DNA from: Myrmaecium sp. VS I D KN 1
Lineage: Eukaryota > Ascomycota > Dothideomycetes > Valsariales > Valsariaceae
Length of the DNA: 64,000 nucleotides
Assembly (NCBI GenBank): GCA_019775845.1
Contig: JADQAV010000043.1
Coordinates: 124,001-188,000, forward strand
Direction of reading: 5' to 3'
In this document: piece by piece, positions 1 to 64,000 of the stretch
How positions within the stretch are numbered: the stretch's first letter is position 1
Layout of the letters: each line of letters starts with the position of its first letter
The notes under the pieces: generated by a model
The model's input: the letters and a program-made list of their open reading frames with translations, nothing else
Told to the model about the DNA's origin: nothing
The model's database searches: none
Made by a program: the position numbers and the translations under genes

Positions 1-617
1 CAACCGGCGGATTCTCAGGGACCAAGGACCAACCAACTGATCCCTCCCTATTCTTGTACCGTATTGTGGTATTATCGTTGTAAGGGTCCTCCCTCAGCCC
101 CAAAACTCCCCAAGGCACCAAGCCAAAAGCAGCCAAACGCCAAAAGGCAAAGCCAAGCCCCAGTCCAGCCCTGAAGCACTGGCGGCTGCGCTGCGCTGCC
201 TCCCCTTCCCGCGACCCTTGTGGGTAACTAAAACGAGTTGTGACCTACGCTGCTAACGGCCAGCTTACCGCCCTCCCTCCTCATCCTCATCCTTCTCCTC
301 CATCTCTCACTCTTTCTTACACAACCACGCACCTTCTCAGCTCTCCCTCCTCCTCGTTCGACAAGAGGAACACGAACGCTCCGCCTCCTCTTCTTTCACT
401 CCCTCCGCTCCCTCCTCACCGCCTGCACTGCCCCCCTGCCCCCTTAAATCTTCCACGTCCTTTTGTTGTCCTCCCTGAAACCCCCCAGCGACCGACACGC
501 GAAGGAAGGGGAAAAAAAAAGCAAAAAAAGTGATCCGCTCACGCTCGCCCTTGCTTTCCCCGCTCGTCAGCATCACCACCGTCTCCCTCTTCCCGTAAAG
601 CCATCCGACCATCGACC
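1..617 (+). promoter_or_regulatory. Upstream region and 5' leader of the class III chitin synthase gene
   Basis: No gene is visible here. From about 266 to 480 the top strand is strongly pyrimidine-rich, with CT tracts broken by CCTCCT-type blocks, as is common in promoters and 5' leaders of well-expressed filamentous fungal genes. A purine-rich patch (about 508-530) and a second CT-rich stretch lead to the ATG at 618. I see no clear TATA box. Confidence 0.5.
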
Positions 618-3670
<3,053 letters not shown>

Positions 3671-4724
3671 ACGTTGCGGTGGGAATTTCTTGAATCTTGC
3701 TTAGCCCCGATCTTTGTTTTTCTTTTGGATCTGTGTGGTTTGTCTTTTCCCTTGTTCTTTGGATACTGGGAGCTCATAAGCAGAGGGTGCGGTGCAGTGC
3801 AATGCGATGAAAACAAACGGAGGGAGAAAGAGATGGGAATCGGTGATCTTTTTGGGGATCTGTGCGAGGTGGAGGCGGATGTGGAACGGGAGAGGAAGAG
3901 GGAGGAAAATATGTATACCAGCCTTTCCCGATTTCTTCTTTTTCCTTTTTTTTCCTCCTGGTTTCCATAAGTAGTTTTCCCCTGTTTTTCCTTTCGGCGA
4001 GTAAGGCGATTATATTTTCCAGGTTTCTTTCCTCGTGCCTTTGTCCTAGGTTTTCTCTTGTCTCCTTTTCCCCTTAGTCTCTTACTTTTTCTCTGTAGGT
4101 TTAGTTATATACTCTCTAGGTTCCGTGGGATCTTTTCATATCTTCTTGTCTCTCTCCTTTGTCGCTCAGTTTACGCTCCCGGTCACTCTCTCGCTCCGAT
4201 TCTCTCGGTCATGCCCGTTTCTCTTCTCGTATGGTCACCGTTCCACATTCGTCTTCCGCACCTCGTGGCGAGAAGGCGCAAAGCAGTCCATCAGGTTTCC
4301 TTCTCCGCCATGACCTTAGCTGCGCCTTCACTCCCGGCAACTACTGTCCTCTCGAGATCTCCGCAAGACAATCCAGCACAATCCAAGGCCACGATGTCAC
4401 CCCTGAAACGGTTCGCCTCCAAGCTCCAGCTGGACATCTCCAACATTCGTACTCCCCTTCCATGTCCGCGTGAAGGACTTCGGTGAGCTCAGCTGCCCCT
4501 ATTCCCCTCCCTCCTTCTTTGTTTGGGTTTTGTGCTCCCGTCCACCCCGTGATCCTGGCCTGGTGATACAGGAGGCAGGACCGGTGGGTGTATAAAAAGG
4601 AGGAGGCAGGGCGGACATGCGGTGCCACGAAACGAAGTCGAGGCTAACCAGAATCACTAACCACTGACCTCTCCCTCCGCTCGACCGCACGTCCATAACG
4701 ATATCATCGTCCGCGTACGAAACG
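3671..4724. other. Intergenic region with pyrimidine-rich tract and a TATA box
   Basis: This holds the 3' side of the chitin synthase gene, then a long CT-rich stretch (about 3920-4260), which is more typical of a promoter or leader for the downstream gene than of a 3' UTR. A perfect TATAAAAA lies at 4591-4598, about 130 bp before the ATG at 4725. A possible upstream coding exon (4394-4482) is discussed under the next gene. Confidence 0.4.
4591..4598 (+). promoter_or_regulatory. TATA box (TATAAAAA) upstream of the 4725 gene
   Basis: A perfect TATAAAAA sits 127 bp upstream of the ATG at 4725. It supports a transcript starting near 4620-4630. If the gene instead starts at 4394, this element would lie inside an intron. 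Confidence 0.45.
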
Positions 4725-5396
4725 ATGCCTCTTCCCAGCCTTGCCCTCCTCCAGGGTCCCACACTTCGGGTTCTCAACCCGCCCTCGGCCAAAGCGGAAC
4801 TCGGCGAACCAACGGTGCTAGGCAGCACCCCCCGTGCCTTGTTGGAATTCTACACCAACCTCCGCCACCTTGGGAGCGCCGACTACCAGTTGCCCAGTCC
4901 CGTCACCGGCCACGGCTTCGAGTGCATCGTCGCCTGGATGGTGGACAGCGCGCAGCGGGGCCGGCTGCAGATGCTCCGGAACCCGATCGACGACAAGGTG
5001 GACAGCGACGAGCAGCTGATGCAGCTGATGGGCGTGCGGCACGCGGCCAACATGCTCCAGCTCAAGGTCGAGCACGAAGGGACGCGGCTGATGACGCTGC
5101 ATACCGCCTTCCGGACGAAGGTCGAATCCAAGACGGAGTTGCCGGACAAGCGGGTGGTGATTTATCTCTGGAATCATTTCGGCAACCGCGTCGACGACGG
5201 ACGGCCTGGCAACTTTGTTAGGACGTACGCGGAGGCCCAGGCTAAGGGGATTGTTCGCGGCAGGGAGTTGCGCCACGATACCTTCGACTTCGTGGTGTGG
5301 CTCGAGGGGTTCGCACCGGATTTGCTGAAGATGCTGGAGGCGGAGATTGACAAGGGCGCGAAGAGGGCGGTGATGCCGGATCCTGAGAGTGACTGA
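4725..5396 (+). CDS. Hypothetical protein, 223 aa, fungal, unrecognised
   Basis: I do not recognise the family. The product is soluble with no signal peptide or membrane segment. It opens with a Pro/Leu-rich stretch, then a mainly helical region (ALLEFYTNLRHLGSADYQLP, then a segment with VRHAANMLQLKVE) and ends acidic (MPDPESD). The helical part recalls the region after a BTB/POZ fold in fungal BTB proteins, but no BTB core is visible, so I do not assign it. Two start models fit. One is a single exon from 4725 behind the TATA box at 4591. The other is two exons, 4394-4482 joined to 4739-5396, with donor GTGAGC, branch-like CACTGAC near 4665 and acceptor CCCAG at 4738, in consistent phase (intron 256 nt). 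Confidence 0.55.
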   Translation: MPLPSLALLQGPTLRVLNPPSAKAELGEPTVLGSTPRALLEFYTNLRHLGSADYQLPSPVTGHGFECIVAWMVDSAQRGRLQMLRNPIDDKVDSDEQLMQLMGVRHAANMLQLKVEHEGTRLMTLHTAFRTKVESKTELPDKRVVIYLWNHFGNRVDDGRPGNFVRTYAEAQAKGIVRGRELRHDTFDFVVWLEGFAPDLLKMLEAEIDKGAKRAVMPDPESD

Positions 5397-6315
5397 GCTT
5401 GCGAGAAGGTGGTCGGGATTGACTCTGGCGGAGGGGAGAGAGTGAAATGGTGATTATGGGCATAGCTGTTTCTGCCCTGCTTGGTTGGAAAAGTATCAGG
5501 GGTCATTGGCCAAAAATAATGCTGATTCTCCTTAAAACTATCCTGCTTTGGAAAGCAAGCAATTGAGTGACATGGAGTCTCTGATGAAAGGTTCTTCCGT
5601 GGCCATCAGGACCGGAGATGTGATATAGCTTGCTGGAATGTATTTGCTCCAGCCAAAGGCATGTTCTGCCATTCAATATTCATTGTCTTCATTGGTATCC
5701 TTGTCATGAGTGCAAGAACGGATCGTTGCGTAGTGCCGCAATTGTGAATAGGGCATTGCCCCAATCGATGGACTATAGAGGATGGAGCTTGACCCGACAC
5801 GCTCCCTCTAAACAGGGGCATGGGAAGCACGAGGAGTAGTTCGAGGACATAAAGACATCAAAGCAGCGAAGGAAGAGCGGAAGTGAGGCAGATGGAGAAG
5901 ATGGAGATGAGATGAGGTTGCAAAAGACGTAGACGTCGTCTGATAGACTTACATAACTATTTAATTACCTTACCTGACAGTCCCCAAGCAAGGAAATGAG
6001 GACGACAAATACCTCCTAACGTGCAAAAGCAGCCATCACCATCATCCGCTCCTGCCATCTGCAGTTGCAACCCGGAGGTTACTATGGATGCCTAAGGCGC
6101 CACGAGCACCAAATACTGCCAGGCAACAACCCACACCGCCCGCCCCAACAGGGAGTCCGGCGCGCCAACCACCTCTCCCCAAAATCTCAAAGCCGATCAC
6201 TCTCCAACCCACCCCCAAGCGCCATCCCGTCAGCACCGCAACGCTCCTCCACGCCCGGCGCTCACAGTCCTCAATCTCAGCGGGAGGAAGCGCCGCCACA
6301 ATAACTCACGCTATC
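5397..6315. other. Intergenic region, no gene seen
   Basis: This covers the 3' side of the 4725 gene and the upstream region and leader of the mL58 gene. In-frame coding potential reaches back from 6316 to an ATG at 6088, but that stretch is Pro/Gln-rich low complexity and is probably 5' leader rather than protein. No RNA gene or repeat was seen. Confidence 0.35.
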
Positions 6316-7092
6316 ATGTCGCACCTCACCCTCCGGCACGCGTGCCGACGGCCCATCGCATCGACGCTGAACCTCACCACCTCGCTCCCTTCCCCCTCTC
6401 CCTCCACGACCACAACCATCCTCCAAACCCAAACCCGCGGCGAAGCCACGGCCCGGCGTCTGCGAAAGAAACTCGCCATCCCACCCATGCCCACCTTCCA
6501 AGCCGCGCCCGGAACCGCCCTGAGCTCGCTGATCTTCAACCCCCCGCCCGCCGCCCCCAGCGTCCACCAAACCCCGCTCAAGTTCCTCCCGCCCGACGAC
6601 ATCCGCCGGACGCTGCTCGAGAAGGCCCGGGGGCACATCGAGTCCTCCAACACCAATACCGACTCCACCCAAACCGAGGCGGAAGCCACCCCCGCCGAAC
6701 CCCGCCGCCGCTGGCACATCAACCAAATCCCGCACAGCCGGTCCTCGCGGTACGGGGACCCGCTGCCCGCCGAAGCGATCCAACAGCAGCGGGACGCCCA
6801 GCTCCCGCCCCCCGTCCGGCGTCCCTACATCAAGCGGTACCACCTCGGCGCCGCGGAGGTGGACGAGATCCGCCGCCTCCGGTGGAGCGACCCGGTCACC
6901 TGGACGCGCAAGCGGCTCGCCGAGAAGTTCGGCTGCTCCGAGATGTTCGTCGGCCTCGTGGCGCGCAATGCGGAGGCGGGGAGGAGGCGGGCGGAGGAGG
7001 TGCAGGCGATTATGGAGCGTTGGGGTCCGAAGAAGAGGAGGGCATGGGAGGATCGGCAGAAGAGGAAGGAGACGTGGGGACGGGATGACTGA
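6316..7092 (+). CDS. mrpl20: Mitochondrial large-subunit ribosomal protein mL58 (MRPL20 family)
   Basis: A component of the fungal mitochondrial 54S ribosomal subunit, corresponding to yeast Mrpl20. The 258-residue product starts with a basic, Ser/Thr- and Arg-containing presequence (MSHLTLRHACRRPIAS) suited to mitochondrial import. The diagnostic C-terminal block holds YIKRYHLGAAEVDEIRRLR, then TWTRKRLAEKFGCSEMFVG and a long basic helix (ERWGPKKRRAWEDRQKRKE) that fits rRNA binding. I prefer the ATG at 6316 over the in-frame ATG at 6088, because translation from 6088 would bury the presequence behind 76 low-complexity residues. The gene is a single exon and converges on the DUG1-like gene 315 bp downstream. 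Confidence 0.85.
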   Translation: MSHLTLRHACRRPIASTLNLTTSLPSPSPSTTTTILQTQTRGEATARRLRKKLAIPPMPTFQAAPGTALSSLIFNPPPAAPSVHQTPLKFLPPDDIRRTLLEKARGHIESSNTNTDSTQTEAEATPAEPRRRWHINQIPHSRSSRYGDPLPAEAIQQQRDAQLPPPVRRPYIKRYHLGAAEVDEIRRLRWSDPVTWTRKRLAEKFGCSEMFVGLVARNAEAGRRRAEEVQAIMERWGPKKRRAWEDRQKRKETWGRDD

Positions 7093-7407
7093 GGGGTGGC
7101 GGTGGAGATGGTGGAGATTTTGAGGACTGAAGGGGGGTTGTCGTTCGCTTCTCATTTTTCCTTTTTTTTTTTTTTTTTTTTTTTTTTCTTCTCCTTGTGT
7201 TTCCGGGTGCAGGAGCTGATGTGGGTGGTAAGATACAACCATTCGTCAAGGGAGCGTAGCAAAGCCAAGTAAAGTAAAACAAAGCAATTCGTGCGAGCAA
7301 GCAGTGATGGCATGTATTATCCAAAACCCACTTTCCAAGAATCCAAACCTGATATGGTATATCTACCTCCCCTATCCCATCCTCATCTCCTACCCCCATG
7401 CTATCCC
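7093..7407. other. Convergent 3' intergenic with a 26-T homopolymer
   Basis: This is the short spacer between two convergent genes. It contains an uninterrupted run of 26 T at 7162-7187, which could act in 3' processing or simply be a slippage-prone homopolymer. Nothing else stands out. Confidence 0.5.
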
Positions 7408-9133
7408 CTACTCATTCCTCGGCTCCTCCGCCACATAATGCAAATACGCACCCAACATCTTAATGCCCTCCACATAATTACGACGGTCCAGCTTCTCATT
7501 CACGCTATGCGCCATATCCGTGCTGCTGCCCATCGGCAAAAGCAGCACGTTCTTGCCCGTCGCCTGCTCAAAAGTAAGGGTGACCGGGATGCTACCCCCT
7601 TCACGAGTGAGGTCGGGCTTCACCCCCCACACCCGCTCCACCGCCTTGCCCGCGGCCGTAAAGTTCCAGTGCTGCGGCGAGGCGACCCACCACTTGCCTG
7701 CATGCTGGCAGAACACGTTGAGGGTGTTCTTCGAGCCCAGCTTCGCGAAGACCTCACGCACGTGCTTAAACACCAGCTCGTTGACCTCGTCAATCTCCAT
7801 GTTCGGCACGGTGCGGATGGAGAACTTGCCGGTCACCTTGGCGGGGATGACGGTCTTGGCGCCGGGGGCGGAGAAGGCGCCCTCGATGCCGTGCAGGGAG
7901 AGGGAGGGGAAGCGCCAGCGGCCCATCAGCGTGCGCTCCTTGTCCTCGAACAGGCCCGTCCGGCTGCCGAGCGACTCGTAAAGGTTGTCCATGGTGAAGG
8001 CGATGTCCTTGTAGATCTTGCGCTCCTCCTCCGTCACGGGCGCGACCAGCTTGTCGAGCCCGGGGATGAGGATCGTGCCGTCCGTGTCGACGAGGCTACC
8101 CATCACCTTGACCAGGTCCGTCATGGGCTCGTGGGCGGTGCCGCCGAACACGCCCGAGTGCAGATCTTGTCCGGGCCCGGAGATCTCGATGGAGTAGTAG
8201 TTGCAGCCGCGCAGGCCGTACGTCAGGCAGGGCTTCTCCGTGCCGAGCCAGTAGTTGTCCGAGATGCAGACGGCGTCGGCGTCCTTGAAGTACTTCTTGG
8301 CCTCGGCGTGGATGAAGTCGTCCAGGCCCTCGGAGCCGTACTCCTCCATGCCCTCGAAGCACATGAGGAGGTTGACAGGGAAGTCGACGCCGGCCTTCTG
8401 GTGGGCCTCGATCGCGTTCAGCCAGCCCAGCACGGGACCCTTGTCGTCGGTGCTGCCGCGGCCGAACATGCGGCCCTTGTCGTCCTCGGTGAGGGTGAAG
8501 GGCTCGGTCGCCCAGCCGTCCTCCTTGAGCGCGGGCTGCACGTCGTAGTGGCCGTAGACGAGGATGGTCCGCTTGTTCTTATCGTTGCCGTACCGCGCCA
8601 CGACGACGGGCGGGAGGTCGAGGTATTCCTTATGCGGCTGCTTGCCCAGCGGCCGCAGCTCGACGTCGGCGCCGAGGCTCTTGAGCTCCGAGGCCAGGAA
8701 CTCGCCCATCTGTGGAGAGTGTATCATGTCAGCGAGTGCGGCACATCCGCGGGGGAATGAGGTGTGAGCTTGCCTTCACGACGTCCGGACGGCGTGCATC
8801 TTCGGCGGACACGGAGGGAATGGCGACGGCCTTGCGGAGGCGGTCGATGAAGTGGTCGGCGAGGGTGTCGACCTGCTTGAAGTAGCTATCCAGCTGAGCC
8901 ATGGCTTTGTACGGGCTGTAGAGGTACGGCCACTCTCGGGGCGCTTCTTGGCGGTTGGCGGGGGTGATGTGGAGGGGCCGGAAGGACTGGCTGGTGGGGT
9001 GGAAGTGGGAGGAGGTGGATGCAGATGTGAAGGAGGAGAAGAACGGACGTGAACGTGCGAGAGGTGAGCGGAGTGAGGAGCAGGAGGAAAGTGCGGTGCA
9101 GCGGAGTGGTGGGAGGGAGAGATAGCGGGGCAT
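7408..9133 (-). CDS. dug1: Cys-Gly metallodipeptidase, M20 family (DUG1/CNDP2 type)
   Basis: Hydrolyses Cys-Gly and other dipeptides, chiefly in glutathione turnover. There are two exons, 9133-8774 and 8709-7408, joined by a 64-nt intron with a GC donor (AAG then GCAAGC) and CAG acceptor. The di-metal ligands are all present: VYGHYDVQ (His, Asp), GRGSTDDKGP (Asp), CFEGMEEYGSEG (Glu pair) and AHSVNEKLDRRN (His). LHSGVFGG carries the dimer-interface His. The protein is 553 residues, about 75 longer than the usual cytosolic 475-480 aa enzyme, because of an N-terminal extension rich in Ser/Arg (MPRYLSLPPLRCTALSSCSS) that looks like a mitochondrial presequence. The classic N-terminus begins at the internal ATG at 8902 (MAQLDSYFKQVD), so two isoforms from two starts are plausible. 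Confidence 0.93.
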
Positions 9134-10098
9134 GGTGAGGATGGGCGAGGCAGCGACTCAGCGGGCAGAGGAAACTGCAAGTCGATTGGATGGCCGGCCG
9201 GGGTAAGCCGGTGGCCTTAGTCCGAACGCCGTACCCGATATGCCTGAGGCTCTCTTCTCAGCCTTACTTCCGGGCTGTTACTCCGTGCAATGAAACCGCT
9301 GCTTATATCAGCATCCGTCTTGCTCACCACCTCACCTCTTCACACACTCCTCGAACCTTGTGCACTCGGCGACGGGCTGTACGGGAGCCTGCCTTCTGCC
9401 CAGCCATATCCTCCGAAGGCCTCTCCGCTCGCGAAGCCTATATTCGTAACTCAAAAACCTCCCTACGTTATGTATATAGTCCAAATGCTCAAACTACGAA
9501 ATCCCCTTCAACATGCAATACATCCGTTAACAAAGCAGAACTCCACAAGAAGCAGCATCACCAGAGGAAAGGGCAATTGTAGAAGCCCTGGAGGCATAGG
9601 AAAACGAATGAACAGAGCGGCGTGGCATATGCCGTATACACCTTTACATATATTTAGAAGTACAGTACATATCCTCTCTCGAGTCGACTCACCCACAGAA
9701 AGCAGACCAACACGGGGAAAATCTACAATCCCAGAAAAGAGACATTGAAACAATAACTCCCATTATGCATTACCCTCCTTACCCTACAATCTGCAAAAAC
9801 GCCTCTGCTGAAGGACCCAAGCAAACAAAAGGATGAAGAAAAAAAGCCCCTGAATCCCTCTCAAACCTCTGTCTAACAAATGCCGTTATCGCTCACACTC
9901 GCAGATGCCTCGTCGCTGGAAATGAAGAAGAACAAAACACGCCATCTGGGTATCCCAAACCAAGAGGAGCACATCCAAAAATAACAAAAAACAAAATAAA
10001 AAGGCCCAACAAGAAATAAAAAGCAAGAAAAAAAAGTGACACAACCCCTCTCCAACCCCCTAATCCCAAGTAAAAGGGGAAGCAGCAGACAAAACGCA
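9134..10098. other. Intergenic region between dug1-like and cdt1-like genes
   Basis: This is the promoter of the dipeptidase gene (reading left) and the 3' side of the Cdt1-like gene. The right half (about 9780-10060) is A-rich with lysine-like AAA tracts and no coding signal. No RNA gene or repeat was recognised. Confidence 0.35.
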
Positions 10099-11271
10099 TC
10101 AAACAACCACACCAACCCCCCTCCAAACCGCCCTCAAATCCCTCGGCCTCCCCCCCTTATTCACAACCACACTCCTAACACCCCCAGGTCCCCCCACCTC
10201 CACCAACCCCACAAACCCGGGCACCACCTCGCGGGCCAGCAACTCCACACACATCACCGCCTCCTCAGGGGCAATCGGGCTGCGCACGCTGGTGCGAATG
10301 CTCTGCACCAGCCCGTGGAGGCTGAAGCTGGCCCGCAAGCCGGCCTTTTGGGAGGCGAGGAAGACGAGCAGGTCGAGGATTTCCGGTCCGCGGTGGAGGG
10401 CGGCGGCGCGGGCTTTTTGGGCGGGCGTGGGCGCCGGAGGGAGGGAGGCGGCGTGCGCTTGTTTGGCCAGGATCCGGTCGAGGAGGGAGAGGGAGCGGAG
10501 TTGGGCGGTGGATTTCTCGAGCGTGGCGTCGGCGGCAGCGGCTGGCTGGGGCGGTGGTGGTTGTGTTGCGGGTGTGGGTGTGGGTGTCTCCTCCCTCGGC
10601 GTCGCAGTGTGGGAGCCACGTTTGCGTTTGCCCGGGCTCTGCGACACGCGACCCTCGGCAATGGAGGACTTGAGGCTTTCGAGCCGGGCGCGGCCCTTGG
10701 CGTGGAGCGCGGAGGTGAGGGAATTGGATGTGCGGACGGTGACGTCGAGTTTGGGGAGGGAGGAGAGGAAGGCGGTCGTGTTCGGGCCGGCGCGGCGGGT
10801 GGTGGGTTTCGCGCGGCGAGTCTTTTTCGTCGGCCGTTCGGGCTCCTCGTCGGCTTGGGTGGCGAGCCAGTCTTTCCACAGCTGCGCCAGGCTCTTGGTG
10901 AAGGCCGCATTGAGAGTGTTTTCGTCGAGGGGCCGCGTCAGGATGCCAGTCCGTGTTTGCTCCTGCAACGCAGCCGAAAGCTCGAGACAGACTCTGCCGG
11001 TCTCGTACTGGAAGAGGAGGAAATGGTTGTGAGGGGTCTGCGAGAGGATGCCGAGGCAGGTTTGGATGTCGTCGAGCGTGACGGCGCGGCGGCCCCAAAT
11101 GCGTGCGATCGTGGGGGTGAGGAGACGCAGATCGACGGGCGTCGACGTGCCATGGTGGGCGTAGTGGAGGGAGAGCGCGGTGAGGAAGGATGAATGTAGC
11201 AGTGTGAGGTCGCGCAGCTCGGCGGGCAGGTCGATGGCTGCCGGCTGGCGGTTGTTGATGCGCGCGGGCAT
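10099..11271 (-). CDS. cdt1: DNA replication licensing factor Cdt1-like
   Basis: Likely loads the MCM2-7 helicase onto ORC/Cdc6-bound origins in the nucleus. The 390-residue protein has the Cdt1 plan. An N-terminal winged-helix-like region lies at about residues 15-110 (DLPAELRDLTLLHSSFLTAL, RIWGRRAVTLDDIQTCLGIL), matching the geminin-binding domain. A basic, Pro/Ser/Thr-rich linker (about 140-250) has nuclear-localisation-like PGKRKRG. The C-terminal region starts with SLLDRILAKQ, a characteristic opening of the MCM-binding domain of fungal Cdt1, and runs to about residue 370. The gene is a single exon with its ATG at 11271. The identification comes from the overall pattern; fungal Cdt1 diverges quickly. 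Confidence 0.7.
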   Translation of the reverse strand: MPARINNRQPAAIDLPAELRDLTLLHSSFLTALSLHYAHHGTSTPVDLRLLTPTIARIWGRRAVTLDDIQTCLGILSQTPHNHFLLFQYETGRVCLELSAALQEQTRTGILTRPLDENTLNAAFTKSLAQLWKDWLATQADEEPERPTKKTRRAKPTTRRAGPNTTAFLSSLPKLDVTVRTSNSLTSALHAKGRARLESLKSSIAEGRVSQSPGKRKRGSHTATPREETPTPTPATQPPPPQPAAAADATLEKSTAQLRSLSLLDRILAKQAHAASLPPAPTPAQKARAAALHRGPEILDLLVFLASQKAGLRASFSLHGLVQSIRTSVRSPIAPEEAVMCVELLAREVVPGFVGLVEVGGPGGVRSVVVNKGGRPRDLRAVWRGVGVVV

Positions 11272-12281
11272 CTTCTTTGTGGGATAGGATAGCAGCGTAA
11301 GTATACGGGCGGCTAAGAGATACTCGTGCGTGTGTGATAGTCGTGAGTATGTATATCGTGGTGTAGAAGAGAGATACGGTGTTGATAGCGGTGTGGGTAA
11401 GAAAGTAGTGAGAATAGAGTGAGTGTGAATGGATGGGCGAGGAAGATTGCTGCCGTGGTAACGGAGTGGGAGCGCGTCCGTGTCTTAGCGCGTCTCGCCT
11501 AATATTTCGTCCCGAACAGGTTAGTGAGCGGTAGCTCCCCGCGCAGCCTCATCACCTCCGCCGGTCTCAGTCCAATCCACGGGTCTTGCCAGAGGATGTT
11601 GAGACATACTCAGAATAAATAATGGTGTTTCTACTCCTCGTCCATCTCCCTCAGACGGTGCCGGTAGCTGACATGTCGCGGATACTCACAAGTCTCTTCA
11701 CCATCTTCAAATATTGCAAGCAGATACAAATCCTCCCAGTAAATATCAATTATCACAATTCTTTTTATATTCTTCCTACAATACATTAATTTCCATCCAC
11801 CCATGTCCAGAGAAAACCCTCGATCAAGTAACAAAACACAAACCAAAGAAGAAAGCAATCCTTCTCATCTGACATCGCTTTTCATTAGAATTAAGAGAAA
11901 AAAGAGAAAGGTAAGTAATGTAACCTCTCCGTGATAGAGAAGCAGGAGAAAAAGAAGAAATTCTCCAATCCATCCCATCCTTCACTCCAAAGAGTGAAAG
12001 ATCCAAGAAAAAAACAAAGCCATATCCTCCTCTGGGTATCTCGGTATAAGAAAAAGGTGCAAGAAAGAAATAAAACCCCCGATCCACCTCCCACAATATC
12101 CTCCAATTACCACGACATCATCTCCCTGTCCCGCTCGCTCACCCGCACCAAGACACCAGATCCAGTGCCAAGCTCCACCATCCACGACGACCAAACCAGC
12201 AGTCATCATCCAAACCCCACCAGCACACGCATCACCCAACCCCCACCACCAGCTCCAAGCCAAGCCCGCAGAAACAAGCGT
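11272..12281. other. Intergenic region, no gene seen
   Basis: Left part is the promoter of the Cdt1-like gene (reading left), right part the 3' side of the GH81 gene. The middle (about 11690-11960) is AT-richer than its surroundings. No repeat or RNA gene was recognised. Confidence 0.35.
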
Positions 12282-15200
12282 CTACGCCCCGCCCAAGCCA
12301 GCAGCAAAAGCCAAATACCACGTGCGACTGGCGCCGCCATCGAGGTAATCGTAGTCGAAGTCGGATTGAGCGAAGAAGTTGTAGCTGGTGACGGGGTCGG
12401 AGATGGCGAGGTTGGCGTAGAGGATGCCGCGCCAGCCGCCGGCGACGGCCGAGGCCGGGTCGGACGCGTCGTCGGCGAAGTACTGCGACCATTCCTCGGC
12501 GACGAAGGTCGCGGTGCGCGTCAGCGGGGAGGAGGGGTTGAGGGGGATCATGTGGATGCTGTGTGGTTGTTGGGGTTAGCGAGGTTCAGAATGGGTGGGG
12601 GATGGATGGATGGATGGACGACGTACCCCTCGATATACTCGGTATTAGTGCCAAAGTACGTGACGTGATCGCACTTGTTCTCGAACAGGATGCCCGTCAC
12701 CCGGTTCCCGATGAACTTGGACGGCTGGACGGTGTTGTCCTCGGCCATGAGGAAGTAGCTCTGCAGCGACCGCGCCTGGATCTTCAGCATCAGGTTGCCC
12801 CGGGCCTCCATGTTCGCGTCCCCGGACACCTTGCCCCACATCTTGATCGCGTACGAGGCGAAGGCGTCCTCCGACGAGGACTCCTCGTCCTTCCCGTCCG
12901 CGCTCTCAAACAGGCCCTTCGCCCACGAGTGGCCGTGGTACCAGTCGAACGAGCGGGAGAAGGGAAAGTAGGGGTCCTCGGTCGAGGGGTTGGCGAAGTC
13001 GCGCACGAGCATGTTCACCCAGGCCTTGTTGGTACCATCGGTGAGCCAGTCGGGATCGAGGTAGCCCAGGACGGCGGCGGTGTAGACGAAGTAACCGTAG
13101 TGGAAGTGGTGGTCGTTGTAGTAGGTGTTGCCAAAGTCGCTGCCGCTGTCGCCGGTCGTGTACGAGGCGGAGGACACGGCGCCCTTCCACACGGAGTCGT
13201 AGACCAACGGGTAGTTCTGCGTGTTGGAGATGAACGTGCTGAAGGCCGACTTCAACGTGGTGAGGGCGCTCTGGGCGAGGCTGGTGTCCCCGCCGAGGTC
13301 GTTGACGGTCACGATGGCCATGGCGAACTTGGCAAAGGCCTTGCCGGAGTAGTACATGCTGTCCAAGTCGGTCTGGGACACGATATCCTCAGCCAACTCG
13401 TACGCGGCAGCAGAGTTCACGGCGGCCTTGGCGGTGTCGCTCAGGGACGTGACCGCACCGGTGGTCGGGCTCCACGGACCGAAACCCATGTCGGTGGGCA
13501 AATCACTCTCCACCAGGGTCCAGCTATCCTTCAGCACAGCAGCAGCAACACCCTTGGTGGTGGTCTGAAGCTCGATGGCCGTCTGAGCGGCCGACGTGGT
13601 GGAGTCGAAGGACGCCTGGTGGTGAGGAAGCGCGAACATGAGCAGGGTCCGGTCCGTGTTGCCGGCCTTGGTCCAGCTGAGCTGGTAGGTGGCGGTGGTA
13701 CCGGCGACGGAGGCAGAGATGCTGGCGGAGGTGGCGTAGACACCGGCGGACTGGTCGTAGGTGGTCGCCGCGTCGGAGTCGTCGGTGGGGACCTTGGCCA
13801 CCTGCATGATGCCGCTGAACGTACCCGTGGAGGTGATGGCACCGTTGAGAAGGGTGAGGGTGGGAACGTTGTCACCGGTGAGGTAGATGAGCCAGGTGAT
13901 CCCGTTGTCGAGCACCACGGTGTACTTGAAGGTGTTCTCGGTCCCGTCGACGGTCGAGACCGGCGTGAGGGAGGTGAAACCAGTGTTGGACTGGAGTCCC
14001 GGGGTGGCACCGTTGTAGATGGCGGTGATGAAACCGGCACCCTGCACGAGCGGGAAGGTAATCAGCGGGTCACCACCGGAGGTCGACGCCAGGTTGACAT
14101 TCACGGAGAAACCGGTCAGGCTGTCGACGGTGAGAGTCGTGTCGGAACCGAGCTCGACCGCCGTCAAGATCAACTGCTCCGAGCCGACCGGGCTGACAAA
14201 GTAGCGCGCTGGGTCGCCAGAGTCATAGCTGAATCCCGAAGCATCCGTGTGCTGAATCGCCATGCCGTACGCGCCGGACACCGAGCCACCCTTGGCCCAC
14301 TGCACCACGTAGGGGTGAAGCCAAGCCGAGTTCTCTTGGGTGCCGAGAATGAAATTCTCGTAAAACTTGTTGGTTTGGTATGCGATGTCGTCGGAGCGCT
14401 TGGCGTTGGAGGAAGCAGAAACGATGGCAGACGGGGAGACAGGATGGTCGGCTCGGGAGGTGATCTGAGAGGGCGGAGCGTCGGTCGCGATGGCAACGAA
14501 GATGTTATCAGCGAGCGAGGAAGCGGAGACGACAGAGGTGGAGGACGAGGCGGCGGCGGCAGCGGAGCTGGTCACGGTGAGGAGGGTGCTCAGACTGGAC
14601 GTCGCGACGCCGGCGCTCGGGCTGGAAACCGTGGCAGGGCTGGAGCTCACAACCGCCGGGGTAGAGACAACAGCCGAGCTCAACGGAGTAGACACAGCCG
14701 AGCTGACAGGCACCGCAACGGAGCTGGAGACAAGAACCTCGACCGACGAGCTCGACACAACCAACGCGCTCGAGGCAACTGCAGCGCCAGACGTAGCGAC
14801 GATGCCGGGAGTGAATCCGGAGACGACGCCGGGAACGACAGCGGCAGAGGCCTCCACCGATGTCGACACACCGGAAGCAACCGCGCTCGAGCCGACGGCA
14901 ACAACCCTGCTGCTGCTCGCACCGGCAACAGCCGAAGTGACCGGAATCGCCGAGGAAGTGACAACGACGGTGGCGAAGCCAGACTGCGTCGGAGTCGGCA
15001 CCGAGACGGGCAACGACGAGGTGATGGTGATCGCCGACACGACCGCCGAGGAGGAAGACAAGCCAGCAGCAACGGTGGAACCACCCACGGCCGGAGTTGA
15101 AGTTGCCACAGCCGCGGTCGACCTCGGGGAGGTCAGACCGGCCAAGCTGCTCAGGGTCATCAACGTCGGGGCAACGGTTGCACTGGTCATGCCCGGCTGC

Positions 15201-16597
15201 ACGGTGGTCGTGTAGCTCACCTTCGTCGTGAACGTCTGGTACGTGGTGACATAGACCGTCTCACCGCCGGCGCCCATGGTGGCCGAGGTCAGGTACGTCG
15301 TGATGGTGACGTGCTGCGCCGTGGCCACCGCGTTGCCGGACACGGTGCCGATGGCGGTCATGATGTCCTCCGGGCAGTCGTTGACCTCCTCGATCCACCG
15401 GTAGTAGTTGTGGTACCGGTAGTAGTAGTAGAACTTGTACACCTCCTTGACCAGCTCAGCACCGGTGCTGCCGGCAGCAGAGACGGTGGTTGCAACCAGC
15501 TCGCTAGAGACGGCGACTGGGGCGGAGGAGACAGCCACGGACGTGACAGCGGCGGCAGTGGTGACGGGAGTTGCAGAGCTCACGGCAACAGCGACAGAGG
15601 TAACCGGAGAAGAAGAGCTGACCACGGAAACAGCAGCGCTGGTAACCGGCGCAACGGTAGACGTAGTCGGCTCGCTCACCTCGATCACGTCCGCGCTGCT
15701 GGCGACCGCGGCAAGGTCTTCATTGATGTCAAGAGTCAAATGAGGCGTGCTTTCCGCGGCCTTGAGCTCCGCGTCAACCGTGATGGAGAGGGAAGCAGAT
15801 GCTGTAACTGTGGACGAAGCCTCCGCGGTGGAAGTGCTCACTGCGGTAGAGGAAGCCTCCGCGGTAGAAGCAGAAGCCTCAGCCGAAGAGGAAGCCACTG
15901 CCGTAGAAGACACTGCCGCCGTAGAGGAAAAGTCCACAGTGGAAGAGGCTTCGGCGGTAGACGAAGCAAGAGCAGAGACCGTGAGATCCGAGATATCAGT
16001 CAGAGTCACATACGCCGTGCCACCGACCACGCCCGTCGCCGAAGAGGAAACCTCTGCCGTCGTAGAAAAGTCCACAGTGGAAGAGGTCTCCACAGCAGAC
16101 GAAGCGGAGGCCGAGACCGTAACGTCCGAGATATCAGTCAGAGTCACATAAGCCGTGCCGCCCACCTCACCCGACGCCGTCGCCGATTCCGTCGCAGAAA
16201 CCAGCTCCCCATCCACCGTCACCGTCACCACGTTAACCGCCGGGCACAGGCCGTCCTCCGTCGCCGACACCGCCGCCGCACCCTCCAGGTTGTGCGCGAT
16301 CGGCAGCGAGCTCGACGCGGAAGTAGAGGCCACGGTCCCCGTCTCAACTGAAGAAATCACCTTCGTCGACGCGGCCGCGGACCCATCCAGCGTGAACGTC
16401 GGCAGCGTGGTCGCGGATGCCGTGGCGGAGTCACCCGCGGAAAGGCTGAGGCCGCTGTAGGAAGCGCTCGAGGAGAGTGTGGACACGTCCGCTACGGAGG
16501 AGCTCCATATCGATACCGGGTCGTCTCGTTCGACGAGTGGTCGGCCGGATACCTGCGAGGCGAGTAGTATGGGTAGTAGATAACGGCGGGGCGCCAT
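12282..16597 (-). CDS. Secreted endo-1,3-beta-glucanase, glycoside hydrolase family 81, with long Ser/Thr stalk
   Basis: Cleaves 1,3-beta-glucan, probably in the cell's own wall (septum or conidial separation, as for the yeast Eng1 and Aspergillus EngA types). There are two exons, 16597-12627 and 12558-12282, with a 68-nt intron, giving 1,415 residues. A signal peptide (MAPRRYLLPILLASQVSG) is followed by about 700 residues of Ser/Thr/Ala/Val. This includes two tandem copies of a 46-residue unit (core TAYVTLTDISD) and, near residue 390, an unusual Tyr-rich patch (KFYYYYRYHNYYRW). A dibasic KR near residue 733 lies just before the GH81 domain, a likely Kex2 site. The catalytic domain starts at IAYQTNKFYENF and holds the hallmark DGKDEESSSED with the essential Glu cluster near residue 1230, then GIHMIPLNPSS across the splice. 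I chose the ATG at 16597 because it opens the signal peptide. Confidence 0.93.
15990..16169 (-). repeat. Tandem 138-bp in-frame repeat in the GH81 stalk
   Basis: The sequence gagatatcagtcagagtcac occurs at 15990 and again at 16128, exactly 138 bp (46 codons) apart and in frame. Both copies encode TAYVTLTDISD followed by similar Ser/Thr-rich filler with VDFS. This is a coding minisatellite in the low-complexity stalk. Confidence 0.8.
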
Positions 16598-19148
16598 GAT
16601 GTGAAGGGAGGGAGGGGAGAGTGTGTGAGAGTGTGCAAGGGGGATCACTTGCCAGTACAAACACTAGATAGAGAATTATACCCTCGCGGAGATATGCGAG
16701 GGAGACGGTATAGGAGAGAGTAGAGTAGGGTAGAGTAGGTAGAGTAATTAGAAATGGAGATAGTGAGGGACGAGAGGACGAGGCAAGGCTGGACTACACC
16801 AAGCCAGGCCACAGAGAGAAGATGGAGTGAGACTGGATAGAGAAAAAACCCTATCGCGGCAACGAGAGATATGAGTAAGTGGAGATAGCGAGTGAAAAAA
16901 AGACTGGCAGAGCGTAAAGCACTGTCAGAAGTCTTGTAACGAGAGGAAGACTTGAAGCTTGAGAAATGGAGGTCTATATTAAATATCCACGCCGTAAACA
17001 GCTCGGCCCATCCAAGGGAGATCTAGATGATGCTGTGAGCCTGGTGTTGCTGGGGGGACATTGACAATAGTGCAATGGGTTGCCCGCGACACCTGCTCGA
17101 AATAATGACTTGCCGTTGGAGTAGTCAGCTCATGACGAAATGGTTCTGCTTAGCCTTGAGCTCGCCCGAGGGGCATGGTGATGAAGCATGAGGATTCCCG
17201 GGGCAACAGAGTATTGGTTCGGAGGGCGAAAGGTTGGAGAAGGAGATCCGAGGGCAGAAAACGGTGTCCGTCGCTTGGCAATCGTCTGGTGGTGAGGGCC
17301 AGGCGTGTAGAGACAGTCCACGGCGAATAGAGTTGAATGAAACCCCACATGGGAAGCGTGCACAACTCTTGGCCTTGGACGAATGCAGAAACACAGTTTT
17401 GGCAGCAATGAAAACGAAATGAACGGTCGTGGAGCAAGCCTGTGAACAGGCTGAACATAAAAGCGTGCCCATCCCCGCGTCTAGGATACCTGCTCTGGGG
17501 GTTGATGATGAGAGTGAATCTACTCGATGAAGTCAGAAGTCACAGGGCAGGAGGGACAGTCTCCCGCTCGGTGTGCGGCCAAGCCCGACAGCCACATGGC
17601 CCGCGACGAATGACTCCGAGGACGGCTCCCTTTGATCGACAAGGCAGCGGCAGGGGAGGGATCGACAGCAGGGACGAAGCCCGGGATAGGAGCAGGGGGG
17701 CATGGCCGGCTGGGACACGCGTCGGGGTTCTGTGTTTGGTTTCCGGGGGAAACGTAAACAAGGGGGGTGTGGTTAGCTTGTTGCTGTCCCCCTTCAGCCA
17801 CGATCGGTCTTTTGCTGCCGGGGAGCCCTGTTCGTTTGTCTCCCGGCTCGGTCCGGGATGAAGGATCGACGATCATCAGCAGGGCAGCAAGCAGCAAGGA
17901 GCAAGGCCAGGCGATCTCTCCGGCTGTGTGTGCAGGGACTGCGAGCTGGCCTTGATGCTCTCTGCACATCACCGACTGCTTGGGTTCATGGCGATCGGCT
18001 GGCAGGGCAGTTGTCAGGGGAGGGAGGAAATCCTCCGAATGGCGCTTGGTGTGGGTGCCCGTCAGTGGGGATGGTCTGCAGTTAGAGCCAGATGGCCCAG
18101 ATAGGCGTGACTATAGGCAAGGCTGTACGCATGAAGCTGTTGTTGTGGTTGGCGCAATGGAGCTGGAGCATTGATGTCGTGAAATGAGGTTGATCAGGAG
18201 CCGCAACGACCTTTCCCCGTTCCGGCTAGGCCCGACGTTTATTTCCGCCGGCGGGATCAGCCTGAGGCTCAGCCAGGAACAGGCGGAGCTCGTATGCAGC
18301 AGCAACTTCCCAGCCTCAGGCCTTCTTTATTCTTCAGCTGTCCTGAGTCGTAACTGTGGGGGGGGGGGGGGGGGNNNNNNNNNNNNNNNNNNNNNNGACC
18401 TGGCACGTCCTGCCTGATGACGCGATTGACCTGCATAAGCTGTGCGTCCATGCACAATGTCTTGCATGATCATCAGGCTCGTCTGAAGCCCGTGCCTCAG
18501 GCACTGCACTTGCAAACCTCATCACAACCATTTCCACCTCACTCGCGCGCTCAACGTTGGGTGTATAAGAAAAGAACTATAACAAACCGATAATGTAGTC
18601 TGGGATCTCGTAGTTCTCCTATATCCAAGGGTTCAGGGCACACGGAACCAGCCCGCAGCCGTTGCCCGGTCCACCAACCACCGGCCGGCCGCGTAGCTCC
18701 AACCTTCTCCTTGTTGGAGGGCCCCTTTTCCCCGTGCCCGGCAACGAGGTCGATGTGGTCCGTCATCGGTTTGGCATTCGTGCTTCGTTTGCTGTGGGAG
18801 AGCTGGCAATGGATTGGCTCGGTATAGAGGAGGCCTGCTGCGGCGACCGCGTGGTCTACGGGTACGGCGGCCGGCTACCGCTCCGTGGTGAGGCTCTCGT
18901 TGTCGGCTACAGGAGGCACGGTTTATATTCCATCCCATAAAAGTGAGGAAACAGGTGAGATAGTCTAATGATCCAGGGGAACCAGTGATAGATATAGTCA
19001 TATAGATTCAAATATATTCCCCAAAGACAGATATGGTGGCCCACATCTCCACACCAGAAAAGCATTCACACGCCCTATCCCCTAAAAGACCCGAAACACC
19101 ATCGCTAACAGCAAAGATCCAAAAAAAACCACCACACTTACCAACCCA
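16598..19148. other. Intergenic region containing an assembly gap, no gene seen
   Basis: This is the promoter side of the GH81 gene (purine-rich GAGA/AGAGTAG repeats about 16600-16880) followed by mixed sequence without a convincing coding region. A run of 17 G followed by 22 N lies at 18358-18396. Short open frames across 17,100-18,900 have no family signature. Confidence 0.4.
18358..18396. other. Poly-G run followed by assembly gap (22 N)
   Basis: Seventeen consecutive G (18358-18374) run directly into 22 N (18375-18396). This is probably a scaffold join or a sequencing dropout at a G homopolymer; the true length of the interval is unknown. Confidence 0.95.
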
Positions 19149-21011
19149 TCACGCCCGATGCCTTACCCACCTCCTCAAGCCGCCTCTCCGAGCGAGCCCG
19201 CACCCCTCACTCTCCCCCGCCGACACATCGGCATCTAACCCCCACATGCTGCCCATGACGCCGCCCTTGACCGCCTCGAGGGGCGGATACCAGTGCTCCT
19301 GATTACCCTTGCCAACCTCATCGATGACCTCCGCCTTGACCGTCTTATCCTTCTCCTTCTCCTCCTTCTCCGGCGTGGGCGGCAGCACCTTGTCCTTCGC
19401 CACCGGGACCGGTTTGCGGGGGATCTTCTTCGTCGGCGTCGTCGGGGTCGGGGACGACACGGTCACGGTTGCAGATGCAGGTGCCGCAGCGACAGCCGAA
19501 CTCGTCATCTCCACCCCCTCGTCCACCTGGGCCAAGGTCTGGTCCTCAGCCTCAGCCTCATCCCGCTCCAGAACCGTGCTCAGCTGGCGCGGCTGATGCG
19601 CCACCAACGGCTGTCCGGGCATCAGCGCCGTCTTCGGGGGCGAAGGCAGCGGCCGCTGCGCCTGCTGCGGCGAGCCAGTACTGCTCTGAACTGGAGATGC
19701 AGCCTCGCGCTCCCGGCTGCGGCTGCGGGCTCGCTCCGCTGCTTCGGCCACCGCTTCCTTCTTGCTCTTGACCTGCAGGACCGGCGGGAGGGGGAGGTCT
19801 TTCGCGATCGGCTTCTTCGCGTCCTCGCTCGCAGGCGGGGCGTCGGTAGTAATGGGAAGAGTATTTGTCCGTCCAAACGCGCTCACGGGGACCGGAGGCG
19901 CGCCCTTGCTGGGTGAATGCTCCCGGCTGCTGCGATTGCTGCCGCTGCTGTCGCCTCGACTCCGACTCCGGCTGCTGCTCGGCGGCATGGGTCGTGCGCC
20001 GTGCATAACGTTGCTGCCCCGGGTCCGACCGCGCTCTTTCTCCTGCGCGGCGACGTCGCGGGCCGTGCGTTCTCGCCGGCCGCGGCCGAGAGATTCGAAG
20101 GGGGAGCGGGATAGGCAGGGGGAGTTGAGTTTGAGGTCGCTGGGTGTGAGGGAGGGTTGGAGGACGGCGCGGGCGCCGATGGTGGAGAGCTCGGGGAGGG
20201 AGGGAGAAGGTGAGGTTGGCTGGGATCGGGAGGTGGCATAGTAGCGTTGGGTTGCCGCTTCGAGGTGGGGGAAGCGGGATCGGGTAGGAGTCGAGGGCGT
20301 GGTGGGGGCGGAGTAGGAGGTGTAAGGACTGCGGGAGGTGGTGCGGGGAGGGACCCAGGGGGAGGAGCTGGTGGTAAAGGTGAGATCTGAGGGAAACGCC
20401 GGGTGAGGGAGGTGGTAAGGTGTGAGGGTTGGCGTGGAGGACTGGGAGGGTGTCTTGGTCGGTGTGACAGGTGTCCGGGTAGGAGAGGAGGAGCGGATGC
20501 TGCTCAGGCTGGGTTTGGTTGCGTAGTTAGGAGAGGGAGAGGGTTTCGTCGGAGAGCCGGCACGCATCTCTCGCGGAGTGGCTTCAAGCCGTGGAGGATT
20601 GCTCAGACTGTAAAGAGAGGATCGGGATCGTGAGCTGGTCGGGGTTTCCGGGAGTGGTTTCGAGGTGGGAGATGGTGAAGATGGGGTGTAGTATGCGACT
20701 CTGGTTCGGGTGGGTGTTGTTGGTGCCGCCATTGAGCGTGCGGATGGAGAGCCGTATCGAGGGAGGGGTGAAGTTGGTTTGGTCGCATAGTTCGGTGTCG
20801 GTCGGGAGGGTGATGCTCCGCGCAAAGTCATGTTGAATGGTGGTTGCTGCTGCTGTGGAATTATTGGCGGTGTCTTCCAGGGAGATTGTCTCGCGGCATG
20901 TTCGAGCAGTGGATGCGACGGCCATTTGGATGCCTCCGGTTGCCGCAAAGGAGGTGGCTGGTCAATACGGACGGTTCCTGACGTAGGGGTCCTCTCGCCG
21001 TCCGAAGCCAT
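19149..21011 (-). CDS. Hypothetical Ser/Pro-rich intrinsically disordered protein, 620 aa
   Basis: No family recognised. Nearly the whole product is low complexity and rich in Ser, Pro, Thr and Arg, with no signal peptide or membrane segment. The motif PNYATKP occurs twice (about residues 73 and 160). RSRSRG/RSREHSPSK patches resemble SR-type phosphorylation regions, and many TP/SP sites suggest proline-directed kinase targets. PxxP stretches such as LPLPPVL could bind SH3 domains. The last 60 residues are less repetitive (GNQEHWYPPLEAVKGGVMGS, MWGLDADVSAGESEG) and look like the conserved end of a fungal family. The start ATG at 21011 opens the only long frame. It could be a cytoskeletal or polarity scaffold, but nothing in the sequence proves that. 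Confidence 0.65.
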   Translation of the reverse strand: MASDGERTPTSGTVRIDQPPPLRQPEASKWPSHPLLEHAARQSPWKTPPIIPQQQQPPFNMTLRGASPSRPTPNYATKPTSPLPRYGSPSARSMAAPTTPTRTRVAYYTPSSPSPTSKPLPETPTSSRSRSSLYSLSNPPRLEATPREMRAGSPTKPSPSPNYATKPSLSSIRSSSPTRTPVTPTKTPSQSSTPTLTPYHLPHPAFPSDLTFTTSSSPWVPPRTTSRSPYTSYSAPTTPSTPTRSRFPHLEAATQRYYATSRSQPTSPSPSLPELSTIGARAVLQPSLTPSDLKLNSPCLSRSPFESLGRGRRERTARDVAAQEKERGRTRGSNVMHGARPMPPSSSRSRSRGDSSGSNRSSREHSPSKGAPPVPVSAFGRTNTLPITTDAPPASEDAKKPIAKDLPLPPVLQVKSKKEAVAEAAERARSRSREREAASPVQSSTGSPQQAQRPLPSPPKTALMPGQPLVAHQPRQLSTVLERDEAEAEDQTLAQVDEGVEMTSSAVAAAPASATVTVSSPTPTTPTKKIPRKPVPVAKDKVLPPTPEKEEKEKDKTVKAEVIDEVGKGNQEHWYPPLEAVKGGVMGSMWGLDADVSAGESEGCGLARRGGLRRWVRHRA

Positions 21012-22506
21012 CTTTTGACATCTAGGCCGGTAGCGAGAGCGGCCGCCTGAATGGTTGTCCTGTCTTAAGGTTAACTTTCGCCCGGCACCGCCCCGTGTGG
21101 CGCACCAGCCATCCGGTTAACTAGGTAGGCTTACGCTCGTTGTATGCCCGTCCATAATGCCGGAAGGGGAAGTCTTGATGCTTTGTTATAGGTGAATCAT
21201 GTATAGGCACGGGCTGCTCTGCAGATGTGTGAGATTCTTGGAAGTGATGGCGCAAGAACGAAGATCCGGAAAGTGACATGTGAAAAGCATGCAGGACGGG
21301 AGTACCTGCATAGCCGGACCTAGCAGGATGCACGAAATCACACGAACAGTAGAAAATTCGAACAGGCTGTAAAGCGGTGGTTGGGAGAGCAGATGGAGCG
21401 TCCTGCCACTCGAATATGAGGTGTGAATGCGGTACGGCCTAGCGGACGGTTCGAATACCGGGGCAACAGAGGGGCCACCGATCGACCCACACATTCGTCG
21501 TCGAATCCACGACGCATTCCAGTCTTGGTCTGCATGAGTTCATGCTTGCAAGGTCCATCTTATTGCGAGGAATGTGGTCGGCGTTCACTTCACAGTCCTT
21601 TGTCCCGGTGTGCTCCATGTGCCACAGGGTTTGAGCCGCAATGGCACCGTAAACGCCGTCGGACACACATCTCTGGCCATGGCGTCTCCCATCCAAGCGC
21701 GTCAGGCGTAGGGCGTAGCGCGTTCGGCAGTATTCGCGTGCTGGTGGTGGAGGTGGTGATGGTGGTGGTCGAGGCCGAGGATAGAGTTGGCCCTAGACCC
21801 CTGCCCTGATCCTCAGGCACCAAACCGCGCACAGACTCCTTCATGTAACTCTATTCCAACCCATTTCTCTTCGTGGCGACTAACACCACACTATCCACTT
21901 CCGCCAGTATAGTGAATCGATTCACTGCTCGCTCCCCAGGTAACGACTCCTGTCTGTCATCATTGTGCAGGAGTGATGTGGTAATGTCCAGTTTCTTTTT
22001 TCTTCTTGTCCACGCTCATGCTGCAATTGCAGTCAGGTTATACAGGTCTCATGTGTGCTTCAGTATTGCCTACACTTTGTTCTGGATCACCCAGCCTCCA
22101 ATTCACCTCGATGGCCCCATCCTCAGGCTTACTGCCGGTCCAGGCTATGCTTCCAATGCTCTTAGCCTCGCCTCGTGCGCGATACCAGCTGTCAGGGTGT
22201 GAACGGTGCCCGAAAGGGGAATCTCTGTCACGAAATGGAGGCTGGATCTTCTATTCAGACCTCTTCAGGCAAACCTGAGTACTCTACTTCAGAGGCTGGA
22301 CGCGCTTGTTCCTGGCACTAGTCGACGTTGTCAAGTTCGGAAGCCTCCGGCAAGATTTCAGCCTGCCCTACGGTAGCCTCCCAGCCTTCTAGGCCTTGCA
22401 ACTTCGACTCTATATATTCAAATGTATGTAGACTGTATGTATATTCTGTCCAGTTGCAGCTCCAGTCTCTCCGCGAAGTCATCGAAGCAGGATGCCTTCT
22501 TCCACC
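21012..22506. other. Intergenic region between divergent genes
   Basis: This is a shared upstream region of the disordered-protein gene (reading left) and the AA11 LPMO gene (reading right). Apart from the TATA box at 22411 I see no gene, RNA or repeat. Confidence 0.4.
22411..22418 (+). promoter_or_regulatory. TATA box of the AA11 LPMO gene
   Basis: TATATATT lies 96 bp upstream of the chosen ATG at 22507, at a normal distance for a fungal core promoter. Confidence 0.5.
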
Positions 22507-24180
22507 ATGAACACCCTCACATCGTTTTTCCTGCTGTCACTTGCCGCAATCCCCCATGTCTCGGCCCATATGCAGATGATCAACCCGTATCCGATACGGA
22601 GTCCGTACGACCCGGACAATTCACAGAGCGATATGGACTATAACCTCCGCTCTCCTCTGTTGGCCGATGGATCCAATTACCCCTGCCGTGGGTACCAAAA
22701 TGATCCAATCCGCACGGTTGCGACGTACACTGCTGGCCAGGAGTACTCCATGTCGGTCGAGGGCACGGCCACGCACGGCGGCGGTTCCTGTCAGCTCTCG
22801 CTATCCTACGACAATGCGGGCACATTTCACGTCATCAAGTCCATGATCGGAGGCTGCCCTCTCAACTCCACCTACAACTTCACCATCCCCGAGTACGCCC
22901 CCAGCGGCACGGCCGTGTTTTCGTGGTCGTGGCTTAACAAGATCGGAAACCGGGAGTTCTACCAGAACTGCGCGCAGGTACAGATCGTCGGCACCTCCTC
23001 CGCCAGCAAGGCGAAGTTCATGGAACTTCCCTATATCTGGCGTGCGAACCTGGAAGGCCTCAACACCTGCGCCACTGTCGAGGGCGAGGACCCGGTCTTC
23101 CCGCATCCGGGCCCGGAAGTCCAGTACGGCGATGGGATGAGCAGTTCCTCCACCGTTACCTCAGGGGACTGCGATGAGCCTACTCCCTATGGCCAGACCT
23201 TTAATGGGACCGCTGAGCTGGCCTCATCGGTCTCCAGTGCTGCCTCGTCCACTTCTTCGTCTACAAAGGTTTCTACGAGCACGAGCAGCATCCGCACTTC
23301 CACCTCCTCGAAGGCCACTTCCTCCTCCACCAAGCTGACCTCCAGCACTTCGACTCGCTCAAGCACATCAAGCAAGCCCACAACAAGCTCTTCGACTCGC
23401 TCTACTACCTCGAGCACATCCACCAAACTCACGACCTCGAGCAAAGCCACTACATCCACCAAAGCCACGACCTCGAGCAAGTCGACCACGTCTTCCAAGG
23501 TCTCCACCACCTCCAAGACCTCCTCCACGTCCTCGAAGACTATCTCATCCACCTCCAAGACCTCCTCCACATCCAAGGCTTCTACCTCCACCTCCAAGAC
23601 TTCCACCACATCCAAATCTTCTACCACATCCTCCAAGTCTTCCACTACCTCTAAAACCTCCACATCCACCTCCAAAACCTCCACTACTTCCAAGACCTCC
23701 ACAACATCCTCCAAACTCACCACCACCTCCTCCAAGACCTCCACCTCAACCAAAGCAACCAGCACCAGCACCTCAAAACGCACCTCCACCCTCACCCTCA
23801 AAACAACCGGCAGCACCCTAATCACCATCTCCCGCCCCACCAGCACCAGCACCAGCACCCGCAAAACCACCTCCACCAGCTCCCGCCCCCTAACCACCTC
23901 CAGCAGCAGTCTCAAGCCCACAACAACAACCCCGACCCCAACCGCAACGAGCCCCGGCGCCGGCGTGCCAGACACCAGCGCGTCCGCGTCCGCGTACCCG
24001 GGCGGACCCTGCGGCACGGCGCTCAGCATGGCCTGCGCCGACGTCGGCGGCGGCATGGGCAGCGGCTGGATGCTGTGCGATCATGGGGCGTGGGTGCTCA
24101 TGGGTAGTGTGGCGTATGGCACTTGGTGTCGGAATGGCGTGATTGGGTTGGCGGATTGGTATCCGGGGCGGGTGGTGTAG
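22507..24180 (+). CDS. Secreted lytic polysaccharide monooxygenase, AA11 family, with C-terminal X278-like module
   Basis: A copper enzyme that oxidatively cleaves chitin outside the cell. From the ATG at 22507 a 20-residue signal peptide (MNTLTSFFLLSLAAIPHVSA) is removed to expose His as the first mature residue (HMQMINPYPIRSP), as the copper histidine brace requires. The second brace His is His90 of the preprotein in ATHGGGSCQLSL. The catalytic domain runs to about residue 235 with the expected cysteines (YPCRGY, GGCPLN, QNCAQV, NTCATV). About 240 residues of Ser/Thr/Lys linker follow (repeats of STSKTST type), then a Cys-containing end module (GGPCGTALSMAC, CDHGAWVLMGSV, GTWCRNG) like the X278 domain of Aspergillus AA11 enzymes. 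An in-frame ATG at 22492 would add MPSST, but the 22507 site has the better context (CCACCATG). The gene is a single exon of 557 residues. Confidence 0.92.
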   Translation: MNTLTSFFLLSLAAIPHVSAHMQMINPYPIRSPYDPDNSQSDMDYNLRSPLLADGSNYPCRGYQNDPIRTVATYTAGQEYSMSVEGTATHGGGSCQLSLSYDNAGTFHVIKSMIGGCPLNSTYNFTIPEYAPSGTAVFSWSWLNKIGNREFYQNCAQVQIVGTSSASKAKFMELPYIWRANLEGLNTCATVEGEDPVFPHPGPEVQYGDGMSSSSTVTSGDCDEPTPYGQTFNGTAELASSVSSAASSTSSSTKVSTSTSSIRTSTSSKATSSSTKLTSSTSTRSSTSSKPTTSSSTRSTTSSTSTKLTTSSKATTSTKATTSSKSTTSSKVSTTSKTSSTSSKTISSTSKTSSTSKASTSTSKTSTTSKSSTTSSKSSTTSKTSTSTSKTSTTSKTSTTSSKLTTTSSKTSTSTKATSTSTSKRTSTLTLKTTGSTLITISRPTSTSTSTRKTTSTSSRPLTTSSSSLKPTTTTPTPTATSPGAGVPDTSASASAYPGGPCGTALSMACADVGGGMGSGWMLCDHGAWVLMGSVAYGTWCRNGVIGLADWYPGRVV

Positions 24181-26496
24181 GGGAGGGGGGGTTTTTGTAG
24201 AGTGAGAAGGAGGGAGGAGAGATACCCTGGAAAGGTGATGGATTGAGAAAGTAAACTGAGATGACCCTGTTTATGATGATTGATTTGTCTTTTTGTGTTG
24301 GCATCGCATCGCATCGCTTGCGTTGGTTTTTGGGAGTCGATTTGCATCAGCGCTGGAAGGATGGAGATTAGAGTGTAAGGCATAGTAGTTCTATAGCATT
24401 GTTCTGTAATCGATATATCTTTCCCCATCCTATTTTCCCTCGGTATTTAAGGTATTACTTCTGGATCTCGATTTGAGAAATATATACCCATCTGCGAATT
24501 TCAGAGGGTTAGAAGTTCATAAGGAATTTTGGAACTTTGGAACTTCCGGCCTCGCTTCCCCCGCCGCACGGGCGCCCCAGATGCGACGTCGCGTCCTCAC
24601 ACCTCGTACGCACCTCACCCTATAACTACTCACCACTACACTACAACCACCACCGTCCATCATCAATCGCATCGCACCTCCAACTCCATAAGATCTCTCC
24701 CAGATCAAAAGCCTCATATCCAGTCCATCCCCCTCATCCCTTCGCGCGCCGAAGCTTCCCTCGCATCCTGCCTGCAATCCTTACTTACCTCCCCGCCCGC
24801 TTAGCCGAGTTTCCCCGCTCTGCTGCGCTGACGACGCCATTCACATCCCCGGGCTACGTGATCCCTGGCAGTGGCCACGCGTACGGTGTACTACGCGTGC
24901 GGGGGTGAGGGAGGGATGGAAGGACAGGGGGGAGGTCTTCCTCTTCGCAACGTTGACATTGATCGTTGACGATGACTGGCTGAAGTCACTTAGTCGTCCC
25001 TTTCGGTCCTCTTTTTCGGGGCGTTATACATCTAGGTATGTGCTGTTATTTCCTAGGATGAGGTGCTTCTTTTCTCCTCATCTCACGTCCTGCATTGTAG
25101 CGGGTATCGCCGCTGCGGACGGTGAGGTGGGCGTGTGCAGTCGTGAGTATCGCTGGCATGTACCTGTCTGTCAGTACCTAATACACATGTCGCCTATTCT
25201 TTTCCTCTACCTTGCCCGCAAGGCTTTCTTTTTCCTTTCCGTCTTACTTGCCGTGTGCCGTCAGATCCGTGAAGCCGTTTCTGCTTCCTCGCTTGCGCTG
25301 CTTTTTCTTCCTCTCTCCTTGTTTCGCTTCGTTCTCAGTCCTTCTATCACTATACACAACTAGTGTGGCAGCCGCACATTTCTTTTTCTGGAATCCCTCA
25401 CGGAACGCCATTCGGCATGTTATCCACCCACCACTGTCTTTTCCTTCAGCCACGTCCGCTCTCCTAAGCATCGCTTCCAGCCCCGGATGGACAGCTCTTT
25501 TCCCGTCATGCACCAAGGGGCGGCGAACTGGCTACAAACGGGTGCGGCCGCCATCCTGCCGAGCCGAACCCGGCACATGCTGCATGGTGAGCTTGTATTG
25601 CCGTCCTAAAAATGCTTGTCCGGTACAAGCCTCCCATTTTCCTTGGCTGCATGATCCTCTGGGCGAACATCCTTGTCGATGCAGGCTGCTCCCTTCTTCA
25701 CCTGTTTCGCCGACCAAGTCCGGGGCTCTTCACCAGTCTTTCAGAATGTGGAAGATTGCTCGTACCATTGGTCCTCGCACCTTGCAAATGCAACGGCTTC
25801 TTCACACTCCCGGGAGTTCCGCCGTGCATGCCCTCTTGTTCCCCACGCGAAGGTCCTTGCCGACGAGACGGCTGACCACTTCTGATCATCCCCGCCTGCG
25901 TTCACTGGATACCTCTCGCCCGGTCCTCAACCGGATGTGTCTGGATGGGCGGAATTCAATTCTCCATCCGTTCTTCAGGCTCTGGACATCAGAAACAGCC
26001 TCCCACTGGCTCTCCTCATCCAAACTACATCGTGATTATGACCGCCCCTACTTCAGCTCCGAGAAATGCCCTCGTTTCCCGGGTTTCTGACGGCGTTGAG
26101 GGACGAGTCAGCGTGTATTACCAGATGGATCATGTCGGATCCTTGCCAGCCTTCCCATTGATCTCCCCGTTTCCTCCCCGACTGGGACACTGATCTCACT
26201 TGACCAGAGCGATGAATAAGCTAATCCACCACCATCCTATCCAGGTAATGAGCTGGAAGTCTGCCCCGCTGCATCTTCGGCAGCGTAGAATCTTCCGACT
26301 GCAGCCTTCCCCTCTCTCTGGGCCCACTGTTAGGCAACGGTCCGCTGGAGATGCGGGAAGGTAATATGGACGGAAAGGCGAGGCATTGCTTACCCGCATC
26401 ATCCCGGGGTGACATATATAAACGGCGAAATCTCCAGTTTGCCTGGATCTTTTTCACCGCACTTCTGCCCTTGATTGTCTGATCACAGGTCCCTCA
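24181..26496. other. Intergenic region, 2.3 kb, no gene seen
   Basis: Contains the 3' side of the LPMO gene and the upstream region of the oxalate decarboxylase gene. Open frames across 24.5-26.2 kb read as Ser/Pro/Arg/Cys-rich filler without family motifs. The only clear element is the TATA box at 26415. Confidence 0.4.
26415..26422 (+). promoter_or_regulatory. TATA box of the oxalate decarboxylase gene
   Basis: TATATAAA lies 82 bp upstream of the ATG at 26497. Confidence 0.6.
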
Positions 26497-28318
26497 ATGG
26501 CTAAGCTCACCCTCGCTCTCGCGGCTGCCGCCACTCTCCTTCACGTCGCCGGCGCAGCTCCCCTTGCGCCACGCGCCGAAGAAAGCGGATCGTTACGCGG
26601 GCCGACCAACCTGCGCGGCTACTCCCCGACCAACACCCTCAGTTCCGAAGACACGGACGACTTTTCCTACACTCTCGTCCCGGGCCAGACGCAGGATGCC
26701 AACCTCGGCCTCTACCTCGACTTCTCGAATGTCGAACGGCCGCAGCCGATCCGCGGGTCCAAGGGCGGCAATGAGCCGGGACCAAGTGCGTTTCTGCGCG
26801 CCTCGCTACCAGTTCGATCGACTTGCTGATAGCTCTTTCAGATGAGAATGAGATCTCGAGGCAGAACTCGGACAAGTTGGCTCCCCCGGGCACTGACCAC
26901 GGACAGACCATCAACGCGCAGTGGCCGATGGGTAGGTGCTTCGTCTCTGCGAGGAAAGACGCTCGCTTGCTAACATCTGCATTTTAGCATTGAGTCATTC
27001 CAAGTAAGCCGATTGGACGACGCACTAATCGAATTGACTGACGACGGGTCACAGACTCGGCCTGAAGGGCGCGGGATGGTCCCGCCAGGAGAACACGGTG
27101 GTCATGCCGGATGCGACGCTCATGGCCGGCGTCGACATGCGCTTGGAGCCTGGCGGATACCGCGAACTACACTGGCACGTCGCGGGCGAGTGGTCGATCG
27201 TGCTGAACGGATCGGCGCGAATCCAGGTTCGTCCGTTCTCCTTCCCGGCGGGATTCGTGCGACATACTCACCAGACAGGCCGTGGATACGGATGGGCATA
27301 CGTTCGTCGATGATGTGACCAAGGGAGACGTGTGGTTCTTCCCGCCGTGAGTCCCGCAGTCGCTTCCCCGCGCGGAGCGTGTCGCTGATGAAAGGGCTGT
27401 AGCGGCATCCCCCACAGCATCCAGGGCCTCGAAGGCGGCGTTGAATTCATGCTTGTCTTTGACGATGGCGATTTCTCGGAGGATAACACCTTCCTCGCCT
27501 CGGAGATCTTTGCGCACAATCCGGTACGTGGTCTGCATCTTTCAGCGATGGCTTTGCCGTTCTCTATCATCATTCCAGGCCTAACTTAGCCACAGAAAGA
27601 GGTTCTCTCGAAAAACCTCAACGTCCCCGTATCCGCCTTCGACGACATCCCCGACGGCGAACTCTTCATCTTCCCCGGCACACCAGCACCCACCAACATC
27701 TCAGCCCAGAACATCACGGGCAGCGCAGGCATCCTGCCGCAAGCATCCTCCTACAGCTACCACTTCAGCGAGCAGGAGCCGCTCGAAGTGGCAGGCGGAA
27801 CGGTCAAGATCATCGACCCGGCGACGTTCCCGATCGCGAGCAAGTTCAGCGCGGCGCTGGTGACGATCCGGCCGGGCGCGATGCGGGAGATCCACTGGCA
27901 CCCGGACAGCGACGAGTGGAGCTTCTTCCTGGCGGGCCGGGCGCGGGCGACGCTGTTCACGCCGCCGAAGACGGCGACGACGTTCGACTTCCGCGCCGGC
28001 GACGTCGGCTACTTCCCCCAGAGCAACAGCCACTACATCGAGAACGTGGGGGATGAGGACGTGGTGCTGTTGGAGGTTTTGCAGGCGGATCACTTTAGCG
28101 GTGAGTGCATCCTTTTGAGATACGGGAGAGGATTCACCTAGGCTGACTTCAATTTGGGGAATGTTGTAGATATGAGCCTGGGACAGTGGCTCGGCCTCAC
28201 CCCGCCCCAGATCGTCGAGGATACCCTCAATTTGAGCCCGGAGACGGTGGCCAAGTTCAATCGGGAGAAGCAGTATGTGGTGCAGGGCTTGCCGCCGAAC
28301 GAGACGGTGAACTCGTAG
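26497..28318 (+). CDS. Secreted oxalate decarboxylase, bicupin
   Basis: Converts oxalate to formate and CO2 with manganese, typically to limit oxalate or buffer an acidified medium. I read eight exons: 26497-26785, 26842-26931, 26988-27003, 27055-27226, 27279-27346, 27403-27523, 27596-28100 and 28170-28318, giving 469 residues in consistent phase; the third exon is only 16 nt. The signal peptide is [20 protein letters not shown]. Cupin 1 has the metal set HWHVAGEW (His171, His173, Glu178) and a later IPHSIQG His. Cupin 2 has HWHPDSDEW (His352, His354, Glu359) and NSHYIEN. The stretch FSEDNTF between the two matches the position of the active-site lid in bacterial OxdC, favouring decarboxylase over oxidase. 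The enzyme family is clear; its role in this species is inferred. Confidence 0.93.
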
Positions 28319-29330
28319 GGTGGTGGGGGGACGGTGAGGATGGCCGCGAGGAGCGCAGGCGTCGATTAGGGGAGGGGTATGAATATTGTCTGCGAGGTGA
28401 GGGTGTCACACAGCTGTTAGATGGTCATTTACTCAGTCCCGTACCCATCGTCTTTTCTTCTTTTCCATCCGTAAACAACTCTGTCTCTCCCATGAGCTTT
28501 TTCTCGTCCCACTTCCCATCCGCCGTTGCTTCGCGTCGTCGTCTTCAGCCTCTCTCTACTCCAATCCATCTCCTTACCGTCTGCTTCCCCCTTCGGCCCA
28601 TCTCCAAGCTCATGTATACGGTCTCTCTCCGCCTCCGCCTCCGCTGTCTTGCGCTCCAGCGTACCCAGTCCCTGCACTGGCAGGACGTGTTGTTGGACCC
28701 ATGCAAACGTAGCGCGCTTGTCTGAGGTTGCGGATTAACAGGGAGCAACTTAGGTAGGTAGCCAGCGCAACGTAGCGCTAGGCGACAATGAGAGGACATG
28801 GTTTCACGGGCTGAGCTGTTGTTTTTATGAGTTTGAGTGTACTCGGCGCTGAGTTATTGCTCATGTTTGGCGCGGTTAGGGATGAGCACGTAGGAAGGGA
28901 GGACAGCGGATACGGGAGGTAATGTCACATGCAAGCGGAGCCTTGTTGGCTGTGTTTGTTGTTTTGGGTTTGCTATGTTTGGCTTTGCTGTTGTTATTGC
29001 CTTATCACCGGTCCTACCTCTCCTGCTTGTTCTCCAGTTCTCGTTCCTCTTCTTCCTCTTGTTCGCCGTCCTTCTTTCATCTCTCAACTACACCCGCACC
29101 TGCGAGAGGACGTTGCGTTGCTTGTGTCATCAAGTTATAAGAGTCGAACGATCAGACTCAGACGAGACGTCGGGCGGACGTTCTCTTCATCACCACCGCT
29201 TGATCGTCGCGACCGTCAAGCAGAGTAGGTATATCTTCCACCTTCCAACCAGAACCTCACAGTCATCAAGCCGTCCTCGCCTTCAAGTCGTCAATTAACC
29301 TCCCCCAGACAACCCACAAACAGGCCCACA
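28319..29330. other. Intergenic region, no gene seen
   Basis: This is the 3' side of the oxalate decarboxylase gene and the upstream region of the Gag-like gene. CT-rich patches occur at about 28440-28580 and 29020-29090. No clear promoter element or RNA gene was seen. Confidence 0.35.
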
Positions 29331-29776
29331 ATGGACCTCCCCAGCGCATCCCCAATGCCCTCCATCACCTCCCTGCAACCCGACCGCCTCCTCATCACTC
29401 TCCCCGGTCCAGGCGCCAACGCCGGCGCCAACGCCAGCATCACAACAACCATCCCCAAGCTGTGCGCGGACGGGCGCAACTACCCCATCTGGGCATCCAT
29501 CATGCGTTTCATCCTGCACACGCAAGGGCAGTGGCCGCCCATCGCAACAAGCGCGTCGGACGCACAGACGACGTCTCGCGCAACGACGCTCACGCTCGTG
29601 CTCAGCTTGGACGACGCGCTCGCAGCGGAATTCGGCGCCGTCGCCATGGCGGTGCGCGAGCCGGCGAAGCAGGTGTGGGACACGCTCCAGGCGCGGTTCG
29701 GAAGTGCCGAGGAGGAAGATGAAACCAAGTTCTCTTTTACCGCCCAGAATCATACAGGCGACGAGGAGGAGCTTCC

Positions 29777-29813
<37 letters not shown>

Positions 29814-30431
29814 CAAAAAACCCCCCTCGCCCCACGCAACCCAACCCCAGAAGCGCAACCCCAGCCCACGGAGCCCCCGCAACATCTGACCCCGCTCCTC
29901 AACCGCCTCCCAGACGACACCGCGCTCCGGCACCGGCAGAGCCATAATCGGAGCACGAGCTGGGCGTCCAACCGCGCGGACGCGGGGCTCGAGCCAGCCG
30001 GCGGCGACGCTGCGGCAGCAGCAGCAGCGACAGCAGAAGGGGAGGCAGCGAGCGGATCCTCGTCTCGCAGCTCCTCGGGCGTGTTGCTTCTCCTCGACCG
30101 CGCGGAACATGACAGTGACGAGGAGAGCGAAAGTGATGAGGAAGGAGGAGAGCGCGCGCCGCTCACGGCGTCATGGGTGGTTGGGCCGCTGGAGCGGGTT
30201 ACCCTCCCTGCCACGGCGGCGGAACGGCGGATTGAGAGGAGGGCGAGGGCGGGGGCGGCGAGGGTGCGGGCTGCGCAGGCGGAGCGGGGTGGGGAGGGTG
30301 GTGATGATGGTGGAGTGGAGGAGGAGAAGGAGAAGGATGTGCTGAGTGGACGGGCGTTGTTGGATGCGTTGAGGGGGGTGGATGGGGAGTGTGATGTGAA
30401 GGGGAAGGGAGAGAAGGAGGGAGCGTTGTGA
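29331..30431 (+). CDS. Copia-type Gag-like protein, whole-looking single ORF with polyglutamine tract
   Basis: The first 130 residues match the Gag pattern of Ty1/copia-type LTR retrotransposons and their host-adopted relatives: LCADGRNYPIWASIMRFIL, then W near QGQWPP, an Ala/Leu/Asp helix (TLTLVLSLDDALAAEF) and AKQVWDTLQARFG. After this comes an uninterrupted glutamine run (about residues 150-161, from a CAG/CAA repeat), a Pro-rich spacer, an acidic Asp/Glu/Ser patch (DSDEESESDEEGG) and a charged C-terminus. I see no zinc knuckle, no protease, integrase or reverse transcriptase nearby, and no terminal repeats. It is therefore either an old isolated Gag copy or a host gene derived from one. 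The frame is open over 366 codons, so it looks whole. Age cannot be judged from one copy. Confidence 0.6.
29779..29815 (+). repeat. CAG/CAA trinucleotide repeat (polyglutamine)
   Basis: Eight CAG followed by four CAA codons encode 12 glutamines inside the Gag-like ORF. Such tracts vary in length between strains. Confidence 0.9.
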
Positions 30432-33201
30432 GGGAAGGGAAAGAGGTTGGCACAGAAGGGCTAGTGGTTAGGATGGCTTCCTCTTCTTCCCTTTTCTGAT
30501 CACTGGGTGTGGTTGCTGTCATTGGGGAGAAACCCATCAAGGCGCGGAAGAAAAGAGATATAGACCGCGATGAAAGACGAACAAACTGGCTATGAAAAAG
30601 GAAAAAGGGACAAGGGTTTTGCTGTTTCCGTAGCTCGATCGCATGTGTCCTGCATATGATTACTATACAAGTATTACCTGCTCCTGTTGCTGTCGGCAAT
30701 GAAAGGGACGGACGAGAAAGTAGCAGGGAAGAAAAGACTTGAGTCAGAATTAAGACTTTCAACGAGCAATGAACGTGATTGACGTCTCCTCTACCTGAAC
30801 GTGAAATAATGAAGCATACGCCCTGGACAAAAAAAATCAGAGACTCTCATAGGAAAAAAGCATAAGCAATCAACAGCAAAAGAAAAAAACCCTACTCCCC
30901 TCATCCTCCAGCAAACCAATAAAGCATCTTCCAGTATTCCCTTCTGACACAGAGTGTGAGAGAGAGAACGACGCACGGACACCCGCACCGAAAGAACTTC
31001 AAAGGGGGTGAGGGTGAGGATGAGGGTGAGATGAGATACCCGCGCCCACCCGCCCACCCGCCCACCCGCCTTCCGCCCGCGCAAGATCAGCGAAGATCGG
31101 ATCGGCAAGGAGCACCAACCCCCCCCGAAAAAAATCTCCGATTGGGGAGAGTGAAAAGGGGAGGAGGGAGCACCACCACCATGATGTGGCTCAGACGCTC
31201 AACCCTTGGATTTTATTTTCTTTCTTCTCTCCTTTTTTTGAACCCCTTTCGGGGTTTTTGCAGAGAGAAGTAAGTAAGTCGGTGATCGGAAGATGGTGTA
31301 AAAGAAGGAAGGAAGGCTGGGAGGAGGGATGGGAGGGGTTGGAGGGGTAGCTGAGCTGAGCTAGCCAGCTAGTGAGCTGCCAACGTTAGCGAGAGAGGGG
31401 CGGACGACGAAGAAGAAGAAGAAAATAATAAGGAAAAGAAGAAGAAGAAAGAAGAAACGAAGAGACACGAGGATTCCAAATCCTGATGCATAGACCGGAT
31501 CACCGATTCTGCCTTCCTCTGCTGCTCAGATGCGGTGGTGTTGAAGGGAACGCGTTCGGACGTGACATAGGTAAGAGCAGTGGAGTTCCCCTCCTCTCCC
31601 CTCCATGCACGGCGCGAATCTCTTGCCCGCAACGGCGCTCCTGAGCAAAAAGCAAAGCTGCCATCCTGGCCTCCGCCTCAACCCCTCCTTCCCCTTCTCG
31701 AAGGGATCCCGAAGGGGGGAAGGGAGAGGAGGGTGGGATGGGGGTAAAGGCCGCGAGAAAGCGTGTGTTCCTGCGAGCTGCGGCGCACTTCGAGTGTCCA
31801 CAAAATGCCAAATCTGCCAGTCTGCCACTCGTGGACGACCGGATGAGGATGATGCCGGACCCCACGAGGCAAGAGGGGGATATCGATGTGGGGAAAGGAC
31901 ATGCATTGCCCAACCCCCCTCCCTTCGTCCCCTGATACCCGCCTCTCTTCTCTGACTCGTGATCAGAGGATCTCAGATGGTCCGATCGAGGAGAGGGGGA
32001 GGGGAAACATCGCAGGCACAAGATTTAGTCGTAGTCACAGGGTGAGCGCAAGGGTGAGCTCGGTCGATCACGCATACACGAGTGTTAGTTTGCAAACCTG
32101 CATGATCTCTCTTTCTCTTTCGTTCACTGTCCACGTTGTCGGTCCGCGCACGTTCAGGTACACATATCTAAGAACCCCGCTCGGAAAGGGGAAGGGGAGG
32201 GGGAGTGGGGGGAACTCCACTCGCGTTCGGAGAAAAAAACAAGAGGAATCCGATCACGAAAGGAAACACATGCACGTACATGAGAGAGGTACACTTGCAT
32301 CCCTCTTTCGTCCATGCGGCATCCGATCCTGTTGTGAAGGAGGAGAAGCACGCCTTCAGCAGACCAAAAAAAAGGCCTCACGAACGACACCAGCCTCAGG
32401 CGCGTGCACCAACATCACCTCCTCCACCACCACCACGCTATATGCATGCACGCACGCACGTCGTCCACTTGCCTGCTCTTCCGCCCCTCTCGACTCCATT
32501 CCTCCTCTCCCATCTTTCCATCTCGCACCAAGCGCAAACCCACGCTCCTGCTCATTCACCATCGGACGATGCGCATCGTGGAAGAGGCTGGTGATCGGAA
32601 GCAAAGCCTCCATGGCATTGTTGAAAAACCGGGGACGCGGCGGGGCCTGGGTGGATAGTCGATGAGGGCACTGACACTGTACATATGTGCTCTGAACTCC
32701 TCCCCGCTTACCACTGCCACCATCCGGCCATGGCCACGGCGATGCGCTCGCATGTGAGGGCCCCCCGGCCACGCGCGCAACTAACGAGTCAGGTCAGCGA
32801 GCAAGCATCCATATGCGGACAGTGCCATGGCTATGGCGAACCGCTTTGGGGGATCTCGCAAGATCCCTCGTGGGTTGCTGACTGCCTTTGGCGCTGAAAG
32901 AGGGGCGGGAAAAGGCGCATGGGGGGGTTGTTCAGCTTTCGATGCGTATCCTTCGTCTGCTGCGGCATACGCGCGCAGAACCAGAAGTAAGGCCGAGGCG
33001 AAAGGGAGGGGCATAAGCTTCAGATCGAACGTCTCCCAGCTGCAAGGGCTCAGTTTGAGGCGGCCAGGAGGGGTGAGCATTCCCTTGACGGTGATCCCAC
33101 GGCTGGTGCCCGGACGAGGAGAGGAACCATCCCATGGATATCGCAGCTCGATCTTCCCGCAACCAAGGCGGGGATTCCAACGAGTCAGCAAGGGTCTCCA
33201 A

Positions 33202-33233
33202 ATCTCAAGATCTCAGGATCTCAGGATCTCAGG
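33202..33233. repeat. Four tandem copies of an 8-bp unit (atctcagg)
   Basis: The unit atctcaag/atctcagg is repeated four times in a row. A second imperfect tandem repeat of about 28 bp follows (about 33263-33318, core gggacaaccaggacagg). Confidence 0.75.
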
Positions 33234-36200
33234 AGATGGAAAAAGGGTCAGATGAGTGTCGGGTATCAAACGCGGGAGAACCAGGACAGGGTATCACACA
33301 CGGGACAACCAGGACAGGGGCATCATCAGCATCATCGTCATCTCTGTGCTTCCCAGACGCCAACGGAGGGGCAATCGGGGACGCAAGGCCAGCCGCCTGC
33401 CTTGCCTTGCCCCTCCATCACCTCCCCTCGTCTGCGCGCCTATCACAACCGACCCATTTCCGGCGGAGATGACTGAGAACTGCGGTCTCATTAGTTACAT
33501 ACATAGGCATCGTCGTAGAGCGTATTCCGTGCGCCGGCTTCCGGCCCTTGAAGTGGAAAGCATGTCCGTACGACGTAGTTACATCGGCCGATGGCAGTGC
33601 CAGTGCCAGTGCCAGACCGAGCCACCTCCAGAGGCGCACGGCGCGGCGTGTATGCGGGACGACTCGGCCACCCGTGGCGGCTGAAACGAGCGACAGACGT
33701 GCTCTCGAGAGACGTGAGAGAGGCCCAAGGAGGGGCAGAGAGGGGTGGCGGTACGAGGCTGGTTCTTCGATGGCGATGGCGATGGCGAAAGCGTAGAGCA
33801 GCATGCGCTGTGCGGCGCAGATGCGCCCAAAGAGGAGAAGGGTGGAGCAGGCGACTACTGCATGCGGACGCGGAGAGGACGAGAGAGGAAAGGTGATGGG
33901 AGGAGAAGTAGGAGGATGAGGGAAAGTGCGATTTGCAAAGTAGAGGGGCGAATAGGTGGCGGATCAGCAAACGCACCCACACACGCAGACGGACCGGTTC
34001 GGGCTTACCTGCATGTAGGGAGTCGCTAAATACACTGCAATGCAGGCAAGGGATTTAGCTGCCTTTCTAGCAGCAAACCGCTCTTTCGCACAGCAAGGTA
34101 AAACCGCCGACAGGCTGGTCCCGCCCGCTCGCTTTGCCCGCTCTGTCGGTGTCCTCCTCCTTCAGCGCCTCCGTGTCATCCTGCAGGACGATGGGCGAAG
34201 GAGGAAGAGCGGCTCCGAAAGCTTGGGTCCGGCTCTTGGGCCTGAACTGCCGGCATAACCACCTGTGCGGGTGCGCGCGCTACGGCGAACGGATGACCCG
34301 TTTTCCCTTCAACGACGATCAGCATTCTTGTTCTGTCTCTGCCCGTCTCCTGAGAAGATACATCGCGAAAAACATCTCGGACTTCTCTCGCGAACCGTGT
34401 TTCATCTCCGTTGTTGAATCTGGCGGGACAAAGCTTCCTGCAAGAAGACGTCACGGGCTCCAGCGTTGGCAGACAGGGCCCCCTTGGCAAGTCGCGTGGT
34501 GGGTGATCGGCGCCATATGCCTTCGTGCATCTGCAGGGATGGCCAGAAGGAGAGGACACCAAGGCGAACAGGCAAGAGTTGGCGAAGAGATGGAACAGAA
34601 GAGGACATGGATCCCGAATGAGGAAGTCAAAGAACAAACACCATGGCAATGCAAGGATAGAGAAACAAGTGTCCCAGCCTCGTGCAAGAGGGAATCTGGC
34701 GGCGAACGGCGCAAACAGGCTCCGGATCTATTAACCTCAAAGACGGCTCGGCAATCTGCGAGTGAAAAACGCCGTCCTTGCTTTTTGCTTGAGCTGCGTC
34801 CCGCATTTCCGAGATAACTCGAGCGTTGTTATTGTTGATATAACGTTTTCTAAACGCGTTTCCGCGCGTCTCTTCTTTCTATGCCAATCACACGAAGCGA
34901 AGTTAGCTGACAAGCCAAACCAGGCCTAAGAGGGACGGCACAGTAGTATAGGAACTTGAAAGGACCATCAAAAAAAGGGAGCACGGATCAGGATGCAGTG
35001 AAGAACTAAGAAGAAGCCATCAAAAATATTTCAAACCGTCAGCTGCAAGCCTCATAGAGGCGAAATGGGATAGTGATTAGCTTCTCGACTATATCGCCGC
35101 AGGATGAAAAGAGATTGCCGTATGAGGAGGCCATGGGAAATCGTGAGGATTGCAAGGATCGTTGGTAGCCTCGTAAAAGCCTCACAGCTACGCCACTGTT
35201 GCACGCCCCCCTGCAGCAATCGTTGATAGAATGCAGAGATGAGCCACCGGCTCGGCTCCTTCTTTTCGCCGACTGCAACAGCTGACCACGGTTCCGAGCT
35301 GGCACTTGCCGAAGGCATTTCTTCCCTCAGATGAGGATGAACGTCTCATCTCGGGAAGGTCGAAGTCTTGACAGCAACGCTGAGCCGTCTCTTCCTCTAT
35401 ACCCTGCAACTTCGGTCGCGTAGCTGCGAAAGCCCCGAAATGCTTGATCGGTCTCTATTCGGCCATCCCGTCTAGCCTGGCTCCTCGGAGGAGGAAATGA
35501 TCCATCTCCATCAGCTTGTTCCGATCCGGAAAGGTTCCTCAGTCTCCAGGCCGAACGCGGGACGTCGGCTTGCGGACCTTGGCCCGGGCCTAGGTCGTGA
35601 CTAGCAGCAACCGGCTAGAGGCGATCCCTGAAGCGAATCACTAGCCCTCAATGCGGCGAGCGGTCAGTCGCCGGTGCCATCCAGGGGACAGGGGTCCTTT
35701 GGCGAATCGCAGTGCAGAAACGCGGGCAGAGAAGGCTGCCAAGCCGAACCGTTCACGCTGTGGGGCAAGCGAAGGACGGATCGAGGGGTCGGGACGATGA
35801 TAGGTTCATGTCGTGCAGAACGAACTCTGGAGATGATCAGGGGGGAAGAGGTGGGGATGCCGAGAAATGCGGGAATCAGAATCAAAGATCGATGAACATT
35901 TGATGAACGACTGAGGGGTTGTGATGTCTCCGCACCCAACCATGATGGCCTGAGAAAAGGAGACATTTCCAACGTCCCAACCGACTGGGATTGGCATCTT
36001 CGCTACGGAGTTGCGAGAGGGGAACTGAGTCGCAAAGGCGACCTCGAATGACTGCGAAGTTCGCTTTGCGGTGGTGGTGGTGGTCGGCACGGCAAGAAAA
36101 ACCGGGCAGCGGGCGAGAACTGGCTGCATCGCGTTTCCACCCCTCACCACTTGACCGGGAATCTGTGGCAAAAGCAGCGAGGCGAGGAAGTCATCGCTCG

Positions 36201-38001
36201 TCAGCTCGCCGTCCCGCCTTTGAACGCCAAGTGGGTATTGCACATCCCGCAAGTCTTGTACTGACTCGTGCATCTGTGAAAGGCCATCGTAGCAAGCCCT
36301 GAAGTCCATACCTCGATCGACGCTATCGAGGAATAGGGGAAGAGAGTGGACTCTCCGACTGACTCTCAGCAACGCGGGCTGGAGGACGGAAATAATGGGC
36401 GGTCCTGTCAGACTCTTCCGTTCCATCATCATTGCCCGAGTCGAGTAAAAGCCAATTGGACGAAGTGGAGGTGCCAGGCCTAACGGGACCCTCCTCGACC
36501 CCTCTCCCCCTCCTCCCTCAGGGTCAACCTATGGGCGGCCTCGGCGTTGGGACAAGCTTCGCTCGTACCTTGCAGGCGAGCGGTGCAGGGCCCTCACCGT
36601 TGTCCAACCGCTTCCTGACACCCCTCACATCGGGGAGAGCTAGGGGAACGGCTGCTTAGCGAAGAGGGGAGGTGGATGGGAAAGCAAGAATGCTCGTCGG
36701 CTCGCCGAATGTGACTGTGTGATGGACTGCCATTCGGCTCCGACAATTGCCCATGATAGCAGTCTGTCTTCCCGTCGACTCGGAAGTTGCCAGCAATTCC
36801 TCTGCCCGAGACCAGCGAGTCGAGCAGACACGACTCATGGACAGATAGAGAAGAGAGAGCAAGCGATGATGTCAAGCCCCCCCTCTCGCGGTCGGCGCGA
36901 TCCTGCTTTCTTCCTTCGTCCCAGAATCGTCGCGATAGGGATTTTAGATCCCGTTGCGCAATCGGCGAAGGAGGACTCTGAGTGCGTCCTATGGACTGGC
37001 CCCTTTGTGATCGACAAGCCCTGCCAACGTTTCCGTTCGCGATAGAGATGCCCGGCCATTCTCTTTCGGGAGAGCAGTGATGATGCCAGGTTTTTGTGTG
37101 ATAATGTTGTATGCTACGGACATGGAATCGTCATTGCGAGAGTGTATGATACGTACAGTATCTTAACGGCTAGTAGTTGTGTGCGTCATTGACGGTGCGA
37201 TCTACAAACGTAAGGTAACAGGACTGTCTGAGTAGGACAGACGTACACCAAAGAGAAACATATGTTCAGGCGTCTGAGGGGTGAAGATGTGGACGCTCGA
37301 AGTCTCCAGTCTCGAGTGAGGTCTGAAGAAAGGCTGACCGACGTCGAATCTGCGGAGAGGCAGGACGCACGGGGTGCACGTCGGAGCCGCACATTGGTCC
37401 GTGACGACGTCAGAACTGCTAGGACCCATCTCCCGCTTCAGCCTGGAGAAGATAGAAGATGGTGATAGTGATATGGGTGAACGCAAGAACACCGTCCAAC
37501 GACGACATCGTGGTGGCGGCGATGAGCCGTTGAGAAGGACGGGCAATGACATATGCAGAGTGCGGCTCGTTGCAGTAGTTCGAAGCAGTTCCCGTCGGTC
37601 CGCCGCGAGCGACGATCCCGGCTGGCGAACGGAGGTGATAGTGGTCAAGACCGGTAGCGATGATGGGGGATGATGCTGATGATGTTGGGTGATGATATAT
37701 ATGGCTTGCGAGAATGGACGACGGAGGACCCTGACCGCGTACGCTCAGGGTCGATATAGAGTTTGGAGGGCCCTGCATTTATCCCCGTTCAGGTACCCAG
37801 CGACGTTTAGACGGCTGATCCTGGCGGCTTTGCGGTTTAAGTGATGGGCGAGACTCGCATCAACGGCGTGCGGAAGAGCGATAAGGGATGACATCTTCTG
37901 GGGATTCTGACGAAACCTCATCGCCCCGGTTGAGACTGCGATGATGATGATGATGGAGACGATGAGACAACTGGGGACGGGAGATGGCCGTCGCAGAACG
38001 A

Positions 38002-38007
38002 TATAAA
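38002..38007 (+). promoter_or_regulatory. TATA box of the small secreted protein gene
   Basis: TATAAA in the context gatataaagcg lies 166 bp before the ATG at 38173, allowing a leader of about 130 nt. Confidence 0.5.
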
Positions 38008-38172
38008 GCGGTCTGGAAGAACATCCAGAAGTTCTCATCAGCAGATCAACAGCTTCCGCAATCCCAGCATCAGAGTCCAGAGCCTCCAGAGCCTCCAAAC
38101 CCCCAATTTTCTTCTCCATCAAAACTCCTCCTCAAGATCATCACCACCGCCACCCATCAACAACATCCCAAG

Positions 38173-38715
38173 ATGAAGTACCTCACCCTCCTCACCCTCG
38201 CCACCGCCGCCTCCGCCGCTCCCTTCGGCAACCTCCTCCACCACAAGGGACACAGCAACTCGACCGTCGCGGCCAACAGCACATCCGTCGCCAAGCCATG
38301 CACCACCGGCGAACCCTTCGCGCCCCTCCTCTCCGCCGTCGCCGAGGTCAAGAGCGAGCTGGGCGAGAAGGCCACCCTGCTCGCGCCCTTCGAGTCCGCC
38401 CTGCCCAAGGCGACCGGCTCCCTGCTCGAGAAGCGCAACGACGACAAGCATGAGGACAAGAAGGAGAAGAGCCACAAGGACGGCAAGAGCAAGGAGGAGC
38501 ACAAGAACAGCAAGGGCAAGAGCAAGAGCAAGGAGGAAGGCCATCACAAGGCTACCTCCACCACTTCTTCCTCTTCTTCTTTCGTCCCTCTTCCTACCGG
38601 CACCGGCTCTTGGAAGCACCACCCCAGCAGCGGCACTGGCCTTCCCTTCCCGACCGCCTCTCCCTCTGGCTCCAAGATCTACCACTTCCCCTCCGTCTCC
38701 GCCTCTAGCTCTTAA
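38173..38715 (+). CDS. Small secreted Lys/His/Ser-rich protein, 180 aa, unrecognised
   Basis: No known family. A clean signal peptide (MKYLTLLTLATAASA) is followed by a short region with possible N-glycosylation sites (NSTVAANSTS) and a single Cys, then a dibasic LLEKRNDD near residue 94 that looks like a Kex2 site. The second half begins with about 35 residues of mixed charge (KHEDKKEKSHKDGKSKEEHK) and ends in Ser/Thr/Pro/Gly with His (SWKHHPSSGTG). Codons are almost all C- or G-ending, unlike random frames nearby, which suggests high expression. The in-frame frame extends upstream to 37984, but 38173 gives the signal peptide and sits in good context (CCCAAGATG). A secreted wall or effector-like protein is possible; the charged block could bind metal or polyanions. 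Confidence 0.75.
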   Translation: MKYLTLLTLATAASAAPFGNLLHHKGHSNSTVAANSTSVAKPCTTGEPFAPLLSAVAEVKSELGEKATLLAPFESALPKATGSLLEKRNDDKHEDKKEKSHKDGKSKEEHKNSKGKSKSKEEGHHKATSTTSSSSSFVPLPTGTGSWKHHPSSGTGLPFPTASPSGSKIYHFPSVSASSS

Positions 38716-41018
38716 GTGAAGAGAGAGCATGCCGGTCTCCGGACCGATGAGAGCTGCGGGGAAAAGATGAAGAGAGACATGACCAATAACGAACTGCGAT
38801 GAAACGAATCCACCTCAATGACCTTCCCCTTTTTCCCCATGACTCTCCAATAGACCTTTAGACAAGATCTCTTGTATCTTTTCCTTCTTGTTCTTTCTTC
38901 CTCCCCACTTTCCTTCTCCATTGTACGTAGTAGATCGCAATGTAATATATTAGACATCTTGACCAAAATTTCGCAAATGACTCTGAATATGTGCAAAATA
39001 AACCAAAAGCTCAATGATTCAGAACGTGACAGACGAGTAAAAGAAAAGATCGGACAAAGCTCCTCTCCCCCTCCCATCCCCATTTACCTACAGTGGCCAC
39101 CCTTCCCCCATCCCTGGGTAACACCCACTCCCTTTTCCCATCCCGGAAGGTGGGGAAGAGACAAGAGACGAAAAGTGGAAGTTGAAGCGAAAGCTGAAAG
39201 CAGAAAGGGAAGAGTATGAAAGAGAGGGAGGAGCAGCGCTGAGGTGGGGTTTGTGAATTTGGAAAAAAAAAAAGATTGGTGTGGAGTTGTGCGAGGTCGG
39301 GGCCTCAGGGCCCTATGACGTCAGGTTCCCGTTCGGTTTTCGAACGGCACCTCCACTGACGGCGAACGACGGGCGGGGACCGTCAGGCGGAGCGCTTTGG
39401 GCCGGGGATATTTCCGTAAGACCCGTAATTTGTTGTGAATGATGGATGCTTGAGAAGTTGAGGGATGAGGATGGACGAGTAAGGGGGAGCTGATGGATGC
39501 CGCGGTGGGATACGAGGAGGCGTCCTCCTTCTCCTCCATTCCTCTGCCTTCCCAGCAAGATCCCAGCAAGCAAGGAGGATTGAAGAAACGAAGGAACGAA
39601 GGAACGAAGGAAGAGAGCGGCTTGAGCAGATGAAACAATGTGGCTCGTGGTGGGCTTGTGTTTCTTGGTGGGAAGACGAGACGACCCGAATGAAGGCGAG
39701 CTTTCCCCACCCTGAACCCTCCTACCCCTCTCTCTCCATTTCGCTTCATGTCACGCCGACTACTCGGCCGAGTATGAGAGAATTCACTGTCGGGATTGCG
39801 CTGTTCTCTAGTAGAGGAGAAGGGAGACAAATGAGGGACAAATCGACGTTGGGAGACAAGCAAAGAGAGAGAAAAAAAAGAAAAAATTCCAAACCTCAGG
39901 CACCAAACCCCTCTCAGCACGATCGTGCTGTGCTGTTGTCCCCTTGCCCTTGCCCTTGCCCGCTGCCCGCTGCCCGCCCGTGCACGCGGGAGATCTACAA
40001 CCAGGTACCATACCACGAACAGCACCAGCCACCGCGGCTTTGTATCGCCTTGTATTGCGCCGAGAAAAAGTAAAGAAAGGGAGAAGAAGGAAAGAAAAAA
40101 TATCATCCTCTGAGACAAAGTGCGATTCATACATACATCATCCGGAAGTAACTCACAAACTACACCACACCACGCCAACGCCTCACCGCGCGGAAGTGTC
40201 CGTACATGCCCTATCCCTTCACGCAGAAACCAAAGAAGCAAAACAGAGAGATGATTTATTAAGCGATATCTGTATTATCGTTGTATAGATCGATGAAAGG
40301 AAATGTAAGAGAATAAGAGAAAATGGTACAAGACACCGCGAGCGGGATATCTTCGCGTACAAGAGGAGATATAGAGAATAACGCCAGCCCAAGAAAACCG
40401 AAGAAACGCCCTCGCGATAGTGAGGAAACACTCAAATCACATTGCGCAATAAGAAAAGGAAATAAAAGAAACGTGCCGGAAATGGAAAGACATTTCCAAT
40501 TCCGTAGCCGTGAGACGCATCCCAGCCGTCCAATTCATCCGAAATCGTACAGTAAGTTACATCGTATGCGACGCGTGGGGGAAGGGAATCCTTTGCATCA
40601 CCGCGCAGGAAGCGCTGGAGGAGGGGGAGGAAGAAGAGGGGGAGGCGACAACCTCATGCGCCCGGTAAGACGACCCGAGCGAGGGCCCCTGCCCCCTCCC
40701 ACCCTCGACAAGCCCCGCAACCTGGGTCCCATGCCGCCGGCAATACAAATCCCGGATGCCCAGATTCGCGAACGGCGACAGCAGGGTTCCGGCCGACAAC
40801 GCCCATTGCTCCATGTATCCGAACAACACCCCAAACATTATGACCCATGAGAGCGATGATAGGAAGAAAAAGAAAAGAGACAAAAAAAGAGGTAGAGTGA
40901 TTGCAATCCGGTCGACCGGTGCCAGTCCGGGGAGCCGGATGCGGGGAATCATTAACGACACGTTCGAAGGCAAGAAACGACGTGCAACAACGCAAGTGGG
41001 TGAGGGCGCAGGGTACGC
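38716..41018. other. Intergenic region between convergent genes, 2.3 kb
   Basis: It separates the 3' ends of the small secreted protein gene and the WOPR gene, so no promoter is expected, yet it holds a perfect CRE palindrome (TGACGTCA, 39316-39323) and, 6 bp further on, a perfect 7-bp hairpin (39329-39347). Tandem repeats occur at 39588-39613 (acgaagga units) and 39938-39975 (cccttg and cccgctg units). I see no convincing coding region. Confidence 0.4.
39316..39347. promoter_or_regulatory. CRE palindrome TGACGTCA followed by a perfect hairpin
   Basis: TGACGTCA at 39316-39323 is the ATF/CREB bZIP palindrome. At 39329-39347, CCGTTCG and CGAACGG form a 7-bp stem around a GTTTT loop. The function is inferred only from the sequences. 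Confidence 0.35.
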
Positions 41019-42413
41019 TCAGCAGTACTGCACCGTCGGCTGAGGGTAGCACGGCGGTGAAGACATGTCCCAGTAGGAGGTCACCGGCGTCGGCGGGCAC
41101 CACGTCTCATCCAACACCGGCTCGTACTCGAACGAGGCTGGAGGCGTGGGCTGGAACTGGCCCGGGTGATGGTAATACTGGCCCATGTCCACCGTCTTGA
41201 CCTGGATGTCCCAGCCGGGCTGGTGCTGTTGCGAGTTGCTGTGCTGCATCTCGTGCGACTGTTGAGAGGGCACGATGTGGGGCACGTCCTGGGAAGGCAG
41301 GACGTGTTGCGGAGGCAGCCACATGTCCTCGGCAGGCGAGCGGGCCCCGTCCGACGTGCTGGCGCTGCGCATCGACTGAGCTGTGTGGTTCGATTCGATG
41401 GAGGGAGCGGGCGACACCAAGGAAGGGGAGACAACGCCCGGCTGGATGAGGGACAGGTTCTGCAGCGGCGCAGGCACGTGTCGCGCAGGCACCATCGGCG
41501 CCGAAGAGGCAACTGGGTGCTGCTCGTACTTGAACAACTTGCTGTCCTGCGACGGCAGCATCTGAAAGGCGTTCTCCATGTGCGGTGGGTGTTGGTGGTG
41601 GACAAACATGTCAGGAGCGGCGTAGGCCACCGGAACAGGCTGCACGGGGTGGTGGTAGCCGTGGGGCGAAGGGTGACCGAAATGTTGGGGAGGGGAGGGC
41701 GTAATCTGGTCCATCGCCGGAACCATCTCGACGCCGTCCTCGAAGTCTTCCTCCTGGAGGGAGTACTTCCACTTCTTGCCACGAAGAAGGGAGTCGCGGA
41801 TCCTCAGGTTGGCGATGCGCGGGTCCTGGCATGGGCGCTTGAGCCTGCCCGACTTGACGTCGTCGAGGCTGTAGTATGAGACAAGATGGATGGTGGCGCC
41901 GTCGCAGCGAACACTCATGCTCTTCTTGATGAGGCCGCCCTCCTTGAACTCGTAGGTGTCAGTCAAGGGACCGACGTATTTGCGGTCGACGTCGGTGTCG
42001 AAGAGAATATGCTTCTGGTGTGCCGTGGGCGTCGATTCGGACGGAGAGTAGTAGGTGGTCTGGATGGAGAGAGGACGGTAAGAACGAGCCTTCTTCAGGA
42101 CTCTCCGCTGGGTCCCAGGAGGGAAGTCCTTGTCGAGCTCGCGGTAGAAGAGGAAGTTGCCCATGGTTCGGCTGGGACTCCAGATGACGGTGTCGGTCCA
42201 ACGCTTGATGCCAGAGACGCGCTCGTCGAAGACGAAAACGTAGCCGCTCTTGGTAAGGAACTCCTTCTCGCCTTCGCTGGGGCGACGCCAGATCAAAGGG
42301 CAGATACCCTGGAGGCATGCCTCGATCAGCTGGAGACCGTCCATGCTGGTTTGGACGAAGCCATAGAAGGCCGGGGAGGGCTCGTCATTCCCACTGCCAG
42401 GAATGTGTGCCAT
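41019..42413 (-). CDS. Gti1/Pac2 (WOPR) family transcription factor
   Basis: A nuclear DNA-binding regulator of the WOPR family, which includes Wor1/Ryp1/Sge1 and Gti1/Pac2 and controls morphological switching, conidiation, sexual onset or nutrient uptake in fungi. The WOPR-a half begins near residue 16 (FYGFVQTSMDGLQLIEACLQ) and contains the hallmark SGIKRWTDTVIWSPSRTMG. WOPR-b near residues 162-210 contains LIKKSMSVRCDGATIHLV, SYYSLDDVKSGRL and DPRIANLRIR. The spelling RRPSEGEKEFLTKSG and GIKRWTD suits the Gti1/Pac2 side better than Ryp1/Sge1, but this is a judgement by eye. The C-terminal half is disordered and rich in His, Pro, Gln and Ser, as in the family. I chose the only in-frame ATG, 42413 (MAHIPGSG), giving 464 residues. 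About 12 kb of upstream DNA has no recognisable gene. Confidence 0.9.
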   Translation of the reverse strand: MAHIPGSGNDEPSPAFYGFVQTSMDGLQLIEACLQGICPLIWRRPSEGEKEFLTKSGYVFVFDERVSGIKRWTDTVIWSPSRTMGNFLFYRELDKDFPPGTQRRVLKKARSYRPLSIQTTYYSPSESTPTAHQKHILFDTDVDRKYVGPLTDTYEFKEGGLIKKSMSVRCDGATIHLVSYYSLDDVKSGRLKRPCQDPRIANLRIRDSLLRGKKWKYSLQEEDFEDGVEMVPAMDQITPSPPQHFGHPSPHGYHHPVQPVPVAYAAPDMFVHHQHPPHMENAFQMLPSQDSKLFKYEQHPVASSAPMVPARHVPAPLQNLSLIQPGVVSPSLVSPAPSIESNHTAQSMRSASTSDGARSPAEDMWLPPQHVLPSQDVPHIVPSQQSHEMQHSNSQQHQPGWDIQVKTVDMGQYYHHPGQFQPTPPASFEYEPVLDETWCPPTPVTSYWDMSSPPCYPQPTVQYC

Positions 42414-42479
42414 TGCGTGAGCTGAATGGCCGCTATACAGCGGAGTGGTGTGAGGTGGATGTTGAGTTGCTGTCAAGCA

Positions 42480-42565
42480 CTATAGCATCTGACAACCCCC
42501 GAAGAATGGACTGAGGCTCCAACATCAGCCAACATGGTTGACGAGAGGACGGCATAGTTACTCAC
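42480..42565 (-). other. Probable 5' UTR intron of the WOPR gene
   Basis: On the minus strand a strong donor (ctactcg then GTGAGTAAC at 42565) is followed by an acceptor CTATAG ending at 42480, or TTGACAG ending at 42470, giving an intron of 86 or 96 nt just upstream of the ATG. The flanking sequence is CT-rich leader-like. Confidence 0.4.
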
Positions 42566-45500
42566 CGAGTAGAGAGCGGTAGCTACCTTGGAGTAGGTTG
42601 AATGGAGTGAGGTGTGTTGAGGAGTGGAAGAAGGTTGCGTAGTGGAGGAGAAGGTTTGATAACGCAAGGGAAATTAAGTGACTGGTGAAATGGTCAGGAA
42701 GAGTGATCTCAACAGTGAGTGGCCGTCGACCGGGAGAGAGTTTAATAAGAAAGGAATCTGTGGGGGAGGGTTAAGGCAGGGGAGCAGCCGTACCTTAGAT
42801 AGGATGGGAGCCTGTAAGCGTCACACACCAGGCTAGAGACTGGATGTAGTATGTGATCGACAGATCGAGCTGGTAGAGAGAAGGAAGAGAGCGACGCCGC
42901 GAGGAAATATACGCCAAAGCCAAAAGACAGAGCTCGACGAAGAGGGAAGGGCAGATCTGGGGGGGAAGAAAGCAGATAGATATGTGAGCCGAGTGCTGGA
43001 TAAGAGAGGCAGGCTTGCAGAGGTGATGATGGGCCCATCGAGCCGCCTCTGCCCCCCGAGGAGCAGCTCCCGGGGCGTCGTTGCGATGGCCTATGCAGTC
43101 CTATACCGGTCGAAGCCACGATCGACGCCGACGAGGTCATGGCCCATGCTTCGGTCGCAAGGCCTAAAGACCCCGGTGACATGCAGAATCGAGTTTGCGG
43201 CAACATTGCTTCGATCAGGGAGGGGGGGGGCACAGAGGGCCCGGCTCGACTAGCCTGGTGGCCCTGGTCGCCTCTGCAACTCGCGGGGCCTCGGTGGTCT
43301 GCACCAAGGGCCACCCAATGTGGATAGCGCCGGAACTGGGGTGCGCTGGTGGGCTTGGTCGCCCTTGTCGACGATGGCTCTAGTCGATTTGGGGGGTCCT
43401 GAGAACCTAAGGTACGCTGGCTCACCCTCAGCACTCGCGCTGCCCACACGGCCACGGGCAGGCATCATTGACCAGACCCTACCTTACTCTCGTCTCCCCG
43501 CTGTTGGTCGAGGTCGTTGAGAGAGTGCTGGCCAGTCCCATCCCGAGGGCAGCAGCACGACCTGCCCGCGGCGATAACGTCGATGACGGAACGGTCGGTG
43601 TTCGCTCGAGTGATGACTGCAACCGACTGCACCGACCGATGGTGCGCGGCGGACGGCACAGCTGGTCACCCAGGATGTTTGCGTGCTCCCTCGGTAGCGT
43701 GAGATCGCATCGCTCCGACCCCTGATGCACATCGTCAATCCTCACAGCGAGCGAACATGGGCTGCGGACCAGCCGGGAGGGCCAGAGGAAGGGAGAGGGG
43801 CTGGGAGAGGGCTGGCGAGAGGCGGCATCGCTGCTGGGATGCTTGGCCCGCTTGGATGGTGGAGGCGGTAGGGGTAGCGATGGTGGTAGTGGTCGTGGTA
43901 GCGGTAGTGGCAGTGGTGGTGGTGGTGGTGGTAGCGGCAGCAAGGATCACGATGGCCCTGCAAGCCTGAGGTCCGCCCCTGCCCAAGCCTCAGGGGGGGG
44001 TGTGGGAAGGGAGGGGGGCGCACAGGCGACCATCGGCCTTCTCCAACCGCCGCACAGTTCAAGGCACCAAGGCCGCACGTACCGCACCCGACGCGGCCCG
44101 GAGTACTTCGGGGACCACCACCAACCACCAACCACCTCCTCCTCCTCTTCCTCCACCACCACTACCACCACCTCCTCCCGCTCTTCGCCCTCTCGCTCCT
44201 GGCATTCACCACTTGGCACTACCACACTACTCTCGTCCCGTTTGGGAAAACCCACTATCCCCATCCATCCCACCGCCCACACTACCGCAGCTACTGCACC
44301 CTCCGTCTCTTGCTCGCTCCTTGGTCCTGAGGCCGCCGTCCTGCAGCTCCAGATCCTCATCCTCCCATCCTAACCGGTCATCGTGAGACGAGATGAACTT
44401 CACGGCTAGGGCAGTTACAGCATCCGTGGCTTGCTTCAGCTGCGTGTGCCCCCTACGTAAGGTACCCGTTCTCACCTCCCTTCGCCCCACATGGGCCGAT
44501 GTTGTGCAGACGTGGTGATCTACCCGGCTCTGGACTCGTTGAGCAACCAAGAGGCAAGGCAGGATGGCTAACAGGCCCTCCGCAGGCATGCCTTGGCGGC
44601 CTGGCGCATTGCCCGTAATTGCAAATCACCTCCTTTGCTGCTTCCCATTCCGGACTCCCTCCTGGAAGGCCAGATCCGATTGAGGATGCGCCCTCGCCGG
44701 TCCTAGTCCTGCCAGGGGCCGTCACTTCTGCAGGGCCGCTCCTCTCCTGCATCGTACCTGAAGCCAGTGGCGAATGACTTGATCTCCTCGCGCCGTGCCT
44801 GTCCACACGTGAATCATGCAGGTGAAATGAACGAACAACAACAGTCGCGTCGTCAGAAGATGCTCCCCTTCCCCTGCAACCGCACACGACTCGAATTGAT
44901 CCCCACGGTGGACTCTTTGCCTCGGACCCGAGATGTCTGGTGACGACGCTCTGCGCACAGGTCAAAGGATCCCGTCCCAACTTCCGGCCCAGTTGGCTGG
45001 GATCGCGGGACAAAGTGTGGCGGCCTGGCATCTCAAAGAGCCACCGCGGTGCGGAGTGAAGGTAACTCGACTCCGCGGCGTTTCTGCTGCTGCTCCTGAT
45101 GCTGCTGCTGCACCTTCCTCATTTTTCTGTCTGCAAGCTTTCATGACGACGTGCATTCTTGCAGCTGGAAATAATTCCCATACTGAAACCACTGCAGATC
45201 GCCGAGACTGTAAGACGACTGCCAAATGCAGTAGTGATTGTCTCCCGTTTCTTTACGGCTGCAGGCGAGTTCATCCTTGAGCCGTCAAAGTTTCGGCGTT
45301 ACCGGTTTAGGCCGGTTCGTGCTCTGTGATTGGTCGATGGGCCCATAGTTCGGTCTAAGTAAAGTAAGTCCACAACCTTATAGATGGCTGCAATTCCATC
45401 GCGTTCTCATTCTCCAAAACATCACGGTCGACACAGTGTTTGTTGTGCTGCTGCGCGCTTTTCTTGTCGCGCTCAGATTAATGTTCACGAGATGTTTCAT

Positions 45501-48500
45501 TATATGCACTCCGACGCCGAACATGCATCTTTCATTACTCTTCTCCCCACATTCGGTCCGCCCGACTGCGCACCAACGTTGGATACGACTCAGGCAATAA
45601 TTCTCCGTCTGCTCTCCCCTCGGTTACTGACTTGACCCGTCCGGGACCGTCCTCTATCTATGGGTCTATGCAGGTACAGCATGCAGGTACCTCGCAACCA
45701 TGGATGATCGGAGTCGCTGAAATCGGCCAGATCTACGGTACTGGTAAGGCGTCAACCATGGCGTAATATCATCTCCTGCATTCATCTCTTCTGGCTCCTT
45801 CTCCTTCCTCCCTTGGTATGAGACGAGCTTTATTGCAGTTCACACTCTGCTGCATGGTCGTACCGCGATTGTCTGCGGGATCGGCAGTGTACGCACAGGC
45901 ACAGGAGGCAGCGGGAGCGGCGGGAACCCCCAGAGCCCACTCCATGGCATTTGCTTGCGAGCTGTGGCGAGCGTTGCCGCGGATTGAGCAATCCCCCAAC
46001 ATCTCCACGCTCGTCTTCCCGTCATTGATTGGCCTATCCAAGCCATCACCGCTTGTGGATACGTATGGCGTGCAACCAGCGAGACTTCGGGATTCAGCAT
46101 CGCCTATTGCCTTGGCTACAATGGCCGGGCCGCGCTGGTCTGGGATCAGATGTACACGTACCGGGTTTTGAGTTACATGGCGGCTGCACTATCGCGGCCC
46201 TTCCCTCGTGACCCCACCGGCTCTTGCCTTTTCTCAGAGTGACAGAAATATCCTAGTGAACGGGCACCTCCTCGGCTCTTGGTTATTTGTCATTCCAGAG
46301 TACGCCCAAGCACCGCTTTCCCGGGGGCTGGTGATCGGAATCTGAGGACTTGAAGGCCCGGCTTTCATAGAGAGGTTTCCAATTCAATGACGGTTTGACG
46401 ATACTCATGGGGTGGTGCGGTCCTGCGCTCCCGTCCTTTCTGAGGCCTCTGTCAAGAACTGTAGCGTTACTCGCGGCTGCAAGACGCGCAACTTTCGTCG
46501 CATACGCGGACCACTTGGTGCTGTCTCTGGCATTGACATGCTGCAGGTACCATATCCGAGCGTCCATGCACGTTCGGGTACCTGCGTCATCCGGTGCTGT
46601 CGCCGCGAAGATCAGCGTGTGTGCCTTCAACAACCAGCCTTGATTTCCAAGTTCTCCAAAGCGGTCCGGCGGCCACTTCGGCGCCATCCCGCGCTCGCCG
46701 TGAACTGATGACGCTATCGATAGAACCGCAAATCGTTGCCCTGGTGGTTGCCGTCCAGGTGATCTGGCATGTCGCTGCCAATCACTCCACTGTCCGGCCC
46801 CCAGCAAGCGCGGCCCGGTGTGGGAAGCTCCCGGCCTTACTATTTCCGGGCAATGCCAACCCTCTGAGCGAGCGTTCCATTCCTCAGGCATCAGTGAGAT
46901 ATCGATAAACCCAGTGGCGGTTGCCTGGGATGCAAGAGCTGGTCTCGCCCGGGGAACCGGAGTCAATAAACCTTGATGTTCTCTAGGTCTACGAGAAGGC
47001 TGGGAGTGTTGACGATAGGAAGAAACGAGCTCGAGGTTCAGGGAGGCGAGCTTTCCCCCTCCGTGGCGATTCCCATGAATCTGGGGTGCTCACTCGTCAT
47101 CGATAGAACGTCTTCAGAAACCTGTGTTCAGGGAAAGGATCGGGATCAGCTGGCTTATCGGCCAGAATCAAGGAAGATCGAGGATGAAATCATACCTTTT
47201 AATCATGACAGCTGTCCGGGAGTGTTCGTCTGACCACCATATCTCAATCGCAAGGCCATTCGCAAGGCTTTTCGCTCGAGAGATAAGACTGCATTGGCGA
47301 AGTCGCTAGGAACCATCCGCATGTCGCTGAAGGAGTGCTGCTCTGCCTTTCATATACAACTGTGCGACTGTTTCGTGTTGTGCGCCGTCCTACCTCATTC
47401 AACCTTAAGCTACCGCTACGTGTGACACTCGCGACGTGAAGCATCTCCTGCAGCGCGGTCAGGGCCGTTCCTACATGCTCCTCACCTGAGACTCGCCTCT
47501 ACCCGTCTGACATTCTCCGTGCTCGCCCTTCTTTGAATGGACAGAATCTCAATAAGGTTGCTTCCTTGGAGAGCAGCGCGCGGTACGGGGTTGCGGGTTG
47601 CGGGAAGGCAAGGGCACAACTCTGAGACCCTTTACCTTCTTGTACCCTTCCCTTCCCTCCCTTCCTCCCGTCGCGCGTTCGTACTACGCGGGAGCGGGTC
47701 GTACGGCAACCTTAGTATAAGGTACACTCCTGCATGCTTCATTTTTGTGGGCGAGGGGTCAGTATAAGGATACGAACCACCCTCGTTGCTTGGAATATGG
47801 AATGGTTTGGGACTCTCTCTTTGCCTGAGGCACTTATTGGATACGAATGAATGAGAATACTTCGTTTGGATATCATGTCTTCGTCATATTCGACTGCACG
47901 TTGTCATACGATGCTCACAACTTCCTAAAGTCTTGATCCGGTCGCTTTCGAATTTTCCGGACCTGCAGGAGCATTTTCTCGAAACTCTTCTTTTTGTTTT
48001 CAAGTGCGTGACGTGCACTTCAGCTCGAACGGATATAACGCAATTCGACTTGCCAATGGCGACCATTTTCTGGCCTCCGTACCAGTAACTTTCGACCTGC
48101 TTTGTTCCATCTACTGGCGCTGCTTGTTGCGACTCACCTACAGGTACACCGGAGCATACGCGCATACATCGAAACCACACACCTACACACCATGGCAGGA
48201 ACGGGACAAGCTATGACGCCGACGTCGCGCAAGAAAAACGAACCGAAACGTTGACTAGCATGCCGCCCACACACGTGTCCGAACATTTGTGTCGCACAAC
48301 ATTATCCTCCTCGTCGTTACCGTTGTCGTACGACGTCAGTTTAACCCTCTCCTGCGAATCCCGCCGGAGTGGTTCGTTGCTTGCGACATCACCGTCGGGG
48401 CGCCGTCAGGTCGGGACAAGGCGAAGCGAGACGGGAAAAGCAAAAAACACGGTGTGCAAAACTTGAGGGCGTCGTCTTCGTTTGTGCCGACCGAGATCCG

Positions 48501-51500
48501 GCAGCCCCCTGGCTGTTGGTATGAGCGTCAGATCTGCGGCGGTTCGGAGGGCCAATGCATCAACATCTGTGCGCGCGACGCCCCCGGGCGGTCGGCTTTC
48601 GAGGGAGCAAGGGCAAGCGAGAGCGGTACACTTGTCACAGGAGCGCCGTGAAGAGAAGAGGATGTTGTGAGAGGTTGAAAGGGGACAACAGAAGGGGCCA
48701 AGGGAGAAGGAAATCAATGAGATTGGAGAGAATACCAAGGAAGGGTTTACAATTGAGTTTTTTCTGGGGAAGAAGGTCCTATGGGGAAATGCGTGCGTGT
48801 GGAGGCGCAAAGTTTGTCTCCGGCTTGCTTCGGATCTCCGCGATCGCGGGGATCTTGCGGAAGTTGCCGGTCGCGCGGCCGAGCATGCGGATGTCAATTA
48901 TCACAACGGCCATGAGCTCTCACCGGACGACTTCTGGATGGAAATGACGATGGGAACAGACATGAGGGACTCTGCACACCGAAATGCAGATCTGTGGAAG
49001 CAGCATCTGGGAGCAGATTGTCCCCTGAGAGTGTGCCTATTTGTTGCCTTAGGCATCAAAGATCTTCGCCACCAGCAAAAAATATTCGAACTTGACGCCG
49101 GCGAAGGATGCCAAATGAAATCGCCTCACAGCCCCTTCCATCAAAATCTATCAAGCAGTCTTTTACCTGCTCAGGTGCCCTGGTCAGCCTTCGGACACGT
49201 CCTGTTGCAGTTAAAGCAAAATTGCGTATGCTGCGGTTTGCAAAAAACCGTTGCTGACATGCCGTTCTCGATCCGAACTGGATGACAAGGATTGCCTGTC
49301 CTCCGCGGCCGCCACAACACCCTCGCCCGGCTTCGCTCCGTGTCAAGAACAGGTAAACAAGCGGGCGCGTCAACAAAGAGAACACCTCCAGCGCGCTCGC
49401 TCCTTCGGCTTCACCGAAATTCGCATTTGACGATTTTTGCTCCGGCTCGAGCACAACGCAATGGCTAAAGGGACCATGCATGACGGAGTATATCTCCGGC
49501 CGACGGGGCTATTGCGCCCTCAGCCCTGCGCCAGTACTGCTCCGAAACTTTGGTTGTGTATGTGCCATCCCGGTCTGCATGCATGCAGCGGCGTTCTGGA
49601 ACACGTGGGAGATGGGCAACATCATCACCATCAGCATCATCCTCGTCGAGACGTGCAGGAGAGCCGAACGGACGCCGTGGTGCTGTGAATGTTCGGGTGT
49701 TCCTGGCTTGCAGAAGCGCCGGAGCAAAGAAGCTCTGGGCTGAATTGCAGGTCAGTGTTGTCGGTATGCCGTGATCTCCTCCGTCACTACTGCAACCACG
49801 GAGTCCATTAACTCGAACTGCGCTGCTTCACATCCTCACCGACCCAAAGGAGAAATCTGCATCCGCCAGAAGCGTCCTAGCCCTTTTCCCCCGCTCGGTT
49901 TGGGTGCGCTGCAAACTTAGGGTTCAGCCCCCGGTCGGACGGTCGAGTCTAGACCCGTCCGCATACAGAATCAACACCAATGGCCCGTGCGCCCGTCGCC
50001 CAAACAGGAAGCCCACGATGCTGACGCGTTTCCACACCTCCCCAGGCGGGATCGCTGGACAGTTTCCGCGCCCCGCCCTCTCCTCCCCCAGCCCCTCCAA
50101 CGCTTGGCCATCTCACCTGAGAACCGACCGAGTCGAGGGCTTTTTGTCCATTTCCGCCCCGCAAGGTATATACGCATACGGTATCAGCATCGGCATTGAT
50201 TTGGAAGAGCGGACATCCGCATTTCCGACGGCGTATATTGCCGTCTTCCGCCACAAGGGCCTCGGATCCTCCCCCCCCGCTCACTCGCGTTCTGCTTTCC
50301 GATTTCTCCAAACCCTCCACCCTCTCCCCCGGCACTCCGCGCCTATCTCGCCCGCGGCTCGATCCGCTCGTATTTGCCGGTCGGCGAGCTCGTCTAGAAC
50401 CTCGGGTTCGTATCCAGGAAGTTTTCTTGCGCAATTCAATATCTCCAGACAAATATTGAGTCCCAGCGCTCTGGGACTGGCGAAAATTGAGGCAGAGGAG
50501 GAAGAGGCACAAGGGGAAGGGCCGCTCCCGGCCGCGCTTCCGCTTCATTACGCCAACTGAAAATCCGAATGAGCGGTCCAGCCAACAGGAGAGCACAGAC
50601 AAGCTTTTTCTCCTTCTTCCCCTTCGTCTCTAATCTCACCTCTCTCGCCATGCCTCGTTTCTCAGGCATTTCACATCTCCTCTGCTTATCAAACCGCCCA
50701 GCCCGCATTTTCTCCTCCCCTCTCCATCTCCCCCGTCCGTCCAATGATCGTCCCGCACCTCCATTCCTCGTCCCGTCCGGCTTCCCGCACGGCAATTTCT
50801 TCCTGTCTCTGCTCCGCTCGCTCTTCAGCTTTTGCTCGGCGACCTGCCCCGAATAGCAGCGGGCGCATGTCCACACCAGCATCGCTCGGCCCACCCGGCT
50901 GAGCAGCTGTTGGACCGGATAGCAGTTTGACCGGCAGCTGGCAGCTGGCAGCTGTCAGAAAAGTGGTGTGATGTGTGCATCGCGCCGTCTGTCGTAGTGT
51001 TCACTACGGTTTTTGCGCCGGGGACGTTGCTCTCCTCCAGCTGCAGACACCTTGTTTCTCTGCGGCTAAAGGTATACCTGGCCTAACTGCTCGGGATTCC
51101 TTTGCTCATCCTGCTCCTCCTGCTCCTTCTCTTCATCGGCCCCGCTGCTGTACGTGGACATACGACCGCGAGTGCGTCGGGACGACGAAGAGAGAGGAGC
51201 CTGTGCGTTTCCCCTTCTCTGTTTCTGGCCCTGCCGCTCCCACTCTTCATACCCTCAACCGTGCTCGTGCTTGCTCCTGCGTCAAGAAGGCTGTCCGCCA
51301 CGCGCTCCTCGTCATCCTACGAGCTGAAATCGGTGGTTGAGGCTCTTCGTCGTTCGTCTCTCTGGGTGGGGTTTCTCGCTATGGCCGGCAGGTTGGTGTT
51401 CTGCGCACGCACGCACTGCCACGCGAGAAAGGCGTGGTGGGGAATGCAGGTACAATTGGAGCTGAAACCGACAAGCACAGCCTTTCGCTTTCGCGCAGCG

Positions 51501-51824
51501 CAGCGCAGCGCAGCGCACGGAGGCCAGGTAAGTTTTGGGTTTGCGACCACCATATCGTTTCTTTTGAGACATATGCGTACTTCTTTGCCTGGACGAAGCG
51601 TTTATACTATCGATCTCATGATGATGCATGATATGTCTTGTTCTCTCTTTCTTTCCCTATCGAACTTTCATCAGGACAACATCAGACGTCCGCCAACTCT
51701 AAGCAGGTATGTGCGTGCGTGCGTGATTTGTACCGTATACGGTACCGTACCTGACCATCTCACCCCTTCCGCCCTTCCCTGCGCAGCAGGAGATATCCCC
51801 GGCAACCAACCACTCTACACTACA

Positions 51825-51853
51825 GTATGTATGTATGTATGTATGTATGTATG
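51825..51853. repeat. GTAT microsatellite
   Basis: About seven copies of GTAT in a row. Confidence 0.9.
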
Positions 51854-52750
51854 CCATGCCGTGTCCCCCCCTCCCAATCCGAAACAAACAAGTGCCGATT
51901 GCGATCGCCGGATCGCTGGACGCACGGCCAGAGAGAAGGTGGAGAAGATCTGAGCAGCAGCAGCAGGTAGGACAAACAACGGTGTCCTTGCTGTTTGTGT
52001 TATTTTTTCTCTTCTTTGCAGAAGCATTGTTCGGTGTTGTGTCTGTGTTTGTGTTTGTGTGGGAAGGAGGGAAGGGGGATTGCAAGGATGATGCCTGCTA
52101 TGTAACGCTTCTCAGCGATCTTCGAAAGTGGTGGTGGTGGTGGTGGTGGTGGGCAGCGGAAGTGTCACCGGTCAGGGATGCGGATGATCAAGGGGGCTGG
52201 GGCTGTGGCGAGGGAAACGGTGGGAGTTGCGTTGTGTTGTGTAAACTTAGCAGATGATCGCGCTGTCGTCGGGATATGGAGGGAGAAAAAAGGGCGATGC
52301 GGTATAGTTGATAATTTGCGATAACATGATGATATTGTTTATACTGTGCAAGACATGAGGAACGAAATTCACAATCGCATCCACTCTCGTTGCGCAGGAG
52401 AGGAAGAAATTCAGGAAAGAAAGCAAACAACAAAACAAAAAATAACCCATACAAGTTTTCCCCTGGATAGGGGAACGTGAACGGCTGGTTAATTGCTTTT
52501 TCCTCCCTTCCTTCTATCTTCAGGGATGAACCCCGAGACGATAAGAATGTCCTATTCCACGGTACAAAGTACAGTAGCTCCTGCAAGCCCTCTATTTCTT
52601 TTTCTTCTCCCCCTGGCAAAAGCGAACCCAGTACCACGTTTCTTGCCCTGCTTCGTCCCTTGGTTCTCCTTCCTTTTCTTCATCATCATCTTCTCCTGCT
52701 GCTCACCTCAGCGCTTTTTACTAGAGTCGTTAAGGCACGGTACGGTACGA

Positions 52751-52770
52751 TATAGTATAGTATAGTATAG
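52751..52770. repeat. TATAG pentanucleotide repeat
   Basis: Four perfect TATAG copies, immediately left of the 12-bp palindrome TCAGGTACCTGA (52776-52787). Confidence 0.9.
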
Positions 52771-54606
52771 TAGGATCAGGTACCTGAAGGCGTTTCGACC
52801 CTGTGGAAGCAAGCTAAGCAAGCTGCCCTCGGTTCCTGTACCATGGTTTCGTTCCTGTCCAACCCCTTGCCGACCGGGAATAGAAATTCTCCTCCCAGTG
52901 GTGGACTTATTACCATGATCTCGTACCTTGTACCAGGGCTCTGCTTTCCTGTAGTCAGCCCTCTCGTCAGCCTGCACCAGGGGGGAGGGTACAAGGGTTT
53001 CATCGACGTTGGCTGTTGTTATTCCCATGGGAAGTTGAGTTTCTTTTCCAGGTACTCCCTGTCTTTCTTATCTCATCAAGTTGAATTCCATCCGCTGGGA
53101 CTCTCTCGTTTCATCATCTATTTTTGGGGAAAAGGGGAGAGGCGCCACAGAGCCACAGTTCGAGGAGGAACCTGAGGACCCCCTTGTTTCCCCTTCAGGC
53201 AATATCTGATGAGGACGTAGCTGGGGTACATACCTACAGTACATGACCCATCCGCGGAATCCCATTTGAGAACGGCGATGAATCTCGGTACACTTAAGTC
53301 AAGTCCTCGCATTCTCTGGTACGTCCCTTCTCCATCGGCTCCTCGTATCTTTCCCTGTCGTCTTCGGTCAGTCGATCCGTAATCCCGAGGCTCCGCTGGG
53401 TACATAACATGTAAGTTCGATGCGACACGAAGTCCTTCCGAAGCCTTCAGATCTTTGGTCCAGCGGGGAGGTGGAAGTTCGTTGAGAATGGGTCTTCTGG
53501 GTCCTTTTGGCTATCTTTAGGATAGCTCCTTTTGGTTGTACGTTCACTTGCCATGCACCGCTCGCCATTCTTAGATTTCCCCTTGCTGTTCTTCCCTTAG
53601 CCTGTCTTGCATACCTTCCGTTCTCCCCACTACCCCGTCTCAATCTGTTGGCCCGCGGCTCGTTCAAACGAGGACGACGACCAGGTAACTGATAGGGGTA
53701 AGATCAAACGGTTGTGTGTCATCGCTATGAAGCCTTGCTAGGCTGTTCTTTTACCTCCCATATCGATGATGGCACGCCGGTTGCCGGATGCTTGTGCCCG
53801 CTTGAATTATCTTGTAGGACGGAGAAGCAGGGCTTAGGCCGTCTACAGTTGCTTTGATGTGGCTTCAACTTGGCCTGATAGGGAGTGTTGCCATGTCTTT
53901 CTGTGGGCACTGGGATGTAACACGATCTTTTCCTTGATCCTTCCACTTCTGCGAGGAGCGGAAGCGGTCTGAGAGAAGGGCATGTTGATATCAGTAATAG
54001 TGAACAATACAGCGATACACTGTCACTTCCGGTTGCTTTTTTCTGACCTTGGTTCAAACCGTTTACCCATCTGTATCATCAGTTCAAAGCCACTCGCTGT
54101 TCCCAGCCTCCATATGGTCAACGGAAGGAGGGGGAATAAGCAAGTGTATCAGAGAAGTCCCATAAAACATGAAGTCATAATTACGAAAGTTTCGAAGCGA
54201 AAAGAATTGAATTGAATTTGATGGAGAATAGAATAGGTCAAACAAAGGAAACGAAACAGGAAAGGAATAGGAAAGAAAAGAAAAATTAGAAGAATGAGAA
54301 CTCAGAAACCGTAAAACAAAGGAAAAGAAGGGAAAGGAATCCAATCGCATCTCTCACCCACCGGAGTAGGTATGTGATCAGAAGAGTGCGTTGGATATTT
54401 AAACAGAAACAACATGTCGCCATAGAATCCCGCAAGCTGCAGGACGTCGAGATACCTCGTAGCGCGACGTGAAAAACCAAACCGCTTCGCCTCACCTGTA
54501 GCAATGTGCATAGAAACCCGGCCATGGTTCCTGCGGTAAGAGAAAGGTGCAAAGAGAACTCCTTCGACCAGCGTGATGACATATAGAACCATGACACCAT
54601 CACCAG

Positions 54607-56506
54607 TCACACCTTGACAATCTTGATTCCAGCCAGACACCAGCGACTTCCAATCAGGCAGCCCATTCCCAGAGCAAGACTGACCGCGCACGCAATCCAC
54701 ATCCAGAAACCCGTTCGATGATCCACCACCACCAGCGCCCCGCTGACAGGGCTCCCGATCAGCACCGCGATGCCCAACACCCACATGCCGAAGCCCATCT
54801 TGGCGCCCACCGTGCTCAGGTCGCTGTTCTGCGCCTGTTGCTGCAAGCTCACGCTGAACAGGCTCTGCACGCCCGCGCTCGCGATGCCGTAGCACGCGCC
54901 CCAGAAGACTACGGCGGTGAAGGACGTCCAGCCGGGCGCGGCGAGGAGGCACAGCAGGGACCCGAGCGCGAGGAACGGGATCATGGTGTTGATCGGACCC
55001 AGGAAGGCAGAGGACAGGTAGGCCGGGAGGAAGCGGGCCGGGAGGTTGAAGGCGAGCATCGCGAGCAGCGGCATGGAGGCTCGGTCCATGGCCAGCCCCG
55101 GAGGGCCGTCGAGGACCAGCGGGGTGAGCAGGTAGTATGGGGTGTACAGGGCGAGGAAGCTGAAGAACAGCCCGCCCAGCAGCAGCAGGTACGACGCCTC
55201 CGTGAAGATGGCCAAGCTGAACTTCTGCAACGGCGTCGGCGAGCGAGGTCCCGGCCGGACACGCATGAAGAAGGCCGGAAAGACCAGCGTGGCTGTGGCC
55301 AGGGTGCCGTTGACGAGCCATATGGACTTGAAGGTGTTGCGGGGCAGGAGCTGGCGCGCGATCAAGACGTATGAGATGGCGCCAACGCAGGCGCCCGAAG
55401 CGGACAGCGCGGTCGCCCATTCGGCCGCTTTACCACGGCGTTCCTGAACAGGAAACCAGCCGATGAGGGCCAGGAGGCCGGAGGTGAAGATGCCACTCAT
55501 GCCGAGTCCGGTGATAATCCCTTGGACAATGAAAGCCTGGACCCAAGTAGTACAATAGGCGGTGCCAAAAATGCCACCGATGAGAATGATACATCCACCC
55601 CGGAAGCCGACCTCGAAGGTCTGGCGGGGATAAGCATCGTAAAGCTTGCCAATCAGCGGGGACAGCAGCAGGAGAAGGGAGAGCTGGGTGGTCCCAATCC
55701 AGGTGATCTGTGAAAACGAGTTGTGTGACAAGAAGTGCACGTTGTAGTACGGGATATACAGTGCGAAGCAGAGATTGAGGCCGAAGGTATTAAAGATGAC
55801 GAAGAAGTAGAAAACCACCATGAGCCAGGCGCTTCTGGGGTCTACAGGTTTCGGGTCTTCCGAATCTACAGCCCGAGGGTCGTCCAAGGGTTTGAGAAAG
55901 AAGTCTGAAAAGCGGATGTCCGCGACAAGCTCCGGATCCAGAGGTTGGGTCCCTCGTTGAAAGACACTCAGCACCGTTCTGCGAGAAGCGAGCCATCGTC
56001 CGGGCTCTACGCTACGGTGAAGAGAAGGTCTGCCTAGGTATCGGGATATTGTGCGCCTGTGGAGAGGCCTGGGCGGCAGTTCCGTCGGAATGGGGCGCCA
56101 GCTCAGAGGCTCTGCTCCTTGATCGGGATTCATCTCCTGTACTTCCCCTTGAATGTCCCTCAGCACGTTGACTTCGCCGCTAAAGCTTACTCGAACGGGT
56201 TTAAGAATCGGTCTTACCTGGAATAGGGACAGCTCTGAGCTGCTGCGGGACCACGGGCTCGAACTCTGGGTTTGGAAACGCGTTGGGATACCGAACAGCT
56301 CGAAGGACTTCTGAGTCCGGGGCTCTGTCGGCCCTTACATTTTCGCGAGGAGAATAACCGTCGGGGGCCATGGCCAGCGAAGATTGTTTGGCGACAGGGA
56401 ACGTCGACGGACGGTGATTAGGATCCAACGCAGGGTCCATCTCTGATGAATTTACACACGTACGCAGACCGGCTTTCCGAGGCGTAGCTGGACGTGGAAA
56501 TGTCAT
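54607..56506 (-). CDS. MFS transporter, monocarboxylate-porter type
   Basis: A plasma-membrane or vacuolar permease of the major facilitator superfamily, closest in feel to the fungal monocarboxylate-transporter-like group; the substrate is unknown. I read two exons, 56506-56218 and 56147-54607, with a 70-nt intron (donor CAG then GTAAGA, branch-like GCTGAG, acceptor TTCAAG), giving 609 residues. The first 150 or so residues are hydrophilic and Pro/Arg-rich. The membrane part starts at SAWLMVVFYFFVIFNTFGLN and shows about 12 segments in two halves (for example TQLSLLLLLSPLIG, CIILIGGIFGTAY, LLLLGGLFFSFLALY, LALGSLLCLLA, WMWIACAVSLALGMG). WFPVQERRGKA lies in the loop where MCT-type proteins carry a WF..rRg motif. 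The ATG at 56506 is the best start of the upstream exon; an internal ATG at 56133 would give a shorter protein without splicing. Confidence 0.8.
54721..56148 (-). other. Membrane-spanning core of the MFS transporter
   Basis: Within these limits the second exon encodes all predicted membrane segments; the upstream exon encodes only hydrophilic residues. The hydrophilic first part probably lies in the cytosol. Confidence 0.5.
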
Positions 56507-57030
56507 GGGTGTTGTTGTCGTGGTGTAAAGATTTTGGAAAGCGTAAGCTTTTATGAAGGTAGGCAATGACGCCAAGGTGAAGGTGACAAGAAAGCGGCGC
56601 CCGTTTTTTGACTGTGACTGTAACTCGACCGAAAGCGACAAGCATTGTGAAGTCAATTCGTGAAAACTGACCAATGAAAGGGGCTAAGCCCCGTGACTTG
56701 AAGTAGCACTTCGCACCCAAAGACTGATGACGAATGGGAGCCCCGTCAAGTTCGTGGACAGTCCTGTGACACCTGAGAGAGCAAGCGAAGATGACCCAAA
56801 TAGTCTAGATTTTTTTTGTGCCCGCCCGCTGTATGATGATACAAAACCAAACGCCTTCGCGCCAGACTACCTGGCCTGCCATAACGATCCATCTTTGAAG
56901 GGAAACCAGGATGACGATAAAGAACGCATGTAGATCAAAACGACAACAAGAGAAAAAAGAGATGATGGTAAGGAAAACGAAGATCAAAAAGAAACATCCC
57001 CGACGGAGAGTCGGCTATAAAGACATCTTC

Positions 57031-57137
57031 TTAGAAGATAGAGTTGACCAAGTTGGAACCCGCGGTCGCACCTGGAAATCGCAAGAATCAGCACGTTTAG
57101 AAGATGGAGTTAACAATGTTCGATCCGATGGTCGCAC
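57031..57137 (-). repeat. Tandem duplication of the last 41 coding nt of the SH3 gene
   Basis: The 41 nt from GTGCGACC to the stop codon (57137-57097) are repeated at 57071-57031 after a 25-nt spacer holding a branch site (GCTGATT) and acceptor (TTTCCAG). The copies encode ATIGSNIVNSIF and ATAGSNLVNSIF. Of six differing codons, four are synonymous. Confidence 0.9.
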
Positions 57138-57877
57138 CAGCTCCAAAGATAGCGGCATTGCCCAGCTTCTTGCCGAACTTCTTGCCCATTTCCGCGCCCT
57201 TGCTGTCCTTCTGCGGCTGCTGCTCCCCGTTGCTGCCACCGCCCTGAGCGACCTCGAGAGGCACGTTGCCGTAGTTGGTGCCTGGATAGGCCGGTCCCTT
57301 GTTCTCCTCGACCCGAACGTAGCTGCGAGGGAAGATACCCTCCATGCCGCTGCGTTCACTGCGGCCCTTCCACCACTCGTTATTCATGTACTCCGTCACG
57401 GCGATACGATCGTTGGGCATCAAAGCTAAGTCGCCTGCGTCCTGGGCGTTGTATGTGTACAGGGCCGTGGCATAAGTGAGAACGACAGGCGCCGCGGGAG
57501 GAACAGGATACGCCGGCGGAGGAGGGTTATGGTTCACGGGCTGTGGAGTTGGCTGAGGGGTGTAATAGCCAGCCTTCTCATGCTCAGCGGCAGGGGCAGG
57601 GGCAGGGTTGTTGCTCTGGATCGAGAGGTTCTGGAGAGGAGCAACAGGGGCATCGGGTATGGCGGAGTTAGGAGCAGCAGCATTGGCCTCGGGGAGCTGG
57701 GAGAGAATATTTGAGAGTTGCGAGGGAGTCAAGACCTTCGCATCGGCAAGAAACTCGAGTTCCTGGAGTGAGATATCAGTGACTGCTTCACTTCCAGCCT
57801 GCGGAAGACAATCTTACCGCCCGGACAGTCCGGAGCGACCGGTTGATCATGGCCTGAGTGAGATTTTCGTAGGACAT
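57031..57877 (-). CDS. LSB1/PIN3-like SH3-domain protein with duplicated terminal coding segment
   Basis: Resembles yeast Lsb1 and Pin3/Lsb2, SH3 proteins that bind Las17/WASP and act in actin patches, endocytosis and prion induction. Exon 1 is 57877-57818, the intron 57817-57763, and exon 2 starts at 57762. The N-terminus (MINRSLRTVRAELEFLADAK, with residues before it) matches the family's helical start. The Pro-rich linker is followed by an SH3 domain at about residues 116-172 (ALYTYNAQDAGDL, NNEWWKGR, GIFPRSYV) and a basic tail (GKKFGKKLGNAAIFGAGA). Two 3' forms are possible. Read straight, the frame stops at 57097. If the 66-nt intron 57137-57072 is removed, the last exon is 57071-57031. 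Both give exactly 241 residues, ending GATIGSNIVNSIF or GATAGSNLVNSIF. See the findings. Confidence 0.85.
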
Positions 57878-58508
57878 CGTAGGCGGTTGCTCTCGACGTG
57901 AGTTGAATGGAGCGGACAATTGTACTGTACGGGTATATGGAAAAAAAGACCAACGAACGTGTGGGAAGCTGAAAGCTGTGAGATGTAGGAGGGAAGGTGG
58001 TTTGACGGCGGGCGGGCGAGGGATGTGGAGAACCGTTAGGGCCGCCCATCTGCGTGGCTTGTGGCTGTGCCCGCGGTAGGGCAGCGGTTCTAGGCTATCT
58101 TGAGCATCGCCGCCGTGGGGTCCAGCACAATGACAACACGCAACAGGCTGAGCATCGGAAGCGTAGAATTTTTTGGTCTTCCATACAAAATGACGCTCTA
58201 TCATCCTCCAGAGATTTTATTTACATGGTCCAGTGCCCGGATGTATTGCAAACATTTTAGCCAGGTGTTCACCTATTGCGAATATACGAGGCTGGAAAAT
58301 GAAAACCAAATAACTAGATAAATAATCAAGGGAACGAGAGGGATCGCGCGAGTAGGCAGGTGTAACTACCCTAAGGAAGCACGCATGAAGAAAAAAGATA
58401 TGAACGTGTCTTGAGATGGTATTGCAATAGATTTCCGAATTTATATATACATAACCTCACTTACGCTGTACATATCATAACAGCTTGATGCTTGTTCCAC
58501 CGTGAGCA
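57878..58508. other. Intergenic region, no gene seen
   Basis: Left part is the promoter of the SH3 gene (reading left), right part the 3' side of the dehydrogenase gene, which is AT-rich near 58240-58330 and 58430-58480. No further feature was recognised. Confidence 0.35.
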
Positions 58509-59306
58509 CTACTGACCGCTCAGCAACTTCTGGAACATCTCCAACTGCTGCTGGTAAAGATCCCGTCTCGTGTGCTCGAACGCCTCATACGCGCGCTTCG
58601 CCATCCCGACCGGGATCTCCTCCTCGCCCTTGGCCAGCGCAGCCCACGTCTCCTCGGTGAAGTCCTTCAAAGGCATCCCGATCTTGCTTCCGCCCTTGAC
58701 GTCCGGCTGGTGCTTCTCATCGTGGAGCTCCGTCTGCACGGCGGGCGGGAAGATCTCGACGACCTTGACGTCGCCAGGCCCACCCTGGAGCTGGGTCCGC
58801 AACGACAGGATCCAGTGGTGGAGGGCCGCCTTGCTGGCGCAGTAGTTGGGGCAGCGCGGGATGGGCACGAGCGCCAGGCCGGAGGTGGTGTAGATGAGGG
58901 CGGTCGGGTTGGTCTGCTTCTGCAGGTGCGGAAGGATCGCCACGGTGAAGTGGATGTAGGAGAGGTAGTTGGTGGTCAGCTCTTCGTTGAGCAGGTTCAG
59001 GTCCACTGTGTCCGGTTTGGAGAAGTCGAAGCCGCGCTGGATGCCCGAGTTCAGCAACACGCAGTCGATGTCGGGGTGTTGCTTGGTGATCTCGGCGACG
59101 AACTGGGGGAGCTGGTCCAGCTTGGTGAGGTCGAGGACGGCGGCGCTGGCCTTGTCGGGGTGCTGAGAAACGAACTTGTCGAGGTTCTCCTTGCGGCGTC
59201 CGGTTACGATCACGGACTTGCCTTCAGAGACGAACTGCTCGGCCAAAGCCCACCCGATGCCGGATGTCGCACCGAGAATGAGGATCTTCTTGTACGGAAA
59301 GCTCAT
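58509..59306 (-). CDS. Short-chain dehydrogenase/reductase (classical SDR, DltE-like)
   Basis: An NAD(P)-dependent oxidoreductase of unknown substrate, 265 residues, single exon, the usual size of a classical SDR. The Rossmann start is ILILGATSGIGWALAEQF with the TGxxxGxG-type glycines. VTGRRKENLDKF follows the second strand; the Arg pair there suggests NADP(H) preference. LLNSGIQRG occupies the NAG position, and the catalytic set is TSG (Ser) with YCASKAALH (YxxxK). The C-terminal part (EIFPPAVQTELH) matches the DltE-like group. There is no signal peptide or membrane segment, so it is probably cytosolic. The ATG at 59306 immediately precedes the nucleotide-binding strand, and a TATAAA lies about 110 bp upstream. 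Confidence 0.9.
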   Translation of the reverse strand: MSFPYKKILILGATSGIGWALAEQFVSEGKSVIVTGRRKENLDKFVSQHPDKASAAVLDLTKLDQLPQFVAEITKQHPDIDCVLLNSGIQRGFDFSKPDTVDLNLLNEELTTNYLSYIHFTVAILPHLQKQTNPTALIYTTSGLALVPIPRCPNYCASKAALHHWILSLRTQLQGGPGDVKVVEIFPPAVQTELHDEKHQPDVKGGSKIGMPLKDFTEETWAALAKGEEEIPVGMAKRAYEAFEHTRRDLYQQQLEMFQKLLSGQ

Positions 59307-60163
59307 GATGGATGTGATGTCAATGGTAACGACGAGCGAACAGGATTGTAGAGGTTAAGACAGATAGGCTGAATGTGGTTTTTGGAGATAATTTGACCAA
59401 GTGGAGGCAGTCAACTCTTTATAGAAGTCCATGGAATTCACGGCATTCATGATTGCCGACAGCATAGTCTGAAGCACACTGCACAATGTCAACGTCACGG
59501 AGTCCCAGGTACCGGAACACCGTTGCTAGCCTCGGGGATAAAGGAGGGGATAAGGCCCGCCCTCTTCGACCACTTTACCAAGTAGAAAGCCCTCGGGAAG
59601 AAACCGGACAGGACGATTCCCGCTGCTACAGAACTTCTATACAGCAAAGACAGACTCGAAGCAACATGATATAGCCAGAGAGGAGATCTTCGTATTTAGC
59701 TATGGATTCGGAAACGAAGGATTTCCGCCAGAGCCTCACATGCGGGCGGGAAGGATTGCAGGATCGGCCAGCTAAGCGAAGCAAGCGGAGATAAGCACTT
59801 ACAGCCGACCTGCCCACGATCGATAGCTCTCGGCATCGGCTTCTCGTGACTCCGTGATCTGTTTATACTGGATGGATTCCTGTGAATTATAATAAACGCG
59901 GAAGATCTGGTTCGAAGCTTGTTGATGGTTGCCGTAAGGCGAGAAATCATCCAAGCTTGTCCAGTGCCCTGAATCGAATGTTCCAAACTCGTTCAATCCT
60001 GACTCTTCAACAGCACCGGGATCCTTGCTCCAGAACTTTAACAGCACATCGACCGATTATGTTGATGTCTACTACCCAAGCGAACAACAGGACGGACGTT
60101 CGGCGATGAATCATTAGGTGAAAGGGGATACGGATAGATGCTCCACCACGCATGGCCATCTGC
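59307..60163. other. Intergenic region, no gene seen
   Basis: Promoter of the SDR gene (reading left) and 3' side of the dysferlin-domain gene. Only the TATA box at 59415-59423 stands out. Confidence 0.35.
59415..59423 (-). promoter_or_regulatory. TATA box of the SDR gene
   Basis: On the minus strand TATAAAGAG at 59423-59415 lies about 110 bp upstream of the ATG at 59306. Confidence 0.5.
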
Positions 60164-61537
60164 TCAATCCACATCCAGCTCCTTCGCCGCGTCCCTAATC
60201 GCCGGCGGCGGATTGTTTTCCCTCATATCCTCCCTCTCGGGCGCAGGCGGCCCTGTATCATCCAGACCCTGCCAGCCGTGACCCCATCCATGGTTCTCAT
60301 CCGTAGCAGTGGGCGCGTTGCCTTCCCGCACCATCTGCTTGATATCGCTCCAGTACTCCAGCCGCTTGCATTCCCGATCCGCTGCTTCCACACCGCGAAG
60401 CAGATGGTCGATTCGGCGCTGCTCGACCGGATCTTCTGGCTCGCCGCGGCGGTCGTGCTCGGTACGGTGACGGGAGGCTTCGTCGAAAGTCTGTGTGAGA
60501 AGGCTGAGGAGCTGCCGACGCGAGTCTTGAAACACCAGCGTGGCCATGATGTCGGGCATCTACAATAACAGCAATGTTAGCGGGAAGCACTAGCATGAGC
60601 CACAGCAGTCAGATCGTCTTACCTTCTCTGCTAGATAATGCAGCTCCTCCCCGCCTTCCTCCAGATACCGCTTGACCGTAGCGATCTTCTCCCTATCCAC
60701 AGAGGCTTTCTTGAGCCGCTTGAACAGTATGCCCACGTTGTTCACCTCTTCATCTTCGTCGACAATATCCTTTCGCGCGGCCAACGCCGTGAGATTCCCC
60801 GCCATGGTGCTAGGCGCAAAGCTCGTCCCCCGGCTTTGAGCCGTTCTCGTTCTCCCCAGTAAGCTTGTGCTCTCGCCCGCCACACCCCTCTCTGTTAGCC
60901 TCCCAGTCTTCTCATCCAGTCCCTTCTTCACCCTTAGTCTCACCCATCTTCGCCGCCTTACGAAGCCGTTCCACCAATGATGTTTACCCTTCCAGTCGCC
61001 CCCGAAACCTTTGAACAATTTCCCTACCCCCTTTGCCCGTTGTACACCTCCGAAGCTAAAAGCGTACACCCACCCTTCCTCGTCGCAGTCCCCACCCATG
61101 TCAACATACCACATCTTCCATGCCCATTCCCACGAGGGATCAGGAACTTGTGCATTGGTGATGTCAACCGGGGAAGGTCGGCCATTGAGGGTTGTCCATG
61201 CGGGAGGATCGAAGTTCAGGAGACTGCTGGAGGAGAATGTTGGGACTCCAAGGATGAAGAACCCTCGCTGGTTCTCATAGAGCACTTCAAGGTGAGAGGT
61301 AGGTGTCGGTGTCGTTGTCGGCTCGGCTGTAGATGTCCGGGCGGAGCGACGAGGCGAGGTGCGGGAGGATATTACGGAGCGCGCGGGAGAAGGGGACAGA
61401 AATCGGTGTCTTCGAGATGATTCGGAGCGGCGCGTAGATGTGCGTGTCGGCTCGGGTGATATCGAAAGCGATGGCGATTGTGCGCGTGTGCGGTCTTCGT
61501 TGTCCAGGAGGCGGATCTGGGACGCCGCTTCGGCCAT
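60164..61537 (-). CDS. Dysferlin-domain protein (Spo73/Mug65, peroxin Pex23/24-like)
   Basis: Two exons, 61537-60623 and 60559-60164, with a 63-nt intron (GAAAAG-type end then GTAAGA, acceptor TTGTAG), give 436 residues. The N-terminal 80 residues are Ser/Arg/Thr-rich and disordered. The dysferlin pair lies at about 82-215: VLYENQRGFFILGVPTFS, then DPSWEWAWKMWYVDMG with EEGWVYAFSFGG (N part) and HHWWNGFVRRRRWVRLRVKK (C part). The same pattern is found in yeast Spo73, fission yeast Mug65 (meiosis and spore-membrane formation) and in the Pex30-type ER/peroxisome proteins. No membrane segment is evident, which favours the Spo73/Mug65 type over Pex30. The acidic, charged C-terminal half looks helical. 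It is divergent from the small gene at 62166 with a 628-bp shared promoter region. Confidence 0.75.
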
Positions 61538-62165
61538 GGCGTGCGAGTCCAGTAGTCGGAGGAAGGACGTGAGGAGGAAGAGCAGAATAGCAATGCGGCA
61601 GAACGCGACGAGTAAACACTATAACGAAGTGCAAGGGATAGCAGTCTCAGGTGTGTCGTGATGTTAAGGAGGTGGAAAGCGAGGCGGTGCGGTAATGTCG
61701 GTTGCAACAAGCTCGTGCACCCCCTTTCAGCGATCGAATGGCTCGATACGCCTGCGAAACACCATGGAACCGTAGAGTTGTATCCACGGCGATGCGAGAT
61801 CAATAGCGTGGAGTTTTCCCAGGACCCCACGGACCCTCACCAGCCCCATGATGTCGATGGTTGAACCGGTGGGTCTTGTCGTCGGCCGGCCTCGCACTCG
61901 GGCTGGGAGAACGAAAGGTGGTGACATCATTCCTTGGCGGTTCACAGGACCAGGGCTGGCATCATCCCGTTCGTCCCCAGACGAGGCCAACACCTGACGC
62001 ACCTGACACCCCGCCCCTTCATAAGCGCTTCTGTCCTCCCTTCGCCATCGCCATCCCATATTCACTACATACCATTCACACCCCTCCAATCGCATCAGAC
62101 CTGATTTCATTTGCGCTTCAGCATTCTCGAGCTATTCCCATCCTCTAATCCCTTCGACCACCACC
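61538..62165. promoter_or_regulatory. Shared promoter region of two divergent genes
   Basis: It separates the ATG of the dysferlin-domain gene (reading left) from that of the CWH-like gene (reading right). The right end is C/T-rich (about 62030-62160). No TATA box was found. Confidence 0.4.
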
Positions 62166-62779
62166 ATGCCATCTTCCAGAGCAGTCACGGTCGCAGGCCT
62201 CGCAGCCGCAGGCGGCGTAGGATACTATCTGTACCAAGCCGGCGGCAGTCCATCCGTCGCCGAGAAGAAGTTTGAGCGTACGTTCTCTCCTGATGGGTCG
62301 CGCATCTTCCACTCCGTCGACTCCGCCTTCGTATCAGGAACCGAGCTAACATCCTCCTTCCCCGCAAAACAGACGACGCCGCCAAGCTCTCCAGCACCAT
62401 CCGCGCCGAGCTCCCGGGCAGAGAGAAGGAAGTCAAGACGCAGGGCAAGATCTACGCGGAAGAGGCCGGGCAGAAGATCGACCGCGCGGTATGTGATCCA
62501 GCGCAATCATCGCCGAGGACCAGAGAGGACTCGAAACAACACAACGGGACAGAGACTGACACCTGACCATTGCAGCTTGAGGAGGCCCGCGCCCAGACCC
62601 GGCAGTTCGACAAGACCCTGGAACAGTACCGTGCCGAGGCCGAGAAGAAGATCGAAGCTTTTAACTCTGAAGCCCGCAAGGAGGTCAACCAGGTCGTCGA
62701 CAAGTTTGACCACACGGTCGAGAAGAAGGCGAGCGAGGCGAAGGGCTGGTTCAGCGGTTGGTTCGGCGGAAGCAAGTAA
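62166..62779 (+). CDS. Small 'calcofluor white hypersensitive'-type protein
   Basis: Three exons, 62166-62277, 62373-62488 and 62576-62779, in consistent phase, give 143 residues. The N-terminus has one hydrophobic helix (VAGLAAAGGVGYYLYQAGG) that may anchor the protein in a mitochondrial or other membrane. Long charged helices follow with regular Ala/Glu/Lys spacing (LEEARAQTRQFDKTLEQY, EKKIEAFNSEARKEVNQV), probably a coiled coil, then an aromatic end WFSGWFGGSK. This layout and the GWFGGSK tail match fungal proteins catalogued as calcofluor white hypersensitive protein precursors. A biochemical function is not known to me. The start context is CACCATGCC. The gene converges on ilv5. Confidence 0.8.
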
Positions 62780-63372
62780 AGGCGAAGATGCCTCCCGGAT
62801 ATCCCTATGGAACACGTTATGATGTTAGGATAATGGATTATGGTCGTTATGCAAAGGGCGGGCGCGTGTCTGGATGAATGCTCAAGCCGGACAAGAGGAC
62901 GTACCGCCTGGCTTGGTGTATGCTTGTGGTTTGACGTTATGCGATAGATACCTCTTTTGACACTGCCAACCAGATGCATGCTTGATTCCTCAGCATGTCC
63001 TTTGTCGACCCGTCTTTATGAAGCCTCACCATCACCATCATGCAGTCAGTCGATAGCAGGCCAAATGTGAAGAAAGACATCATTCATTTATGCTTCCAAT
63101 CAGTCCATGGGGTCTCATCCATTTCAACAGACATGCTTTTTCATGCTTCCGAAACCCAGCGACTGACTTGTCGTACTCCAAAGAGTGAGAAATGCTAAGA
63201 TCAAGACGTGAAATAGAAAAACGCCACCCTGGTCATCCCATGCCAAGAGGTTTTGGTAATTTACAAGATTTTTTCCATCCCGGCAGCCGTGGTATGTGAA
63301 TCAAGATTACAAGAGAGAAGCGACGGCCGCTTTGTTGCTTCTCGTCTCATATGGTCATGACGAGGCAGAAGT
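62780..63372. other. Convergent intergenic region, no gene seen
   Basis: This carries the 3' sides of the CWH-like gene and ilv5. No coding region, repeat or RNA gene was recognised. Confidence 0.4.
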
Positions 63373-64000
63373 TTACTTCTGGTTCTCGGGACGGAGAGAG
63401 CGGACGGCCTTGCCGGCGCGCCAGATCTCGAGGTTGGCAATCTCATCCATCTCCTTCTGGTACTTCTCACGGTAGTCAGGAGCGGAGTTGTACTCGAGGG
63501 AGCGCTTGGTCTCGGAGCCGTCGGCAACGGAGTCGTAAAGGTCGTTGAAAACGGGCTTCAAGGTCTCCTTGAAGCGCTTGCTCCAGTCGATAGCACCGCG
63601 ACGGGCGGTGGTGGAGCAGGCGGCGTACATGTAGTCCATACCGTACTGGCCAATCAAGGGGTACAGGGACTGGGTAGCCTCCTCAACGGTCTCGTTGAAG
63701 GCCTCGCTGGGGCTGTGGCCACGCTCACGGAGGACCTCGTACTGGGCGAGGAACATACCGTGGATACCACCCATCAAGCAGCCACGCTCACCGTAGAGGT
63801 CAGAGTAGACCTCCTTCTCGAAGGTGGTCTTGTAGAGGTAGCCAGAGCCGACAGCGACACCAAGGGCGACGGCCTTCTCCTCGGCCTTGCCAGTCACATC
63901 CTGGTAAACGGCGATGGAGGAGTTGATACCACGGCCCTCACGGAAGAGGGTGCGGACGGTACGGCCGGAACCCTTGGGGGCAACAAGGATGACATCAATG
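63373..64000 (-). CDS. ilv5: Acetohydroxyacid reductoisomerase (KARI), C-terminal part, cut by the window edge
   Basis: Second common step of valine/isoleucine synthesis, in mitochondria: NADPH-dependent isomeroreduction of acetolactate or acetohydroxybutyrate with magnesium. The 208 residues in view run open to the window edge. They hold VILVAPKGSGRTVR and LFREGRGINSS, and AVALGVAVGSGYLYKTTFEK. The catalytic stretch follows: EVYSDLYGERGCLMGGIHGM with the metal-binding Glu/Asp helix, and later EEATQSLYPLIGQYGMDYMY. The C-terminus (RAGKAVRSLRPENQK) is complete. Codon use is strongly C-ending, as expected for an abundant housekeeping enzyme. No intron lies in the visible part. The N-terminal Rossmann domain and import sequence lie beyond position 64000. 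Confidence 0.96.
   Translation of the reverse strand, partial: IDVILVAPKGSGRTVRTLFREGRGINSSIAVYQDVTGKAEEKAVALGVAVGSGYLYKTTFEKEVYSDLYGERGCLMGGIHGMFLAQYEVLRERGHSPSEAFNETVEEATQSLYPLIGQYGMDYMYAACSTTARRGAIDWSKRFKETLKPVFNDLYDSVADGSETKRSLEYNSAPDYREKYQKEMDEIANLEIWRAGKAVRSLRPENQK

Follow-up and report, generated by a model that had tools for sequence, protein, structure and literature searches.

Does the 3' end of an LSB1/PIN3-like SH3 gene of the fungus Myrmaecium sp. VS I D KN 1 specify a single C-terminus, or two alternative C-termini chosen by the splicing or the retention of a short intron? The question is raised by a window of 64,000 nt (assembly GCA_019775845.1, contig JADQAV010000043.1, forward-strand positions 124,001-188,000; all coordinates below are those of the window), in which the terminal coding segment of this gene, including its stop codon, occurs twice.

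An SH3 gene with a duplicated terminal coding segment

The coding span of the gene (57031-57877) and all its parts described here lie on the minus strand. Exon 1 (57818-57877; 60 nt) is followed by intron 1 (57763-57817; 55 nt; donor GTAAGA, branch ACTGAT, acceptor CAG) and by exon 2, which covers 57138-57762 in the spliced form and extends to 57097 in the retained form. The first copy of the terminal segment (copy 1; 57097-57138) ends with the stop codon TAA and encodes the tail GATIGSNIVNSIF; it is contained, stop included, in the predicted intron 2 (57072-57137; 66 nt; phase 1; donor GTGCGA). The spacer that runs from the copy 1 stop to copy 2 (57073-57096) comprises a branch-like GCTGAT, at a distance of 17 in our intron scoring, and the acceptor TTCCAG minus its last G. 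Exon 3 (57031-57071) is the second copy (copy 2; 57072-57031 with the shared G), which also ends with TAA and encodes the tail GATAGSNLVNSIF.

The spliced and retained readings each comprise 726 coding bases and 241 residues. The 66-nt intron at 57137-57072, its phase and the two 241-residue products are as the initial annotation had claimed, with the addition that the upstream intron is needed: the count of 241 residues depends on the removal of the 55-nt intron 1 (57817-57763), which, if kept, leads to a stop after nine codons.

The encoded protein matches the Pfam family SH3_1 (E 2.4e-13). Among the 265 PDB sequences matched by phmmer the top one was the SH3 domain of an "actin-binding protein" (2k3b; E 2.8e-10), and the Pin3 SH3 domain (1ynz; E 6.4e-9) ranked fifth, below three "actin-binding protein" entries and a sorbin. 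By sequence similarity the SH3 domain is related to that of Pin3, though Pin3 is not singled out because other SH3 entries score higher than 1ynz, and this relatedness covers the SH3 domain alone, as the Pin3 chain compared is a 58-residue SH3 construct. The LSB1/PIN3 family name, which comes from the SH3 match and the label given in the initial annotation, is putative.

Aligned without gaps, copy 1 (57138-57097) and copy 2 (57072-57031) are identical at 33 of 42 bases, or at 32 of 41 without the preceding G. The proposal that the last 41 nt of the gene, stop included, are present twice, 66 nt apart, was therefore borne out in its coordinates and spacing, with a match of 32/41. Our recount of the codons also gave the same result as before: six differ between the copies, four of them synonymously, and past the shared Gly 10 of 12 residues agree, the two exceptions being Ile/Ala and Ile/Leu (copy 1/copy 2).

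This repeat exceeds chance. When copy 1 was placed without gaps at 127,916 sites on both strands of the window, the mean was 10.4 matches, and the best non-self site was copy 2 (33 matches), followed by a site with 24/42. Across the 22 predicted introns, the initial 41 bases were compared with those of the exon that follows: intron 2 gave 32/41 and the runner-up 19/41. A degenerate pattern built on the tails of copies 1 and 2 themselves has two occurrences in the window when three mismatches or fewer are allowed, and was seen in 0 of 100 dinucleotide shuffles; no third tail was found elsewhere in the window, be it with the exact pattern or with up to three mismatches. Just upstream of the shared G, the copies are alike at one of eight bases.

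Intron 2 carries usable splice signals

Intron 2 presents the GT, branch, AG, spacing and length of the spliceosomal introns of its host, with a total score in their range and a donor just below it. Scoring was based on 15 other inferred introns, a hand-chosen training set that excludes the candidate and six weak predicted introns. Intron 2 scored 19.2, as compared with 16.7-24.9 for these 15 introns (leave-one-out), two of which scored lower, and 7 of the 23,562 GT..AG pairs of the window (50-100 nt, outside predicted introns) scored as high or higher. With three other training sets (all 21 other introns; only the 20 that belong to other genes; a generic fungal consensus), 6, 14 and 51 of the 23,562 pairs reached the score of intron 2, and each time 6 of the 21 other predicted introns, which stayed in the training, fell below it. 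Its length of 66 nt compares with 49-95 nt for the 15 other introns. Its donor GTGCGA is the weakest of the 16, with a score of 4.4 that lies under all others (4.7-9.6). The combination of the branch GCTGAT and of TTCCAG is equalled by 3 of the 8,179 other AGs outside predicted introns, and GCTGAT is also the branch of two other inferred introns (26786-26841 and 27347-27402).

A gene finder trained on the window called 17 genes, containing 22 introns in all, and gave the SH3 gene in its spliced form; this choice is weak support, as the initial frames given to the program included that of the SH3 gene and its retraining used the candidate intron too. The acceptor AG of intron 2 sits exactly where the homology between the copies starts, a sharp boundary of the kind expected from selection on an exon. 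The scoring supports a usable intron, as had been proposed from the donor, the branch-like GCTGATT, the acceptor TTTCCAG and the normal length, and we regard intron 2 as probably real.

Both tails probably bear the mark of purifying selection

The two segments are homologous in sequence and frame (33/42 nt, 10/12 residues, a common phase and stop), and neither is frameshifted or interrupted by an early stop. The codon positions of their nine differences are 1, 2, 3, 3, 3, 1, 3, 3 and 3. Four of the seven four-fold sites differ, which corresponds to a Jukes-Cantor distance of about 1.1, a very rough value. Because of these four-fold changes, the duplication looks old, not recent, unless the second tail came already diverged. 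The differences are unevenly spread: the first three codons, which overlap the donor GTGCGA, are identical between the copies, and all four remaining four-fold sites differ.

In a neutral simulation run from two starting copies under three transition biases, nine random substitutions produced on average 5.5-5.9 residue changes, and two changes or fewer had a probability of 0.001-0.006. The pattern found (2/12 residues as compared with 4/7 four-fold sites) fits the purifying selection on both C-termini that the initial annotation had put forward; the evidence is moderate, since the test involves 14 codons only, the first three of which are identical. Since the differences are biased to silent sites and the copies look old, both tails have probably been translated for a long time.

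A model with two alternative C-termini

From these lines of evidence we propose, with a probability of about 0.58, that an old duplicated terminal segment has been retained as two alternative C-termini, chosen by splicing or retention. The last 13 codons and the stop of the LSB1/PIN3-like SH3 gene would have been duplicated in tandem long ago. The removal of the intron 57137-57072 would join exon 2 to copy 2, generating the tail GATAGSNLVNSIF, whereas leaving it in would put copy 1 to use, generating the tail GATIGSNIVNSIF. Intron 2 would be spliced from some mRNA and retained in other mRNA, and either mRNA would yield a complete 241-residue protein, so that retention would cost no length. Both tails would do the same basic job, and the two changed residues may matter little or just modulate it. 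An equal function with tolerated retention would be the simpler reading, and a modulated tail the bolder one.

The constitutive removal of intron 2, which would make copy 2 the working tail and copy 1 an intronic remnant, would agree with the good splice signals and with the description of fungal retention forms as mostly non-functional in the account of PMC3597508. We nevertheless regard it as unlikely, because a free intronic copy that has accumulated changes at 4/7 four-fold sites should display more residue, frame or stop changes than the 2/12 residues that we counted (P 0.001-0.006). Were intron 2 never spliced, copy 1, which runs on in frame from exon 2, would be the sole tail and copy 2 a duplicate lying in 3' untranslated sequence. 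The donor, the weakest of the 16 compared, would suit this explanation, but the branch and acceptor, as good at only 3 of the 8,179 other AGs, are positioned exactly at the repeat boundary, and the residues, frame and stop are all preserved in copy 2, which makes it very improbable.

The second tail could also have been acquired in an already diverged state, through conversion or recombination with a paralogue or another strain, in which case the silent differences would predate the arrangement and tell little about selection on it. The patchy pattern of three identical codons followed by four changed four-fold sites out of four would fit such an event. Set against it, the three identical codons overlap the donor GTGCGA and could be constrained by splicing, and the window, searched with the exact tail pattern or with up to three mismatches, holds no other tail that could have served as a source; an origin of this kind seems quite improbable to us.

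A more ambitious version of the model with two retained C-termini is that of an ancient and conserved two-tail switch in filamentous fungi, in which the duplication of the terminal segment across its intron would let the efficiency of splicing set the ratio of functional Ile/Ile versus Ala/Leu tails rather than ruin the protein. We consider it possible but doubtful. If true, ordinary retention noise would become a built-in control of the isoforms of an actin-linked SH3 protein, possibly tuned by stress. A gene in which the retained intron codes for a homologue of the replaced exon would offer a clean natural test of retention selected as an isoform choice, and the layout would also test how a duplicated coding segment enters an intron without loss of function. 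A role as a fail-safe under stress, an idea linked to the stress induction described for Lsb2 in yeast (PMC6767215), was weakened: unless intron 1 is taken out, the frame runs into a stop, and the SH3 gene thus still depends on splicing to some extent. For exon 2 plus the retained tail, a single-sequence structure model reached a mean pLDDT of 46.4, and the helix that it draws over the tail was disregarded.

How the layout may have arisen

The initial annotation had also likened the arrangement to the birth of an intron by tandem duplication. This stands in so far as two exonic copies bound the intron, with the donor in copy 1, and it falls short of the strict form. The original model, as outlined in PMC4974935 and PMC3443670, involves the duplication of an AGGT that is found in both copies, whereas copy 1 reads TG|GT and copy 2 AG|GT. 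Looser forms could still apply, such as the latent sites and "imprecise" gain mentioned in PMC3443670, the AGGC proto-site reported for fission yeast (PMC3629103) or the inherited splice signals reported for potato (PMC4974935). The comparison of the spacer with the sequence following copy 2 gave P values of 0.65 (31 nt) and 0.057 (61 nt), which we did not take as homology left over from a duplicated unit extending past copy 2; such flanking traces could well be erased because four of the seven four-fold sites have changed.

The branch and acceptor, which lie 3' of the copy 1 stop, may derive from former 3' untranslated sequence. A recent intron birth appears unsupported, given that the copies look old, that copy 1 has no AG before its GT and that flanking homology is gone. 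The duplication may have created intron 2, or an exon may have been copied into a pre-existing intron.

Comparison with known systems

The layout can be viewed as a variant on known systems of functional retention and of homologous exons. KRAS possesses two homologous last exons that are alternatively spliced in a mutually exclusive manner, exon 4A being derived from NRAS according to PMC9882654. Like KRAS, the SH3 gene has two homologous terminal coding segments that would provide alternative C-termini. Unlike the mutually exclusive exons of KRAS, the choice would be to splice or to retain, with one copy lying inside a 66-nt intron and with nearly identical tails.

In S. cerevisiae, PTC7 is the sole instance of retention with two functional mRNAs known to the authors of PMC3597508, who describe its isoforms as localising to different places; the other functional fungal cases that they mention are few and include SKI7/HBS1, which operates via alternative 3' splice sites. 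As in PTC7, where an intron is retained or removed, and as in SKI7/HBS1, two functional mRNAs are predicted from a single SH3 gene. In contrast to both, the part retained in the SH3 gene would code for a homologue of the exon that follows and would carry a stop of its own.

The intron gains by tandem duplication discussed in PMC3443670 and, for fission yeast, in PMC3629103 resemble our case in that two exonic copies bound the intron, the donor being in copy 1. They differ from it in that copy 1 of the SH3 gene lacks an AG before the GT, that the branch and acceptor are in the spacer past the stop, and that the copies look old.

Polyubiquitin genes are described as using dual-specific AGGT splice sites (PMC10809524). 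Behind the acceptor AG of the SH3 gene, copy 2 retains the same GTGCGACC (57073-57064, minus strand), so that its boundary AG|GTGCGA could, as in polyubiquitin, act as both acceptor and donor and be dual-specific. Unlike polyubiquitin, the SH3 gene has two copies only, and the copy 2 donor is without a good downstream acceptor, as the best one, at 57015, scores 12.3 versus 19.2 for intron 2. Among the literature matches listed, no fungal gene with the same two-tail layout stood out, which we do not take as a claim of its absence in print.

Searches for relatives and other features of the window

The search for relatives covered collections of viruses, prokaryotes and plasmids. With the protein of the retained form, or its SH3 part, as the query, 5, 61 and 26 pattern-matching stretches came up there, none of which was a relative by tblastn; the degenerate tail pattern found no match in the same collections, and the neighbouring KARI gene used as a query returned three stretches, none a relative. 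A blastn search of the plasmids gave no match. Because the collections are viral, prokaryote and plasmid, this absence of relatives is uninformative on fungi.

The gene content of the window includes a chitin synthase, a GH81 glucanase, a Gti1/Pac2 regulator and a Pex24p-type protein, and the introns are short, features that suggest a filamentous ascomycete. The chitin synthase gene (618-3670, plus strand) has six predicted introns, the first of which is weak and measures 45 nt. A run of 22 consecutive non-ACGT letters at 18375-18396 is probably an assembly gap. In the long stretch 30432-54606 the gene finder retained two genes only, at 38173-38715 (plus strand) and at 41019-42413 (minus strand); the latter is the Gti1/Pac2 (WOPR) regulator and has wide flanks. 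The GH81 glucanase frame (12551-16663, minus strand) is open over 1371 residues, with a long stretch ahead of its first Pfam match, which begins at residue 757.
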